Source: Flavobacteriaceae bacterium (GTDB taxonomy: Bacteria; Bacteroidota; Bacteroidia; Flavobacteriales; Weeksellaceae). Taken from it: a stretch of DNA of 64,000 bases. The translations under genes were made by a program, and so were the position numbers. Location of the stretch: positions 182,273 to 246,272 of the forward strand of contig PTET01000003.1 of NCBI GenBank assembly GCA_004359435.1, written 5' to 3'. Of the stretch, positions 1 to 64,000 are shown piece by piece. Under the pieces are notes generated by a model that worked only from the letters and a program-made list of their open reading frames with translations, made no database searches and was not told the DNA's origin. How positions within the stretch are numbered: the first letter of the stretch is position 1; each line of letters starts with the position of its first letter.

Positions 1-825
1 AGCATATGAATGAAGATTCTCCGTGAAAGATGTATTGTACCTCATGGCAACTTCAACAGGAACCTGCTCTACTTCTCCTTCCATATGGATCACTTGCTCC
101 ATCAGTGGCTCTCTGTTGCTATCTATAAAGGCAACAAATTCTTTGAGTCCACCCTGAGAATGAAAAAGTGAATACAATTTCTCTCCTTTGGCATCCACAT
201 TTCTGTGATCCGTTAATTCTATGGTGATACCTTTGTTCAAGAAAGATAGTTCTCGAAGCCTGTTGGATAACGTCTCAAAACTATAAACAGTGTCTTTGAA
301 AATGGTATCGTCTGGACGAAAAGTAACTTCAGTTCCTCTATAGTCTGTTTTACCAATTTCTTCAACCTGAGTTAACGCTTTACCTTTGGCATATTTTTGT
401 TGATAAACGGTTCCATTTCTGTAAACCGTTGCAATCAAAGAATTAGAAAGTGCGTTTACACAAGAAACCCCAACTCCATGAAGTCCACCAGAAACTTTGT
501 AGGAATCTTTATCGAACTTCCCTCCGGCTCCAATTTTGGTCATTACTACCTCTAGGGCAGATTTCCCCTCCTTGGCGTGCATATCCACAGGAATCCCCCT
601 ACCGTTGTCTTTCACTGTGATCGAATTATCTTCGTGGATTTCTACTGAAACCTTGTCACAATGTCCAGCTAAGGCCTCGTCGATGGAGTTATCAACCACC
701 TCGTAAACCAAATGATGCAATCCTCTTGTTCCAACATCTCCAATGTACATAGAAGGCCTTAGCCTAACATGTTCCATTCCCTCTAAAGACTGTATGGAAT
801 CGGCAGTATACTTTTGCTCTGTCAT
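1..825 (-). CDS. gyrB: DNA gyrase subunit B, N-terminal part (runs off left edge)
   Basis: This is the ATPase subunit of DNA gyrase, which introduces negative supercoils in the cytoplasm together with GyrA. The 275 codons visible are in one open frame from an ATG at 825. The GHKL ATPase signatures are all present: EVVDNSIDEALAGH (residues 42-55, with the Mg-binding Asn), DNGRGIPVD (about 73-81) and GGLHGVGVSCVNALS (about 113-127). The C-terminal toprim and GyrA-binding parts lie beyond the window. ParE has a similar N-terminus, but the opening MTEQKYTADSIQ.LEGMEHVR.RP fits GyrB of Bacteroidota well. A promoter sits 30 bases upstream. Confidence 0.97.
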   Translation of the reverse strand, partial: MTEQKYTADSIQSLEGMEHVRLRPSMYIGDVGTRGLHHLVYEVVDNSIDEALAGHCDKVSVEIHEDNSITVKDNGRGIPVDMHAKEGKSALEVVMTKIGAGGKFDKDSYKVSGGLHGVGVSCVNALSNSLIATVYRNGTVYQQKYAKGKALTQVEEIGKTDYRGTEVTFRPDDTIFKDTVYSFETLSNRLRELSFLNKGITIELTDHRNVDAKGEKLYSLFHSQGGLKEFVAFIDSNREPLMEQVIHMEGEVEQVPVEVAMRYNTSFTENLHSYA

Positions 826-855
826 CTTGATGATTATTTTAATAAATCTAGTTAA

Positions 856-888
856 CAAATATACCAAAAAGCAAAGCCCCGTGCACAA
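856..888 (-). promoter_or_regulatory. gyrB promoter
   Basis: Minus-strand TATATTTG at 863-856 matches the Bacteroidota -7 element TAnnTTTG exactly. A TTG at 888-886 lies 22 bases upstream, within the accepted spacing. The TTG falls in the loop of the preceding gene's terminator hairpin, so terminator and promoter are nested. Confidence 0.75.
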
Positions 889-899
889 TACACGGGGCT
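875..899 (-). terminator. Terminator after outer-membrane protein gene
   Basis: Perfect 9 bp stem AGCCCCGTG / CACGGGGCT with a 7-base loop, followed on the minus strand by a T-rich run. It lies 33 bases past the stop of the barrel gene at 932. Confidence 0.85.
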
Positions 900-931
900 A
901 AAATTGCTTTTGTTTTCAACAATCTTATCCT

Positions 932-2457
932 CTAAAATTTGAAGAAAAATCCTGCTCTGTATTGTCTAGAAAATACCTGATAATCTACAAAATCTTCATA
1001 ATTTTCTCCAACCAAGTTTAAAACCTGCAAATACAAAGAAAGATTTTGGTGGGTTTGGTAGGAAACCTTTAGATTGGCATCCACAAAAGAAGGTCTGGTT
1101 TTTAAGACACTAGATCCGAGTGAATTTACATAAGAAAGCTCATCTGGTCTTTCGCCCATGTAGAACCCTGTGGCAGAAAGAATCAATCTGTCTTTTAATG
1201 CTTTAACTATCAAATCTGCTTCTCCAGTAAGTTTTGGCTTTCCAATTGGATCTTCTTTGAACTTATCCATGTCGTATTGGTTGTAGTCTCCACGAAGTGA
1301 GAAAGTAACGGTTTCAGTGAGCAAAAATCGCAACATACCTGTTAAAGTTTGAACCGTACCACTATCATAAATATCTTCAAAAGCATTGTTGAAAGCAAAT
1401 GCATTGCTTCCATCATTGAGGATTGATTTCTGGAACAATTGCAAATTGTCTACTTCCCTTTGGTGAGCAGAAATATCATATTTCAAAAATTCGGAAATAT
1501 CTCCTCTTAATCCTCCATACAAATGCTGTTTGTTTTCTGTGGTTAAAAGGTTTAATTGTGGAAGCAAATACGGGTTTGCCTCAGCGAGTTGATGATATGA
1601 ACTTTTTCATCAAAATTAGTATCTACAAAATCACCTCCAAGTGAAGCCAATGCACTAAGATTAACACCTTCTTTGGCATCTAATAATTTATAATTACCAG
1701 AAACAACTGCACTAGCCAAGTACTCTACCGATTTAAAATCATCAGCCAAACGATTGAAATTCACACCAGCTTTATCTACAAATTTGTTTTTCAAATTGTC
1801 GTACTGGGCAGAAGCAAAAAGCTGATCTCGTCTAAACGAAACTCCATTATTTATTTCTTTAATGCTGGTATCCCCAAGTCCATAATAATTGTACTTGTCA
1901 AAATCGCCACCAATTTTGGTTTGCAAAGCGGCATTTTTTAAGTTGGCATCAGCAAAAATCTCTATGTTGTTCTGAAAAAATCGAGAATCCCAGTTGTAGC
2001 GGTCTTCATTCACATTCTGAAAACTAGAGTGGTTGCTGTATTTAATCCCAAAATTTTCGAGTTTGTCTACCCTTCCACTCAAATACAACTCTCCATTGTA
2101 GAGCGTATTGTAGCCATAGCCCATGGTAAGATAGTTCCATTTATCTGGACTAGGAGCCAATCCAACCGAAACCCTTTCGGCTTCAATTTTAGACAAATCG
2201 AAATCGGACTCAACCAGCACATCTTGAATTTCGTACTCTATGTTTACCTCCTCGATCTTCTCCTTTAGATTTTCTACTTTAGGCACATCTACTACCTCTA
2301 ACTTAGGGACCTCAATTTTTTTGGTAATCTCTGGTTTTACCTCTTTTTGGGCTCTCCTAATTCGAACCCTATCTCCTTCAATTTGCCCTTGCATTTTGGC
2401 TGTAAACAAGCAAACTACCAAAACAGCAACATTTCTTATGGATGCATTTATTTTCAT
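932..2457 (-). pseudogene. Outer-membrane beta-barrel protein, TonB-receptor-like, frame broken near 1600
   Basis: The gene begins at 2457 with a signal peptide (residues 1-25, ending MQGQ) and a charged Val/Lys/Glu-rich stretch, then alternating aromatic strands typical of a barrel (YLTMGYGYNTLYNGELYLSG). This frame runs to about 1610 and then hits a stop at 1552. The adjacent frame picks up with YHQLAEANPYLLPQLNLL and continues as barrel to a C-terminal Phe (GFFFKF) at 932, the usual BAM recognition residue. No plug domain is visible. Either one base is lost in the A5 run near 1605 or, more likely given other joins in this window, a piece of barrel is missing. It follows the TPR gene by 13 bases and was probably cotranscribed with it. 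The substrate is unknown. Confidence 0.8.
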
Positions 2458-2470
2458 TTCTTACTACTTA

Positions 2471-5269
2471 TTAGTTTAGTTGACCAAGTAACGTTTTGGC
2501 TTCTTCATTGATGTCCTCATAATCGCCACCGAAGTTCTCGATTACAGTTTCTAAGGTTACTTTGGCTTCTTCTTTTTCGCCTTTCTTAATTAAATTCTCT
2601 GCGTACAAAATCATACCTTTAGCTCCCCAATAATCTTGGTCTGGGAATTTGTCAATATTGGCCAAGATTTGCTCATTAGATTTGTCGATTTTTCCGTCTT
2701 TGCTCAAAAAGTAGGCTTTAAAGTGAAAGGCTTCAGCACGAATAGACTCATCCTGTGTAGTCTCTAATCTTTGGTAAACTTCTCTAGATTGAGCGATAGT
2801 ACCTAATTTCTCTAGCGATCGAACTTGTATTAGTCGAACTTGTTCGAGTTTAGCTGGATCGTTTTTGGCGTCACCTTTCTCAACCAATCTTGCATACTGA
2901 ACCACTTTCCCCCAGTTTTGTGTTCTTTGGTAAATGGTAAGTAGCTTGTTTTCGATCTCAGGCTTTTTGGAAGGATCTTCCACTACATACAACTTCTCGT
3001 ATACGTCCCCTAAATTGGTATAATCCTTACTTTCAGCATAAATATTGGACAATCTATCCAAAGATTTTTTATAATACTCGTTCGGACCTTGGGTTAGATT
3101 GGTGTAATAGGTAGCCGCTTTGTCTGTCATTTTTAGATTATACGCACTTTCAGCAAGCATATATCTAGCTTTTACCAAATTTTTGGTATCTGGATAATCT
3201 TTGAGATAATCTTCAATTCCAGTGATGGCTTCTTTGTAGTTTTTGTCTAAATACAATTTTTCAGCGGCATCAAAAGCCAACACTTCAAAATCGGAATCAT
3301 CAAAGGTTAAACCTAACTTTTGGGTCCATTTTTTGAATCCAGCAACATCCCCAGCGCTAATAAAGATATCTTTGGCAGCACCTACGGCTTTCAGCGCATT
3401 GTCAGAACCCGGTTCGCTAGCAATCACGTCTTCGAACACAGCAATAGCCTCTGCATTCTTTTCAGCTTCAGCCAAGAGTAATCCTTTTTTAAGCTTAGCC
3501 TTGGCTACAAAGTCTTTGTTTGGGCTTTTTGCAATCACGCTCTCAAACAAAGGCATAGCCTTATCGTTCTGGTTGTTTCTAAAATAAATATCTGCTAGCT
3601 GGTATTGAACCTCATCTAGCAAAGGTGAATTTGGAAACTGAATTACGAATCTTTCGTATTCTTTTTTAAGCTCTTCATCTCTCACTTGACCTTCGTAAAT
3701 CTTCGCTTTTTGGTAAGAAACCTGATCAAGCTCAGTAATTAACTTTTCGGAGATGAGTTTATCGTAAATATCAAGGGCTTTTTCGTAGCTACCCACATTG
3801 GTATAGCTGTTGGCCAAATTTAGAAGGATTCCACCTTTTTGAGGTGTATTGGGTTCTTGTTCTAGGTATTTTTCGTAATACAAAATGGCATTAGGATAAT
3901 CTGCTTTTTGATAAAAGGCAAAGGCTTTTTGGTATTGAACAGAAGAATTGTATTGACCCTCTGGTGTCTCTGTTTCAAGCTTGTTTAAAACCGCTACTTG
4001 CTCGTCTGTTCTACCTAGCTTGGCCAAGGCTTGAGACTTCCAGTAAATGGCATCGGGTTTGATGGTTGGATCTGCCTCGTAGCTTAGGGCTTCTTCTAAA
4101 GCATCCAAAGAAGCTTGGTAATTCCCTTCTTTGTATAGATTGATCCCGTTTTTGTAGGCCAATTTTTGTTTGGCTATGTTTAGCGCAGCTGGATCTTTGT
4201 AATCTGAGTTCTGTAAAATATCCTTGGCTTTTTCGTAGTCTCCAATAGAAAGATACTGGTTGGTAAGATATTTTTCAAATTCTGGCTTGTGAACACTAAA
4301 CGGATATTTGTCTATAAAACCTTTTAAAGCCAATACTTTTTGCTCAACACTTGTGGCTTTTTCAAAATCAATTTTAGAAACTTTGTAAAGCGCATCTTCT
4401 TCTAATTGCTTGTCAATTGGAAACAAAGTTGAATTTAGGTATTCTTTTTTGGCTTTCTCTTTGTCTTTATTTTGAAGCCAGTTGTTGGCCAATTGATAGT
4501 ATGATTTCTGAGTCAAAGCTGGGTCTCCACTTTCAATCACTTTTTTGTATTGAACCAGCGCATTTTCTATGTCTCCAGATTTAAAAAGCGAATACGCATA
4601 TTGATACCTATCTTGTGGGGTATTGTTTACAGTTTCTAAGTATTTTTCGAAATAAGGCTTTGCTTCTGCGTATTTTTTCTCAGCGAAATAACTTTCCCCT
4701 ACAATTTTAGAAACCTCAGCAACGAGTTTTTCGTTTTCGCTAGGTTTGGCTAAAAATTGAGAGCCGTATTTTTGAGCCAAATCAAATCTTTTGTTTTTAT
4801 ATGAGATTTGAGCCAAATAAGGAAGCGCTCGAACCGAATAAACCGGATCTTTGGTGAGCACATCGAAATGCTTAATGGCTGCATCAAAATCGTTTTCTAC
4901 ATAAGCGATATGACCTAAAAGATAGTTGCACTCTACTTCTTTGGAACCCAAAACCAAGGCTTCTTTCAGGTTTTTCTTGGCATTTACATAATCTTGAGCC
5001 ATAAAGTCCGAATAACCCATGGCGAAATAATATTTCCCCTTCTCAAGACCAACTAGCTCGTTTACATCTAACTTTTGGTATGATTCTTTGGCTTTTTGAT
5101 AGTCTCCTTCGCCATAAAAAGTGTTGGCAAAATCTTTACCCGTTGTTCCTTTGGCGTAAATACTAGAAGGATACTGGGCAATAAACTGATTGAGTTTTTC
5201 CTCAGAACTTTCGTACCTATTGACAATAGAAAGTTTGGCGCTATTAAACTCAGCAGCTTCTATATTTTT
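2471..5269 (-). pseudogene. Large TPR-repeat protein, N-terminus missing
   Basis: This encodes a protein of more than 900 residues built almost wholly of tetratricopeptide repeats (for example YAEAKPYFEKYLETVNN, YQASLDALEEALSYEADP, YPNAILYYEKYLEQEPN). Family members in Flavobacteria start with a signal peptide and one or two further repeats, so they are periplasmic or outer-membrane-associated scaffold proteins. Here the frame is open up to 5269 but has no signal peptide and no convincing start: it runs directly into the end of rsmG. The Met at 5020 is internal to a repeat and is not a natural start. I infer that about 65-70 N-terminal residues are missing. Its partner is the barrel gene immediately downstream. 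Confidence 0.8.
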
Positions 5270-5862
5270 TTAGTTTCGAAAAATGATTCCTCAAAATAGG
5301 TAGACAAATTCAGGACTTTTGTGATTTTAATCCCTTCGAATTCTTGTTCTAAATCTCCTCCTTTGAGACAAATCAGTCCATTTTTAATTTCGTTTTGGCT
5401 TTTGCTTGAAACCTTCCCATGGGTAATTTCCAAAAGCTTTGGCATTTGGGTAACCGCTCTTGAAACCACAAAATCAAAAGTACCTTGTATTTGCTCTGCC
5501 CTTATATTTTGGGCCAAGACGTTTTTTAATCCAAGCTCTGAGGCTACTTCTTTTACTACTTTTATTTTTTTTCCGATAGAGTCCACCAAATGAAATTTCA
5601 CCTCTGGAAACATGATTGCCAGCGGAATTCCAGGAAACCCGCCACCGGTTCCTACATCCAAAACGCTAGTACCCGCTTTGAACTGAACAAACTTTGCCAC
5701 AGACAAAGAATGCAAAACATGCTTTAGGTAAAAATCATCGGTATCTTTTCTAGAAATCACATTGATTTTTTGATTCCACTGAAGATACAAATCGCCCATT
5801 TTGGCAAACTGATTTATTTGCTTTGGGGTTAATAAAGGAAAATATTTCAACAATTCGTCCAT
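5260..5862 (-). CDS. rsmG: 16S rRNA (guanine527-N7)-methyltransferase, last residues lost
   Basis: RsmG methylates N7 of G527 in 16S rRNA using S-adenosylmethionine. The 200 residues show the SAM motif VLDVGTGGGFPGIPLA (about 64-79) and the family motif VSRAVTQMPKLLE. The start at 5862 (MDELLKYFP) is well supported by a promoter 65 bases upstream. The C-terminus reads ESFFETKKI and stops, whereas the family normally continues with VVYV or a similar strand. The stop at 5260 is supplied by the joined TPR gene. The lost tail is short, so activity might be retained. Confidence 0.9.
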   Translation of the reverse strand: MDELLKYFPLLTPKQINQFAKMGDLYLQWNQKINVISRKDTDDFYLKHVLHSLSVAKFVQFKAGTSVLDVGTGGGFPGIPLAIMFPEVKFHLVDSIGKKIKVVKEVASELGLKNVLAQNIRAEQIQGTFDFVVSRAVTQMPKLLEITHGKVSSKSQNEIKNGLICLKGGDLEQEFEGIKITKVLNLSTYFEESFFETKKI

Positions 5863-5926
5863 GGGAAAAATCTAAAAGTAGAGACGAAAAAAATGATTAA
5901 TTGGGCATTTTTTTCTCAAATCGGCA

Positions 5927-5954
5927 CAAAGTTAGCCATTCTTTGGCAGAACAA
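5927..5954 (-). promoter_or_regulatory. rsmG promoter
   Basis: Minus-strand TAACTTTG at 5934-5927 and TTG at 5954-5952 with 17 bases between them, a full match to the Bacteroidota consensus. Confidence 0.75.
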
Positions 5955-5957
5955 TCA

Positions 5958-5965
5958 TACATTTG
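5958..5965 (+). promoter_or_regulatory. aspartate aminotransferase -7 element
   Basis: TACATTTG fits TAnnTTTG and lies 63 bases before the aminotransferase start. No well-spaced TTG is visible. It is back-to-back with the rsmG promoter. Confidence 0.55.
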
Positions 5966-6028
5966 TATCTATAATTTTTTCTACCTTAGAAGCCTAGAAT
6001 TTTCAATTTCTATCCTAAAACAATAAAA

Positions 6029-7210
6029 ATGCAAATATCAAAAAGATTACAACAGCTAAACCCTTCTGCCACCATTGCGATGACCGAAAAAGCAAGAGAA
6101 CTCAAAGCGCAAGGCAAAGATGTAATAAGCCTGAGTATTGGTGAACCCGATTTTGATACACCTGATTTCATCAAGCAAGCTGCCAATAAGGCCATGGAAG
6201 AAGGTTACAACTCATATTCTCCTGTTCCTGGATATTTGGATCTTCGGGAAGCGATTTGCGAAAAATTCAAACGTGACAACGATCTAACTTACTCACCCAA
6301 TCAAATCGTGGTTTCTACCGGCGCCAAACATTCTATTTACAATGTTTTTCAGACCATTTTAAACCCAGGAGACGAAGTAATTATTCCTGCACCATATTGG
6401 GTAAGTTATGTAGATATGGCACAACTGGCAGGAGGTGTTTCTAAAATCATCAACACTACCATCGAAAACGATTTTAAAATCACCCCAGAACAACTCGAAA
6501 AAGCCATAGGAGAAAAAACCAAAGCATTTATTTTCAGCTCGCCTTGTAATCCTTCTGGAAGTGTTTACACCAGACAAGAACTAGAAGCCCTTGCCGAAGT
6601 ATTTGCCAAACACAAAGAGGTGATTATCTTGTCTGACGAAATTTACGAGCACATTTGCTATGGACAAAGACCTGTAAGTATTGCCAGCATAGAATCTGTA
6701 TACGACCAAACGGTAACCATCAACGGACTTTCTAAATCTTTCGCTATGACCGGATGGAGAATAGGATATTTGGGAGCACCAGAAGCCATCGCCAAAGGCG
6801 TTTCTAAATTGCAAGGACAAATTACCAGTGGAACCAACTGTATCGCACAAAGAGCAGCCATTACTGCCTGTAAAGCAAACCCAAAAGAAATACAATTTAT
6901 GGTTGATGCTTTCAGCAAAAGAAGAGATTTGGTACTTAAAATGGTAGCCGAAATTCCAGGGTTCAAATGCAACGAGCCTAAGGGTGCTTTTTACCTTTTC
7001 CCAGATGTTTCGGCGTGTCTTGGAAAAACCTACCAAGGGGTTGAAGTGAAAGATTCAGACGACTTGGCGATGTATCTTTTAGAAAAAGCCAATGTAGCCA
7101 CCGTTGGTGGGGTTTCTTTTGGAAGTCCAGGTTGCCTTAGAATTTCCTATGCAACCTCTGAGGACAAACTCATCGAGGCTTTTGCTAGAATCAAAGCCGC
7201 TCTTTCTTGA
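6029..7210 (+). CDS. Aspartate aminotransferase, class I/II PLP enzyme
   Basis: A cytoplasmic PLP enzyme moving the amino group between aspartate and 2-oxoglutarate, linking the TCA cycle with amino-acid synthesis. The 393-residue length is normal for the family. The Schiff-base lysine is K236 in NGLSKSFAMTGWRIGYLG. The cofactor contacts are seen as SPCNPSG (171-177), SDEIYE (202-207) and the substrate-binding Arg near the C-terminus (PGCLRISYAT). Subgroup I-gamma aminotransferases of this kind can also use other substrates, so the exact specificity is inferred. It probably leads an operon with the YjbR-like gene, polA and anmK, since the stop overlaps the next start. Confidence 0.9.
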   Translation: MQISKRLQQLNPSATIAMTEKARELKAQGKDVISLSIGEPDFDTPDFIKQAANKAMEEGYNSYSPVPGYLDLREAICEKFKRDNDLTYSPNQIVVSTGAKHSIYNVFQTILNPGDEVIIPAPYWVSYVDMAQLAGGVSKIINTTIENDFKITPEQLEKAIGEKTKAFIFSSPCNPSGSVYTRQELEALAEVFAKHKEVIILSDEIYEHICYGQRPVSIASIESVYDQTVTINGLSKSFAMTGWRIGYLGAPEAIAKGVSKLQGQITSGTNCIAQRAAITACKANPKEIQFMVDAFSKRRDLVLKMVAEIPGFKCNEPKGAFYLFPDVSACLGKTYQGVEVKDSDDLAMYLLEKANVATVGGVSFGSPGCLRISYATSEDKLIEAFARIKAALS

Positions 7211-7575
7211 TTGCATTAGAACAACTTAGGGAATATTGTCTTTCTTTGCCTTTTGCAGAGGAAGACACGCCCTTTGATCAAAATATTTTGGTATACAAAG
7301 TAAAAAACAAAATCTTTTGTCTTTTCGACCTTAATACTTTTGATTTCATCAACCTAAAATGTGACCCAGAACTTGCGCTGACGCTTCGGGACAAACACCC
7401 CGAAATTACCCCAGCGTATCACATGAACAAAAAACACTGGAACAGCATAGAAACTGCTACAGAATTTAGCAAAGAACAGTATTTTGCTTGGGTTTTAGAT
7501 TCCTATCACTTGGTGGTAAAAGGACTTCCCAAAAAAGAACAAACCTCTATTTTAGAGGCTTTATCTAAACTTTAA
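7207..7575 (+). CDS. MmcQ/YjbR family DNA-binding-like protein
   Basis: A 122-residue protein of the MmcQ/YjbR (CyaY-like fold) family, recognised from EQLREYCLSLPFAEEDTPF at the N-terminus and PAYHMNKKHWNSI in the middle. E. coli YjbR has a double-wing fold suggested to bind DNA, but no firm function is known. The start is a TTG at 7207 that overlaps the aminotransferase stop codon in TTGA; there is no usable ATG nearby and the family begins exactly at this point. It lies 5 bases ahead of polA. Confidence 0.85.
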   Translation: MIALEQLREYCLSLPFAEEDTPFDQNILVYKVKNKIFCLFDLNTFDFINLKCDPELALTLRDKHPEITPAYHMNKKHWNSIETATEFSKEQYFAWVLDSYHLVVKGLPKKEQTSILEALSKL

Positions 7576-7580
7576 CCAAA

Positions 7581-10403
7581 ATGAGCAGCACAAAAAAACT
7601 CTTTCTTTTAGACGCCTATGCACTCATTTTTAGGGGATATTATGCCTTTATCAAAAACCCTAGAATCAATTCTAAAGGAGTAGATACTTCAGCCATTTTG
7701 GGCTTTACCAATAGTCTACTAGATGTAATCAAAAGAGAAAGACCCAGCCATTTGGCGGTGGTTTTTGATGTAGGAAAAGCTACCGTTAGAACCGATTATT
7801 TTGACCAATACAAAGCCAACCGAGATGCCACCCCAGAGGCCATTAAAATTGCTGTTCCTTATATTTTAACTTTACTTGAAGCCCTTGAAATACCTGCCCT
7901 TTCATGTCCAGGCTACGAGGCAGACGATGTAATTGGAACGCTAGCAAAAAAAGCCGAAAAAGAGAACTTTGAGGTGTTTATGATGACCCCCGACAAAGAC
8001 TTTGCCCAGCTGGTTAGCCAGAACATCAAAATGTACAAACCTGCAAAATCTGGTCAGGGAGCAGAAGTTTGGGGCGTAGAAGAGGTAAAAGAAAGATATG
8101 GTCTAAAAGACCCCATCCAAATGATTGACCTTCTTGGGATGATGGGCGACAGCGCAGACAACATTCCAGGGCTTCCCGGTGTGGGAGAAAAAACCGCACA
8201 AAAATTTATTGAAGAGTTTGGCTCAATGGAAAACCTTTTAGAAAACACCCACCTTGTAAAGGGTAAAATGAGGGAAAAAATTGAACAAAACAAAGAATTG
8301 GGTCTGCTATCCAAAAAGCTAGCCACCATCCTATTAGATGCCCCAATCGAACTGAATGAGCAGGAACTTGCTTTTGTAAAACCCAGTTTAGAAAAAGCAC
8401 AAATCCTTTTTGAAGAACTAGAATTCAGAAAACTCTTCGAAAATCTACAAAAAACCTATACTGGGGAACAAACAGAATCCCCAGAGGTAGAAAAAATCAT
8501 CCCAAAAGCAGTACTAGACGGATATTATCAAACCAACCTTTTTGATGCACCTTTAGAAATCCCCACAGAAAATAGTACGGTTAAGGAATCCAATAAAGAT
8601 TCGTTTTCATCTGGGCTACACCAAATCATTGACAATTCAACTGCACTAAAGCTTCTTTTAAAAAGCCTTTCGAATCAAAAAGAGATTTGTTTTTGGCCTC
8701 TTTTTAATGAAAACGAAAACTTCAACTCAACACTTTTGGGACTTGGGGTTTGTTACAAAGAAAATCTGGGATATTATCTAGACATATCTTCCATAGAAGC
8801 AGAGAAAGAAGGACTCTTTAGCGAATTACTCTGTGATTTTTTTGCACAAAACAACCAAACACTACTTGTTTCGCACGATGTAAAATCGCTACTCAAAGGC
8901 CTTGACTCTTTTGACATCAAAACCCAGAACCCTTGGTTCGATACCAAAATCTCGCACTATCTCATCAATCCAGACATGCGACATGATGTAGAATCTTTAA
9001 GCGTTATTTACCTCAATAAACCTTTAAGGTCGCTAGAAAGTTTACTAGGCAAAAACAAACCAATCTCAAAAGATTTATCTTTAGAACTGCAAAATGAAAT
9101 TAAACTTTTCGCCAGCCAAAAAACGAGCCTAATTTGGGGATTAAAACAACATTTTAATACAGAGCTAGAAAAAGAAGCGTTGCAATCACTCTTTGAAGAG
9201 ATCGAAATGCCACTGGTTAGCGTTCTGCATCATATGGAAAGTCAAGGCATTGCCATCAACACCCCATTTTTAGAAGATCTTTCAACAGAAATGGCTCAAA
9301 AAATAGAGATTTTAGAAGATCAAATTCAGACTTTGGCTGGAGAAAATTTCAACCTTAATTCTCCCAAACAACTCGGGGTAATCCTATTTGAAAAACTAAA
9401 ATTGGTAGAGAAACCAAAAAAAACCAAAACGGGACAGTATGCCACCTCGGAGGAAATTTTGCAAGACCTAAGCCAAGAACACGAAATTGTAAAATCGATT
9501 TTAGAATACAGACAGCTACAAAAATTAAAATCGACCTATGTAGATGCCTTGCCCAAACAAATTAACCCAAAAACGGGTAGAATCCATACCGATTACAGCC
9601 AAACCACTGCCGCCACAGGAAGGCTAGCCTCTAACAATCCTAACTTACAAAACATCCCCATCAGAAGTTTGGAAGGCCAAAAAGTTCGGGAAGCTTTCGT
9701 GCCAAGGGATGAAAACTTTGAGCTTTTTTCGGCAGATTATTCTCAGATCGAACTTAGACTCATCGCCCAAATGAGTGGAGATCCAAGCATGGTTGAAGCT
9801 TTTGTAAAAGGCCAAGACATTCATCTTTCTACCGCTGCCAAAGTTTTTGACATCCCATTAGAAAAAGTAACAAAACAGCAAAGATCTCAAGCCAAAACCG
9901 TAAATTTTGGAATTATTTATGGTGTTTCGGCCTTTGGTCTTAGCCAACAAACGGGACTTTCTAGAGGTGAAGCCAAAGAACTGATTGAAGCCTATTTTAA
10001 AAACTATCCAGGTCTTAGCCACTACATGGAAGACCAAAAAGAATTTGCCCGAGAAAACAGTTACGTTCAAACGCTGCTTGGCAGAAGAAGATACCTCAAA
10101 GACATTCACTCGGCCAATTCAATGGTTCGATCTCATGCAGAAAGAAATGCCATCAATGCGCCTGTACAAGGAACTGCTGCGGACATTATCAAAATTGCGA
10201 TGATTAAAATAGATAAGTTACTTGAAAACTACCAATCTAAAATGCTGCTTCAGGTACACGATGAGCTTGTTTTCGATCTACACAAAGACGAAAAAGAAGT
10301 TTTGATTCCACAAATTATCTCGCTCATGCAAAACGCCTATCCCACCGAAGTACCGTTACTTGTAGAGGCAAAAACCGGTAAAAACTGGCTGGCGGCACAC
10401 TAA
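7581..10403 (+). CDS. polA: DNA polymerase I, with degenerate proofreading domain
   Basis: Family A polymerase for Okazaki-fragment maturation and repair. Its 940 residues comprise a 5'-nuclease domain (1-290, with GYEADDVIGT, TPDKDFAQL and GDSADNIPGLPGVGEKTA), a 3'-5' exonuclease-fold domain (about 345-530) and the polymerase domain. Polymerase motifs are intact: motif A SADYSQIELR, motif B RSQAKTVNFGIIYG, motif C QVHDELVFD. In the exonuclease-fold domain the catalytic DxE of Exo I is replaced by FWPLFNENEN (371-380) and Exo II reads SHDVKSLL (431-438), so proofreading is probably absent. Thermus aquaticus Pol I is a known precedent. It starts 6 bases after the YjbR-like gene. Confidence 0.97.
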   Translation: MSSTKKLFLLDAYALIFRGYYAFIKNPRINSKGVDTSAILGFTNSLLDVIKRERPSHLAVVFDVGKATVRTDYFDQYKANRDATPEAIKIAVPYILTLLEALEIPALSCPGYEADDVIGTLAKKAEKENFEVFMMTPDKDFAQLVSQNIKMYKPAKSGQGAEVWGVEEVKERYGLKDPIQMIDLLGMMGDSADNIPGLPGVGEKTAQKFIEEFGSMENLLENTHLVKGKMREKIEQNKELGLLSKKLATILLDAPIELNEQELAFVKPSLEKAQILFEELEFRKLFENLQKTYTGEQTESPEVEKIIPKAVLDGYYQTNLFDAPLEIPTENSTVKESNKDSFSSGLHQIIDNSTALKLLLKSLSNQKEICFWPLFNENENFNSTLLGLGVCYKENLGYYLDISSIEAEKEGLFSELLCDFFAQNNQTLLVSHDVKSLLKGLDSFDIKTQNPWFDTKISHYLINPDMRHDVESLSVIYLNKPLRSLESLLGKNKPISKDLSLELQNEIKLFASQKTSLIWGLKQHFNTELEKEALQSLFEEIEMPLVSVLHHMESQGIAINTPFLEDLSTEMAQKIEILEDQIQTLAGENFNLNSPKQLGVILFEKLKLVEKPKKTKTGQYATSEEILQDLSQEHEIVKSILEYRQLQKLKSTYVDALPKQINPKTGRIHTDYSQTTAATGRLASNNPNLQNIPIRSLEGQKVREAFVPRDENFELFSADYSQIELRLIAQMSGDPSMVEAFVKGQDIHLSTAAKVFDIPLEKVTKQQRSQAKTVNFGIIYGVSAFGLSQQTGLSRGEAKELIEAYFKNYPGLSHYMEDQKEFARENSYVQTLLGRRRYLKDIHSANSMVRSHAERNAINAPVQGTAADIIKIAMIKIDKLLENYQSKMLLQVHDELVFDLHKDEKEVLIPQIISLMQNAYPTEVPLLVEAKTGKNWLAAH

Positions 10404-10417
10404 ATTCGTAACAGAAA

Positions 10418-11497
10418 ATGGCTTCTAAAAAAGCAAACAAAACCTATGGATTGGGACTGATGTCTGGAACTTCACTAGATGGTCTAGATATAGTATATGT
10501 CTGTTTTAAAGAAAATAACGCCAAGACCGATTTTAAAATCATTCATGGCAAAACTTATCCCTATAGTACAAAATGGACAAAAAACCTCAAAGAAGCACCT
10601 TTTATTAGCGGGAGAGAACTGATAGAATTAGACCAAAAATACAGCCGATATTTGGCTGAAAAATGCAAAGATTTCATTGAGGAATACCAAATAAAAAAGT
10701 TAGACTTTATCGCTTCTCATGGACACACCCTTTTTCATCAACCCGAAAAAGGATATACTTTTCAACTGGGAAACAAGCCTATCCTATCTACCCTTACAAA
10801 AAAAATAGTGGTTTGCGATTTTAGAGTTCAGGATGTAGATTTTGACGGCCAAGGCGCACCGCTTGTACCTATTGGAGATAAACTTTTGTTCTCTAAATAT
10901 GATGGGTGCGTAAATCTGGGTGGATTTTCGAACCTATCATTTTCGAAAAATAAAAAAACCATCGCTTTTGACATTTGTCCAGTAAATTTTGTTTTGAACC
11001 GACTCTGCCAAAGCCTAGAAAAAAAATATGACAAAGGTGGAAAAATAGCCAAAAACGGAATTCTGATCCCCAAACTTTTGGATGAATTAAACCAAATAGA
11101 ATACTATCATTTGACTCCGCCAAAATCATTGGGTCAAGAGTGGGTTGAGCAAAACATCTATCCTCTTTTTGAACAATATCCTGAAAAACCAGAAAATCTC
11201 ATTGCCACCTTTACAGAACATGCCGCGATGCAAATTGCCCGCGAATTAGAAAACAACGGACTTATGAAAGTTCTTTTTACTGGTGGCGGGGCTTTCAATG
11301 ATTTTTTACTTCAAAGAATTTCTGTCCATTTTCCAAAGACAAAAATTGTAGTACCCCAAAAAGAAATTGTAGAATTCAAAGAAGCGCTAATCTTTGCTTT
11401 TTTAGGACTCAGAAAGCTTCAGGGCAAAAACAATACGCTGGCCTCGGTTACAGGAGCAAAAAAAAACCACAGCGCTGGAACCATCTTTTTTCCCTAA
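10418..11497 (+). CDS. anmK: Anhydro-N-acetylmuramic acid kinase
   Basis: AnmK phosphorylates and opens 1,6-anhydro-MurNAc to MurNAc-6-phosphate in peptidoglycan recycling, in the cytoplasm. The 359 residues carry the ATP-binding opening GLGLMSGTSLDGLD (11-24), the sugar-binding segment FRVQDVDFDGQGAPLVP and FTGGGAFNDFLL near the end. Length is normal. It follows polA by 14 bases and is probably in the same transcript. Confidence 0.93.
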   Translation: MASKKANKTYGLGLMSGTSLDGLDIVYVCFKENNAKTDFKIIHGKTYPYSTKWTKNLKEAPFISGRELIELDQKYSRYLAEKCKDFIEEYQIKKLDFIASHGHTLFHQPEKGYTFQLGNKPILSTLTKKIVVCDFRVQDVDFDGQGAPLVPIGDKLLFSKYDGCVNLGGFSNLSFSKNKKTIAFDICPVNFVLNRLCQSLEKKYDKGGKIAKNGILIPKLLDELNQIEYYHLTPPKSLGQEWVEQNIYPLFEQYPEKPENLIATFTEHAAMQIARELENNGLMKVLFTGGGAFNDFLLQRISVHFPKTKIVVPQKEIVEFKEALIFAFLGLRKLQGKNNTLASVTGAKKNHSAGTIFFP

Positions 11498-11586
11498 AAT
11501 AGAATAAAAAATACTGGTTAGGAAGTGTTAATTTCTTAACTTACCTTGAATTCCCTATGCTTGTATCAATTTAGAATTTCTTAAAC

Positions 11587-12548
11587 ATGGAACTACTTGT
11601 AATTTTAACCTTTGTGATGGGCTATTTGGCCATCACCCTAGAACAAAGCCTAAAAATTGACAAACTCATCCCAGCTATTACTATGATGGCTATAATGTGG
11701 ACTCTGGTTTCTTTTGGCGGATTAAACCTATTTGACATCGTACAAGGAGAAGGACTGGTTAAAATTGCAGAAAAACATGGGGAATCACCCGTGAGTCAAG
11801 TATTGCTTCATCATTTGGGAAAAACAGCCGAAATTTTAATCTTTCTAATCGGTGCGATGACCATTGTGGAAATCATCGATCAATTCAAAGGATTCTATGC
11901 CTTAAAAACATACATCAAAACCAAAAACAAAGTAAAACTACTTTGGGTGGTAGGTTTTATGGGATTCTTTCTTTCGTCTGTAATCGATAACCTAACGGCT
12001 ACCATAGTGCTTATTACCATCCTTAGAAAACTCGTTGAATCGCCCAAACTCAAAATGTGGTATGCCTCCCTTATTGTAATTGCCACCAATGCAGGTGGCT
12101 CATGGTCTCCCATTGGTGATGTAACCACCACTATGCTTTGGATTGCCCATAAAGTAGAAGTAGTTACACTCATCAAAAGTTTGTTTGTTCCTGCTTTTGC
12201 TTGTTTTGCCATACCCTTTGGCATTGCCTCTTTGCTCCCAGCCTTCAAAGGATATTTAGATTGGCCCACTCAGGAAGAAGAAAAACAAAACCCACATGGA
12301 CTTTCTATGCTTATTTTAGGAATAAGTATGATTATTTTTGTGCCCATTTTTAAAACCCTTACCCATCTTCCTCCTTACATCGGAATGATGATCTCTTTGG
12401 CTGTGGTGGCTATTGTGGCCGAAGGTTTAAGCAGAAGATCTTTTGATTTGTCTTCTGTTGAGACTCAAGAGAACGTTGTGCATAATCCTTTGCATCATTC
12501 ACTCTCTAGAATAGAAATGCCGAGCATTCTTTTCTTTTTTGGAATAAC
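11587..12548 (+). pseudogene. nhaD: Na+/H+ antiporter NhaD, C-terminus missing
   Basis: An inner-membrane sodium/proton antiporter of the NhaD type in the ion-transporter superfamily. The start is at 11587. Hydrophobic segments are seen through SSVIDNLTATIVLITILRKL and ATNAGGSWSPIGDVTTTMLW, the family's characteristic core. The natural sequence is recognisable to SRIEMPSILFFFGI (about residue 320). From there the frame reads through the start of exbB and stops at 12666. NhaD proteins are usually 430-460 residues, so roughly the last quarter is gone. Without those helices it should not transport. Confidence 0.85.
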
Positions 12549-13175
12549 ATTAGTATCTACGAGTTGGTATTTGGATCTGGTACTGCATCTGCTATTATAT
12601 GTGTGGCTTGTTTTATACTTTTACTTATCTCTTGCTACTTCTTTTTTGAAAGAATTTTCTCTTTAAACAGAGCGGCCAACCCAAACAAAAAATTCAATTC
12701 TGACATTCATGATTTGGTTTCAAAAGGCGAACTAGATAGAGCCATGGAACTTTGCGACAATACAGCAGCGGTAGAATCTTCTATGCTAAAAAAAGGAATC
12801 GCCAGAATTGGTAGACCTTTTGATGAGATCAATGTTTCGATGGAAAATGCAGCGGTACACGAACTTTCTAAATTGGAAAAAAACGTTGGATTCATTGCAA
12901 CTACCTCTGGAGCTGCGCCTATGCTTGGTTTCTTTGGAACAGTAATTGGGATGATCCAAGTGTTTAACGAGATTGCTAGCTCACCTGGTCAGGCAGAAGT
13001 AAAAGACCTAGCAGATGGTATTTTTACCGCGATGGGAACTACTGCCGTTGGACTTGCAGTGGGTATTCCAACCTATTTAATGTACAACTACTTGACGCTT
13101 AAAACAGGAGCTGTAACTGAGAAATTACAAAAGATCGCTTCAAATTTCATGGATTTAATCAACAAACCTAGCTAA
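12549..13175 (+). pseudogene. exbB: ExbB/TolQ proton-channel protein, first residues missing
   Basis: This is the MotA/TolQ/ExbB inner-membrane proton channel that, with ExbD, energises TonB for outer-membrane uptake. The frame resembles the family from ISIYELVFGSGTASA onward, followed by TM1 (IICVACFILLLISCYFFF) and the conserved TM2-TM3 core GAAPMLGFFGTVIGMI and AMGTTAVGLAVGIPTYL. About the first 10-20 residues and the ATG are missing; the first possible start in frame is TTG at 12564. Everything after TM1 is intact. It is followed 60 bases on by exbD. Confidence 0.85.
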
Positions 13176-13235
13176 GAACTTAGCTTAAAGTTTTGATTGC
13201 TTATCCTTTATTTCGAACCATCTCAACACATTCTC

Positions 13236-13547
13236 ATGAAATTACAATCTAAAAATAAAGTAAGTGCAGATTTCAACATGTCTTCTATGACAGACATTAT
13301 CTTTTTGCTGTTGATATTCTTTGTACTTACCTCCAATCCATCGGTGCAAAAAGCCTTGGATCTAAAACTTCCATCCTCAGATAATAACAACAACACGCAA
13401 GAGCCAATTTCTGTTTCTATAACCAAAGATGGATTGTTTTACTTAGACGAAACCAATATACCCAAAGAATCCCTTGAAGGCGCCTTAAAAAATCAATTGG
13501 TTGGCGTGGCAAGATGTTTAAGCAATTGCCTATGTTTCAAAACATAG
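13236..13547 (+). pseudogene. exbD: ExbD/TolR protein, C-terminus missing
   Basis: ExbD is the partner of ExbB with one TM helix and a periplasmic domain. The ATG at 13236 opens MKLQSKNKVSADFNMSSMTDIIFLLLIFFVL, with the essential membrane Asp in SMTDIIFLLL. The natural protein is followed to EGALKNQLVG (about residue 90 of an expected 130), then the frame reads through folC sequence and stops at 13547. In related Flavobacteria exbD is followed by a tonB gene and then folC. That tonB is absent here and would lie in the missing segment. Confidence 0.85.
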
Positions 13548-14698
13548 GCAATTTGGCTTTACGCCTAAAGCTAGACAATACCCTAGCCCTTTGCCAAAAG
13601 CTGGGAAATCCTCAAGAGAAACTTAAAATTATACACGTAGGTGGAACCAACGGCAAAGGAAGTACCTGTGCGCTTTTGGCTTCTTGTCTGAAAGAAAAAG
13701 GCTATAAAGTAGGGTTGTTTTCTTCTCCTCATCTCAAAGACTTTAGAGAGCGCATCAAAATAAACGGAAAAACATGCAGCAAAAAATATGTGGTAGAATT
13801 CGTTAGAGAAAACAAAGAGACTTTAGAAAATCTAAACCTTTCCTTTTTCGAGATGACTACCGCCATGGCGCTGGATTATTTCCACCAAAAAAAAGTAGAT
13901 TGGGTAATTCTAGAAGTAGGCTTGGGTGGAAGATTAGATGCTACCAACATTGTAAAACCCAAAGCCTCGGTAATTACCAATATTGGTTTAGACCACCAAA
14001 AAATACTTGGTGAAACCCTAGGAGAAATTGCAGCAGAAAAAGCGGGGATCATCAAACAAAATACCCCTGTTTTTGTAGGAGAAACCACAGCAGAAACCAA
14101 AAAGGTATTCAAAAAAATAGCCAAACAAAAAAATGCACCAATCTTTTGGGTAGAAAAATTTTCTAAAAAGGACTTTCAAAGCGATTTAAAAGGGTTATAC
14201 CAGCAAAAAAACATGCACTTGGCCTACACTGTTTTAACCCAGCTAAAAAAGGAACTAAAGCTAAAGGAAAAACACATCGAAAAAGGATTTTCTAGGGTGG
14301 TAAAAAACACTGGATTTATGGGTAGATGGCAAGTTTTAGGCAAAAAACCACTTACCATAGCAGATGTAGCCCACAATACCCACGGAATGCTCGAAATTAG
14401 CCGACAACTAAAAGAGATCAAATACAAAAAACTTCATTTGGTGCTAGGATTTGTAAATGACAAAAAGGTTGAGGAAATTATAGACTTGTTCCCCAAAAAT
14501 GCAGTTTTTCACTTTTGCCAACCCAATACGGAAAGAAAATTTCCGATCGAAAAACTCAAAGAAAAATACGAAAACAACCTGGACTGCCTTTTCTACAGCT
14601 CAGTCTCAGAAGCTTACCTTTCTGCCCAGAAAAAGGCAAACAATAAAGACCTTATTTTTATAGGAGGAAGCAATTATGTAGTGAGTGAAATTCTCTGA
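13514..14698 (+). CDS. folC: Folylpolyglutamate synthase/dihydrofolate synthase, first residues uncertain
   Basis: FolC adds glutamate to dihydropteroate and folates in the cytoplasm. The 394 residues start at an ATG within FKQLPMFQNIGN, normally residues 10-20 of the family, so the true start has been lost at the join with exbD. The rest is complete: P-loop HVGGTNGKGSTCALL, omega-loop region SSPHLKDFRERIKING, Mg site LGGRLDATN, and GLDHQKILGETLGEIAAEKAGI. Loss of about ten residues ahead of the Mur-ligase fold may or may not be tolerated. Confidence 0.88.
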   Translation: MFKQLPMFQNIGNLALRLKLDNTLALCQKLGNPQEKLKIIHVGGTNGKGSTCALLASCLKEKGYKVGLFSSPHLKDFRERIKINGKTCSKKYVVEFVRENKETLENLNLSFFEMTTAMALDYFHQKKVDWVILEVGLGGRLDATNIVKPKASVITNIGLDHQKILGETLGEIAAEKAGIIKQNTPVFVGETTAETKKVFKKIAKQKNAPIFWVEKFSKKDFQSDLKGLYQQKNMHLAYTVLTQLKKELKLKEKHIEKGFSRVVKNTGFMGRWQVLGKKPLTIADVAHNTHGMLEISRQLKEIKYKKLHLVLGFVNDKKVEEIIDLFPKNAVFHFCQPNTERKFPIEKLKEKYENNLDCLFYSSVSEAYLSAQKKANNKDLIFIGGSNYVVSEIL

Positions 14699-14705
14699 AA
14701 AAGTT

Positions 14706-14734
14706 TTGAGAATTAATTTTTTGTTTTATATTTG
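14706..14734 (+). promoter_or_regulatory. tRNA-Val promoter
   Basis: TTG at 14706-14708, 18-base spacer, TATATTTG at 14727-14734. The tRNA begins 16 bases later, so this is a full consensus promoter. Confidence 0.85.
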
Positions 14735-14749
14735 CATCACTTCAAACAA

Positions 14750-14827
14750 GGGGGATTAGCTCAGCTGGTTCAGAGCACCTGCCTTACAAGCAGGGGGTCA
14801 CTGGTTCGAACCCAGTATTCCCCACCA
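14750..14827 (+). tRNA. tRNA-Val (anticodon TAC)
   Basis: The 7 bp acceptor stem GGGGGAT / ATTCCCC closes the cloverleaf. The anticodon arm CTGCC-TTACAAG-CAG gives UAC. The T arm is CTGGTTCGAACCCAG. The CCA end is encoded at 14825-14827. Confidence 0.97.
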
Positions 14828-14836
14828 AAGTTTAAA

Positions 14837-14867
14837 ACACCTACAATTCTAGTAGGTGTTTTTTTTG
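14837..14867 (+). terminator. Terminator after tRNA-Val
   Basis: 9 bp stem AACACCTAC / GTAGGTGTT (14837-14845 and 14852-14860) followed by a T run. Confidence 0.9.
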
Positions 14868-14897
14868 CCAATATTTGAACATATAGACATCTTAAAA

Positions 14898-15683
14898 TCA
14901 CTCAAATTTGCCCAGTAAATTTGAGTATACAAAAGTATAACCCGTGTCTTTGATGAGCTTTTTTGAAGACACTTTCTTTCCCTGTACAAAAGACGAATCC
15001 GAGTCTAAAAAAACAGGTTCTTCTCTACTCTCTAATTGTCTGTGAAACCTATAAAAGGCTTCTCTTGTTGGATGATCTTCGCTACAAGCATTGTAGATAT
15101 TTCCAAACAGATTTTTTTCTACCAGAGCCAAAAGTAGTCCTATGCAATCGGTTTGATGTATAAAATTAACTGGCTCTTTTGGAAATGGAATCATTTGGTT
15201 GTCCTTAAAAAAATTCCCAGGCCTTCTTGTGTAACCATACAATCCTGCAAATCGAACAATGCTCAACTGAATATTATACTTCTCACAAGCCTTTATAAAC
15301 ATTCTTTCTATCTCCACAAGGGGAGAATCCACAAGTGGAGAGGTTTCGTCTACCTCCAAAAAAGAATTCTGGTATACAGAGGTGGAACTGATAAAAACAA
15401 TTTTTTTTACCAAGCTATCTTTTAGTGTATCAATAAGCTTACTAAAACCTTCAATAGATTTTGAAGGGATAGAAACAACCAAAATCTCACTCTGAAAAAA
15501 GGCTAAAGACTCAACCTTATCCAAAACATCTATATCCAAAGAGAAAACCTGCAGTTTGGAATGAGAAAAAGAAATTTTACTGGCATCTCTCACAGTCCCC
15601 CTCACAGAGTAACCTTTCTCCAAAAAAGCTTTGGCAAGGGGAAGACCTAGCCAACCGAGTCCTAAAATGCTGATGTTTTTCAT
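14898..15683 (-). CDS. NAD(P)-binding SDR-family protein, YeeZ-like
   Basis: A 261-residue extended short-chain dehydrogenase/reductase. The ATG at 15683 gives MKNISILGLGWLGLPLAKAF, a textbook Rossmann dinucleotide motif (GxGxxG). The continuation in the same frame to 15728 has no coding character. The middle shows VFISSTSVYQN and a pocket with IVRFAGLYGY, as in sugar-nucleotide epimerases, but the YxxxK site is not clear. Proteins of this kind are annotated NAD-dependent epimerase/dehydratase; the substrate is unknown. It stands alone between the tRNA terminator and the rpsA terminator. Confidence 0.75.
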   Translation of the reverse strand: MKNISILGLGWLGLPLAKAFLEKGYSVRGTVRDASKISFSHSKLQVFSLDIDVLDKVESLAFFQSEILVVSIPSKSIEGFSKLIDTLKDSLVKKIVFISSTSVYQNSFLEVDETSPLVDSPLVEIERMFIKACEKYNIQLSIVRFAGLYGYTRRPGNFFKDNQMIPFPKEPVNFIHQTDCIGLLLALVEKNLFGNIYNACSEDHPTREAFYRFHRQLESREEPVFLDSDSSFVQGKKVSSKKLIKDTGYTFVYSNLLGKFE

Positions 15684-15711
15684 ACGGCTCAAACTTACAA
15701 CAAAAAAGACA

Positions 15712-15744
15712 AAAAAAATCCCCACCAAAAGGTGAGGATTTTTG
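15712..15744 (-). terminator. Terminator after rpsA
   Basis: Hairpin AAATCCCCACC-AAAA-GGTGAGGATTT with one mismatch and T runs on both sides. It is bidirectional in form; it ends the rpsA transcript 24 bases past the stop. Confidence 0.75.
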
Positions 15745-15767
15745 AAGTTTAAACTGAATCTTAGAGA

Positions 15768-17627
15768 TTACTCTCCACCATCCATTTTCTTCTTTAGTTG
15801 AGCCAAAGAATCCAAATCTCCCAAAGTAGAAATTTCAATTTTTTGGTTGCTTAGGCTTCCACTGTTGTTGCTTGTAGATTTACTAGAAGCATTAGAAGAA
15901 CCAGAAGAAGCATTAGAAGAATACTCTTCTGTACCTTCTCTAAAAGTAGCGGTATGAGAAACTACAATTCTTTTGAATTCTTTGTTGAACTCAAGTACTT
16001 TGAATTCTGCGTTCTCTTTGGCCGTTAGTTTAGATCCGTTTTCTTTTTCTAGGTGTCTTTGTGGAGCAAAAGCCTCTACATCTTGGTCGTCAAAAATTAC
16101 CGTAGCACCTTTGTCGAACACGTTGATAGAAGTTGAAGTATGTACAGATCCAATGGCATATTTGGTTTCGTATTTATCCCATGGATTTTCTTGCAATTGC
16201 TTGTGTCCAAGACTTAATCTTCTAACTTCTACATCAAGCTCTAGAACTTGAACATCCAGTACATCACCTACGGCGCAGAACTCAGATGGGTGTTTGATTT
16301 TCTTGGTCCAAGAAAGATCAGAGATGTAAATTAATCCATCTACTCCCTCTTCTAGCTCAACAAAAACACCAAAGTTGGTGAAGTTTCTAACGGTTCCTTT
16401 GTGGGTAGATCCAACAGGATATTTAGAAGTAATGTCTGTCCATGGGTCTGGAGTCAATTGTTTGATACCCAAACTCATTTTTCTCTCTTCTCTGTCTAGA
16501 GTCAAGATTTGCGCTTCTACTTCGTCTCCTACTTTCACGAAATCTCCTGCAGATCTAAGATGTGTTGACCAAGACATTTCAGATACGTGGATCAATCCTT
16601 CTACTCCGTTAGCAACCTCGATAAAGGCTCCATAATCGGCAAGAACAACCACTTTTCCTTTCACTTTGTCCCCAACTTTTAGTTCGGTGTCAAGTGCTTC
16701 CCATGGGTGCGCTTCCAATTGTTTAACCCCAAGTTGGATACGGCTCTTGTCTTCATCAAAGTCAAGGATAACCACATTCATTCTTTGGTCTAGTTCAACG
16801 ATCTCAGATGGATGGTTGATTCTGCTCCAAGAAAGATCTGTAATATGGATCAATCCGTCTACTCCTCCAAGGTCGATGAAAACTCCATAAGAAGTAATGT
16901 TTTTTACAACTCCTTCTAGTACTTGACCTTTGTCTAGTTGACCGATGATTTCTTTTTTCTGAATTTCGATATCCGCCTCGATAAGCGCTTTGTGAGAAAC
17001 CACCACGTTTTTGAACTCGTGGTTTACTTTTACCACTTTGAACTCCATGGTTTTTCCAACAAATTGGTCATAATCACGGATAGGCTTCACATCGATTTGA
17101 GATCCTGGTAAGAAAGCTTCGATTCCAAGAACATCTACAATCATACCCCCTTTTGTTCTGGCTTTTACAAGTCCATTTACAATTTCTCCTGTTTCAGCTA
17201 GCGTATTTACTTTGCCCCATGCCTTAAGCACTCTTGCTTTTTTGTGAGAAAGTTGAAGTTGACCGGTTTTGTCTTCTCTTCTATCTACCATTACATCCAC
17301 AGAATCACCTACTTTTAGATCTGGATTGTAACGGAATTCGTTTAGGGTAATTACCCCTTCAGATTTAAAATTGATGTCGATGATTACCTCTTTGTCTGTT
17401 AGAGCAACTACCTTTCCGGTAAACACTTCGTTTTCGGATAGATCGCCAACAGTTTCTTGGTACATTTTGGCCAATTCTTCTTTCCCTTTTCTATCTTCTT
17501 CTAGAAGACCACTTTCATAAGATTCCCAGTCAAAAGACTCTAAGGAAGTGTTTGCATTGGTAAGATCTGGTGTATAGGCCTGGTTTTTTTCGGCTTCTAC
17601 GATTTGGTTTTCGTCTTGATTAGACAT
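15768..17627 (-). CDS. rpsA: 30S ribosomal protein S1
   Basis: S1 binds mRNA on the 30S platform, and it is especially relevant here because Bacteroidota do not use SD pairing. The 619 residues hold six S1 (OB-fold) repeats. The central ones are clear: GQVLEGVVKNITSYGVFIDL, GDKVKGKVVVLADYGAFIEV and GSTHKGTVRNFTNFGVFVEL, each followed by GLIHxSxxSW. An acidic N-terminal arm (1-60) and a Ser/Asn-rich linker (about 565-595) flank them, followed by a charged tail LDSLAQLKKKMDGGE. Length is normal for the phylum. It lies downstream of cmk, the classic cmk-rpsA order, with its own promoter. Confidence 0.97.
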   Translation of the reverse strand: MSNQDENQIVEAEKNQAYTPDLTNANTSLESFDWESYESGLLEEDRKGKEELAKMYQETVGDLSENEVFTGKVVALTDKEVIIDINFKSEGVITLNEFRYNPDLKVGDSVDVMVDRREDKTGQLQLSHKKARVLKAWGKVNTLAETGEIVNGLVKARTKGGMIVDVLGIEAFLPGSQIDVKPIRDYDQFVGKTMEFKVVKVNHEFKNVVVSHKALIEADIEIQKKEIIGQLDKGQVLEGVVKNITSYGVFIDLGGVDGLIHITDLSWSRINHPSEIVELDQRMNVVILDFDEDKSRIQLGVKQLEAHPWEALDTELKVGDKVKGKVVVLADYGAFIEVANGVEGLIHVSEMSWSTHLRSAGDFVKVGDEVEAQILTLDREERKMSLGIKQLTPDPWTDITSKYPVGSTHKGTVRNFTNFGVFVELEEGVDGLIYISDLSWTKKIKHPSEFCAVGDVLDVQVLELDVEVRRLSLGHKQLQENPWDKYETKYAIGSVHTSTSINVFDKGATVIFDDQDVEAFAPQRHLEKENGSKLTAKENAEFKVLEFNKEFKRIVVSHTATFREGTEEYSSNASSGSSNASSKSTSNNSGSLSNQKIEISTLGDLDSLAQLKKKMDGGE

Positions 17628-17705
17628 AATAATTAAATTGTATTTTGAAAATGTATCGTTGCAACAAAGTGGGAACCAAATTCAAAAGCGTTTATTTTCT
17701 TTAAC

Positions 17706-17737
17706 CCTTGTTCTTTACCAAAGCCCACAGAACAAGG
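17706..17737 (-). promoter_or_regulatory. Hairpin in the rpsA 5' leader
   Basis: A perfect 9 bp stem CCTTGTTCT / AGAACAAGG encloses a 14-base loop (GTGGGCTTTGGTAA on the transcript). It begins just after the predicted transcription start and about 80 bases before the rpsA ATG. There is no following T run, so it is not a terminator. Autoregulation by S1 is plausible but inferred. Confidence 0.6.
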
Positions 17738-17741
17738 ACTG

Positions 17742-17768
17742 CAAATTTACAAATAAAAATTAAATCAA
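17742..17768 (-). promoter_or_regulatory. rpsA promoter
   Basis: Minus-strand TAAATTTG at 17749-17742, with TTG 16 bases upstream overlapping the cmk stop region. The leader to the rpsA ATG is about 110 bases. Confidence 0.75.
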
Positions 17769-18440
17769 ACCCTTTTGCTGCAACAATTTAACAACTTCTT
17801 GAAAGGTTTGTTCTTCGCTTAATAGGGAATTATCGAGTTCTATGGCGTCGTCAGCTTTTTTAAGGGGTGAAATTTCGCGGTGAGTGTCGGCGTAATCTCT
17901 TTGGTTTACATTGTCTAAAACCTCTTGAAAACTCACTTCTTCGCCTGTTTCTAGCATTTCTTTGTGTCTTCTCTCTGCCCTAATCTCAGCAGAAGCAGTT
18001 AGAAAAATCTTGAGATCTGCCTGTGGAAAAACCACCGTTCCTATGTCTCTTCCATCCATAATAACAGAATTACCTTTGGCAAATTCTCTTTGAATGTCTA
18101 GCAAATAATCTCTAATGTTTTCATCTTTGGCAACATTGGAAACCAGCTGAGAAATCTGCAAACTTCGAATTTCTTTTTCTGCTACTTCATCATTGAGATA
18201 AAGCAATGATTGATTTCCATTTCGAACAAATTCAAGTTTAATTTTGGGCAAAACATCTTTTAACTTCTCCTCTCCTAGCAACTGAATCTGACCCATTTTA
18301 TACAAATAAAGGGCAACACCACGGTACAAAGCACCAGAATCGATATGCAAAATAGAGAAGGTTTTGGCGATTTTTTTGGCAAGACTGCTTTTTCCTGTGG
18401 AAGAATGCCCATCTAGGGCGATGATGAAATGCTCTTTCAA
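17760..18440 (-). CDS. cmk: Cytidylate kinase
   Basis: Cmk phosphorylates CMP/dCMP to the diphosphates in the cytoplasm. The 226 residues include the P-loop GHSSTGKSS (11-19), HIDSGALYRGVALY, the conserved DGRDIGTVVFPQADLKIFL and the lid RAERRHKE. The start is a TTG at 18440; no ATG lies ahead of the P-loop in frame and the length is right. It is followed by rpsA, the arrangement seen in many bacteria. Confidence 0.93.
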   Translation of the reverse strand: MKEHFIIALDGHSSTGKSSLAKKIAKTFSILHIDSGALYRGVALYLYKMGQIQLLGEEKLKDVLPKIKLEFVRNGNQSLLYLNDEVAEKEIRSLQISQLVSNVAKDENIRDYLLDIQREFAKGNSVIMDGRDIGTVVFPQADLKIFLTASAEIRAERRHKEMLETGEEVSFQEVLDNVNQRDYADTHREISPLKKADDAIELDNSLLSEEQTFQEVVKLLQQKGLI

Positions 18441-18551
18441 TGTGTTTTTTTAAGTAATGGAAAGATATAAAAAAATTGAAAGGGATGGATTTATAAAAAT
18501 AAAAAAAATCTCATATTTACTAAATCACATTCATATAACCAAAGCCACACT

Positions 18552-18605
18552 ATGAAAAAACATCTAAAATATATTGACGGAAATTCTGATAAATTTTGGG
18601 AAAAT
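18552..18605 (+). pseudogene. WGR-domain protein, only the first 18 codons left
   Basis: The ATG at 18552 opens MKKHLKYIDGNSDKFWE, the usual first strand and FWE motif of stand-alone WGR-domain proteins, which normally continue into a GKIGT-type segment. From about 18603 the sequence becomes the tail of the convergent membrane-protein gene, and the frame stops at 18638. WGR domains occur in PARPs and in polyA-polymerase-like or MolR proteins and are thought to bind nucleic acid. Too little remains to say which type this was. The identification rests on a short match. Confidence 0.6.
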
Positions 18606-19438
18606 CAAACCAAAAAATCAGAAATCAAGCGTTGTTGAAAACGATCCAAGGTTTTCAAATCTACATCAATTTCATCATTCGAAATATCGAATGGATCATC
18701 CAAACCAACGATTAACAAGTACAAATAGCAAAACAAAAAAGTGATTGTAGATGTGACAAAATAATCTGCGGCAGGCGACTTAAATTTGGTAATCAACAAC
18801 AATGCCATTACGATAAACAAGATACTTTGCAACAAAGTATAGGCAGGTTTGATAAAATTGTTTCTCGAAATAGAATAAGCACGTGTCATTTGCTTACGCA
18901 TCGCATTGGTATTTTCTTGAATACCTTTGATCGCTTCTTTGTCTACACCACGCTGAGCAAAATAATAGGCAATTTCATTAGAATGACGAATGAGAGGGAA
19001 AATCACATTGGAATCTTTCTCTTTAGAATAAATCCATGAAATGATTCCATCAGTCAAAAAAAGCATTTCCTCACGAAGAAAATTGGTATCGAGTTTTTCT
19101 TGACTCAAATCAGAAGTACCAGTCCTGGGAGCTTTCAATGCCAAATATATCCAATCTTTGATCGCTTCCAGATTGGAAGCAACTTCTCCTGGAATTTTTT
19201 CACTTTCTTTGAAGTCGGACATGGTTGCGGCCAACAACAATCCAAAAACAAAAAAAGCTCCCGTAAAAACAATAGTTATATCTGAAAACTCTATCAAATC
19301 ATGAAAATCTTGACCATAAATAGTCAGGTTTTTTAATACAAAATTCTTCATCGCAAGCACCAAAAAACCTGCAACAATAGATTTGATAAGTATCGCTCTT
19401 TTGGCAATCAATCTCATAATTTGATTTTTTACAAACAT
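18605..19438 (-). CDS. Membrane protein of unknown function, four TM segments
   Basis: A 277-residue protein with TM segments near residues 12-32 (KRAILIKSIVAGFLVLAMK), 50-70 (DITIVFTGAFFVFGLLLAA), 205-225 (LLQSILFIVMALLLITKF) and 230-250 (YFVTSTITFLFCYLYLLIVGL). A long soluble loop lies in the middle. The pattern resembles the bestrophin-like/DUF4239 proteins, but I cannot assign a family firmly. The stop at 18605 lies inside the neighbouring WGR fragment, so the last few residues (SDFLV) are probably not native. The start could also be Met8 (19417). Confidence 0.65.
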   Translation of the reverse strand: MFVKNQIMRLIAKRAILIKSIVAGFLVLAMKNFVLKNLTIYGQDFHDLIEFSDITIVFTGAFFVFGLLLAATMSDFKESEKIPGEVASNLEAIKDWIYLALKAPRTGTSDLSQEKLDTNFLREEMLFLTDGIISWIYSKEKDSNVIFPLIRHSNEIAYYFAQRGVDKEAIKGIQENTNAMRKQMTRAYSISRNNFIKPAYTLLQSILFIVMALLLITKFKSPAADYFVTSTITFLFCYLYLLIVGLDDPFDISNDEIDVDLKTLDRFQQRLISDFLV

Positions 19439-19532
19439 TTTTAAAAGTTAGAAGTTGAAAAAAAACCCATAAAATTGAGAAAGAATTTTAAACAAATTCA
19501 TGTCTAATTCTGTAATTCCCATCATCCAAAAC

Positions 19533-20588
19533 TCAATCCGCAAACTGGGTATAGTTTCTCCATTTCATAAGTACCTCTTGTAGGTCTTCTGGAAGAGGTT
19601 GCTCAAACTGCAACCTTTCTCCGGTCTGGGGATGTAAAAAACCTAAAGTTTGGGCATGAAGCGCTTGTCTGGGCAAAACCTTAAAACAATTTTCGATGAA
19701 TTGCTTGTATTTGGTAAAAGTGGTTCCCTTTAAGATTTTATCTCCCCCATATCTAGCATCATTAAAAAGTGGATGACCAATGTGCTTGAAGTGCGCTCTA
19801 ATTTGGTGGGTTCTTCCAGTTTCAAGCTTGCATTGAACCAAGGTTACATATCGAAACCTTTCCACCACTTTATAATGAGTAACAGCATGTTTTCCTATTT
19901 CTGGATCATCAAAAACAGACATTTGCATACGGTCTTTGAGATCTCTGGCCAAATTCCCTGTGATGGTTCCGCTTTCTTCTTCTATGTTTCCCCAAACCAG
20001 CGCCATGTATCTTCTCTCTATGGAATGATCAAAAAACTGTTTGGCAAGACCATCCATGGCATTTTCTGTTTTGGCAATTACCAAAAGCCCCGAAGTATCT
20101 TTGTCTATCCTATGCACCAAACCTGGTCTATCTAAGCGATTTTGATCCATCGAGGGTAACTTATCGAAATGAAATTTAAGTGCATTTACCAAGGTTCCAC
20201 TATAATTTCCATGTCCTGGATGCACCACTAGCCCTGGGGGTTTGTTTAGTACGATAACACTGTCATCTTCAAAGACAATGTCCAATGGTATATCCTCTCC
20301 TTCTACCGTATTTTCAAAAGGAGGATAACTGAGTTTCACCGATACCTTATCAAAAGCCTTTACTTTATAATTGGCTTTTACAGGCACCTCATTTACAAAA
20401 ATATGATTCTCTTTGGCGGCGAGCTGAATTTTATTTCGGGTAGCATTTTCGATAAAATTCATCAAAAACTTATCTACCCGAAGGGGAGATTGCCCAGGTC
20501 CGGCCTCAAAACGATAATGTTCGTATAGGTCGGTGGATGGAAATCTTCCGAAATTAAAAGGCTCTAGTTCATCTAACATCAGCAACAT
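19533..20588 (-). CDS. RluA/RluD-family 23S rRNA pseudouridine synthase
   Basis: Converts uridines of large-subunit rRNA to pseudouridine. The 351 residues have an N-terminal S4-like domain (LRVDKFLMNFIENATRNKIQ, about 36-55) and the catalytic domain with D162 in HRIDKDTSGLLVIAKT, plus KPPGLVVHPGHG and TGRTHQIRAHFKHIGHPLFND. This is the RluD subfamily layout; positions 1911/1915/1917 are the inferred target. The start overlaps the stop of the PASTA gene in TAATG, so the two are translationally linked. Confidence 0.9.
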   Translation of the reverse strand: MLLMLDELEPFNFGRFPSTDLYEHYRFEAGPGQSPLRVDKFLMNFIENATRNKIQLAAKENHIFVNEVPVKANYKVKAFDKVSVKLSYPPFENTVEGEDIPLDIVFEDDSVIVLNKPPGLVVHPGHGNYSGTLVNALKFHFDKLPSMDQNRLDRPGLVHRIDKDTSGLLVIAKTENAMDGLAKQFFDHSIERRYMALVWGNIEEESGTITGNLARDLKDRMQMSVFDDPEIGKHAVTHYKVVERFRYVTLVQCKLETGRTHQIRAHFKHIGHPLFNDARYGGDKILKGTTFTKYKQFIENCFKVLPRQALHAQTLGFLHPQTGERLQFEQPLPEDLQEVLMKWRNYTQFAD

Positions 20589-21423
20589 TAATCCATTTCC
20601 ACTCCTTCTCCACCACTAGGCAGTGGTACTGGTGCTGCGGGAGGTGGCGCTGGAACCTGAGGTTCTACTCCTTGTCCACTTGACTCTTGACCAGTAGAAG
20701 GTGGTGCACTAGAACCTCCTCCTTCATTTGGTCTTGGATTAACAGGTCTTGGCTTATTTTGCCTTGGAACCGTATAAGTTTGGGGCTGAGTTTGAGGAAT
20801 AATTTCTGTAACAGTAGATGGAGAAGATTTGTACACTTCTATGGTATCTACCTCCATGTGTTGGTTGTAAATGGCATCTAAACTCTCAATATAGGTTGTA
20901 AGTTCTTCTTTGGGTTTAGAAGACAGCCACAAACTCACTGGGACTCCCTCGTCTGTGAGCGAACCTGGAGGAGGATCTTGATAAACGACCCTTACCCTTG
21001 GGTCTCCGCTTGCAGCCAATAAAGAATCTGAAGGTCTTTCGTATTCTATATTACCTAACTCAAAATAATGTTGTTTGATTAGCTGTTTGGCCGCATTGAG
21101 TGATAGATTTAAGAAAGAAGGTGCATTGACATTTTTCTCAAGCCCAGCTCCAATCACCAAATCTACTTTGGCATATCTTGGTAGTTTGTCTCCTTTGGAA
21201 AGTTGTCTGTTTTTGTACATGGCCATTAGCACCACATCTTTGGAAACACTTTTTTTGTAGATGGTATCACCAACCTGTAAATTGTTGATCATCAGTTTTG
21301 AAAAAGCAATTCTTTTGGATTTCATCAAAATATCTGGGAAAGGAACTTCTCTCCAGGTTCTTGGGTTAGATTTGATATAGATTTTTCTTCAGCTCTACTG
21401 ATAAAAAATCTAAATAAATTCAT
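20588..21423 (-). pseudogene. PASTA-domain protein, transmembrane segment and first PASTA repeat deleted
   Basis: The gene starts at 21423 with MNLFRFFISRAEEK, the usual cytoplasmic tip of flavobacterial PASTA proteins. At 21390-21379 the frame jumps: the next frame continues KIYIKSNPRTWREVPFPDIL, which is the end of a first PASTA repeat and start of a second. Two further PASTA-like units follow (VDLVIGAGLEKNVNAPSFLN, and DPRVRVVYQDPPPGSLTDEG), then a Pro-rich tail. The TM helix and about 60 residues of repeat 1 are missing, so the protein could not be anchored. PASTA repeats bind peptidoglycan. It precedes the RluD-type gene, as in relatives. Confidence 0.85.
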
Positions 21424-21442
21424 AGCAATATTTATACAAGGG

Positions 21443-21450
21443 CAAAGATA
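21443..21450 (-). promoter_or_regulatory. PASTA-gene -7 element
   Basis: Minus-strand TATCTTTG fits TAnnTTTG and lies 20 bases before the ATG at 21423. It is divergent from the ddl promoter. Confidence 0.6.
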
Positions 21451-21483
21451 TAAAATAGACAATACATCTGTTAAAATAAAGAT

Positions 21484-21491
21484 TATATTTG
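21484..21491 (+). promoter_or_regulatory. ddl -7 element
   Basis: TATATTTG lies 22 bases before the ddl ATG. No TTG is found at the expected spacing. Confidence 0.65.
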
Positions 21492-21512
21492 TTTTACTTA
21501 ATTTTCGCCTTA

Positions 21513-22505
21513 ATGAAAAAAAATATTGCCGTATTAATGGGTGGATACACAGACGAATCCATCATCTCAAAAAAAAGTGGTGAGCTGGTTTACAGCAACT
21601 TAAACCCAGAAAAATACAACCCATACAGGGTTTACATTCTAAAAGAAGGTTGGTATGCTTTGGTAGACAACACCCAGCACCCAATTAGCAAAGAAGATTT
21701 TTCTTTCCAATTGGAAGGCAAAAAAATTACCTTTGACATCGTTTTTAATACCATCCATGGAACCCCTGGAGAAGATGGTTTTGTTCAAGGTTACTTCGAA
21801 CTGATTGGACTTCCGTATACCGGTTGTAGTTTTTACCAAGCCGCGGTTACTTTCAACAAAAGAGATTGTATTTCTATCCTTAGCAAATACGGAATTCCTT
21901 CTGCCAAATCGGTGTATATCAACCGTGACATACCCTTTGACAAAAACCAAATTATAGAAAACATAGGTTTTCCTTTTATGGTTAAGCCCAACGAATCCGG
22001 AAGCAGTCTCGGAATCTCTAAAGTTGATAACCCTCAAGAGTTCGACTCTGCCTTAAAAAAAGCATTTGCACAGGATCCTAATGTACTGATAGAATCATTC
22101 TTAAACGGACCCGAGGTTTCCGTTGGGGTAATCAATTATAGAGGAGAAATAAAAGTCCTGGGAATCACGGAGATTGTTTCAGAAAACGCCTTTTTTGATT
22201 ATGAAGCCAAATACGAAGGCAAATCTACCGAAATCACCCCAGCTAGACTCTCAGATGAACAAACCCGAGCCGTTGAAGAAGTCGCAAAAAAAGCCTATTT
22301 GAGTTTGGGAATGAGTGGATTTTCTAGGTCCGAATACATTTTGGTTGATGGCGTTCCTCATTTTATTGAGATGAACACGCTGCCTGGTCTTTCTCCACAA
22401 AGCATTTTGCCCCAACAAGCAGCTTATTCTAAAATCGAACTTTCAGATTTGTTTGACAATGAGCTAGAATTGGCCCTAAAAAGAAAATCGAAATGGAACG
22501 CATAG
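21513..22505 (+). CDS. ddl: D-alanine--D-alanine ligase
   Basis: An ATP-grasp ligase making the D-Ala-D-Ala dipeptide of peptidoglycan in the cytoplasm. The ATG at 21513 gives MKKNIAVLMGGYTDE; the in-frame extension to 21489 lies in the promoter. It is 330 residues, normal. Motifs: NTIHGTPGEDGFVQGYFE (substrate side), FPFMVKPNESGSSLGI (ATP-grasp), and the Mg site and loop FIEMNTLPGLSPQSILPQQA. The last 13 bases overlap coaD. Confidence 0.95.
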   Translation: MKKNIAVLMGGYTDESIISKKSGELVYSNLNPEKYNPYRVYILKEGWYALVDNTQHPISKEDFSFQLEGKKITFDIVFNTIHGTPGEDGFVQGYFELIGLPYTGCSFYQAAVTFNKRDCISILSKYGIPSAKSVYINRDIPFDKNQIIENIGFPFMVKPNESGSSLGISKVDNPQEFDSALKKAFAQDPNVLIESFLNGPEVSVGVINYRGEIKVLGITEIVSENAFFDYEAKYEGKSTEITPARLSDEQTRAVEEVAKKAYLSLGMSGFSRSEYILVDGVPHFIEMNTLPGLSPQSILPQQAAYSKIELSDLFDNELELALKRKSKWNA

Positions 22506-22969
22506 CAATTTTCCCAGGCTCTTTTGACCCTATTACCACAGGACACACAGACATTGTTGAAAGAGCGGCGCCTTTGTTTGATAAAATCATTGTTTCTATT
22601 GGCCAAAACATTGCCAAAAACTATATGTATAGCCAAGAGCAAAGAAAAAAATGGATAGAAGATACATTTAAAAACACCCCCAATGTAGAGGTTGATTTTT
22701 ACCAAGGTCTAACCATAGAATATTGCAAAGAAAAAAATGCCAGCTACATTCTTCGTGGACTTAGAACCTCTGCCGATTTCGAATTTGAGAAAGCCATCGC
22801 TCACACCAACCGAGAAATCTCTGAAATAGAAATTGAAACGGTCTTTTTGCTTACTTCTTCTGAAAAATCATTCATTAGCTCTAGCATTGTTCGGGATGTC
22901 ATCAAAAATGGTGGAAACATCAAAAATTTGGTTCCAGATCCTGTATTTCAGTCGCTTAAAAATAGCTAA
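22493..22969 (+). CDS. coaD: Phosphopantetheine adenylyltransferase
   Basis: CoaD transfers AMP to 4'-phosphopantetheine in coenzyme A synthesis. The 158 residues contain the nucleotidyltransferase motif GSFDPITTGHTDIV (8-21), ILRGLRTSADFEFE and the C-terminal LTSSEKSFISSSIVRDV. The start lies inside the end of ddl, indicating cotranscription. Confidence 0.97.
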   Translation: MERIAIFPGSFDPITTGHTDIVERAAPLFDKIIVSIGQNIAKNYMYSQEQRKKWIEDTFKNTPNVEVDFYQGLTIEYCKEKNASYILRGLRTSADFEFEKAIAHTNREISEIEIETVFLLTSSEKSFISSSIVRDVIKNGGNIKNLVPDPVFQSLKNS

Positions 22970-22979
22970 ATTCGTTGCC

Positions 22980-23564
22980 CTAAAGTTGTTTTAACAACCT
23001 AAAAGATTTTCGATGCATCTGGCAAGAGCCATGCAAACCAATAAGTTCTCGGTGTTTTTGGGTGGGATAACCTTTGTTTTGCTGCCACAGATAATTTGGG
23101 TAGTCTTTGGATAGCTCTACCATGTATCTATCTCGTGCAGTTTTAGCCAGTACAGAGGCTGCAGCGATGCTTAAAAATTTGGCATCGCCCTTTATAAAAC
23201 AACCATGTAAAATGTCTTTATAGGGCTTGAAGCGATTTCCATCCACAGCAATAAAATCAAAAGAAAGACTTATTTCTTCTAGCGCCCTATGCATGGCCAA
23301 AAAACTGGCATTTAGAATGTTTATCTGGTCTATTTCATCGGGCCAAGCAAAACCAATACCATAGGCCAATGCTTTTTCTTTGATCTGTATCTCGAAGGTT
23401 TCTCTTTGCCTTTCGGTAAGTTTTTTTGAATCATCTAGACCTTCAAGGATAAAATCTTTGGGAAGAATAGCCGCTGCCGCAACCACAGGCCCAGCCAAAC
23501 AGCCTCTTCCTGCTTCATCTACCCCAACTTCTAATTGCGCCTTATTGTTTGCAAAAAGCTCCAT
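22980..23564 (-). CDS. rnhB: Ribonuclease HII
   Basis: RNase HII cuts at ribonucleotides in DNA and in RNA-DNA hybrids. The 194 residues include the catalytic GVDEAGRGCLAGPVVAAA (14-31), FIAVDGNRFKPY and the KGDAKFLSIAAASVLAKTARD motif. Length is normal. It is convergent with coaD (10-base gap) and follows the DUF2723 gene by 20 bases, so it is probably cotranscribed with it. Confidence 0.96.
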   Translation of the reverse strand: MELFANNKAQLEVGVDEAGRGCLAGPVVAAAAILPKDFILEGLDDSKKLTERQRETFEIQIKEKALAYGIGFAWPDEIDQINILNASFLAMHRALEEISLSFDFIAVDGNRFKPYKDILHGCFIKGDAKFLSIAAASVLAKTARDRYMVELSKDYPNYLWQQNKGYPTQKHRELIGLHGSCQMHRKSFRLLKQL

Positions 23565-23584
23565 CGGCCTTTTAGTTTTTTCTT

Positions 23585-26500
23585 TTATTGTCTTTCTAAT
23601 GTTTCAACAAGTCCCATGAACTCACTTTCTAATTCGGAAGCCAAAACATTATCTAACTTTTTGGTTCTTTCAATGAGTCCCGAAAAAAGTGAAACATACA
23701 TGTACTTTACATCATCCAACTCAGCTTTCTGAGATTGAGACAATTTTTTATTTTCTTGGGCAAAGAACATAAACTTCTCTTGAATTTTCCCTAGTGCTTC
23801 TTGATGGATTTTTACCGCCAACTCATCTTGCTTTAAATCTTGACAGGCTTTCGAATACCCTTCTACCGCATTGATGTATTTGAAATTTCGCTCTTCAATT
23901 TCGTTAAATAGCACACCATTGTCTCTAAATTTTGGAGATAAAGAGGCAAAATAGTCCAAGTAACTTAAACTATATTGGAGATAATCATCCAGAATCTTCT
24001 TAGATTTTTTAGTGTCTCCAGCCATCAAATAAGACGTGGATAAATTAAGGAGCGAATGGTTGTCTGGGTACCTATTTTGTGGAATTTTTTCCATGCACAA
24101 ATCCAAAATTTCTAACGCCTTAGCTTTTTCTCCAGCTTTGATGAGCGCATCTGCAGCTCTTGAAACCGAATTTCTATAGGTGAGAATATTTCTAATACAA
24201 GTTTCATCGAAATAGGCTTTTGGGTTGTTGTAGTTGGCCCACTGATAATTCTTCACTCTTTGGTACATTTGTAGTGGCGAAACAAAACCAAAATCTTGGT
24301 TCTCTCCGTTTTGGGTTAAAATAGGGGTAAGTTTATAGGAAAAACCTTGGTATTCTAGGTAATCTCCCAAAAACAAGAAATTTCCCGGATCGTACATTCC
24401 TCCACCGGAAAAATAAATCGGTCTATCCCATTTGTTTTGCGCCAAAACATCCAAAAGAACAAACTGAAATTTAGAAATTCCAGAGGTTCCAAGGGTAAAG
24501 ACCATTTCAGGTACTATTTTATCTTGAAGTTCTAGGGGAACTAGTTTGTTTTTAATCACCTTTTGCTTGTCTACCGAAAGAGTGATTTTACTCACTGGAA
24601 GAACTGTTGTACCTGGCTGACCAATAATTTCAGCGAAAGCTTCATTGGCCTTTTTCTGATTTTTGATCCAATCAACTGCCTCTTGGGCTGACATGCTATT
24701 TTGGGTTAGATATTTTCTGAAAGGCGCTATTTGATTGTAAAGCTCAGGATCTTCTAACATTCCCCCTTTGTAAGCTTCATCCAGTTGGGAGAAAATTTTG
24801 GTCAGATACTCTTGGTCTAACACATAAATAAACTCGTTATTTCCCTCGATGTAATCGGAGGGTTTTAAACTAGAAGGCAGAGGATCCGAATTGTAAATTT
24901 TTCTTAGATTTTGTCCGATATTCCAATCTGTACTTAGAAGTGTAGCATTTACCACTTTTACATCGTCTCTAAAACCACTGGTTTCTTGTAATCCCCAAAG
25001 TGGATAGGTATCGTTGTCTCCATAAGTCACCAAAATTGCATTTTTGTCTAAGCTTTTAAGATAATTGTGGGCGAAATCGTGGGCGGCAAGTCTTGAAGAT
25101 CTATCGTGGTCATCATAATTTTGGAAGCCCATCCAAATAGGTACTCCAAGGGTTAAAAAGCCTAGAATCTTAATATTTTCTTTGTCTTTAAAGGCATGAA
25201 AAACCGCCGCAACAAAAAGTCCTATCCAAATCGAAAAAGCATAAAAAGAACTCACAAGGGCATAATCTCTTTCTCTAGGTTCAAAAGGTTTTACGCTGGT
25301 ATAAAGCACAATTCCCACACTGGTTAAAAGAAAAATCGAAAGCAGTGCCCAAAAATCGCCAAATCTTCTTCTGGCCTGAAAAACCATACCGATTAAACCC
25401 AAAATAAGAGGAATAAAAAAGTATCTATTATGCCCTTTGTTGTTTTGATAATCAGAAGGTAGCTTGTCTTGGTTTCCGATAAAACTTTCATCGATAAAAT
25501 CGATGCCACTTATCCAATTTCCTTTGTAAATTTCTGTGTGGCCTTCAAAATCGTTTTGCTTGCCCACAAAATTCCACATAAAATATCGGGCAAACATATA
25601 CCCAACTTGATACTTAAAGAAAAATTTTAGGTTTTGACCCAAACTTGGCTTTTCAACCTCTAAAATCCCTTTGGCTTGCAAATAATCATCAATGGTAATT
25701 TGATTTTTTTCTTTTTTATCCAAAAGCTGTTTGTACACCTTTTCTTTGACTTCATAGGGAATGCCATTGTCTTCTTGGTTAATAGTAAACGCTGGATACT
25801 CGGTCATTTGGGCATACTGCTCCATGATGGATGGAGATGAATTGTACATAGATGGGAAAAATCCTACATGTTTAGGATCTACCACCATTTCAGATTTATC
25901 CCCTACTTTGATGTATTTCTGGGTTTTGGGATCCATCTTGAATTTTTCACCCGATTTTTCATACGAAATGGCATCTTCTTCTAAGTAGGCCGTGTAGTTT
26001 TCACCCCAAAGAACCGGCCAAGAACCATATTGCTCTCGATTGTAATAATCTTTCATCCCAATAGCATTGTCTGGATCGTTCAGGTTCATTGGTGGATTGG
26101 CTGCGGCCCGAATAGGAATCATCATCCAACATGAAAAACCTACCAGCATAAATCCAACGGTCATAGTTATTGTATGATACAAGGGATTTTGAAGTTTTTG
26201 GGTGAATCCAATCAAAAAATAGAACAAAAGCCCTATGAGTATTAATGCAATAAAACTACCATAATGAAAGGGTAGACCAATTTCGTTGACAAAAAAGATT
26301 TCGGTAGAGCCGAAAAATTGCATCACCGTTGGAAAAAGCAGTTTGAAGGTTAACAAAAGTGCCAAAAGGGCAATGAGGTTGGCTTTTCCAAATACTTTCC
26401 AAGAAAATTCTTCTTTTCTAAAGCAATAGATATAACAAACAAAGGGTACAGCAAGCAGCACCATCATGTGCACTCCAACCGAAAGTCCAATCACAAATCC

Positions 26501-27049
26501 TATAAGTACTATCCATCTATCTGCCTCTTGGGACTCATCTTGCTCCCATTTTAAAATGAGCCAAACTAGTATAGCGGTAAAAAGCGAAGCCATAGAATAC
26601 ACTTCTCCCTCCACGGCAGAAAACCAAAACGTATCAGAAACCCCAAAAGTAAGGGCACCCAAAAGGCCACTTAGCATAATACCCAAGGTTTGGAAGCTTG
26701 TTGGTTCGACTCCCTTTTGGGTCAATAGTTTTTTGGCCAAAAGTGTGATAGACCAAAACATAAAAAGAAGCGTAAAAGCGCTATATAAACCAGAAGAAAG
26801 GTTGATGATTAGTGGATAAAGACTTCCTTTTCCAAAAGAAAAAACACTTAAAACTGCGCCCACCAATTGAAACAAAGCAGCTCCTGGAGAATGGGTTACC
26901 TCTAATTTAGAAGCCGAGGCAATAAATTCACCCACATCCCAAAAACTAATGGTTCTCTCTACAGTTAAGGCATACAAAACAAATGAAAGTGCGAAAATTA
27001 CCCATCCAAGGGTGTTGTTTAGTTGATTATAAGAAAGCTTGCTTTTCAT
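23585..27049 (-). CDS. DUF2723 membrane protein, PMT-type glycosyltransferase-like, with C-terminal repeats
   Basis: A 1154-residue protein with about a dozen N-terminal TM helices (first GWVIFALSFVLYALTVER) and a luminal-type DE motif in ISFWDVGEFIASASKLEVTHSPGAALFQL, the DUF2723 signature reminiscent of the first loop of protein O-mannosyltransferases. The central region is soluble (TYGDNDTYPLWGLQETSGFR) and the C-terminal 200 residues are TPR-like (KALEILDLCMEKIPQNRYPDN). By analogy it would transfer sugar from a lipid carrier to envelope proteins, which fits protein O-glycosylation known in Bacteroidota. The function is inferred. Length is normal. Confidence 0.88.
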   Translation of the reverse strand: MKSKLSYNQLNNTLGWVIFALSFVLYALTVERTISFWDVGEFIASASKLEVTHSPGAALFQLVGAVLSVFSFGKGSLYPLIINLSSGLYSAFTLLFMFWSITLLAKKLLTQKGVEPTSFQTLGIMLSGLLGALTFGVSDTFWFSAVEGEVYSMASLFTAILVWLILKWEQDESQEADRWIVLIGFVIGLSVGVHMMVLLAVPFVCYIYCFRKEEFSWKVFGKANLIALLALLLTFKLLFPTVMQFFGSTEIFFVNEIGLPFHYGSFIALILIGLLFYFLIGFTQKLQNPLYHTITMTVGFMLVGFSCWMMIPIRAAANPPMNLNDPDNAIGMKDYYNREQYGSWPVLWGENYTAYLEEDAISYEKSGEKFKMDPKTQKYIKVGDKSEMVVDPKHVGFFPSMYNSSPSIMEQYAQMTEYPAFTINQEDNGIPYEVKEKVYKQLLDKKEKNQITIDDYLQAKGILEVEKPSLGQNLKFFFKYQVGYMFARYFMWNFVGKQNDFEGHTEIYKGNWISGIDFIDESFIGNQDKLPSDYQNNKGHNRYFFIPLILGLIGMVFQARRRFGDFWALLSIFLLTSVGIVLYTSVKPFEPRERDYALVSSFYAFSIWIGLFVAAVFHAFKDKENIKILGFLTLGVPIWMGFQNYDDHDRSSRLAAHDFAHNYLKSLDKNAILVTYGDNDTYPLWGLQETSGFRDDVKVVNATLLSTDWNIGQNLRKIYNSDPLPSSLKPSDYIEGNNEFIYVLDQEYLTKIFSQLDEAYKGGMLEDPELYNQIAPFRKYLTQNSMSAQEAVDWIKNQKKANEAFAEIIGQPGTTVLPVSKITLSVDKQKVIKNKLVPLELQDKIVPEMVFTLGTSGISKFQFVLLDVLAQNKWDRPIYFSGGGMYDPGNFLFLGDYLEYQGFSYKLTPILTQNGENQDFGFVSPLQMYQRVKNYQWANYNNPKAYFDETCIRNILTYRNSVSRAADALIKAGEKAKALEILDLCMEKIPQNRYPDNHSLLNLSTSYLMAGDTKKSKKILDDYLQYSLSYLDYFASLSPKFRDNGVLFNEIEERNFKYINAVEGYSKACQDLKQDELAVKIHQEALGKIQEKFMFFAQENKKLSQSQKAELDDVKYMYVSLFSGLIERTKKLDNVLASELESEFMGLVETLERQ

Positions 27050-27174
27050 TATATAATATAAATGGTTTTAAAGATGTCTTGTTTATTGGACAGAAAAAAA
27101 ATCTGAACTCAATTTTTCAACGCCTAAGTTAGGGATTATTTGCAAAGTCATAGAGAAAATACCAAAATTTTGGT

Positions 27175-27182
27175 TAGCTTTG
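27175..27182 (+). promoter_or_regulatory. guaB -7 element
   Basis: TAGCTTTG fits TAnnTTTG and lies 17 bases before the guaB ATG; no convincing upstream TTG. Confidence 0.55.
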
Positions 27183-27199
27183 CAAAGTAAAAAGCAGAT

Positions 27200-28660
27200 A
27201 TGCCAATTACAGATAAAATTGTTCAAGAAGGGCTCACATTTGATGACGTACTCCTTGTTCCAGCAAAGTCGGAGGTTCTTCCCAACCAAGTAAGTCTTCG
27301 CTCTAGACTTACAGACAAAATCACCCTAAATATTCCAATTGTAAGTGCCGCCATGGATACCGTATCTGAGGTTGATTTGGCCATTGCCCTAGCCCGAGAA
27401 GGAGGCATCAGCTTTATCCACAAGAACATGACCATCGAAGAACAAGCCAAGCAAATTGAGTTTGTCAAACGATCTGAAAGTGGAATGATTCACAACCCTG
27501 TAACCCTAAGCAAAAACCATACTTTAGAACAGGCCAAAGCTCTAATGGACCAATACAAAATTTCTGGACTTCCTGTGATTGAAGAAGATGATACACTGGT
27601 TGGAATTATCACCAACCGAGACATCCGTTATCAAACCCATTTGGAGCGAAAAATAGAAGAGATAATGACCAAAGACAATCTGGTTACCTCAGACATTACA
27701 ACTACTCTAGAAGAGGCCAAAGAAATTCTACTTGCCAACAGAATAGAAAAACTTCCTATTGTTGACAAAGAAAACAAACTCATTGGACTCATCACCATCA
27801 AAGACATAGACAATGTAATTAATTATCCCAACGCTTGTAAAGATTCCAAAGGAAGACTAAGAGTGGGCGCTGGAGTTGGTGTGGGTGAAGATACCCTAGA
27901 GAGAGTTACCGCCCTTGTGAAAGCTGGGGTTGACATCATCGCTTTAGATTCTGCACACGGGCATTCCAAAGGAGTTTTAGACAAAATCAAACAAGTAAGA
28001 GCTGCCTTTCCAGATCTTGACATCGTAGGGGGAAACATCGTTACAGCTGAAGCCGCTAAAGACTTGATTGAAGCTGGAGCCAATGTACTGAAAGTAGGTG
28101 TTGGTCCAGGTTCTATTTGCACCACTAGAGTGGTGGCTGGGGTGGGTGTTCCACAGCTTTCCGCCATTTATGACACCTATCAATATGCCAAAACCCAAAA
28201 CGTAGCGGTAATTGGAGATGGTGGAATCAAACTTTCAGGAGACATCGTAAAAGCCATTGCCTCGGGTGCAAGTTGCGTAATGATGGGGAGCATGTTTGCT
28301 GGTACCGATGAAGCCCCAGGAGAAGAAATCATCTATCAAGGAAGAAAATTCAAAACCTACCAAGGTATGGGTTCTCTTTCAGCCATGAAACGCGGAAGCA
28401 AAGACAGATATTTTCAAAGTGATGCCAAAAAATTGGTTCCGGAAGGGATCGAAGGTAGAGTTCCGCATAAAGGACCTCTTAAAGATGTGGTATATCAACT
28501 TTGTGGAGGGCTAAGAGCGGGCATGGGATATTGCGGCGCCAAAGACATTCCCACCCTTATTTCGGAAGCTAAGTTTGTGAAAATCACCGGATCAGGTCTA
28601 AAAGAGAGCCATCCACACGATGTGGTAATCACCAAAGAGGCACCCAATTACTCAAATTAA
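27200..28660 (+). CDS. guaB: Inosine-5'-monophosphate dehydrogenase
   Basis: Oxidises IMP to XMP with NAD, the committed step to GMP. The 486 residues form a TIM barrel with two CBS domains inserted at about 95-205 ([20 protein letters not shown] and [20 protein letters not shown]). The catalytic Cys loop is [18 protein letters not shown] and the flap includes [20 protein letters not shown]. It is a stand-alone unit with its own promoter and terminator. Confidence 0.98.
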
Positions 28661-28698
28661 ATGATATAAATCATATTTAAAGCAGAATTTTAAAGGTA

Positions 28699-28742
28699 AA
28701 TCTGCATTTCCACCTTTTAAATGAGGGGAATGCAGATTTTTT
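28699..28742 (+). terminator. guaB terminator
   Basis: Stem AATCTGCATTTCC / GGGGAATGCAGATT with one wobble, then a T6 run. It lies 40 bases after guaB and directly ahead of the next promoter. Confidence 0.88.
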
Positions 28743-28746
28743 GTTT

Positions 28747-28754
28747 TACTTTTG
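28747..28754 (+). promoter_or_regulatory. Promoter -7 element for outer-membrane protein pair
   Basis: TACTTTTG fits TAnnTTTG; the ATG at 28785 is 31 bases further on. Confidence 0.65.
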
Positions 28755-28784
28755 CGCAGAATTTTACTAACTAAATGTAATAAC

Positions 28785-29498
28785 ATGAAAAAACTTTTAC
28801 TAATCTTAAGTTGTGCCTTATCAACCTTTGCGGTGGCACAAAACCAAGGTTCTACTCAAAAAGGAAAAATTTTGGTAGAAGCCAACACTACTGTAGGTAG
28901 ATTTGGAGAGAACAAAAAAAATGCTGCAGGACAAACTGTTGATTCACAAGGGAATGTAACAACCAACCCTATTTATGACAGAACCTACACCAATGCAGAC
29001 ACTTCTATCAACTTTGCCTCTAACGGAGACCAAACCCAATACAACTTGGGTGCAGAGGTAGGATACTTTGTAATTGACGACCTTGCCATTAAAGTTGGAT
29101 TTGGAGTAGGACAAACCTTGGTAAAAGTAACCAAAGAAAATCAAGCTTACACCAATGAAGGTGGAGAATTGGAAATTGGAGATACAGACCACTTGCCTTA
29201 TGTATTTTCTTACAAATTGGCTGCCAAATACTACATTTTAGGTCAATTCCCTCTTGAAGCAGGTTTTACTGGAATTACAACCAGAGACGAAGACGATAAA
29301 AACGTAAACAGAGCTTGGCTTGGTTTCCAACTAGGATATGCTTGGTTTATTACACCAAACGTTGCACTTGAACCTGCCATCAGATTCAACACCAACCTAT
29401 CGCTAGGAAACGAAAACGACAAACTTGAAGAAGAAAACATCAGCACTTCTGACAGATCTAACCTTCAAGGAGTTCTTGGATTCTCTTTCTTTTTCTAA
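28785..29498 (+). CDS. Small outer-membrane beta-barrel protein
   Basis: A 237-residue protein of the OmpW/porin-like 8-stranded barrel type. The ATG at 28785 opens a signal peptide MKKLLLILSCALSTFAVAQN (cleavage after VAQ). The upstream in-frame ATG at 28752 overlaps the promoter and is rejected. Alternating strands end in LGFSFFF, with the C-terminal Phe. The mature protein begins QGSTQKGKILVEANT, an opening shared with three other proteins in this window. Ligand unknown. A 39-base gap to the OmpA gene with no terminator suggests one transcript. Confidence 0.82.
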   Translation: MKKLLLILSCALSTFAVAQNQGSTQKGKILVEANTTVGRFGENKKNAAGQTVDSQGNVTTNPIYDRTYTNADTSINFASNGDQTQYNLGAEVGYFVIDDLAIKVGFGVGQTLVKVTKENQAYTNEGGELEIGDTDHLPYVFSYKLAAKYYILGQFPLEAGFTGITTRDEDDKNVNRAWLGFQLGYAWFITPNVALEPAIRFNTNLSLGNENDKLEEENISTSDRSNLQGVLGFSFFF

Positions 29499-29537
29499 GA
29501 ACCTGTTGTTTATTTATCTAATTTAAGACTATACAAA

Positions 29538-30731
29538 ATGAAAAAATATATATACTCATTTTTTGCCCTAGCAACCATGTTTGCTACAGCACAAAATCAA
29601 CAAGCCACTCAAAAAGGGAATTTTTTAATTGAGGTAAACGGAAGTACTCCAACCTTTTTGAACGGACAAAACTCATACAGAAACCTAGGAAATACAGGGG
29701 TGAACTATTTCGCCGATGACTTTGGTTCTGGAACCCTTAAATTCTGGAGTGCAGCTGCAGAAGGAGGATACTACATCGCGGACAACTTGGCACTTATCGC
29801 CGGACTTGGTTACAATGATGTACAAGCCCAAAGTAAATCTCAAACAGGTCAAGACAAAATTGACTATGTATCTTACAAGGTTGGAGCCAAATACTATGCC
29901 CTTGGAATGATTCCACTTAGTTTAGACTACTCTTCTGCCTTTGACCAAACTGATTATTCATTGACAAAAGACATCAACTTTGTATCTCCACAACTACTTT
30001 CTGTAGGTGCAGGTTATGCCTATTTCCCAAACAACAATGTATCTATCGAGCCTTTTGTTAAATATGGATTCGATCTTTCTGAAAGAAAAGAAAACATGCT
30101 AACCGGTGGTCTTGGATTTACCGTTCACCTAGGTGCAAAAGATACACCAGTGGCCCCTCCTGCTGACCCATGTTCTAAAGGAGACCAAGACATGGATGGT
30201 GTTTGCGACAACTGGGATAAAGAATTGCCTTCTCCAGCAGGTGCACAAGTTGACAAAGACGGTGTAGCACTTGATACAGATGGAGATGGAATCATCGATC
30301 TAAACGACAAATGTGTAGATGTACCTGGAGTAGCAGAACTTCAAGGTTGTCCAAAAGTGGCTTGTAACACGGCTGAACTTACCAATACCATCAAAGGAAT
30401 TGAGTTCGACCTTAACAAAGCGATCATCAGACCAACTTCTTACTACAAACTAGACAAAGCAGCCGAAATCCTAAAAAGCTGTCCAACTAGCCAGTATTCA
30501 ATTGAAGGACACACAGACTCTAGAGGATCTGATGCATACAACCAAAATCTTTCTAACCAAAGAGCGTATGCGGTTAAACAATACCTAGAAGGAAAAGGAG
30601 TTCAGCAAGGACAACTTTCTGCCATCGGTAAAGGAGAATCTGACCTTCTTTTCAAAGAATGTAACCCTGCAACCGCTTGTGAGGAATACAAAAACGAGGC
30701 AAACAGACGTGTAATTTTCGTAGAAAAATAA
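29538..30731 (+). CDS. OmpA-family protein with N-terminal barrel and TSP3 calcium-type repeats
   Basis: A 397-residue envelope protein: signal peptide (1-18, FATAQ), barrel (about 20-205), calcium-binding thrombospondin type 3 segment (KGDQDMDGVCDNWDKE and DTDGDGIIDLNDKCVDVPG, about 212-268) and a C-terminal OmpA peptidoglycan-binding domain (YSIEGHTDSRGSDAYNQNLS and NRRVIFVEK). It tethers the outer membrane to the cell wall. The barrel part resembles the preceding gene in its opening (QQATQKGNFLIEVNG), so a duplication with a fused OmpA tail is likely. Confidence 0.93.
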   Translation: MKKYIYSFFALATMFATAQNQQATQKGNFLIEVNGSTPTFLNGQNSYRNLGNTGVNYFADDFGSGTLKFWSAAAEGGYYIADNLALIAGLGYNDVQAQSKSQTGQDKIDYVSYKVGAKYYALGMIPLSLDYSSAFDQTDYSLTKDINFVSPQLLSVGAGYAYFPNNNVSIEPFVKYGFDLSERKENMLTGGLGFTVHLGAKDTPVAPPADPCSKGDQDMDGVCDNWDKELPSPAGAQVDKDGVALDTDGDGIIDLNDKCVDVPGVAELQGCPKVACNTAELTNTIKGIEFDLNKAIIRPTSYYKLDKAAEILKSCPTSQYSIEGHTDSRGSDAYNQNLSNQRAYAVKQYLEGKGVQQGQLSAIGKGESDLLFKECNPATACEEYKNEANRRVIFVEK

Positions 30732-30750
30732 TCGTTTCAAATCTCATCTC

Positions 30751-30787
30751 AAAAGGTCCGACAATTTGTCGGACCTTTTTTTTTGAC
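30751..30787 (+). terminator. Terminator after OmpA-family gene
   Basis: Perfect 13 bp stem AAAAGGTCCGACA / TGTCGGACCTTTT with a 3-base loop and a long T run. Confidence 0.95.
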
Positions 30788-30891
30788 ATAACTTTAAATC
30801 TAAGCATTGACTTAAAAAAACAAAGAGAAATTAACCTTTTGTTAAGAATTTGATTAACTTTAGAAAATTCAAAAAACCAAAATTTTTAACA

Positions 30892-31587
30892 ATGAAAAAA
30901 TCTTTCTTAGCCCTGCAAGCGGCCTTTGTTTTGTTTTGCTCGGCTGTTTCGGCGCAGGTTCATCCCAAAGAAGCCTACGCAGATATCAAAGCGTGGAACA
31001 AAGTTTTGGATGCCAAACACAAATCCTACGACCCCAACAATTTGAAGGAAATCACCGTAAGTGAGGTGATAGACAAAAATGGAGCAGATTTGAACATAGA
31101 ATTCATCATTCATGCACCCTTTGAGGATGTTTCCAACTACTATTATCAGTACCAAACCATGTCTTTTATCCACAAAGGCTATATTATGACGGTGAGAAAA
31201 CCCGGCTCCACAGACTTTTATGGAAGCGGTTCTTTCAGAACCAATACTTTGTCAGGATTTAGCTACAGCGAAATCGTAGATGAAAACTCTGCAAATGGAA
31301 ACAAATACCATGTGGAATCGCCCATGGTAGAAACCCAAAAAGGAAGTTACCAGGTGATGGATTTGGGCAATGGTAGCACCAAAGTGAAGTTTTCTATGCA
31401 GCTCAAATTCAAAGCTCCATTTACAGGTTTCAAAGCGATGTACAAATTTATCAATGCGGCGAACATAGAGAGCATGTACACAACCAAATCCCTTTTGGAG
31501 GAAGATTCCAAATTCTATACCCGCATCACTTGGCTGGATGAGCTCATCAAAAAGAAGGGATGGCCAACGCCACCACCGATGAAATAA
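30892..31587 (+). CDS. Secreted START/SRPBCC-like protein, tandem paralogue 1
   Basis: A 231-residue exported protein. The ATG at 30892 opens a signal peptide (SFLALQAAFVLFCSAVSAQ); the in-frame ATG 42 bases upstream has no coding character. The mature N-terminus VHPKEAYADIKAWNKVLDAK is followed by a START-like lipid-binding fold (about 55-200: APFEDVSNYYYQYQTMSFI, GSTKVKFSMQLKF) and a conserved tail SLLEEDSKFYTRITWLDELI ending KKGWPTPPPMK. Ligand unknown; periplasmic or outer-membrane location inferred. First of three adjacent copies. Confidence 0.8.
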   Translation: MKKSFLALQAAFVLFCSAVSAQVHPKEAYADIKAWNKVLDAKHKSYDPNNLKEITVSEVIDKNGADLNIEFIIHAPFEDVSNYYYQYQTMSFIHKGYIMTVRKPGSTDFYGSGSFRTNTLSGFSYSEIVDENSANGNKYHVESPMVETQKGSYQVMDLGNGSTKVKFSMQLKFKAPFTGFKAMYKFINAANIESMYTTKSLLEEDSKFYTRITWLDELIKKKGWPTPPPMK

Positions 31588-31612
31588 CATTTGATTTGGC
31601 TTTGAACTTCTT

Positions 31613-32311
31613 ATGAAAAAAATCAGAAATTTTCTTCTTGCCTTTTCCCTGCTGGTTTTGGGGCAAAGGGTAATGGCTCAGGTCTATCCACCCGAAACTT
31701 ATACAGACCGAAAGCAGTGGAACAAAGTTTTGGTTGAAAAAATCCAAAGTTACGACCCCAAAAACCTCAAAGACATCAAAGTAACAAAAGAAGTCAAAGA
31801 CGGTGGTTTGTTTCTTGTTTCCATCATTGAAATTGATGCACCTTTCCAAAATGTAACAGAGTTTTTTTATCGATACCAAAATCTTTCCTTTCTCTACAAA
31901 AACAATTTGTTTTTGGTCAAAATTCCAGGAGAGACAGATTTTTTTGGTACAGGTTCCATTCGAGAAAGCATTTCTCCAGGTATAAAATTTGATGAAACCA
32001 TGCTCAAAAATACGCCTTCTAGCAGCAGTTACACCCTGAAAAATCCCCTTTTGGAATTTCACCAAGGAGATTACGATTTTGTCGAATTGCCCAATGGAAA
32101 AACCCAAATGACAGTTCATTGGAAAGTCAAATTCAAACGAAAATTCTTGCAAAATGAAAAAAGTTATCTTACCCTTGCAGATGGGGTTGTGATGACGTTT
32201 TATATGGCCAAATCTCTTTTGGAAGAAGATTCTTCCTTTTACAAAAGAATTACTTGGCTGGATGAAATCATTCAAAAGAAAGGATATCCAACCCCACCTA
32301 CATACAAATAA
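31613..32311 (+). CDS. Secreted START/SRPBCC-like protein, tandem paralogue 2
   Basis: A 232-residue paralogue of the preceding gene. The signal peptide ends GQRVMAQ, then VYPPETYTDRKQWNKVLVEK, the shared opening motif. The lipid-binding-like core contains APFQNVTEFFYRYQNLSFL and GKTQMTVHWKVKFKRKF. The tail SLLEEDSSFYKRITWLDEII and KKGYPTPPTYK is nearly identical to its neighbours. It is the most divergent of the three in the middle (Lys-rich ESISPGIKFDETMLKNTPSS). It starts 25 bases after copy 1 and ends 9 bases before copy 3. Confidence 0.8.
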   Translation: MKKIRNFLLAFSLLVLGQRVMAQVYPPETYTDRKQWNKVLVEKIQSYDPKNLKDIKVTKEVKDGGLFLVSIIEIDAPFQNVTEFFYRYQNLSFLYKNNLFLVKIPGETDFFGTGSIRESISPGIKFDETMLKNTPSSSSYTLKNPLLEFHQGDYDFVELPNGKTQMTVHWKVKFKRKFLQNEKSYLTLADGVVMTFYMAKSLLEEDSSFYKRITWLDEIIQKKGYPTPPTYK

Positions 32312-32320
32312 TACTTACTT

Positions 32321-33016
32321 ATGAAAAATCAAAAATTTACCGCGGTCCTTTTGGGATTATTTATGTACACAGGGGTTTCCGCCCAAGTTTATCCACCAGA
32401 AACCTATACAAATCGAAAGGAGTGGAACAAAGTATTGGACGAAAAAACCAAATCTTTCGACCCCGAAAACATCCCAGGAGTAGAAAACTCCCAAGAAATC
32501 AAAGATGGAAAACTGCTCATGAAAGCCAAAGTTATCCTAGATGCACCCTATGATGACGTTACCAAGTTTTTCTACCAGTACCAAAACATTTCTTATCTCT
32601 ACAAGGGCTACACCATGGTGGTGAAAACCCCAGGTGAGAAAGAGTTTTTCGGCGCTGGGTCCCAAAGAGAAAGCAGCATCATGGGCCTTAGCTACAAAGA
32701 AACCTTAGTTGAAAACAGATTGGATTACCAAGAATGGGTAGCCGTTTCCCCATTGGTAAAATACCAAAAGGGAACCTACCATTTTACCGATTTGGGAGGT
32801 GGAAAAACCCAAATGGACATCACCATGGATGTGGAATTCGTACCCTTTATACAAAACATGAAATTCATTTACAAATTTATTGAACAAGGAAACCTTACTT
32901 CCATGTATACCTTCAAATCCTTGTTGGAAGAGGACCCCACTTTTTACAAAAGAATCACTTGGCTAAATGAGCTCATTCAAAAGAAAGGATGGCCTACACC
33001 TCCACCCATTGAGTGA
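32321..33016 (+). CDS. Secreted START/SRPBCC-like protein, tandem paralogue 3
   Basis: A 231-residue paralogue with signal peptide (LGLFMYTGVSAQ), opening VYPPETYTNRKEWNKVLDEK, core APYDDVTKFFYQYQNISYLY and KTQMDITMDVEFV, and tail SLLEEDPTFYKRITWLNELI with KKGWPTPPPIE. It is closest to copy 1 in the tail and to copy 2 in the opening. The three share order of motifs and length, so they arose by tandem duplication and are probably cotranscribed. No enzyme residues are evident. Confidence 0.8.
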   Translation: MKNQKFTAVLLGLFMYTGVSAQVYPPETYTNRKEWNKVLDEKTKSFDPENIPGVENSQEIKDGKLLMKAKVILDAPYDDVTKFFYQYQNISYLYKGYTMVVKTPGEKEFFGAGSQRESSIMGLSYKETLVENRLDYQEWVAVSPLVKYQKGTYHFTDLGGGKTQMDITMDVEFVPFIQNMKFIYKFIEQGNLTSMYTFKSLLEEDPTFYKRITWLNELIQKKGWPTPPPIE

Positions 33017-33053
33017 AATCGAAAAAACATCATAAACCAAAACACACATCGCC

Positions 33054-33581
33054 ATGAAAATCAATACCAAAACCACATTTCTGTTTGTACTTTATTTGTC
33101 TTTGAGCAATATGAGCTTTGGACAAACCACCTCCAAAATCAACAAAAACAACGACAAGTACGACTCCGTGATTGTAGAAACTGTCATCAACGCTACCCCA
33201 GAGAAAGTTTGGTCTTTGCTTACCAATTGGGAGGTTCTCCCAACCCTCAGCGAAAGTCTTCCCTACAAAAAAATTGAAGGAGGAGAAAATGAAGGAGACA
33301 AGCTTTCTTTTTATATGAAAAGTGGGTCGAAGTTCAAAATCAATATGCTCAAAAAAGTGCCCAATCAGTCCCTTCACTGGGGAATGGATATGGGGAATAT
33401 TTTCGCCTTCATCCATGGCTATGACATCATAGACAACCACGATGGTACGGTGACGTTTCACCAAGAAGAAAAATACTTTGGGATTGTAAAACTCACCACC
33501 ACTCAAAAAATGATGGAAGACTACGAAAAAACCTACATAGAGCTCAACAACAATTTGAAGGCTTTGGCAGAGAAAGACTAG
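33054..33581 (+). CDS. Secreted SRPBCC-fold protein
   Basis: A 175-residue exported protein with a signal peptide (TFLFVLYLSLSNMSFGQ) and a polyketide-cyclase/SRPBCC domain (about 35-170: VIVETVINATPEKVWSLLTNWEVLP, then YDIIDNHDGTVTFHQEEKYFG). The family binds hydrophobic ligands in a helix-grip fold. It lacks the opening and tail motifs of the three genes before it, but is likely in the same transcript (37-base gap, shared terminator). Ligand unknown. Confidence 0.8.
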   Translation: MKINTKTTFLFVLYLSLSNMSFGQTTSKINKNNDKYDSVIVETVINATPEKVWSLLTNWEVLPTLSESLPYKKIEGGENEGDKLSFYMKSGSKFKINMLKKVPNQSLHWGMDMGNIFAFIHGYDIIDNHDGTVTFHQEEKYFGIVKLTTTQKMMEDYEKTYIELNNNLKALAEKD

Positions 33582-33630
33582 TTTTTTTTATTTTATTAAA
33601 CCATAGAAAACCTTGGGCGGCAGCCCACCA

Positions 33631-33680
33631 AAAAAGCCCTCAAAAATTTTCACAAATGAAAATTTTTGAGGGCTTTTTTG
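33631..33680. terminator. Strong bidirectional terminator
   Basis: Perfect 20 bp stem AAAAAGCCCTCAAAAATTTT with an 8-base loop (33651-33658) and its complement at 33659-33678. A and T runs on both sides let it serve the SRPBCC gene (+) and the lipoprotein gene (-). Confidence 0.93.
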
Positions 33681-33723
33681 TATTTATATCACCATAGAGA
33701 AACTTGCTCTAGTGAGGAAAAAG

Positions 33724-34041
33724 TTACTTCATCAAGAAAAAACCTCTACTTTTTAACCACAAAGAATCATTTGATTTATCGATATAATTCATTAGTAATT
33801 CTTTATCGTCATTTAACTCTTTTTCGATATAAAGTGAATCTTCTCCAAAAAACTTATAAGAATGTTTGTAGGTCTCTAATACAAAAACTAGTCTATAGTT
33901 TTCAAATTTATACTTCTTTTTTGATTTTATATAACCGAATTCTGATCGTTTAATAGGCGAAAACTTCACAAAATCATTTTCACACGATACATTAATAAGG
34001 CTAATACCCAAACAGAATATGATTTTTTTAAAATAATTCAT
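33724..34041 (-). CDS. Small putative lipoprotein, unknown function
   Basis: A 105-residue protein beginning MNYFKKIIFCLGISLINVSCENDF, a lipoprotein-type signal with Cys20 as the likely acylated residue. The rest (KKKYKFENYRLVFVLETYKH) is rich in Lys, Tyr and Phe and has no recognisable domain. Base use is more AT-rich than neighbours. It stands alone between the bidirectional terminator and the rRNA operon terminator. Real but unassigned. Confidence 0.6.
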   Translation of the reverse strand: MNYFKKIIFCLGISLINVSCENDFVKFSPIKRSEFGYIKSKKKYKFENYRLVFVLETYKHSYKFFGEDSLYIEKELNDDKELLMNYIDKSNDSLWLKSRGFFLMK

Positions 34042-34136
34042 TTTATATCTATAGGTACTCTAACAGTCAAATTCAAGATTTTACTTAGGCTTAAAATAAA
34101 ATCACCATAAAGATATAGAAAACATAGGCATAAAAA

Positions 34137-34157
34137 AAGCCCAACGAAGTTGGGCTT
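34137..34157 (-). terminator. rRNA operon terminator
   Basis: Stem AAGCCCAAC / GTTGGGCTT with a GAA loop (TTC on the transcript), followed on the minus strand by T7. It lies just past the 5S gene. Confidence 0.93.
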
Positions 34158-34161
34158 AAAA

Positions 34162-34271
<110 letters not shown>

Positions 34272-34358
34272 AGGTTTCACAGAGATTCTGTGTATTAGTT
34301 AACATAAGAAAAAAAAGAAGTAAAATTAAAAGGCAATCAATCATTTCAAGCGTGTGAT

Positions 34359-37123
<2,765 letters not shown>

Positions 37124-37197
37124 TCACACGCTCTTGTGATTAATTATTTTTAACTTTATTTCTTTCTTCTTATGTCAATGATCTTTTCATTAATTAA

Positions 37198-37223
37198 CAA
37201 TTGATAATTCACAATTGATAATT
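37198..37223. repeat. Short repeat CAATTGATAATT in the tRNA-Ala/23S spacer
   Basis: CAATTGATAATT occurs at 37198-37209 and 37212-37223, and again in the tRNA-Ile/tRNA-Ala spacer at 37322-37333. The unit is nearly self-complementary. No function can be assigned. Confidence 0.7.
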
Positions 37224-37229
37224 AATTCG

Positions 37230-37303
37230 TGGAGAATATCGGAGTCGAACCGATGACCTCCTGCGTGCAAGGCAGGCGCTCTAGCCAGCTGAGCTAATCC
37301 CCC
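37230..37303 (-). tRNA. tRNA-Ala (anticodon TGC)
   Basis: Minus-strand cloverleaf starting GGGGGATTAGCTCAG. Anticodon arm CTGCCTTGCACGCAG gives UGC. T arm ATCGGTTCGACTCCGAT. CCA is not encoded. Confidence 0.97.
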
Positions 37304-37425
37304 GTTTGAATGGATATTTATCAATTGATAATTGATAACTATTTCTCAATTGAGCTCTTAACCACTTCTAGAATTTCCTATATCCTTATATCCCTCTCCC
37401 TTCTCTCCTTCCCTCAAATAATTTG

Positions 37426-37499
37426 TAGTCTCAGGCAGACTCGAACTGCCGACCTCTACATTATCAGTGTAGCGCTCTAACCAGCTGAGCTATGAGACT
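37426..37499 (-). tRNA. tRNA-Ile (anticodon GAT)
   Basis: Minus-strand cloverleaf starting AGTCTCATAGCTCAG. Anticodon arm CTACACTGATAATGTAG gives GAU. T arm GGCAGTTCGAGTCTGCC. Acceptor stem AGTCTCA / TGAGACT; CCA is not encoded. Confidence 0.97.
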
Positions 37500-37610
37500 C
37501 TCCCTACTTTCAAACGTTAGGTTTGGGTATATATTTTATTAAATTTAAGAATAAAAAACAAAAACGCAAGCCAAAGTCAATCCCTTCAAAAAGTTTTGGA
37601 CTCTTCTCTA

Positions 37611-39130
<1,520 letters not shown>

Positions 39131-39288
39131 TTTTCTTTAAAAGTACATCTCTGCACTTCCTTAACTAACTTCGAGCCCATCCCCCTCTCCAGAATTAACT
39201 CTTTCTTGGTTTTTGTTTTTCTTCTTAAATCTTATGTAAATGATCTCTTCTTTCCTAATCTCAATCCGCTTCCGGATCTTTCGGACTG

Positions 39289-39318
39289 CAAATATAGACA
39301 CTCTTTTTATTCTGACAA
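39289..39318 (-). promoter_or_regulatory. rRNA operon promoter
   Basis: Minus-strand TATATTTG at 39296-39289 with TTG at 39318-39316 and a 19-base spacer. The leader to mature 16S is about 150 bases. Confidence 0.85.
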
Positions 39319-39369
39319 AAATTATTTGAAAGAAAAATATCTGAATTGGCTTGGAATATTTTCAACCTG

Positions 39370-41091
39370 CTAATATTCTAGCAATTGCATTTTCAAATCT
39401 TCTAATTTCTTTTGAGATTTTTCTAGAAGTTTAGGATAATCGGCCATTTTACTCATAGGAAGATGGCTGGATGTATAGAATTTAATCTTAGGTTCTGTTC
39501 CCGATGGACGAAGGGCAATCTTTAATCCTTTAACCGTATAAAAAATGAGAACATCAGACTTAGGAACCTCTAATTTAGTCTGAATTTTAGAGAAATAATC
39601 CCAAGAAGTAGAATGTAAATAGTCGTCAACAGAAATAATTTTCTCACCTGCAAACTCTTTTGGAGGGGTAGATCTAAACTTTTGCATAAGGGATGCAATT
39701 TCTTTCTGACCAGAAACCCCTTCTTTGGTAAGGGAAATTAAATCTTCTCTGTACAAACCAGATCGGGTATAAATTTCCAACAGTTTTTGGTAAAAACTAC
39801 TGCCTTTGGCTTTGAGCTCCTGGCAGGCCAAAACCACCAACAAAGCAGAAGTTAGCGCATCTTTGTCTCGAACAAAATCTCCCACCATAAAACCATAACT
39901 TTCTTCTCCTCCACAAACAAAAGTTTGATCTGAAAAATCTTCTATCATTTTGGCGATCCATTTAAATCCGGTTAATCCAACCTTACACTGCACTCCATAA
40001 TGGTTGGCGATGGAAATGATAAGGTCAGAACTCACAATGGTAGAACCAACAAAATCTGTTGGCTTTAAAAGCCCTTGTTCTTTTCTTTTCTCAAGTAAAA
40101 AATCCACAAGTACCGCATTGGTTTGGTTTCCATTTAAAAGCTGCCAATTTCCAGTCAAATCTTTTACCCCAATCCCTAAACGATCGGCATCAGGATCGGT
40201 ACCAAAAAGCACATCGGCATCAATTTCTTTAGCAAGCTCCAAAGCCTTTTCTAAGGCCTCTGGCTCTTCTGGGTTGGGAGACTTTACTGTTGGAAAATCT
40301 CCGCTGGGGACAGCTTGTGACTCCACCAAATGAACATCATCAAACCCTGCTTGTTTTAAAAGTTTGGGCAAAAGATGCACAGAAGTACCATGGATAGGGG
40401 TAAAAACAATTTTGGTTTTTCCAGCAATTGAATCTTCAATCCCACAAGCCTTTAAACTTTGTTGGATGAATTTTTGGTCGATTTCTTCTCCAATGGTTTC
40501 GATCAAAGTTGAGTTTGCCTCAAAGCGAATTTGCTCAAAAGAGGTTTTTTGAATTTCGGAAATGATTTGAGAATCTTCTGGCGGCACAATCTGAGCACCC
40601 GAAGAAAAATAGACTTTATATCCGTTGTAAATAGGAGGATTATGAGAAGCCGTAAGCACAATTCCAGCCTGGCAACCAAGTTCTCTAACGGCAAAAGACA
40701 AAAGCGGGGTTGGGCGAAAATCCTCAAACAAGAAAACCCGAATTCCATTGGCAGAAAAAATCTCGGCCACAGCCCTGGCAAAAGCTTTGCTATTATGTCT
40801 TACATCATATCCAATGGCAATTTTAATCTCACCAGAAAAAGTATTTTTCAGATATTGGCTCAAACCTTGGGTGGCTCTACCCAGAGTATAGACATTAATT
40901 CTATTGGTGCCTACTCCCATTTTCCCACGTATTCCTCCGGTTCCAAATTCTAAGTCTTTGTAAAAAGAATCTTCTAAATTGGAAGGATCTCCAGCGATCA
41001 ATGCATTAACTTCTTCTTTGGTTTGAACATCAAAAACAGATGAGTTCAGCCAATCTTGCGCTCTTTCTATTGGGGTTTGCGTAGCATTCAT
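39370..41091 (-). CDS. Phosphoglucomutase/phosphomannomutase
   Basis: Alpha-D-phosphohexomutase converting hexose 1- and 6-phosphates, supplying sugar nucleotides. The 573 residues from an ATG at 41091 (MNATQTPIERAQDWLNS) include the phosphoserine loop GIVLTASHNPPIYNGYKVYF, the metal loop GTDPDADRLGI, the sugar loop GGEESYGFM and the phosphate-binding ALRPSGTEPKIKFY. The frame continues upstream to 41163 inside the glycosyltransferase gene, which is not coding for this protein. It ends the DUF4199-glycosyltransferase-mutase operon. Glucose versus mannose preference cannot be read from the sequence. Confidence 0.93.
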   Translation of the reverse strand: MNATQTPIERAQDWLNSSVFDVQTKEEVNALIAGDPSNLEDSFYKDLEFGTGGIRGKMGVGTNRINVYTLGRATQGLSQYLKNTFSGEIKIAIGYDVRHNSKAFARAVAEIFSANGIRVFLFEDFRPTPLLSFAVRELGCQAGIVLTASHNPPIYNGYKVYFSSGAQIVPPEDSQIISEIQKTSFEQIRFEANSTLIETIGEEIDQKFIQQSLKACGIEDSIAGKTKIVFTPIHGTSVHLLPKLLKQAGFDDVHLVESQAVPSGDFPTVKSPNPEEPEALEKALELAKEIDADVLFGTDPDADRLGIGVKDLTGNWQLLNGNQTNAVLVDFLLEKRKEQGLLKPTDFVGSTIVSSDLIISIANHYGVQCKVGLTGFKWIAKMIEDFSDQTFVCGGEESYGFMVGDFVRDKDALTSALLVVLACQELKAKGSSFYQKLLEIYTRSGLYREDLISLTKEGVSGQKEIASLMQKFRSTPPKEFAGEKIISVDDYLHSTSWDYFSKIQTKLEVPKSDVLIFYTVKGLKIALRPSGTEPKIKFYTSSHLPMSKMADYPKLLEKSQKKLEDLKMQLLEY

Positions 41092-41107
41092 TGTAAATTT
41101 TATTGAA

Positions 41108-42052
41108 TCAAATGGTTTCTTTAACCAGGTAAGACTTAGTATTTGGATTTTGACGAATGACAATTTCTCCTAAAAATCCCGCTAAAAAAAGCTGAGTTCC
41201 TAGTATCATCGACACCAAAGAGAGGTAAAAAAAAGGGTTGTCTGTCACTAGTTTTTGTTCTACTCCAATGTAAACAGCATAAAGTTTAGAGACGCCCAAC
41301 ACAAAAGCCGACAAAAAACCCAGCGCGAAGATAAGTGTGCCTAATGCCCCAAAAAAATGCATAGGCTTGGCTCCGAATCTTGAGACAAAAATTAGCGTAA
41401 GTAAATCTAGAAAACCATTGATAAAGCGGTTTGTACCAAATTTTGATTTCCCATACTGACGAGCGGTGTGTTTTACTTTTTTTTCTTGGATTTTTTTGTA
41501 CCCCATTTTGCTGGCCAAAACCGGTATGTAGCGATGCATGTCGCTATGAAGTTTTAAATCTTTGGCCAGAGAAATCTTCATGACTTTCAGACCACAATTA
41601 AAATCGTGCAAATCTAACCCCGAAGCCCTTCTAGCTACCGAGTTAAACAGTTTGGAAGGAATGTTTTTGGTAAAAACAGGATCTTTTCTTTGCTGTTTCC
41701 ATCCAGAGAGAAGATCCAAATCTTCTTCTTTTATTTTATTTAGCATCGCGGGAATCTCCTCTGGAAAATCTTGAAGATCCGCATCTAAAGTAACCACATA
41801 ATTTCCGCTGGCAAGAGAAAATCCTTCGGAAAGGGCTGCAGATTTTCCAAAATTTTGAGCAAATCTAACCGCAGTAATTTGTGGATACTTACTTTTTAAA
41901 TCTTTGATTACTTCCCATGAATTATCATGGCTCCCATCATCAATAAAAATAACCTTGAAAGTATACAAAGACAAACTCTGATGGATTCTTTCCATGAGTT
42001 CAGGCAGAGATTCCGCCTCATTGTATAGAGGAATAACAAGAGAAACTTCCAT
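41108..42052 (-). CDS. Family 2 glycosyltransferase, dolichyl-phosphate-sugar-synthase-like
   Basis: A 314-residue GT2 enzyme with an N-terminal GT-A domain (LVIPLYNEAESLPELMERI, FIDDGSHDNSWEVI, VTLDADLQDFPEEIP with the DxD) and two C-terminal TM helices (FGALGTLIFALGFLSAFVLG and FYLSLVSMILGTQLFLAGFL). This is the GtrB/DPM1 layout that loads a sugar onto a polyprenyl-phosphate carrier at the inner membrane. A DUF2723-type transferase in this window could use such a donor, but that link is inference. Its start overlaps the end of the DUF4199 gene. Confidence 0.9.
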   Translation of the reverse strand: MEVSLVIPLYNEAESLPELMERIHQSLSLYTFKVIFIDDGSHDNSWEVIKDLKSKYPQITAVRFAQNFGKSAALSEGFSLASGNYVVTLDADLQDFPEEIPAMLNKIKEEDLDLLSGWKQQRKDPVFTKNIPSKLFNSVARRASGLDLHDFNCGLKVMKISLAKDLKLHSDMHRYIPVLASKMGYKKIQEKKVKHTARQYGKSKFGTNRFINGFLDLLTLIFVSRFGAKPMHFFGALGTLIFALGFLSAFVLGVSKLYAVYIGVEQKLVTDNPFFYLSLVSMILGTQLFLAGFLGEIVIRQNPNTKSYLVKETI

Positions 42053-42603
42053 TATTTTTTTCTAAAAAACATTGAAAGCACAAGAGAAATCATCAAATAA
42101 AAAAGCACGATAAAGGGATAAAACATCACCCAAATGTTTTTGGCAGAAAAATATTTCTCCGCAAGCACTTCTTTGCTATTAAAATAGGCTAGTTTTTCCT
42201 TTTTTTCTATGGGATCTTGTAAATTCTCTAAACTTTGAATTTGTACTTGTCGTTTTTGTTCCATAAAAATCTCAGCCGCTTGAGCGTCCCAAAAATTAAG
42301 GTAAATCCATATAAACAACATGGAAAAAAAACTTGCAAAAACAAAGATAAAAAGACACGACCTGAGGGTTTGGATAAAATCTCCATTTACCTGCTCTCCT
42401 TTTTTATACTGAACCCAAAGCACATAATAGGTATACACAAATGGGATTATAAAGAAATTACCAGCAATACTGGCATAGTAATATTGGTAGGGTGAAAAAT
42501 CAAAATACCGATTTGTGGTAAACAAAAACGTAAAGGCCAAAAAAAGAATCACCGTAAAGCTCATCAAAACGAGCATAGGCTTAAAGTCTTGTTTCAATTG
42601 CAT
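42052..42603 (-). CDS. DUF4199 membrane protein
   Basis: A 183-residue protein with four TM helices (PMLVLMSFTVILFLAFTFLF, YASIAGNFFIIPFVYTYYVL, SCLFIFVFASFFSMLFIWIY, IWVMFYPFIVLFYLMISLVL), fitting the Bacteroidota DUF4199 family. Function unknown. The gene is regularly found next to a GT2 glycosyltransferase in this phylum, and here the two overlap by one base. It heads the operon, opposite the SRP RNA gene. Confidence 0.82.
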   Translation of the reverse strand: MQLKQDFKPMLVLMSFTVILFLAFTFLFTTNRYFDFSPYQYYYASIAGNFFIIPFVYTYYVLWVQYKKGEQVNGDFIQTLRSCLFIFVFASFFSMLFIWIYLNFWDAQAAEIFMEQKRQVQIQSLENLQDPIEKKEKLAYFNSKEVLAEKYFSAKNIWVMFYPFIVLFYLMISLVLSMFFRKK

Positions 42604-42619
42604 ATTCTCTAACTAAAGG

Positions 42620-42651
42620 TTGCAAGATACAGATTAATTTTCATAAATTTG
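42620..42651 (+). promoter_or_regulatory. SRP RNA promoter
   Basis: TTG at 42620-42622, 21-base spacer, TAAATTTG at 42644-42651; the RNA begins about 5 bases later. Confidence 0.85.
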
Positions 42652-42655
42652 CAAC

Positions 42656-42757
42656 TGGCAAGTCCTGCACAACGTGCTCCTGTCGAATCCCCCAGGGTGG
42701 GAACGCAGCAAGGGTAGATGGTTGAGCTGTGTGATGCAGGTAGCTTGCCTTTTTTTC
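42656..42757 (+). ncRNA. ffs: Signal recognition particle RNA, bacterial small type
   Basis: The RNA scaffold of SRP, partner of Ffh (encoded at 49.8 kb). The conserved tip is visible: CGAATCCCCCAGGGTGGGAA, followed by CGCAGCAAGGGTAGATGG. The ends GGCAAGTCCTGCA and TGCAGGTAGCTTGCC form the long closing stem, and a T7 run ends the transcript at about 42750-42757. Length is about 95 nt, the 4.5S-like form. Confidence 0.93.
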
Positions 42758-42882
42758 TCTCTTTTTATTTACACTTTCTTTTTTCTTTCTTTGATTCTCC
42801 AAAAATTTGTACCAATAATTATTGGTTATCAATTGCCCTTTGCTGCCACATTTTTTTTAACTTTACGGCTTTATAATTTTAA

Positions 42883-44508
<1,626 letters not shown>

Positions 44509-44515
44509 GCCCGAA

Positions 44516-46309
44516 ATGCGAGAACTAAACTCACCCAAAAAAAACGATTACAATCAGCTGATCTCTATTTTCATCATGAGCGTCTTGATGTTTGCTTACA
44601 TCAGCTACAGCAGTAAAGTACAGAAAGAAAAATTAGCCAAAGAGCAGTTGGAAATTAAAAACAAGCCTACTTCTAAGGACTCAAATTCTGAAACAGGACT
44701 TGTAAAACCTACCCAAGTAGCGCAAGTTAGTAATGCCCCACAAGGAAAAATCCAAACAGAGGTACTTTCTAATCAAGAACTTCGAATTGAAATCTCAAGT
44801 CAAGGCGCACAAGTAAGTAAAGTTGAGATGCTAAAACACCAAGCTTACAACAATGAAACAAAAAAAAGAGAACCACTTTTTTTAATCAAAGAAAACAACA
44901 GCCAATTTGGGCTTCAAATACCTACTGCAACCGGAGTGGTTCAAACCCAACTGCTGAACTTTACACCTTCTAAACAGGGAAATTCTATTGTATTTTCTGC
45001 ACCGGTTGGAAATGGAGTTTTGCAATACATCTACACTCTTTTAGAAGACAACACCCTTGATTTTAAAATCAAATCTAGCGGACTGAAACTTCCAAATTCT
45101 GTAAACATCGACTGGAAAATGGATGCATTTGCTCTTGAAAAAGGAAGAAGACAAGAAACTCAATTTACAGAAATGTATTTTAGTTTCGACAAAAATGAAG
45201 ATGTAGACGATGAAACTTCTGATTTTGAAGAAAACGAGAAATCTCTGGATTGGATCGCTTTCAAACAGCAATTTTTCGCCTCTATTCTTTCGAGCAAAAA
45301 AGGATTTGAAAAAACCAGTGGAAGTGTAAAAAACATAGAGGAAGGAAAACACATCAAAAACTTTGATTTCAAAGGCTCCATTGCAACTAGTGCAGGAGAA
45401 CTTAACGAAGATTTGGCATGGAACTTCACACCATTAGATTTAGATATTTTAAAGGGTTTAGGTAATAAATTTGATGAGATTATTCCCTTTGGATGGTCTT
45501 TTATTGGCGGGATGAACAAATACTTTTTTATCAAAATCTTTAAATTTTTGCATGATAATTTCTCCATGAGTTACGGGATCATCATCATGTGGATGACCAT
45601 TGTGATAAAAATTATTCTTTCACCCATCATGTACAAACAGCACAAACAAGGGGCCATGATGCGAGTTTTGAAGCCAGAAATTGATGAGATTAACCTTAAA
45701 TATAAAGATGACGCCTTAAAAAAACAACAAGCCACCATGGATTTGTATTCAAAGGCAGGGGCCAGTCCTTTTTCGGGATGTTTACCAGCACTGCTTCAGA
45801 TCCCGATCTTTTATGCTTTATTCCAGTTTTTCCCGAACATTATCGACCTTAGAGGAAAGAGCTTTTTACACGCCGATGATTTAACTTCTTATGATTCAAT
45901 CGCGCAGCTGCCCTTTGATGTTCCTATGTATGGCTCACATGTAAGTTTGTTTGCCATTTTGTATTGTGTTTTTCTTTTGATCTATACCAAAATGACTTCT
46001 AACAACATCTCTCAGCCTACCCAAGAGGGAATGCCAGACATGAAGTTTATGATGTACCTAATGCCCGTATTTTTCGTTTTGTTTTTAAACAGCTATGCCT
46101 CTGGACTTTCTTGGTACTATTTGGTTTCGAATATTCTGAACATTGGAATTGTACTGGTAATTAAACACTTCTTGATTGATGAAGAAAAAATTCATCAACT
46201 GGTGCAAACCAACAAAGCCAAACCAAAAAAAGAAAGCAAGTTTGGATCTAAGTTCAACGAAATTCTAAAACAAGCCCAAGAGCAGCAAGAACTTAAAAAC
46301 AAAAAATAA
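44516..46309 (+). CDS. yidC: Membrane protein insertase YidC
   Basis: Inserts and folds inner-membrane proteins. The 597 residues show an N-terminal TM anchor (QLISIFIMSVLMFAYISYSS), a large periplasmic domain (about 60-345) and the conserved insertase core with five TM helices (YGIIIMWMTIVIKIILSPIM, CLPALLQIPIFYALFQFFPN, LMPVFFVLFLNSYASGLSWY). A basic C-terminal tail (KAKPKKESKFGSKF) probably contacts the ribosome. It is cotranscribed with pyrG. Confidence 0.96.
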   Translation: MRELNSPKKNDYNQLISIFIMSVLMFAYISYSSKVQKEKLAKEQLEIKNKPTSKDSNSETGLVKPTQVAQVSNAPQGKIQTEVLSNQELRIEISSQGAQVSKVEMLKHQAYNNETKKREPLFLIKENNSQFGLQIPTATGVVQTQLLNFTPSKQGNSIVFSAPVGNGVLQYIYTLLEDNTLDFKIKSSGLKLPNSVNIDWKMDAFALEKGRRQETQFTEMYFSFDKNEDVDDETSDFEENEKSLDWIAFKQQFFASILSSKKGFEKTSGSVKNIEEGKHIKNFDFKGSIATSAGELNEDLAWNFTPLDLDILKGLGNKFDEIIPFGWSFIGGMNKYFFIKIFKFLHDNFSMSYGIIIMWMTIVIKIILSPIMYKQHKQGAMMRVLKPEIDEINLKYKDDALKKQQATMDLYSKAGASPFSGCLPALLQIPIFYALFQFFPNIIDLRGKSFLHADDLTSYDSIAQLPFDVPMYGSHVSLFAILYCVFLLIYTKMTSNNISQPTQEGMPDMKFMMYLMPVFFVLFLNSYASGLSWYYLVSNILNIGIVLVIKHFLIDEEKIHQLVQTNKAKPKKESKFGSKFNEILKQAQEQQELKNKK

Positions 46310-46347
46310 ACTTCATAGTTAGTTCGAGCTCAATTTTCAAAAAAAAA

Positions 46348-46363
46348 CATGACGTATGTCATG
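46348..46363. promoter_or_regulatory. Palindrome CATGAC-GTAT-GTCATG, possible operator
   Basis: A 6-base perfect inverted repeat with a 4-base centre, 64 bases ahead of the barrel gene at 46427. The core TGAC-N4-GTCA resembles sites of some CRP/FNR-family regulators. It has no T run, so it is not a terminator. Function inferred. Confidence 0.4.
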
Positions 46364-46426
46364 AAATTAAATGGCTTGTTTTGATGAATTTTAGATACTT
46401 TTAACAAAGTGATAAACTTTCATTAT

Positions 46427-47248
46427 ATGAAAAAGTACCAACTGAGTCTAATGCTCGCACTTCTGGTGAATTTCTGTTTTGCACAAACAGAAAAAGGAAA
46501 ATTTATGATAGAATTGGGCTTACCGGTGAGTCTTAACAACACCAACAACACCTATAGCAACGAAAGCACCAAAAAATATGAAGAATTGGGGGCTACCGCT
46601 GATTATTACGAAGGTTTTGCAGGCAACACAAAGTCCAAAGGAATTTTAAAACCTGGTATAGGGTATTTTGTGATTGATAATTTGGCTTTGGGTTTTAATG
46701 TAGATTTAAGCAGTTCAAACTATGCCATAAAACTATATGGATATTCTGGAGATGATGACACAGAGTATGAGCAAAATAGTACTGAAGAAAATAACTTATC
46801 AACATTTCCATACGATGAATTAAGTCCTAGAAATTACCAAAAAGCAAGTGCCAATTTTAAATTCAACCCATTTGTTAGGTATTATATAGGAGAAGGGAAA
46901 CTCAAACCCTTTGTTCAAATAGACGCAACGGTTGGTAGCTCTTATACATTCGAAGATCAAGGAGGGGCTAGAGAATTAGTTCCAAATGAGGACGGAACTT
47001 ATGACATTTCAAATTATGTTTACTTAAAATCTTTGTCGGCACAAGAGAAATCCAAGCCCTATAGACTTTTCTACTATGGAGCCATGGGTGGGGCAGCATA
47101 CTTTGTCAACGACAATTTATCTGTGAATCTAGCTGCCAGATACTTTAATGAGACAAACTGGATGTACACGGATTATCTAAACCCGCAGAAAGATCGCTTT
47201 GTAACCTCTGGATTTACACTATTTACCAGTGTTACCTTGTATTTATAA
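46427..47248 (+). CDS. Outer-membrane beta-barrel protein
   Basis: A 273-residue exported barrel. The ATG at 46427 gives the signal peptide KYQLSLMLALLVNFCFAQ; the upstream in-frame ATG is rejected because it falls between a promoter-like site and this start. The mature opening TEKGKFMIELGLPVS matches that of the barrels at 28.8 and 29.5 kb. Strands such as GIGYFVIDNLALGFNVDLSS and AYFVNDNLSVNLAARYF follow. It ends LFTSVTLYL. Function unknown; a pair with the next gene (6-base gap). Confidence 0.78.
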   Translation: MKKYQLSLMLALLVNFCFAQTEKGKFMIELGLPVSLNNTNNTYSNESTKKYEELGATADYYEGFAGNTKSKGILKPGIGYFVIDNLALGFNVDLSSSNYAIKLYGYSGDDDTEYEQNSTEENNLSTFPYDELSPRNYQKASANFKFNPFVRYYIGEGKLKPFVQIDATVGSSYTFEDQGGARELVPNEDGTYDISNYVYLKSLSAQEKSKPYRLFYYGAMGGAAYFVNDNLSVNLAARYFNETNWMYTDYLNPQKDRFVTSGFTLFTSVTLYL

Positions 47249-47254
47249 TACCCG

Positions 47255-47962
47255 ATGAAGATGAGATACATATTATTAGTATGCATGGTGTTTTTAAGTG
47301 TAAAAACCCAAGCACAGCTGCAAAAAGGAAGCATTTACATTGGACTTGGGAGTGGAATTGACGCCACCTCTAGCCAAACGGTAAAAACTTTTGAAAATGG
47401 AGACCCTGATGAAAAAATTAGCGAAACCTTCGCCTACAGGGTTGAACCTAACGTTAGTTATATTTTGGCAGACCGCATACAAGTAGGGGCAAGACTTAGA
47501 TATTATAACAAAAGTGAGAAATACACATCTTTTGATACCTACGAAAAAATCGAAGGAGGAATACCTAGAATTACGAAAGCTGAGCTAAAAAACGAAGGTT
47601 CGGTATCAGAATGGTCAGCCATTGTTTTTGGTAGATATTTTGTCCCAATCAGAGGAGTGAAACCCAGCAACATGCCTTTTGCTGAACTTAGAGCAGGAAT
47701 TGCCAATGCCAACATCAACCTTAACCGCTATGGCGCTCCCTACCCTGATTACACAACCGATTTTGTATGGGAAAGAGACGAAACCTACTTTACCGCTGGA
47801 GCAAGTATTGGGGTTGCTTTTGTGGTAACAAAAAATGTACTTGTAGATACTTCCATCGGGATGGATATGCAATCGGGTAGTTTTGTAAACATCAACGACA
47901 AAGAAACAGACAGAACCGCAACCAACCTAAACATTGGGCTTGGCGTGCATTTAAAATTATAA
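47255..47962 (+). CDS. Outer-membrane beta-barrel protein
   Basis: A 235-residue exported barrel with signal peptide KMRYILLVCMVFLSVKTQAQ and mature opening LQKGSIYIGLGSGID, the shared motif. Strands include RVEPNVSYILADRIQVGARLRYYN and AGASIGVAFVVTKNVLVDTSIGM, ending GLGVHLKL. It is related to its neighbour in layout but not closely in sequence. It precedes the truncated SRPBCC gene by 5 bases. Confidence 0.78.
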   Translation: MKMRYILLVCMVFLSVKTQAQLQKGSIYIGLGSGIDATSSQTVKTFENGDPDEKISETFAYRVEPNVSYILADRIQVGARLRYYNKSEKYTSFDTYEKIEGGIPRITKAELKNEGSVSEWSAIVFGRYFVPIRGVKPSNMPFAELRAGIANANINLNRYGAPYPDYTTDFVWERDETYFTAGASIGVAFVVTKNVLVDTSIGMDMQSGSFVNINDKETDRTATNLNIGLGVHLKL

Positions 47963-47967
47963 GTAGT

Positions 47968-48205
47968 ATGAAATTCATCAAAAACACTTTGCTATTTTTA
48001 CTTGTAGCTATTGCTATAGTATACATTGCCTCCTATTTTTTCCCAACACAGGCCAAATTAGAACAATCTACCACCATCAACGCCAGCAGAACCCAAGTCT
48101 TTGAATACTTAAGGCTCTTTGAAAATCAGTCCAAATTCAACCACTGGATGATGATAGACCCTGAAATGAAAACCGAAATCATAGGCTTTGACGGAAACAA
48201 AAATA
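47968..48205 (+). pseudogene. SRPBCC (polyketide cyclase-like) protein, C-terminal half missing
   Basis: The ATG at 47968 opens one TM anchor (NTLLFLLVAIAIVYIASYFF) and the first part of an SRPBCC domain (AKLEQSTTINASRTQVFEYLRLFENQSKFNHWM). Family members have about 160-180 residues; this one is recognisable to about residue 79 (EIIGFDGN). It then runs in frame through the mqo promoter and into mqo, giving a 591-codon open frame from 47968 to 49743 that should not be read as a single fused enzyme. Ligand unknown. Confidence 0.8.
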
Positions 48206-48221
48206 AGGTAAAGTATATTTG
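48188..48221 (+). promoter_or_regulatory. mqo promoter
   Basis: TATATTTG at 48214-48221, with TTG at 48188-48190 and a 23-base spacer. The TTG lies on the SRPBCC side of the join, so only the -7 element is surely native. Confidence 0.65.
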
Positions 48222-48261
48222 CAAAAAAATATCCATATTTCTATTTATACTTTTAACAAGG

Positions 48262-49743
48262 ATGATAACCGAAGACAAAAACAAAGTATTGCTTGTAGGT
48301 ACAGGAATTATGAGTGTAACCCTTGGGGTAATGCTAAATGAATTAGACCCAAGCTTAGAGATCACTTTCGTTGAAAGATTAGATAAGGTTTCGGCCGAAT
48401 CTAGCGATGCATGGAACAACGCAGGAACAGGCCACTCTGCCTTTTGCGAATTAAATTACACCCCTGAAAAGCCAGATGGTACCATCGATGTAGAAAAAGC
48501 CATCAGAATTGCTGGTGCTTTTGAAACTTCCAAAGTCTTTTGGTCTTACCTTGTTGAAAAAGGATATTTTAAGTCTCCCAAAGACTTCATCCACAAAGTT
48601 CCTCACTGTAGCTTTGTTTTTGGAGAAGAAAACAGAACTTTTTTGAAAAAAAGGTTTGAGACTTTAAAAAACCATGTGCTTTTTGAAGACATGGAATATA
48701 CGGAAGACCCACAGGTTATGCACCAGTGGTTTCCACTGATGGTTGATGAAAGAAAAGACGAAAAACCTCTAACTGCAACCAAAGTAGAAATGGGTACCGA
48801 TGTAAACTTTGGAGATCTAACAAGATACATGCTACAGGAACTTCTAAAGAAAGAAAACGTTACTTTACACCTTGAAACAGAAGTAAAAAGCATCAGAAAA
48901 AGAAGAGACAACGGCTGGAAAATTAGAGCCAAAAATTTAAGAACCAAATCGGTAGAAAAATTCTATGCAGATTTCGTATTTATTGGTGCAGGAGGAGGCG
49001 CTTTAGAACTAATTGACGACACCAAAATTCCTGAAGGAAACGGTTACGGTGGATTCCCCATCAGTGGTCAGTGGCTGGTTTGTACCAATCCAGAAGTGAT
49101 TGAAAAGCACAATGCCAAAGTATATGGGCTTGCAGAAGTAGGTGCTCCGCCTATGTCTGTACCGCACTTGGATACCCGTGTAATCGATGGAAAAAAAGCA
49201 CTGCTTTTTGGGCCTTTTGCTGGATTTAACACCAAGTTCTTGATCAACGGTTCCTATATGGATCTACTAAACTCGGTAGAGCTAGACAACATTCTCCCTA
49301 TGCTCAACGTAGGAAGACACAATTTTTCACTGGTTAGATATCTGGTTGACCAGGTTAGACTCTCCAAAAGAGACAAAATTAGAGCCCTTCGACAATATTT
49401 TCCAGCAGCAAGATACAGAGACTGGGAAATGGCCAAAGCCGGACAAAGGGTGCAGATCATCAAAAAAGACAAAGAAAAAGGTGGAATTCTTGAGTTTGGA
49501 ACCGAAATTATCACCAACGATCTAAAAAATCTAGCGGGTCTACTTGGGGCATCTCCTGGTGCTTCTACCTCAGTTTCTATTGCCATTGAAGTAATTGAAA
49601 AATGCTTTTCTGAAAGAGTAAATTCTGGATGGAAACAAAAGCTTGAAAGCATGATTCCTGTCTATGGAAAAGACATGAACGCAGACCCAACGCTTTGCAG
49701 AGAAACCCGAGAAAAAACCACAAAAATTTTGCAGTTAAACTAA
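48262..49743 (+). CDS. mqo: Malate:quinone oxidoreductase
   Basis: FAD enzyme on the inner face of the cytoplasmic membrane, oxidising malate to oxaloacetate and passing electrons to quinone in the TCA cycle. From the ATG at 48262 it has 493 residues, the full family length. The dinucleotide motif KVLLVGTGIMSVTLGVML is at residues 8-25, followed by SSDAWNNAGTGHSAFCELNYTP and near the C-terminus LAGLLGASPGASTSVSIAIE. The frame continues upstream without a stop into the SRPBCC remnant. The start is fixed by the family N-terminus and the promoter 41 bases upstream. Confidence 0.96.
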   Translation: MITEDKNKVLLVGTGIMSVTLGVMLNELDPSLEITFVERLDKVSAESSDAWNNAGTGHSAFCELNYTPEKPDGTIDVEKAIRIAGAFETSKVFWSYLVEKGYFKSPKDFIHKVPHCSFVFGEENRTFLKKRFETLKNHVLFEDMEYTEDPQVMHQWFPLMVDERKDEKPLTATKVEMGTDVNFGDLTRYMLQELLKKENVTLHLETEVKSIRKRRDNGWKIRAKNLRTKSVEKFYADFVFIGAGGGALELIDDTKIPEGNGYGGFPISGQWLVCTNPEVIEKHNAKVYGLAEVGAPPMSVPHLDTRVIDGKKALLFGPFAGFNTKFLINGSYMDLLNSVELDNILPMLNVGRHNFSLVRYLVDQVRLSKRDKIRALRQYFPAARYRDWEMAKAGQRVQIIKKDKEKGGILEFGTEIITNDLKNLAGLLGASPGASTSVSIAIEVIEKCFSERVNSGWKQKLESMIPVYGKDMNADPTLCRETREKTTKILQLN

Positions 49744-49760
49744 TTTTAGATTAGAAATAA

Positions 49761-49799
49761 AAAAAGGATGCAATTCAGAGAATTGCATCCTTTTTTTTG
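49761..49799. terminator. Terminator between mqo and ffh
   Basis: Perfect 15 bp stem AAAAAGGATGCAATT / AATTGCATCCTTTTT with a 5-base loop. A and T runs flank it, so it serves both convergent genes. Confidence 0.95.
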
Positions 49800-49813
49800 T
49801 GGATTAAAGAAGA

Positions 49814-51157
49814 TTACTTCATACCAGGAAGACCTGCTCCCATCATTTTCATCAGTTGTTTTCCTTGGGCGCCTTGCATAAGTTTCATCATTTTACCCAT
49901 GTCAAAGAACTGTTTTAGAAGTTGATTTACCTCAGCGATATCTCTTCCCGAACCTTTGGCGATACGCTTTTTACGGTTTAAGTCGATGATTTTTGGATTG
50001 GCTCTTTCAAGGGGAGTCATAGATTGAATAATGGCTTCAATGTATTTAAAAGCATCATCATCTACATCAATATCTTTCATTGCCTTTCCAGCACCGGGAA
50101 TCATTCCAAGCAAATCCTTCATGCTTCCCATCTGTTTAATCTGTCTAATTTGCTTTAAGAAGTCATCGAAATCAAACTGATTTTTCGCGATTTTTTTGTG
50201 CAGCTTCTTGGCTTCTTCTTCATCAAATTGTTCTTGGGCTTTTTCTACCAGAGAAACAACGTCTCCCATTCCCAAAATTCTATCAGCCATACGAGCAGGA
50301 TAGAATACATCCAGAGCGTCCATCTTCTCCCCTGTTGAAACAAATTTGATGGGTTTATCCACTACGCTTCGAATGGTGAGCGCAGCTCCACCGCGGGTAT
50401 CTCCATCCAATTTGGTAAGTACCACTCCATCAAAATTAAGCGCATTGTTAAAGGCCTCCGCTGTATTTACCGCATCTTGACCGGTCATGGAATCTACCAC
50501 AAATAAAGTTTCGGTAGGAGAAATGGTTTGATGTATCTGTTTGATTTCTTCCATCATTTGGCTATCTACAGCCAAACGACCTGCGGTGTCAAAAATCACT
50601 ACGTTGTGTTTGTTTTCTTTGGCAAAAACAAGGGCATTTTTAGCAATTTCAACCGGAGATTTGCTTTCCCTTTGGGTAAATACTTTTACCCCAATTTGAT
50701 CTCCCAGAACCTCAAGTTGATCAATCGCCGCTGGTCTGTACACATCACAGGCAACCAAAAGCGGATTTTTTTGTTTTTTGTTTTTTACATAAGAGGCAAA
50801 TTTACCTGAAAAAGTTGTTTTTCCAGATCCTTGCAATCCAGCAATCAATATCAAACTAGGATTGGCTGATAAATTTACCCCAACAGCATCTGAACCCATG
50901 AGTTCTACCAGCTGATCATGGACAATTTTGGTTAAAAGCTGTCCTGGTGAAACCGAGGTGAGAATATTTTCTTTCCCCATGGCCTCTTCTTTTACTTTAT
51001 TGGTAAAAGACTTGGCGACACTAAAACTAACGTCGGCATCCAAAAGCGCTCTTCGAATCTCTTTGACGGTTTGCGCTACATTGATTTCGGTAATTTGCCC
51101 TTTTCCTTTTAGCGTGTGTAACGCTTTGTCTAACTTGTCTTGTAAATTCTGAAACAT
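49814..51157 (-). CDS. ffh: Signal recognition particle protein Ffh
   Basis: GTPase that with SRP RNA delivers nascent membrane proteins to FtsY. The 447 residues from an ATG at 51157 (MFQNLQDKLDKALHTLKGKG) include the N domain, the G domain (GLQGSGKTTFSGKFA; DTAGRLAVD; TKLDGDTRGGAAL) and the Met-rich M domain (MGKMMKLMQGAQGKQLMKMM). A 7-codon in-frame extension to 51178 overlaps the promoter and is rejected. The RNA partner is encoded at 42.7 kb. Confidence 0.97.
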   Translation of the reverse strand: MFQNLQDKLDKALHTLKGKGQITEINVAQTVKEIRRALLDADVSFSVAKSFTNKVKEEAMGKENILTSVSPGQLLTKIVHDQLVELMGSDAVGVNLSANPSLILIAGLQGSGKTTFSGKFASYVKNKKQKNPLLVACDVYRPAAIDQLEVLGDQIGVKVFTQRESKSPVEIAKNALVFAKENKHNVVIFDTAGRLAVDSQMMEEIKQIHQTISPTETLFVVDSMTGQDAVNTAEAFNNALNFDGVVLTKLDGDTRGGAALTIRSVVDKPIKFVSTGEKMDALDVFYPARMADRILGMGDVVSLVEKAQEQFDEEEAKKLHKKIAKNQFDFDDFLKQIRQIKQMGSMKDLLGMIPGAGKAMKDIDVDDDAFKYIEAIIQSMTPLERANPKIIDLNRKKRIAKGSGRDIAEVNQLLKQFFDMGKMMKLMQGAQGKQLMKMMGAGLPGMK

Positions 51158-51175
51158 AATGGTTGCCTTTGTATG

Positions 51176-51209
51176 CAAAATTAAGAAATTAATTTACAAG
51201 TTTAGGCAA
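51176..51209 (-). promoter_or_regulatory. ffh promoter
   Basis: Minus-strand TAATTTTG at 51183-51176 with TTG at 51209-51207, 23-base spacer. The leader is only about 12 bases. Confidence 0.65.
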
Positions 51210-51292
51210 TTAGACACCATTAGACCTTACTCCTAAACTTTTGCTGTAAAAAGGTTGAATTTATACTAGATTTTAGCAGGATTTTATAAGAC

Positions 51293-51328
51293 TTGCTCAA
51301 AGTAATCTAAATTCTATGCCTATATTTG
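51293..51328 (+). promoter_or_regulatory. his operon promoter
   Basis: TATATTTG at 51321-51328, TTG at 51293-51295 (25-base spacer, slightly long). Leader of about 45 bases; I see no His-rich leader peptide or T-box in it. Confidence 0.7.
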
Positions 51329-51379
51329 TACTTTAAGGTGGTTTGAAACCAAAAAAAACAAATCAAGTTATAATAGGGT

Positions 51380-52231
51380 ATGTTAAGAATAGCGATACAA
51401 AAAAAAGGGAGATTATACGATGAAAGTACAGACCTTTTAAAAGAAATTGGACTGAAAATTTCTGGGAATCAGTCTGCGCTGAAAGTTTCAGCAAAAAACT
51501 TTCCCCTTGAAATTCTATTTCTTAGAAACTCAGACATCCCCAAATATGTAGAAAGTGGAATTGTGGATCTTGGAATTATCGGTGAAAACACACTCCTTGA
51601 AAAAGAAAAAAACGTGAATACCGTGATGCAGCTTGGATTTTCCAAATGCAGACTTTCTCTGGCTGTACCCAAAGATCAAGAGTACAATGGCATAGGTTTT
51701 TTTCAGGGAAAAAGAATTGCCACCTCCTATCCCAACAGCCTTTCCAAATACCTGAAAGAAAAAAACATTCAGTGTGAAATCCATGAAATTGCAGGTTCGG
51801 TAGAAGTAGCACCTTCCATTGGACTTTCAGATGGAATCTGCGATTTGGTAGAATCGGGTAACACTCTTTTTGTCAACGGCATGAAAGAGGTTGAAGTGAT
51901 GAGTCATTCTCAGGCAGTGCTTATTTCAACACATAATTTAAGTTCTGAAAAGCAAACGCTTTTAGACCAAATTACTTTTAGGATTGAATCCACCCAAAGA
52001 GCCAAAGAATACAAATACATTGTCTTTAATATTCCCAACGATAAAATTGTAGCGGCCAGCCAAATGCTTCCTTCTATGAAAAGCCCAACGGTGGTACCAC
52101 TTAACCTTGAAAATTGGTCAGCCATTCATTCCGTTCTTAAAGAAGCAGACTTTTGGCAATCTATTGAACAATTAAAATCCATTGGCGCCCAGGGAATACT
52201 TGTGATGCCCATTGAAAAAATGATTCTTTGA
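51380..52231 (+). CDS. hisG: ATP phosphoribosyltransferase, long form
   Basis: First step of histidine synthesis: condenses ATP and PRPP. The 283 residues match the long (HisGL) type with a C-terminal ACT-like domain for histidine feedback (about 210-283, ending GAQGILVMPIEKMIL). Motifs include LRIAIQKKGRLYDEST and the PRPP loop ESGNTLFVNGMKEVEV. The stop overlaps the hisD start in TGATG. It leads an eight-gene cluster. Confidence 0.97.
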   Translation: MLRIAIQKKGRLYDESTDLLKEIGLKISGNQSALKVSAKNFPLEILFLRNSDIPKYVESGIVDLGIIGENTLLEKEKNVNTVMQLGFSKCRLSLAVPKDQEYNGIGFFQGKRIATSYPNSLSKYLKEKNIQCEIHEIAGSVEVAPSIGLSDGICDLVESGNTLFVNGMKEVEVMSHSQAVLISTHNLSSEKQTLLDQITFRIESTQRAKEYKYIVFNIPNDKIVAASQMLPSMKSPTVVPLNLENWSAIHSVLKEADFWQSIEQLKSIGAQGILVMPIEKMIL

Positions 52232-53532
52232 TGAAACAAATTACCTTCGAAAATCTAAACCAAATGCAGGATCAACTTCAAAGACCTAGCCTTGAAGTTG
52301 GAAAGCTCAATGAAATTATTGCAGATGTATTTCTTCAGATCAAACAAAAAAAAGACCAAGCTCTAATTGATTTCACCCAAAAGTTTGATAGTGTTTCCCT
52401 TGACAAACTCTTGGTGGGGGAAGATGAAATAGAACAAGCCAAAAATCTGGTTGATCCAGAATTAAAACAAGCCATAACCACGGCCTATCAAAACATTTCA
52501 CTTTTTCATCAGGCACAAAAAATTGAACCCTTAACTGTTGAAACTTCAAAGGGAGTCATCTGCCAAAGAAAGGCAAGAGCCATTGAAAAAGTAGGACTCT
52601 ATATTCCAGGAGGTACTGCTCCCCTATTTTCTACCGTGCTGATGCTTGCAATTCCTGCAAAGATCGCAGGATGCAAAGAGATTATACTTTGCAGTCCACC
52701 AAACAAGCAGGGAAACATTCATCCAGCTATTTTGTTTGCTGCAGATCTTTGTGGCGTTACCCAAATATTTAAAGTAGGTGGCGCTCAAGGGGTCGCTGCG
52801 CTAGCTCTAGGAACAGAAAGCATCCCCAAAGTAGATAAAATCTTCGGACCAGGAAACCAATATGTAACCGCCGCCAAACAATTTGCTAGTCTTCAATCTA
52901 CCGCCATCGACATGCCTGCAGGACCATCAGAGGTGATGGTAGTGGCAGACCAAAGTGCCAACAGTGTTTTTGTCGCGGCTGATTTGCTCTCTCAGGCTGA
53001 ACATGGAGCCGATTCTCAGGTTGTACTTGTGAGCTGGTCTGATGAAATTTTGCTTGAAACCCAAAATGAAATTCAAAAGCAACTAAGTGATTTACCAAGG
53101 GCAGAAATCGCAAAAAAATCACTAGAAAATGCAGTTTTTGTTAAAACCACAAACCAAAATCAGGCCTTAGAAATTGTAAATTTCTATGCACCCGAACATC
53201 TAATTTTGGCTACCGAAGACCAAAAAACAGAAGATTATTTTGTTGAAAATGTACAAAATGCTGGCTCTGTTTTTATCGGAAATTACACTCCAGAAAGCGC
53301 TGGAGATTATGCCTCTGGAACCAACCACACCCTTCCAACTGCAGGGTATGCCAAACAATATTCTGGGGTTTCCCTACAAAGCTTCGAGAAATACATTACT
53401 TACCAAAAAATAAGCAAAGAAGGTCTTCAAAATCTTGGTCCAACCATAGAAATCATGGCCCAAAACGAAGAACTTTTTGCCCATAAAAACGCCGTAAGCC
53501 TAAGACTTAAGGCTATATCAGAAAAATTATAA
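52231..53532 (+). CDS. hisD: Histidinol dehydrogenase
   Basis: Zn- and NAD-dependent enzyme oxidising histidinol to histidine in two steps. From the ATG at 52231 it has 433 residues. Landmarks are GLYIPGGTAPLFSTVLMLA, FGPGNQYVTAAKQ, the Zn ligands in LLSQAEHGADSQV, and YAPEHLIL. The conserved His near the end is in AGDYASGTNHTLPTAG. Full length and intact. Confidence 0.98.
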   Translation: MKQITFENLNQMQDQLQRPSLEVGKLNEIIADVFLQIKQKKDQALIDFTQKFDSVSLDKLLVGEDEIEQAKNLVDPELKQAITTAYQNISLFHQAQKIEPLTVETSKGVICQRKARAIEKVGLYIPGGTAPLFSTVLMLAIPAKIAGCKEIILCSPPNKQGNIHPAILFAADLCGVTQIFKVGGAQGVAALALGTESIPKVDKIFGPGNQYVTAAKQFASLQSTAIDMPAGPSEVMVVADQSANSVFVAADLLSQAEHGADSQVVLVSWSDEILLETQNEIQKQLSDLPRAEIAKKSLENAVFVKTTNQNQALEIVNFYAPEHLILATEDQKTEDYFVENVQNAGSVFIGNYTPESAGDYASGTNHTLPTAGYAKQYSGVSLQSFEKYITYQKISKEGLQNLGPTIEIMAQNEELFAHKNAVSLRLKAISEKL

Positions 53533-53538
53533 CAAAAC

Positions 53539-54555
53539 ATGGACATCTCCTCTTTGTTTCGAGAAAACATCAAAAAAATAAAGCCTTATTCTTCTGCCAG
53601 AGAAGAATTTGAAGGAATTGCAGAAGTCTATCTGGATGCAAACGAAAACCCCTTCCCTAGTGATTTCAACCGCTATCCAGATCCTCTTCAAAAAGAGCTT
53701 AAACAAAAATTGGCTCAAATCAAAAAGGTAGATCCCTCCCAGATTTTCCTCTCCAACGGATCAGACGAAGCCATAGATTGGTTGGTTAGAGCATTCTGTG
53801 AACCCAAACAAGACGCCATTGTGCACTGCCCTCCAACCTTTGGTATGTACAAAGTGGTGGCTGCCATCAACGAAGTACAATTGCTTGAAGTTCCCATGAG
53901 CGAAACTTTTAGCCTTAATGTCGAAGAAATTCTCAAACAAAAAGCCAAAATCCTTTTTTTGTGCAATCCCAACAACCCAACGGGAACAGAATTTAAAAAG
54001 GAAGACCTCCTTTACATCATCCAAAATTTTAAAGGAATTGTAGTGATAGATGAGGCTTATGGTGATTTTGCGAATTATTCGCTTGTAGAAGAAATTAAAA
54101 ACCACAACAATTTGGTGGTGCTTCAGACTTTTTCCAAAGCCTGGGGTATGGCGGGCTTACGTCTTGGAATGACCTTTGGAAACAAAGAAGTTATCTCGGT
54201 TTTAACAACCCTTAAAATGCCTTATAATGTGGGGGTTTACACCCAAAAAACGGCTCTAGAAAAACTGAATTCTACCCAAAAACAAACAGAAGTTGAAAAG
54301 ATTCTAGAACAAAGAATTTGGTTGGAACAAAAGTTAACCCAAAATCAAAGTGTAGAGTATATCTACCCTAGTGCGGCAAACTTTCTACTGGTAAAATTCA
54401 ACGATGCAAAGAAAATTTACGATTTGCTCAAAGATTCTTCTGTTTTGGTTAGAAATCAAAGCTATCAACTGCACTGCCAAAACACCCTTAGAATAACAGT
54501 TGGAACACCCAAGGAGAACCAAAGACTCATCGATGCTCTAACTCAGATACAATAA
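53539..54555 (+). CDS. hisC: Histidinol-phosphate aminotransferase
   Basis: PLP enzyme making histidinol phosphate from imidazole acetol phosphate. The 338 residues have [18 protein letters not shown] at the N-terminus, [21 protein letters not shown] and the Schiff-base Lys in [17 protein letters not shown]. It lies 6 bases after hisD and is intact. Confidence 0.97.
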
Positions 54556-54569
54556 AGCTTCAAAAAGCC

Positions 54570-55670
54570 ATGAAAAAAGTACTTTTTATAGACCGAGACG
54601 GAACCCTGATCAAAGAGCCAGAAGGTTATCAAATTGATAGTTTTGAGAAACTCGATTTTTACCCTAATCTGTTTACCCATCTTAGAAAAATAGCCCAAGA
54701 ATTAGACTATACTTTGGTGATGATCACCAACCAAGATGGACTTGGAACAGAATCTTTTCCAGAAGAAACTTTTTGGCCTGTGCATAATTTTATGCTCAAA
54801 ACCCTCCAAGCAGAAGGCATAACCTTTGACCAGGTACTTATTGACAAAAGCTTTCCTCACCAAAATCTTCCCACCAGAAAACCAGGAACAGGTCTTCTTG
54901 GCAAATACTTAGACGGCTCATATGATTTGGAAAATTCCTTTGTTATAGGAGACAGACTCTCAGACATAGAACTTGCCAAAAATCTTGGAGCCAAGGGAAT
55001 TTACCTTGGGCAGACCGACACCTTAGGTCAAGAAGATTTAACAGTAAAAAAAGAGGATTTAAAACCCTTTATAGCTCTTGAGACTTCCTCTTGGGAAGAT
55101 ATTTATTTTCATCTAGCCATTGGAAAAAGACAATCAAAAATAACCCGAAACACCAAAGAAACCAAAATTGCCATCGAACTAAACCTAGATGGAGAGGGGA
55201 ATTCTGACATTCAGACCGGGCTTCATTTTTTTGATCATATGCTAGATCAACTAGCCAAACATTCTGGAGCAGACTTAAAAATCAAAGTAGAAGGAGATTT
55301 GCAAGTAGATGAACACCATACCATTGAAGACACTGCCATCGCCCTTGGAGAGGCTTACAGAGAAACCCTTGGAATAGGTGTGTTTCAAACCCAAGTGAAA
55401 AAATTTGTACGCCAAAAAACCGTTCCACACATGGGATGGAACCAACTGGCTAGTCAAGACCCTACTTTAAAACAGATACAAAACGCGTTTTTTTACTTTG
55501 CTCACAGCTATTATGTGCCTATCAATCCATTTACCATTGCTAGCACAGAATACGAAGAAGATTTTACCTGTATGATGAAAAAAGACAATTTTTGGGGTTG
55601 TCAGTTTCACCCTGAAAAAAGTGGGAAATCTGGGCGAGATTTACTGGAACTCTTTCTAAAACAAAGCTAA
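54570..55670 (+). pseudogene. In-frame join of hisB (front) and hisH (rear)
   Basis: A 366-codon open frame that looks whole but is two half genes. Residues 1-170 are the HisN phosphatase of bifunctional HisB ([35 protein letters not shown]). Residues 180-268 are the first half of imidazoleglycerol-phosphate dehydratase ([37 protein letters not shown]). At about residue 268 (near 55374) it becomes the second half of the amidotransferase HisH ([38 protein letters not shown]). Lost are the second metal-binding half of the dehydratase, and the HisH N-terminal half with its catalytic Cys. The phosphatase part could still work; the other two activities should not. Confidence 0.9.
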
Positions 55671-55674
55671 AATC

Positions 55675-56601
55675 ATGGATTACCTTGTGCATACTTTAAG
55701 TCTAAAACCAGATTACCAGGGTGAGGTTGTGGCTCAATTATATCAAAGAAAAAAGGAAGTTTCCTCTTCTGTAGCCTATTTATTTATCCATGGTTTTGCC
55801 GATTACTTTTACCAAAAACAGCATGGAGATAACATAGGGGAAAAACAGATGGATTTCTATGCCTTGGAACTAAGAAAGTATAACCAAAGTAAACTGCCGC
55901 ACCAATCCTATTTTTACTGTAGAAATCTAGAGGAATATTTTGAAGAGATAGACCAAAGCATCGAATTTTTGCAAGAAAAAAACTATCAACAAATCATCAT
56001 CGAAGGTCACTCTATGGGCGGATTGGTTCTGGCGATGTACCTTGCCAATGGGAGACACAGAGACAAAATTTCTCTTGGAATTTTTAACGGCCCATTTTTT
56101 GACTTCAACATTCCTTCTTATCTCAAAATTCTTTTGCCTGCTTCAAAATACATGTCAAAAGTATTTCCCTATCTGAAAGATTATGTTGGAAGTCCAAGTT
56201 TCGACCACTACAACCACTCTCTACACAAAGACTTCAAAGGCGAATGGGATTTTGAAATTGAAGTAAAATCTCCACCCAAAGCCAAGGTTTACTATGCATG
56301 GGTTTGGGCGATCTACTCTGCCCAAAAAGAACTTAAAAAAGGGCTAAACATCCCACAACCCTTGCTTGTGATGCATAGCGATAAATCTTGCAGTGGAGCA
56401 GTTTGGACAGATGAAATTATGACCAGCGATGCAGTTTTAAACATAAACCACATCAAAGAAAATGCGCCATTTCTTGGAAAAAATGTTGAAATCGTCCAGA
56501 TAGAAAATGCCATGCATAATGTTTTTCTGTCTCAAAAACATGTTAGAGAAAAAGCCTTAGAAATCACTTTGAATTTTATTGAAAAAAATCTATCAAAATG
56601 A
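55675..56601 (+). CDS. Alpha/beta-hydrolase (serine hydrolase) within the his operon
   Basis: A 308-residue cytoplasmic alpha/beta-hydrolase of the lysophospholipase/S33 type. The nucleophile is S113 in the elbow [14 protein letters not shown], the oxyanion segment is FIHGFADYF (37-45), and the catalytic His is probably in [10 protein letters not shown] near the C-terminus, with an Asp in VMHSDKSC as a candidate acid. It has no signal peptide. It sits 4 bases after the hisB/hisH frame and its end overlaps hisA by 4 bases (ATGA), so it belongs to the operon. It has no known place in histidine synthesis; the substrate is unknown. Confidence 0.85.
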
Positions 56602-57332
56602 CAAAAATTATACCAGCCATAGACCTTATCGAAGGCAAATGTGTTCGACTGGAAAAAGGAGACTATTCTACCCAAAAAACCTATAACACCAATCCTTTAG
56701 AAGTTGCCAAATGGTTTGAAGACCACGGAATAGAACATCTTCATTTGGTAGATTTGGATGGAGCAAAATCTGGAGAAATCATCAACCATAAAGTTTTAGA
56801 AGAGATAAGAAAAAACACAAAACTTACTATTGATTTTGGAGGCGGAATCAAAACAGAAGAATCCCTTAAAATCGCTTTTGATTCGGGTGCAGACAAGGTT
56901 TCAATTGGTTCTGTTGCGGTGAAAAACCCAAGTTTGTTTTTTACATGGCTTCAAAAGTATGGCTCAGAAAAAATCATGCTTTCGGCAGATGCTAAAAACC
57001 AAAAGATTGCCATCTCTGGCTGGATCGAAGATTCAGACCAAGACCTCATTCCTTTTTTAGAAGAGTATCAAAACAAAGGAGTTAAATATGCAACCATCAC
57101 AGACATTGGGAAAGATGGCATGCTTTGCGGACCAAATTTTGAGCTTTATAAGGAAATCAAAAGCTTTGTTCCTAAGCTCAACATCATTGTTTCTGGAGGG
57201 GTAAAAGACATTGCAGACGTACAGAAAGCCATAGAGGGAAATTACCACGGAATTATTATTGGAAAGGCGATTTACGAAAACAGAATCGACATCAAAGATT
57301 TAGAAAAAATAATTTTAGGCTCAAAATCATAA
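56598..57332 (+). CDS. hisA: ProFAR isomerase
   Basis: Isomerises 5'-ProFAR to PRFAR in histidine synthesis. The 244-residue half-barrel repeat protein shows [20 protein letters not shown] (catalytic Asp), [13 protein letters not shown], and [20 protein letters not shown] followed by [14 protein letters not shown]. Length is normal. The start overlaps the hydrolase stop. Next is hisF after 1 base. Confidence 0.97.
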
Positions 57333-57333
57333 T

Positions 57334-58089
57334 ATGCTAACCAAACGTATCATTCCTTGTTTAGACATCAAAGATGGAAGAACGGTAAAAGGAGTAAATT
57401 TTGTAGATCTAAAAGATGCCGGAGATCCCATTGAATTGGCACAATTTTACTCTGAAAACGGGGCAGACGAACTGGTCTTTTTAGACATTACCGCCACCCA
57501 TCAAAAGAGAAAAACTTTGGTTGAAATGGTGAAAAACATCGCCAAAGAAATCAGCATTCCCTTTACCGTTGGAGGAGGTATTTCTTCGTTAGAAATTGCA
57601 GAAGAACTCATCTTAAACGGTGCTGACAAAGTTTCGATCAATTCTGCGGCGGTAAAAGATCCTAGCCTGATTGGTCAAATTTCAGAAACTTTTGGTTCTC
57701 AAGCGGTAGTTCTGGCAGTTGACGCGAAAAAAGTAGATGGAAAATGGTGGGTACATCTCAATGGTGGGAGAATCAAAACAGACCTCGATCTTTTTGATTG
57801 GACCAAAAAGGCGCAAGATTTGGGTGCTGGAGAAATTCTTTTTACCTCCATGGACCACGACGGAACCAAAGATGGATTTGCCATAGAAGCTCTTTCAAAA
57901 ATGCAAGAAGAACTCTCTATACCGATCATCGCCTCTGGAGGCGCTGGAAAAACAGAAGATTTTTTAGATGTATTTGCAAATGCTCATGTAGATGCGGCCC
58001 TTGCAGCAAGCGTTTTTCACTTCAAAGAAATAGAAATAAACGCTTTAAAAATGTACCTGAAAAACCATGGAATTTGTATGAGAATTTAA
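57334..58089 (+). CDS. hisF: Imidazole glycerol phosphate synthase subunit HisF
   Basis: Cyclase subunit that uses ammonia from HisH to make imidazole glycerol phosphate and AICAR. The 251 residues include [17 protein letters not shown] (catalytic Asp at about 11), [27 protein letters not shown], and [16 protein letters not shown] (second catalytic Asp). Intact. Its amidotransferase partner is cut in half in this sequence; HisF alone can use free ammonia, but poorly under normal conditions. Confidence 0.98.
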
Positions 58090-58132
58090 TTCTTAGAAAC
58101 CAAAAAAATACGAACTTAGCAAAAAACAAATC

Positions 58133-58756
58133 ATGCAGCCTTTTTCCGTAGAACAGATAGATTTTAATAAATCAAACGGACTTGTCCCAGTTGTGGTACA
58201 AAACGTTAAAACCAAAGATGTTTTGATGTTGGGTTACATGAATCCATTAGCCCTAGAGAAAACCTTAGAAGAAAAAAAGTTGACTTTCTTTTCTCGATCC
58301 AAAAATAGACTTTGGACCAAAGGTGAAAGCTCTGGTAATTTTTTGCACTTGGTATCTATTTCTTTAGACTGCGACAACGATACTTTGCTTGTTTTGGCCA
58401 ACCCCGACGGCCCTACTTGTCACACAGGTAGTACAACCTGCTGGGGAGAACCAGAGCTTAAAAATCCAAATCAATTTGTTGACGATCTAGAGAAACTTAT
58501 TGAAGACAGAAAACAAGACCAAAGTGGAAAATCTTACATCCAAAGTTTGTATCAGGCTGGAACCCACAAAATCGCTCAAAAAGTAGGTGAAGAAGCCACA
58601 GAACTTGTGATTGAATCACTCATGGACAATGATGATTTGTTTTTGGAAGAAGCATCAGACCTGTATTTCCATTATCTAATTTTGCTCCACGATAGAGGTT
58701 ATAGTTTTGGCGATGTGGTAAATAGACTAGAAGAAAGACACAAAAAAACCAAATAA
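58133..58756 (+). CDS. hisIE: Bifunctional PRA-CH cyclohydrolase / PR-ATP pyrophosphatase
   Basis: Carries out steps 2 and 3 of histidine synthesis. The 207 residues have the cyclohydrolase domain first (VLMLGYMNPLALEKTLEEKK, WTKGESSGN, ISLDCDNDTLLV, GPTCHTGSTTCW with Zn-binding Cys) and the pyrophosphatase domain second (about 115-207: AGTHKIAQKVGEEATELVIE). The gap from hisF is 43 bases with no terminator. Full length. Confidence 0.97.
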   Translation: MQPFSVEQIDFNKSNGLVPVVVQNVKTKDVLMLGYMNPLALEKTLEEKKLTFFSRSKNRLWTKGESSGNFLHLVSISLDCDNDTLLVLANPDGPTCHTGSTTCWGEPELKNPNQFVDDLEKLIEDRKQDQSGKSYIQSLYQAGTHKIAQKVGEEATELVIESLMDNDDLFLEEASDLYFHYLILLHDRGYSFGDVVNRLEERHKKTK

Positions 58757-58757
58757 T

Positions 58758-59198
58758 GTGAGTCGAAAATTGGAAATCATTGGAAGATTCGACAAAGCAC
58801 ACTTGCCGCTTTGGAATCAAAAAAATGTTCCTATAAAAATTGACACAGGTGCTTACAGTTGCTCCATTGATAGTTCCAAAGTACGTGAAATTCAAACAGA
58901 AAGTGGCACAAAATTAAGTTTTGTTCTGTTTCATCCTAAACATCCCCTTTACACAGGTGAAAAAATTGTTCTAGAAAAATACAAAAAAAAGAAAGTGAAA
59001 AATTCATTTGGAATAGCCCAAGAAAGGTTTTTGGTAAAAACCAAAATTGAACTTTTTGGAAAGTCTTTCACCGGTGAGTTCACTCTTTCCAACCGATCTA
59101 AAATGCGATTTCCCATCCTTATAGGCAGAAAACTTCTTAGCGGAAGATTCCTTGTAGACACTTCCAAAAAAAACCTATCTTTTTCCTTGGATCTTTAA
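58758..59198 (+). CDS. RimB-like retropepsin-type protease (RimK-associated)
   Basis: A 146-residue protein of the DUF785/COG4067 family, often annotated ATP-dependent zinc protease, with an aspartic-protease-like motif NVPIKIDTGAYSCSIDSSK and RFPILIGRKLL near the end. The Pseudomonas member RimB is reported to act with RimK on ribosomal protein S6. The start is GTG at 58758, one base after the hisIE stop; an ATG two bases earlier meets a stop at once. It heads a three-gene RimK cluster. Confidence 0.82.
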   Translation: MSRKLEIIGRFDKAHLPLWNQKNVPIKIDTGAYSCSIDSSKVREIQTESGTKLSFVLFHPKHPLYTGEKIVLEKYKKKKVKNSFGIAQERFLVKTKIELFGKSFTGEFTLSNRSKMRFPILIGRKLLSGRFLVDTSKKNLSFSLDL

Positions 59199-59219
59199 AC
59201 TTATTTAACCTTCATCTTT

Positions 59220-60095
59220 ATGAAAATTGCCATTCTTTCTAGAAACTCTAAGCTCTATTCCACCAAGCGTTTGGTTGAAGCTGCCAAAGCCAAAGGCCAC
59301 GAAGTAGTGGTAATAGACCACCTAAAATGCATTATAGAAATCGAAAAGAAAAGGCCAAAAATCTATTATGAAGGGAATTACATTTCAGACATAGACGCCA
59401 TTATTCCAAGAATTGGCGCCTCAGTTACTTTCTATGGAACAGCGGTAGTTAGACAGTTTGAGATGATGAAGGTATTTACCACAGTAGAATCTCAAGCCCT
59501 CGTTCGATCTAGAGACAAACTAAGAAGCCTTCAAGTGCTTGCCAGAGCTGGTGTTGGACTGCCCAAAACTGCTTTTACCAATTACGCCAAAGATTCCGAT
59601 CACTTAATTGAGGCTGTAGGTGGTGCTCCGCTGGTACTGAAACTTCTAGAGGGAACCCAAGGACTAGGGGTGGTACTTGCGGAAACCAAAAATGCTGCAA
59701 CCTCGGTAATGGAAGCCTTTCATGGACTGAAAGCCAGAGTAATCGCCCAAGAATTTATCAAAGAATCTGGAGGAGCAGACATCCGGGCTTTTGTGGTGGG
59801 TGGTGTTGTAGTGGGTGCAATGAAAAGACAAGGCAAAGAAGGAGAATTTAGATCTAACCTACATAGAGGAGGCTCTGCCTCGCTTATAGAGCTCAGCGAA
59901 GTAGAAGAACTCACCGCGCTTAAAGCCTGTAAAGCACTGGGATTAGGCATTGCAGGGGTAGACATGCTTCAATCCACAACAGGTCCTTTGGTATTAGAGG
60001 TAAATTCATCTCCAGGACTAGAAGGTATAGAAGCGGCTACTGGCAAAGACATCGCCAGAGAGATTATCAAATTTGTAGAGAGAAATGTCGACTAA
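59220..60095 (+). CDS. rimK: RimK-family ATP-grasp glutamate ligase
   Basis: Adds glutamate residues to the C-terminus of ribosomal protein S6 in E. coli; bS6 is one of the proteins shaping the 16S 3'-end pocket in Bacteroidota. The 291 residues fit the family: [42 protein letters not shown]-grasp [18 protein letters not shown] and the Mg site [15 protein letters not shown]. The end overlaps the next gene by 11 bases. Whether S6 is the target here is inferred. Confidence 0.93.
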
Positions 60096-61041
60096 ACCCT
60101 TTGTGATTCTTGGCAAAGAAGTAAAGCCTGGAGAAAGCGCTTTTTTGGAGATGGAAGTAGCCAAACTTCACACCCGAAATAGACTTAGAATAACTGTAAT
60201 TGTTGAACGAGCCAAAGAAGAAGGTCCTACTTTATTACTTCTTGGTGGAGTACATGGAGATGAAATTAACGGAGTGTCCATTATCCGAGAAATCATTGGA
60301 ACCAAAATGAATAAACCCATCAAAGGAACCATAATATGTATTCCGGTTTTTAATGTGTTTGGTTTTTTGAACCAAACCCGAGAATTCCCAGACGGAAGAG
60401 ACTTAAATCGAATGTTTCCTGGATCTCCCAACGGTTCATTGGCTAGTCAATTTGCCTATAAATTCACCAAAGAGATAGCACCACTGGTTGATTATGTAAT
60501 TGATTTTCATACCGGAGGAGACAAAAGAGAAAACATACCCAATGTTCGCTGCGACAGGAAAAACGAAGAATCATTGGCCATGGCCAAAGCTTTTGGGGCG
60601 CCTTTTATCTTGCATTCTCCTGAAATTTCTAAATCGGTTCGAAGTGTACTTTCTAAAATGGGCAAGAAAAGCATTGTTTTTGAAGGTGGAAAAGCGCTGA
60701 GTCTCAACAAAAAAGTTTTACAATCTGGGGTTGATGGCGCCCTAAACGTGATGCGGTATTTGGGTATGCAACCAGCCAAAAATAAGCCCGAACAAACCCA
60801 AAGCGTCTTTATTGAAAAAAGTAAATGGATAAGAGCCCAGCATTCTGGAATTTTCAAATACAACATCAAAAATGGAGATCAGGTAAAGAAAAGGCAAAAA
60901 CTAGGAGCCATTATCGACCCTTATGGGGAACTAGAAAAACCCATACTTGCTCCTTTTGACTGCTTTATATTCGGATTAAATACCGCACCCATTGTGCACA
61001 AAGGTGATGCACTCTTTCATGTGAGTGATCCTTCAACCTAA
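60085..61041 (+). CDS. COG3608 succinylglutamate desuccinylase/aspartoacylase-like metallo-hydrolase
   Basis: A 318-residue zinc hydrolase of the AstE/AspA (M14-like) family. Zn ligands are H57 and E60 in [13 protein letters not shown] and H142 in [19 protein letters not shown] (103-113) is the substrate-side motif. A C-terminal biotinyl-lipoyl-like beta domain follows ([20 protein letters not shown]). No histidine or arginine pathway role fits the context. The conserved pairing with rimK suggests it trims or releases amide-linked glutamate, which is inference. Confidence 0.85.
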
Positions 61042-61057
61042 ACAACAAATTCTGTTA

Positions 61058-61954
61058 TTAAATTCCAGTGTTAGTTTTAAACTTCTGAACAAGATTTTTT
61101 TGTAGGTGCTTGTATCTATATTTTCGAATAAAAACTCCCTCTTTGGCATTTACAGCATAGCTTTCACCCGAAAAAAAAGCTCTGACAAAAGCGCTAATAC
61201 ATTGAAAAAAATATACAATTGATTTTTGATTGTAGGCCAATTTAAGACTTGATAACAAAGACAAAACAAAGCCATACCTCATCTTATAAAAACCTATCCC
61301 TGCTTTTTTAGCTCTGGAAACCGTGTAATTTTGACCCGTAAATTTGTACTGCCTAACCGGTAGAGATTCAAAAGTTTTAACTTTCCAGTTATAATAATGA
61401 CTCAAAAGGACATCAACAGTATCCCAACCTATTGTCTCTCTAATTCCGCCAATATCATCAAAACAAGCTTTTCGATAGGCTTTCACAGGGCCTCTAACAT
61501 GATTTTTATCGGCGATGTTTTCAAACACCCAGTTTTCTTGCTTATTTACAAAGACTAGCCCTGAGGCCATTCCTAATTTAGGATCAGAAACAAAAGCTTC
61601 TTGAAGGGTTTCTAAATAATTTTCTGGAAAAAAAAGATCAGCGTCAAACTTACAAAGCACATCATAAGAAGAATTAGCTAAGGTTTTGCCTAAATAAAAA
61701 GCCCGAACTATTTTTTCTCCAGGCAAATGCCCCGAAAAATCTTGGGTATGAATGCTTGAAATAAACGAATTCTCTTTGCAATATCTGGCGATAATTTGAT
61801 CGGAGCCATCGGTACTCCCATCATCAACCAAGATAATTTGAAAAGGTTTTACGCTCTGAGAAAGCAGTGAATCTAGCATTCTAGAAAGATGCTTTGCTTC
61901 GTTGTAAACCGGAACAATGATGCAAAATTTTATAGAAGGCTTCCCTTTTTCCAT
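61058..61954 (-). CDS. Family 2 glycosyltransferase
   Basis: A 298-residue soluble GT2 enzyme: CIIVPVYNEAKHLSRMLDSL, ILVDDGSTDGSDQIIARYC, LCKFDADLFFPENYLETL (DxD), then GWDTVDVLLSHYYNWKVKTF. No TM helix is clear, so it acts at the membrane face on a cell-surface polysaccharide or glycan. The sugar cannot be predicted. It stands alone, convergent with the COG3608 gene. Confidence 0.88.
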   Translation of the reverse strand: MEKGKPSIKFCIIVPVYNEAKHLSRMLDSLLSQSVKPFQIILVDDGSTDGSDQIIARYCKENSFISSIHTQDFSGHLPGEKIVRAFYLGKTLANSSYDVLCKFDADLFFPENYLETLQEAFVSDPKLGMASGLVFVNKQENWVFENIADKNHVRGPVKAYRKACFDDIGGIRETIGWDTVDVLLSHYYNWKVKTFESLPVRQYKFTGQNYTVSRAKKAGIGFYKMRYGFVLSLLSSLKLAYNQKSIVYFFQCISAFVRAFFSGESYAVNAKEGVFIRKYRYKHLQKNLVQKFKTNTGI

Positions 61955-62028
61955 AGATTCGTTGGCGAAATACGAAAATACATTATTTTAGATAAGGAAA
62001 AACCAAAGCGAAGGGGGAATAAATATTG

Positions 62029-62036
62029 TAATTTTG
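62029..62036 (+). promoter_or_regulatory. -7 element for long RluA-family gene
   Basis: TAATTTTG fits TAnnTTTG; the ATG at 62065 is 28 bases on. Confidence 0.6.
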
Positions 62037-62064
62037 CAATCTAAGCCCCCATTTGTATCACTAC

Positions 62065-63711
62065 ATGATTCACGAGTTTATTCAAGACGTCTCTAAGATA
62101 GAAGTTCCCAAAACTTTTGCTTATGTGCATTATTACACACCCGATAAACTAGCACAAATAGCCAGCGAGGAGTTTCAAGAAAATTATTTGAAAAACACAC
62201 CCTTGCAAGATTTAGAAATAGGCAAAATGATTGGAGTTTTGGTGGTAGAAAAAAAGGACGGAAAACTCGGTTATCTATCTGGATATTCTGGAAGCTGGAA
62301 CAATCCAAACCTAAAAAACCTGTTTGTTCCTCCCATTGTAGAAGAAGAAAAGTGGGAAGAACTATACCGAAAAGAAATAAGAAAAATCAATCTACTCAAA
62401 AAAAAAGAACTAGAGATTTCAACAAGTAAAAGGTATCTTACTCTCAAAGAAGACCAAGAAAAAGCCCTGGAAAATCTAACCCAATTCAAACAGAAAATCA
62501 AGGAAGAATTGGCCAAACAGAAAGCAGAAAGAGATCTAATTCGAAAAAAATATCTACTTGAAAACCCTCTGGATCTCTCCCAAAAACTGGAGGATTTAAA
62601 CAGACTAAGCTCTCTTTTGAAAGTAAAGGCTAAGCATGATTTGGAGCGATATTTAGACAATCAACAATCGCAAAAAAAAAGGTGGGAAGCCCTAGAAAAA
62701 GAAGTAAAGGATTTAAAGCAAAATCAGAAAGAACTCTCATTATACATCCGAGAAAACCTATACAAAGCATACAGCTTTCTAAGCTATCAAGGTAAGAGAA
62801 AGAATCTAAAAGAACTTTTCGAAGATTCTGCCCATGCCAAAAAATTTGGAACTCCTCCCTCAGGTGCAGGTGATTGTGCTGCGCCAAGGCTCTTTCAGTT
62901 TGCTTACCTGAGCGGGTTTAAGCCCCTTGCCTTGGCAGAGTTCTGGTGGGGACCAAGCCCAGAATCAAATGTCAGAAAGCACAAACAGTTCTACAATGCC
63001 TGTATGGGCAAATGCGAACCCATTTTAAAGCACATGATGCAAGGCTTGCCTCAAGAACAAAACCCACTCTTGGCTTCGCTTGGCCTAGAAAAACAACTGC
63101 CCATTCTCTTTGAGGACCCTTGGATTGTGGCGGTGAACAAACCCCATGAGTTTCTTTCTGTCCCAGGAAAGCAAACCCAAGATTCGGTGTACGAAAGAAT
63201 CAAAAACATGTTTCCAGCGGCTACTGGTCCTTTGATAGTACACCGATTAGACATGTCTACCTCTGGTGTTTTGATTCTTGCCAAAGACAAGGAAAGCCAC
63301 AAAAAACTCCAAAAACAATTCATCGAAAAAACCATACAAAAAAAGTATATCGCTCTTTTGGAAGGATGTTTAAACCTCGATCAAGGAGAAATAAACCTTC
63401 CTCTTGTGGTAGATTATTTTGATAGACCCAAACAAAAAGTGTGTGAAAAAACAGGTAGAAAAGCCCTAACTAAATTTAAAGTTTTAGAAAAAAGCCCCTT
63501 GTCTACTCGAATATTGTTCAGCCCCATTACAGGCAGAACCCATCAACTTCGGGTGCATGCCGCCCATTATAAGGGTCTGAATCACCCGATTCAAGGCGAC
63601 GATCTTTATGGCACCCTAAAAGATAGGCTGTATTTGCATGCCTACAAACTCAAATTTACCCATCCGTATACCCAAGAGGTTATGGAAATTACCGCGCCCT
63701 GCCCTTTCTAA
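62065..63711 (+). CDS. RluA-family pseudouridine synthase with long N-terminal extension
   Basis: A 548-residue protein from the ATG at 62065 (MIHEFIQDVSKIEVPKTFAY). The C-terminal 230 residues are a pseudouridine synthase: VAVNKPHEFLSVPGK, catalytic Asp in HRLDMSTSGVLILAKD, and TGRTHQLRVHAA. The N-terminal 300 residues hold a charged coiled coil (about 95-230) and a Cys-bearing block GAGDCAAPRLFQFAY and NACMGKCEPILKH. Such long forms are known in Bacteroidota and Gammaproteobacteria; the target RNA is not clear. The terminator lies 16 bases downstream. Confidence 0.9.
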   Translation: MIHEFIQDVSKIEVPKTFAYVHYYTPDKLAQIASEEFQENYLKNTPLQDLEIGKMIGVLVVEKKDGKLGYLSGYSGSWNNPNLKNLFVPPIVEEEKWEELYRKEIRKINLLKKKELEISTSKRYLTLKEDQEKALENLTQFKQKIKEELAKQKAERDLIRKKYLLENPLDLSQKLEDLNRLSSLLKVKAKHDLERYLDNQQSQKKRWEALEKEVKDLKQNQKELSLYIRENLYKAYSFLSYQGKRKNLKELFEDSAHAKKFGTPPSGAGDCAAPRLFQFAYLSGFKPLALAEFWWGPSPESNVRKHKQFYNACMGKCEPILKHMMQGLPQEQNPLLASLGLEKQLPILFEDPWIVAVNKPHEFLSVPGKQTQDSVYERIKNMFPAATGPLIVHRLDMSTSGVLILAKDKESHKKLQKQFIEKTIQKKYIALLEGCLNLDQGEINLPLVVDYFDRPKQKVCEKTGRKALTKFKVLEKSPLSTRILFSPITGRTHQLRVHAAHYKGLNHPIQGDDLYGTLKDRLYLHAYKLKFTHPYTQEVMEITAPCPF

Positions 63712-63726
63712 AAACTTTCGACATAA

Positions 63727-63758
63727 AAAAAAGGAACCCAAAAGGTTCCTTTTTTTTA
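63727..63758. terminator. Bidirectional terminator
   Basis: Stem AAAAAGGAACC / GGTTCCTTTTT with a 6-base loop and T8; serves the RluA-family gene and the partial gene on the minus strand. Confidence 0.9.
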
Positions 63759-63777
63759 ATATATGTGATTAAATCGA

Positions 63778-64000
63778 TTACAATCCCATAGAATATCCAT
63801 CTTTGGCTAGGGCATATTTAGCCAAATCTCTTCTAAGTTCCACAGGGTTTTGTTTGTATTTAGGAAGCAAAATAGACAATACCTTTTCTAGCTTTGTGGT
63901 TTGTTTTCCATAAGCGTAGATGGTATTTTGTGCTTTTACTCTAGACTCATTGATGGCATCAAACAAAAACAACTTGGTTGCATCTGCTTGGGCTTTTAGT
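63778..64000 (-). CDS. C-terminal part of an unidentified protein (runs off right edge)
   Basis: The frame is open from the window edge to a stop at 63778, giving the last 73 residues, ending KYALAKDGYSMGL. It is helical and charged (LKAQADATKLFLFDAINESR; KYKQNPVELRRDLAKYAL). Ala-rich helices followed by a Y..NP...RR segment recall the tail of SPFH/HflK-type membrane proteins, but this is a weak match. The reading TTG at 63972 is not a start; the gene begins outside the window. Confidence 0.5.
   Translation of the reverse strand, partial: LKAQADATKLFLFDAINESRVKAQNTIYAYGKQTTKLEKVLSILLPKYKQNPVELRRDLAKYALAKDGYSMGL

Follow-up and report, generated by a model that had tools for sequence, protein, structure and literature searches.

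The window (the whole stretch of 64,000 nucleotides that was analysed) encodes a DNA polymerase I, PolA, which is very probably an ordinary enzyme of this type with a 3'-5' exonuclease domain reduced to a catalytically dead scaffold. Other residues stand in this domain at the positions of the four metal-binding carboxylates and of the Exo III tyrosine. The dead-site reading is strongly supported by the sequence, a predicted fold, a shift in evolutionary rate and the state of the site in relatives. The features concerned are listed below; a domain is called broken if at least one of the four carboxylates is changed.

7581–10403, + strand: polA, DNA polymerase I, 940 aa (ORF; NCBIfam TIGR00593 958 bits and NF004397 1048 bits, both above cut-off)
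7596–8384, + strand: predicted 5'-3' exonuclease/flap endonuclease domain, residues 6–268 (Pfam PF02739 182 bits, PF01367 105 bits)
8610–9188, + strand: 3'-5' exonuclease domain without active site, residues 344–536, the stretch modelled alone (Pfam PF22619/PF01612 below cut-off; AlphaFold)
8694–8702, + strand: Exo I position, W372-P-L374 replacing D355-T-E357 (phmmer, MAFFT)
8877–8891, + strand: Exo II position, D433-V-K-S-L437 replacing N420-L-K-Y-D424 (phmmer, MAFFT)
8883–8885, + strand: K435 (Ec K422), kept in 42/42 broken exonuclease domains (alignment)
8940–8942, + strand: D454 (Ec D441), kept in 42/42 broken exonuclease domains (alignment)
8979–8999, + strand: RHDVESL, conserved stretch, residues 467–473 (Ec R455-H456; alignment)
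9108–9122, + strand: Exo III position, F510-A-S-Q-K514 replacing Y497-A-A-E-D501 (phmmer, MAFFT)
9267–10391, + strand: polymerase domain, residues 563–937, with catalytic D719, D894 and E895 intact (Pfam PF00476 534 bits)

Pfam, NCBIfam and the models place a FEN domain, a 3'-5' exonuclease-like domain and a family A polymerase in this order. Six of six polymerase residues (Ec D705, R754, K758, F762, D882 and E883) are kept, and the polymerase motifs are thus intact, as the first-pass annotation had stated. By its domain order and its polymerase residues the protein is a bacterial DNA polymerase I (PolA1). The gene is the only polA match in the genome (1.65 Mb, 83.5% complete) and is neighboured by genes for an aminotransferase, a YjbR protein and anmK; the nearest relatives of its product share 58% protein identity or less.

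None of the residues of an active DEDDy site is present. The phmmer alignment to Klenow and the MAFFT alignments agree that Ec D355 corresponds to W372, E357 to L374, D424 to L437, Y497 to F510 and D501 to K514, so that the carboxylates are represented by W, L, L and K, and the Exo III tyrosine by F510. The earlier observation of an Exo I stretch lacking DxE was exact (FWPLFNENEN, residues 371–380, nt 8691–8720, with W372 and L374 at D355 and E357), and Exo II does read SHDVKSLL (residues 431–438, with L437 at D424). This second stretch aligns with Klenow without gaps, being anchored by K435, which is invariant in 21 sequences, and the Asp of SHDVKS falls on Ec N420, not on D424. One Asp was thought to survive near Exo III, in RHDVESL; this stretch aligns with Ec R455-H456, the true Exo III motif is FASQK, and the loss of the site is therefore complete. 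The region 8640–9000, to which the loss had been assigned, includes Exo I and Exo II and leaves Exo III (9108–9122) outside. The claim of lost proofreading itself has the strong support named at the outset, and the loss goes further than was first seen, the Asp attributed to Exo III having been misplaced. The Pfam models DNA_pol_A_exo1 (15.3 bits, cut-off 23.6) and DNA_polI_exo1 (16.9 bits, cut-off 27) score below threshold.

A frameshift is excluded as the cause, since the reading frame of polA is one open stretch of 940 codons and no DxE occurs at the Exo I stretch in either other frame of the + strand. An artefact of assembly or contamination in a metagenome bin has a close to negligible probability. 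The genome is 83% complete, and gene-border anomalies lie about 2–3 kb downstream (12564–12666 and 13514–13547), which could speak for such an origin; against it stand the uninterrupted frame of a single polA, the change of three separate motifs and the ordinary identity (57–62%) of the flanking domains.

The exonuclease domain is of normal size, as the first-pass annotation had noted: 185 of the 193 residues of the model align with Klenow 324–524. The AlphaFold model of the domain alone (residues 344–536) has a pLDDT of 89.6, and that of the large fragment 84.9. The best structural match of the former is the exonuclease domain of Klenow (1kln; Z 24.2, rmsd 1.8, 185 residues), and its matches to Bst and M. 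smegmatis reach Z 17–18. The large-fragment model matches M. smegmatis Pol I, Bst, Klenow and Taq with Z 37–41. According to these models, the RNase H-like exonuclease fold of the window protein is retained without the metal site.

In Pol I of Bst (Bacillus/Geobacillus), Thermus aquaticus and M. smegmatis the 3'-5' exonuclease domain persists as a folded remnant, and the exonuclease of the M. smegmatis enzyme is inactive. The window protein resembles these enzymes, which are among its top large-fragment matches, in combining a polymerase with a folded exonuclease remnant. It differs from these losses, found in other phyla, in that its remnant taken alone is nearest to the active-type Klenow domain.

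Broken sites recur among the relatives. The family sample comprised 148 genomes, all with a polA match, and the site was readable in 147 of them; the count leaves out one stretch (G003/L101) lacking most of the exonuclease domain. The site is broken in 12 of the 147, the window included. At positions D355-E357-D424-Y497-D501, five of the broken proteins read WLLFK (window), YSQAR, HLVFN, HFDIN and KMDYT, and the other seven EIDFN, ELDFN, EQDFE, EKDYD, DKDFD, DQDFD and HEDYD. Three proteins (window, L073 and L077) have none of the four carboxylates left. Where a change is single or conservative, as in HEDYD, activity is probably abolished, though this is less than certain. Genera g22, g23 and g26 contain intact and broken species side by side; the states seen in g26 include DEDYD, DEDFD, DQDFD and HEDYD. 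Two family loci share their motif stretches with Vaginella massiliensis and Chishuiella changwenlii, which points to Weeksellaceae.

Four further family proteins have Y497F as the sole change. They are L065 (g5), L139, L155, L162 (g26), and their carboxylates are intact; in L097 and L169 (genus g26) Y497F is accompanied by loss of E357. Y497F could mark an early stage in the decay of the site.

The order was sampled outside the family with 105 genomes, from which 7 without a polA match, 13 of genus g53 and four others (G184, G210, G229 and G243) were left out. Among the 81 proteins examined 28 are broken: 11/11 in family f6, 13/13 in f11, 1/1 in f12, 1/2 in f13 and 2/8 in f15, and 0/46 in nine other families. 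The order and family samples were selected by a tool and are non-random. The phylum sample of 41 genomes gave 39 proteins once the window's own genome and one family member already counted were removed; none is broken (0/39), 36 of them lying outside the order and three inside. Since all 39 are intact, the intact Pol I site is most likely ancestral. In an extra set of Bacteroidetes-type records 10 of 20 readable loci are broken. Eight of these (L032–L034, L036, L037, L040, L048 and L049) are neither Bacteroidales nor Prevotella; the broken L043 (Bacteroidales) and L058 (Prevotella) lie outside the family, order and phylum samples, and the loss is therefore not restricted to Flavobacteriales.

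Larger changes of the protein were also seen. L249 and L250 (f11) give no match in mid-protein (query about 290–527) in a frame that is open (879 codons), and have the most eroded exonuclease domains seen. In genus g53 of family f16 (13 genomes near 0.6 Mb, among them G173) the 5'-3' exonuclease part alone is matched (query about 1–295, open frame of about 300 codons), with no match to the Klenow part. In one f15 genome (G210:C1:559084-561878) the polA match is in seven pieces, two of them with internal stops, which indicates a pseudogene or poor sequence.

A tree of 145 rows was built without the exonuclease columns. It requires 15 changes of state, and removal of the eight outgroup rows leaves at least 13 within the order; in neither case can such counts alone separate gain from loss. 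Residue states on this tree suggest that Flavobacteriales lose Pol I proofreading repeatedly and to different degrees, with intermediate stages visible. The window is nested among intact family lineages in a 47-row group (SH-aLRT 96), and it falls in the family group of a 17-row set under a mixture model (bootstrap/SH-aLRT 97/92), where its branch is long and its exact sister is not fixed. The loss, which the first-pass annotation had proposed to locate by aligning related PolA proteins, is placed by the tree in the window's own lineage, because the family lineages around it are intact. Joint inheritance of the loss with the small-genome families f6 and f11 is rejected, as the window groups with intact family members on the trees. 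In an early tree lacking other families the window was basal in the family; a clade of broken proteins from the extra Bacteroidetes-type set stood next to it without including it.

The rate of change in the exonuclease domain was compared on a fixed topology with the motif columns removed, as the ratio of exonuclease to polymerase tip branches. The test drops 21 of 145 tips (polymerase tip of 0.03 or less) and treats related tips as independent. The median ratio is 2.79 in 34 broken tips vs 1.14 in 90 intact ones (one-sided Mann-Whitney p 1e-12), so that relative to the polymerase domain the exonuclease domain of broken proteins evolves about 2.4 times faster. The ratio of the window tip is 2.76. 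The flap/polymerase ratio does not differ (1.77 broken vs 1.65 intact, p 0.40; one row has no flap domain). Within the family alone, the difference between 9 broken and 37 intact tips is weaker (p 0.009), and three broken tips are not accelerated (L068 1.0, L099 1.2, L169 0.5). The second highest ratio of all tips, 5.5, belongs to an intact protein of another family (L266). The mean identity of the window protein to intact relatives is 30.6% in the exonuclease domain vs 61.7% in the polymerase domain, a ratio of 0.50 vs 0.87–0.93 in seven intact examples.

A column counted as conserved when 85% or more of the 103 intact rows shared its residue. Most of the exonuclease columns so defined are variable among the 42 broken rows, and only K422 and D441 are fixed in 42/42; Ala at Ec 445 (the family residue) is found in 40/42, and Y447 and L448 in 39/42 each. 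In a larger alignment the Lys-Asp pair is present in 50/50 broken and 196/197 intact proteins. In a set of Clostridia, Bacillaceae and others, which overlaps the Bacteroidetes rows, the Lys is kept in 18/19 and the Asp in 19/19 broken proteins. Many rows in these comparisons are kin. The pair may serve as a structural anchor, perhaps through a salt bridge; a literature search on Lys422 returned nothing relevant.

The absolute conservation of this pair bears on the question of whether the domain could still be active through other residues or a shifted motif. D433, D454 and D465 lie within the domain, and D454 is the Asp kept in 42/42 broken domains. Such activity is nevertheless highly improbable: D454 (Ec D441) is also found in 102/103 intact rows, and its aligned counterpart in M. 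smegmatis Pol I, itself without an exonuclease site, is an Asp too; FWPLF at the Exo I strand has no acidic residue; and the domain evolves fast.

Under the preferred reading of a dead scaffold, the domain would bind no metals and would not hydrolyse the primer end, so that Pol I would fill repair gaps and replace Okazaki primers without proofreading. Its errors would have to be dealt with by base selection, by mismatch repair and, after dissociation, by separate DEDDh exonucleases. A first catalytic substitution was presumably followed by decay of the remaining site under relaxed selection, and parts of the domain, above all the Lys-Asp pair, would be retained since the remainder of the enzyme depends on them for support. 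A more specific version has tentative standing, with a chance somewhat below even: the site in Flavobacteriales would have been lost repeatedly, probably still being lost, and the dead domain would be under separate, non-catalytic selection at K422-D441, from which a second job could follow. If true, this job, e.g., holding the polymerase or guiding DNA, would be open to study without catalysis.

The genome contains two DEDDh-type exonucleases of 253 and 421 residues with motifs intact by eye (VFDLETTG, FNSNRFD and HSASAD in the former) and two MutS-type genes, which together should limit the effect of the Pol I loss, including the locally raised mutation rate that the first-pass annotation had put forward as possible. 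A stand-alone PF01612 exonuclease that could act as a replacement was not found in this genome, and further exonucleases may be unseen because the genome is 83% complete.

Genome reduction with weak selection in small genomes could yield the loss as a by-product, which is possible but rather doubtful. With sizes adjusted for genomes whose completeness falls clearly short of 95%, the median genome is 1.73 Mb in 40 broken rows vs 2.80 Mb in 97 intact ones, the small-genome families f6 (11/11) and f11 (13/13) are wholly broken, and independent pairs that differ in size nearly always go the same way. However, among 10 independent pairs those that differ are too few for significance (median p 0.125–0.5 over three cut-offs, lowest 0.03), the small-genome families f8 (7/7) and f9 (4/4) are intact, and broken genomes of 2.4–3.1 Mb exist in genera g7, g11 and g26. 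The available text of the survey by Timinskas et al. (NAR 2026, PMC12926913) describes exonuclease inactivation as "largely phylum-specific" and unrelated to genome size, the latter also counting against this explanation.

The loss could also have been selected, if a Pol I without proofreading extends mismatches, bypasses damage and acts as a translesion polymerase, as has been proposed for H. pylori. In Pol I of this species (HP1470) the equivalents of D355, D424 and D501 are missing, the enzyme is biochemically without proofreading, and mismatch extension and lesion bypass are described; homologues of translesion polymerases are absent (PMC3121766, from the portion available). Like H. pylori Pol I, the window protein lacks the equivalents of these three residues and retains the domain, and its genome, incomplete at 83%, is likewise without a detected Y-family polymerase. 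Unlike H. pylori Pol I, it has E357 and Y497 replaced as well and belongs to another phylum. On the part of the source available, the H. pylori enzyme is by analogy the best experimental precedent for the window PolA.

This precedent, the missing Y-family gene and the recurrence of the loss (13 changes across the order) would agree with a selected translesion role. So would the counts outside the family, where Y-family genes are rarer in broken (16/28) than in intact genomes (48/53; Fisher p 0.001, kinship ignored). Kinship, differences in genome size and incompleteness (the window's genome is 83% complete) confound this order-level link, however, and it speaks against cooperation of a dead-exonuclease Pol I with Y-family enzymes. 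Within the family no link appears, a Y-family gene being present in 11/12 broken and 121/135 intact genomes. The selected role is judged unlikely, less probable than genome reduction. Coupling to Y-family polymerases was rejected as a separate candidate: the link is not consistent, the trend outside the family is one of joint absence, and the counts in and outside the family therefore give no sign of it.

An exonuclease-dead Pol I is ordinary in kind and already known from many bacteria. The DEDDy motif is reported to be disrupted in about half of PolA1 proteins (Timinskas et al., NAR 2026, PMC12926913, in its available part), and the window protein, a Pol I ortholog with DEDDy substituted, fits the definition given there of PolA1 with disrupted DEDDy. 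Unlike the phylum-specific picture in that text, the loss recurs here within a single order and a single family, and partial states are seen. Available passages of a paper on Cardinium (PMC12842512) describe endosymbionts from a different Bacteroidetes group that have lost part of polA. Literature searches turned up no title or abstract dealing specifically with loss of the Pol I exonuclease in Flavobacteriales, and the supplements of PMC12926913 may contain such rows.

What this analysis contributes is a graded series of decay within one order and the kept Lys-Asp pair. Species of the same genus differ and single-residue stages occur, which provides matched natural pairs for questions on Pol I proofreading. 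Such pairs could address the share of proofreading in mutation rate and in damage bypass, and the purpose for which the dead domain is still required.

Downstream of polA, an ORF for an NhaD-type antiporter (11587–12666) matches positions 5–310 of 420 of its model only, and its last part runs, in a different frame, into the beginning of a TolQ/ExbB ORF (12564–13175; model positions 10–215 of 216). The overlap at 12564–12666 suggests a deletion, a frameshift or an assembly junction where the two genes meet. A second anomaly of this type lies within 1 kb: the ExbD ORF (13197–13547) matches positions 3–84 of 128 only and shares its last stretch with the beginning of folC (13514–14698), a gene that matches its own model over nearly the full length.

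Follow-up and report, generated by a model that had tools for sequence, protein, structure and literature searches.

In the window analysed here, the whole stretch of 64,000 nucleotides of this Flavobacteriaceae genome, three paralogous genes (copies 1-3) lie in a row on the forward strand and are followed by a fourth gene (gene 4) for an exported protein of the SRPBCC superfamily (Table 1). Three adjacent genes of 231-232 codons had been described in the initial annotation, and open reading frames of these lengths are present at the corresponding places; for copy 1, an in-frame TTG upstream offers an alternative start that would lengthen the product to 245 aa. The genes are closely spaced, with gaps of 25 bases between copies 1 and 2, 9 between copies 2 and 3, and 37 between copy 3 and gene 4. 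Terminator-like hairpins stand on both sides of the four genes, which fits, and supports, a single transcription unit. The annotation had also placed a fourth SRPBCC protein in the same unit as copies 1-3, and this agrees with our results: gene 4 matches the Pfam family PF10604 (Polyketide_cyc2) just above the family cut-off (27.6 bits against 27.4), and the hairpins bracket all four genes.

Table 1. Positions of the four-gene unit, its limits and the conserved C-terminal tails, in window coordinates.
Feature	Position	Strand	Remarks
Terminator-like hairpin	30751-30779	+	13 pairs, with a T run; follows the OmpA-like gene and marks the upstream limit
Copy 1	30892-31587	+	ORF of 231 aa; predicted signal peptide to A21, mature start at Q22
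Tail of copy 1	31486-31575	+	KSLLEED..WPTPP, equivalent to copy 3 residues 199-228
Copy 2	31613-32311	+	ORF of 232 aa; predicted mature start at Q23
Tail of copy 2	32210-32299	+	Conserved, C-terminal
Copy 3	32321-33016	+	ORF of 231 aa; predicted mature start at Q22
Tail of copy 3	32915-33004	+	Residues 199-228; predicted helix 208-222 beyond the SRPBCC core
Gene 4	33054-33581	+	175 aa, exported SRPBCC protein; PF10604 just above cut-off
Terminator-like hairpin	33631-33678	+	Follows gene 4 and marks the downstream limit

The genes around the unit have housekeeping functions (IMP dehydrogenase, an OmpA-like protein, an rRNA operon, D-Ala-D-Ala ligase and RNase HII), and no lipid-pathway genes that would point to a ligand were found among them. 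Two adjacent genes for outer-membrane beta-barrel proteins lie upstream of the unit (28752-30731); the product of the second ends in an OmpA domain, and it is mainly over this C-terminal part that its best relatives in the family match. Downstream, a complete rRNA operon (16S, two tRNAs, 23S and 5S; 34162-39129, minus strand) is convergent with the four genes. Farther along, in this genome of probable Flavobacteriales affiliation, the window contains a small SRP RNA that matches Bacteroidales_small_SRP (42649-42754; RF04183, 91.5 bits) and a histidine-biosynthesis cluster with hisG at 51380 and hisIE at 58133. The cluster includes an alpha/beta hydrolase gene (55675-56601) and, beyond the hydrolase, a gene for a RimK-type ATP-grasp ligase (59220-60095).

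The N-termini of copies 1-3 each show a lysine-bearing start, a hydrophobic stretch and then a boundary of the form SA/QV, MA/QV and SA/QV, respectively (cleavage at the slash); in gene 4 the boundary is FG, followed by QTT. These signal peptides were recognised by eye and from hydropathy. A glutamine at position +1 corresponds to the Bacteroidetes Q-rule, which marks substrates of signal peptidase I that are destined for the periplasm or beyond (PMC5837995), and all four genes have a signal of this type with Gln at +1. A signal peptide had been noted on each copy before, and the agreement with the Q-rule bears this out: judged from these N-terminal patterns, copies 1-3 are almost certainly exported, with Sec/signal peptidase I type signal peptides.

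The mature proteins of the three copies share 42-48% of their residues in pairwise comparisons (42-47% between copy 1 and copies 2 and 3), and this identity is distributed very unevenly. Near the mature N-terminus, copies 2 and 3 have the motif ETYTxRKxWNKVL, and copy 1 has a divergent version of it, EAYADIKAWNKVL, in accordance with the shared opening, weaker in copy 1, that had been described earlier; the N-terminal segment as a whole (residues 22-47, here called the head) is 62-77% identical between copies. The core is only 34-40% identical, and the stretch directly before the tail (residues 179-198) only 10-50%. The C-terminal tail KSLLEED..FY.RITWL.E.I.KKG.PTPP is common to all three, with variants such as FYTRITW in copy 1, WLNEL in copy 3 and GYPTPPT in copy 2. 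It is the most conserved window of 30 columns, with 23 of the 30 identical in all copies, a value that no 30-column window reached when the columns of the mature alignment were shuffled 20,000 times. The earlier view of a nearly invariant tail as the most conserved part of these proteins is thus confirmed. In an alignment with mixed SRPBCC proteins, KSLLEED marks the place where the domain ordinarily ends, so that the remainder of the tail (FY.RITWL.E.I.KKG.PTPP) is an extension beyond the domain. Gene 4 has neither the head nor the tail.

Nonsynonymous divergence (dN) is 0.11-0.14 in the tail versus 0.56-0.60 in the core, while synonymous differences (pS) are equally saturated in both (0.68-0.74 in the tail, 0.63-0.75 in the core). 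Gene conversion is therefore rejected as the source of the conserved tail: with synonymous sites as saturated as elsewhere and a low dN, the tail is old and has been maintained by purifying selection on the protein. The proposal of diversification by duplication with a retained tail is supported by this pattern. Two further explanations of the tail were considered and rejected or disfavoured. A role as a general sorting tag is rejected for the host genome, in the whole of which the tail is present only in copies 1-3. An amphipathic helix lying on a membrane surface is disfavoured because the tail helix is no more amphipathic than its own shuffles; the hydrophobic moment of the head likewise does not exceed that of shuffled versions.

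An AlphaFold model of copy 3, built from an alignment of three rows, reached moderate confidence (pLDDT 70.5, pTM 0.69). Its N-terminal part comprises a helix (32-44), two strands (54-61 and 64-74) and a second helix (80-94), and the remainder five more strands, a long helix (181-204) and a separate helix (208-222). This order of elements fits the helix-grip fold, in which an antiparallel, curved sheet wraps around a long helix near the C-terminus, and a single-sequence model of copy 2, of low confidence (pLDDT 53), shows broadly the same order of strands and helices. Foldseek searches of the PDB with the copy 3 model gave 229 matches at E<=0.001 with a probability of 1.00. The best 50 of these 229 are all proteins of the Bet v 1/START (helix-grip) fold, with a best E of 6.6e-6 and sequence identities to copy 3 of 7-17%; they include PYR/PYL receptors, Bet v 1/PR-10 proteins, norcoclaurine synthase, cytokinin-binding proteins, the aromatase/cyclase ZhuI, MSMEG_0129 and relatives from structural genomics. 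TM-scores to the listed matches are modest (0.35-0.47 normalised by query, 0.46-0.66 by target), and the rmsd of many matches is high, as is expected given the uncertain ends of the model. Foldseek comparison with viral models yielded weak matches to START domains of giant viruses and added little. On the basis of this model, copies 1-3 very likely have the SRPBCC (Bet v 1/START) helix-grip fold, in agreement with the helix-grip-like core of the initial annotation.

At the level of sequence families the placement is less straightforward. No Pfam or NCBIfam model matches copies 1-3 above its cut-off, and no PDB entry matches them by sequence; neither PF01852 (START) nor PF10604 matches them at E<=1, and they are absent from the results of the PF10604 search of the host genome. 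START proper is accordingly ruled out at the profile level. Two PF10604 genes exceed the cut-off in the 1.65 Mb of the host genome. The only one besides gene 4 (L076, 1492-2034; host C2:258778-259224) encodes a protein of 180 aa that starts with a hydrophobic segment and whose core is closer to those of ordinary SRPBCC proteins.

A profile of the triplet gave only weak matches outside the host genome when searched against genomes of the class, phylum and family. Four of the 15 weakly matching loci with an intact frame (L018, L019, L013 and L068) encode PF10604 proteins over the cut-off, which, with two such genes per 1.65 Mb in the host genome, would be far above random expectation. The three longest alignments of the triplet profile are among these four Bacteroidota proteins, to which the similarity is weak (E 0.00146-0.061 per genome), and for two of them, L018 and L019, the alignment keeps the register of the triplet core. 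Other loci belong to unrelated families or to none (L006, L007, L009, L011, L012 and L014; L015, L024, L069, L073, L074 and L075). When profiles were compared, triplet residues 67-205 aligned at E 2.3e-4 with a mixed SRPBCC set, which had been picked partly with the triplet profile itself; comparison by hhalign with gene 4 and its relatives alone gave no domain match. We therefore regard the triplet as a highly divergent branch of the SRPBCC proteins, probably nearer to PF10604 than to START proper and formally a member of neither. The label START-like therefore holds at the superfamily level, where Foldseek and the weak in-register matches to PF10604 proteins agree, and fails for START proper. 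No clear match to a characterised enzyme family was found.

No true homologue was found beyond the host genome among about 1,300 distinct Bacteroidota genomes, which were searched in overlapping sets of 59 relatives, 396 genomes of the order, 395 of the class, 395 of the phylum and 317 of the family (33 genera). Two pattern scans of GTDB species genomes, which reach close relatives only, were negative. Phages, plasmids and viral contigs likewise contained no match, and a phage or plasmid origin was discarded on these grounds. Synteny beside the OmpA gene in relatives revealed no hidden orthologues beyond chance, the loci found there matching the C-terminal OmpA domain only and so perhaps not being the orthologous places. 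The host genome (1.65 Mb, 83% complete) is the sole member of its genus in the set, and its family comprises at least 33 genera. Among the genomes searched, the triplet family thus appears by sequence comparison to be restricted to the host lineage, and copies 1-3 have the appearance of a new branch, confined to this lineage, of a very widespread ligand-binding fold.

The best reading of these data is that copies 1-3, once exported, would act as carriers or receptors of hydrophobic ligands, their cores having diverged and their contact surface being held in common. One transcription unit would make three paralogous exported proteins of the SRPBCC fold together with a fourth exported SRPBCC protein. 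An ancient duplication gave rise to the three copies, in which a diverged core lies between an N-terminal segment and a C-terminal extension, both conserved under purifying selection. In the periplasm or at the outer membrane, each core would bind a lipid or a small hydrophobic compound, and divergence may have fitted the cores to different ligands or to several forms of a single one. No catalytic role forms part of this reading. The common head and tail would provide the same contact surface, be it for a common partner, for each other or for closure of the fold. For this whole chain, from exported SRPBCC paralogues down to predicted ligand binding, we estimate a probability of about 50%. Taken separately, binding of hydrophobic ligands is a reasonably probable candidate function of copies 1-3, and a shared docking surface made by head and tail is a tentative suggestion; docking or membrane contact by the tail, as put forward in the initial annotation, is a plausible putative role.

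The retention of head and tail in all three copies can have other explanations. On the one hand, the proteins might be subunits of an assembly in the envelope, in which head and tail form a homo- or hetero-oligomer and the core is a ligand-free scaffold. That head and tail are jointly kept while the core drifts, and that all three copies belong to one unit, is what such an assembly would lead one to expect, but the oligomer is hypothetical, and members of the SRPBCC/Bet v 1-like fold usually have an internal cavity; we consider this explanation unlikely. The conservation pattern itself fits a common partner as well as self-assembly and does not decide between them. On the other hand, the tail might close its own fold, its helix packing on the core of the same chain and being kept for stability, with no partner involved. 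The model places the tail helix right after the long C-terminal helix and its amphipathicity is ordinary, both of which speak for such a role; yet the core surface that it touches should then be kept too, and the helix before the tail is poorly kept (residues 179-198), which argues somewhat against a purely intramolecular role and makes this explanation similarly unlikely. That copies 1-3 are exported enzymes (cyclases, hydrolases or isomerases) acting on related hydrophobic substrates from an SRPBCC scaffold is rather improbable: PF10604 takes its name from polyketide cyclases, and several enzymes, such as ZhuI and norcoclaurine synthase, occur among the structural matches, but no biosynthetic genes are neighbours, the conserved positions are concentrated in head and tail rather than in the core, and conservation is lowest in the core, which speaks against a catalytic site shared by the copies, since such a site would have fixed core residues.

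Irrespective of function, the triplet is a real lineage-restricted family of exported proteins with a predicted SRPBCC fold and an unusual conserved extension. To our knowledge, exported SRPBCC proteins of Bacteroidota have hardly been studied, and the transit of hydrophobic molecules across the periplasm of Bacteroidota is a largely open field. The predicted carriers or receptors, a triplicated set in a reduced genome that combines a diverging core with a strongly selected extension, offer a compact example, open to testing, of ligand diversification combined with a shared contact surface; should neither a ligand nor a partner be found, they would represent an ordinary lineage-specific expansion of a common fold.

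Among known families, Polyketide_cyc2 (PF10604) resembles the triplet in its helix-grip domain, predicted for copies 1-3, in the weak in-register matches of the triplet profile to members from other Bacteroidota and in the membership of the co-transcribed gene 4. In contrast, copies 1-3 go undetected by the PF10604 model and add an N-terminal helix, an extra strand and the C-terminal extension, all outside the family domain. START (PF01852) and the protein MSMEG_0129/Mtsp17 (PDB 5z8o) share the predicted fold class, and 5z8o has the highest target-normalised TM-score among the listed matches (0.66); however, the START profile does not match copies 1-3, and Mtsp17 is tied to transcriptional regulation rather than lipid transport (PMC8049324). 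PYR/PYL and Bet v 1/PR-10 proteins, ligand-binding helix-grip proteins with the best Foldseek E-values (6.6e-6 to 5e-5), are plant proteins of low identity to copy 3 and imply no exported bacterial counterpart. The sterol-binding proteins BstA/B/C have folds other than SRPBCC. They nevertheless set a precedent for dedicated proteins of the bacterial envelope that bind hydrophobic ligands (PMC10942540). A long shot is a set of exported carriers, restricted to this lineage, whose three SRPBCC cores would prefer different ligands but dock through one head-and-tail module and so deliver several hydrophobic ligands to the same envelope partner; it would be an SRPBCC-based counterpart of shuttle carriers such as MlaC and LolA.
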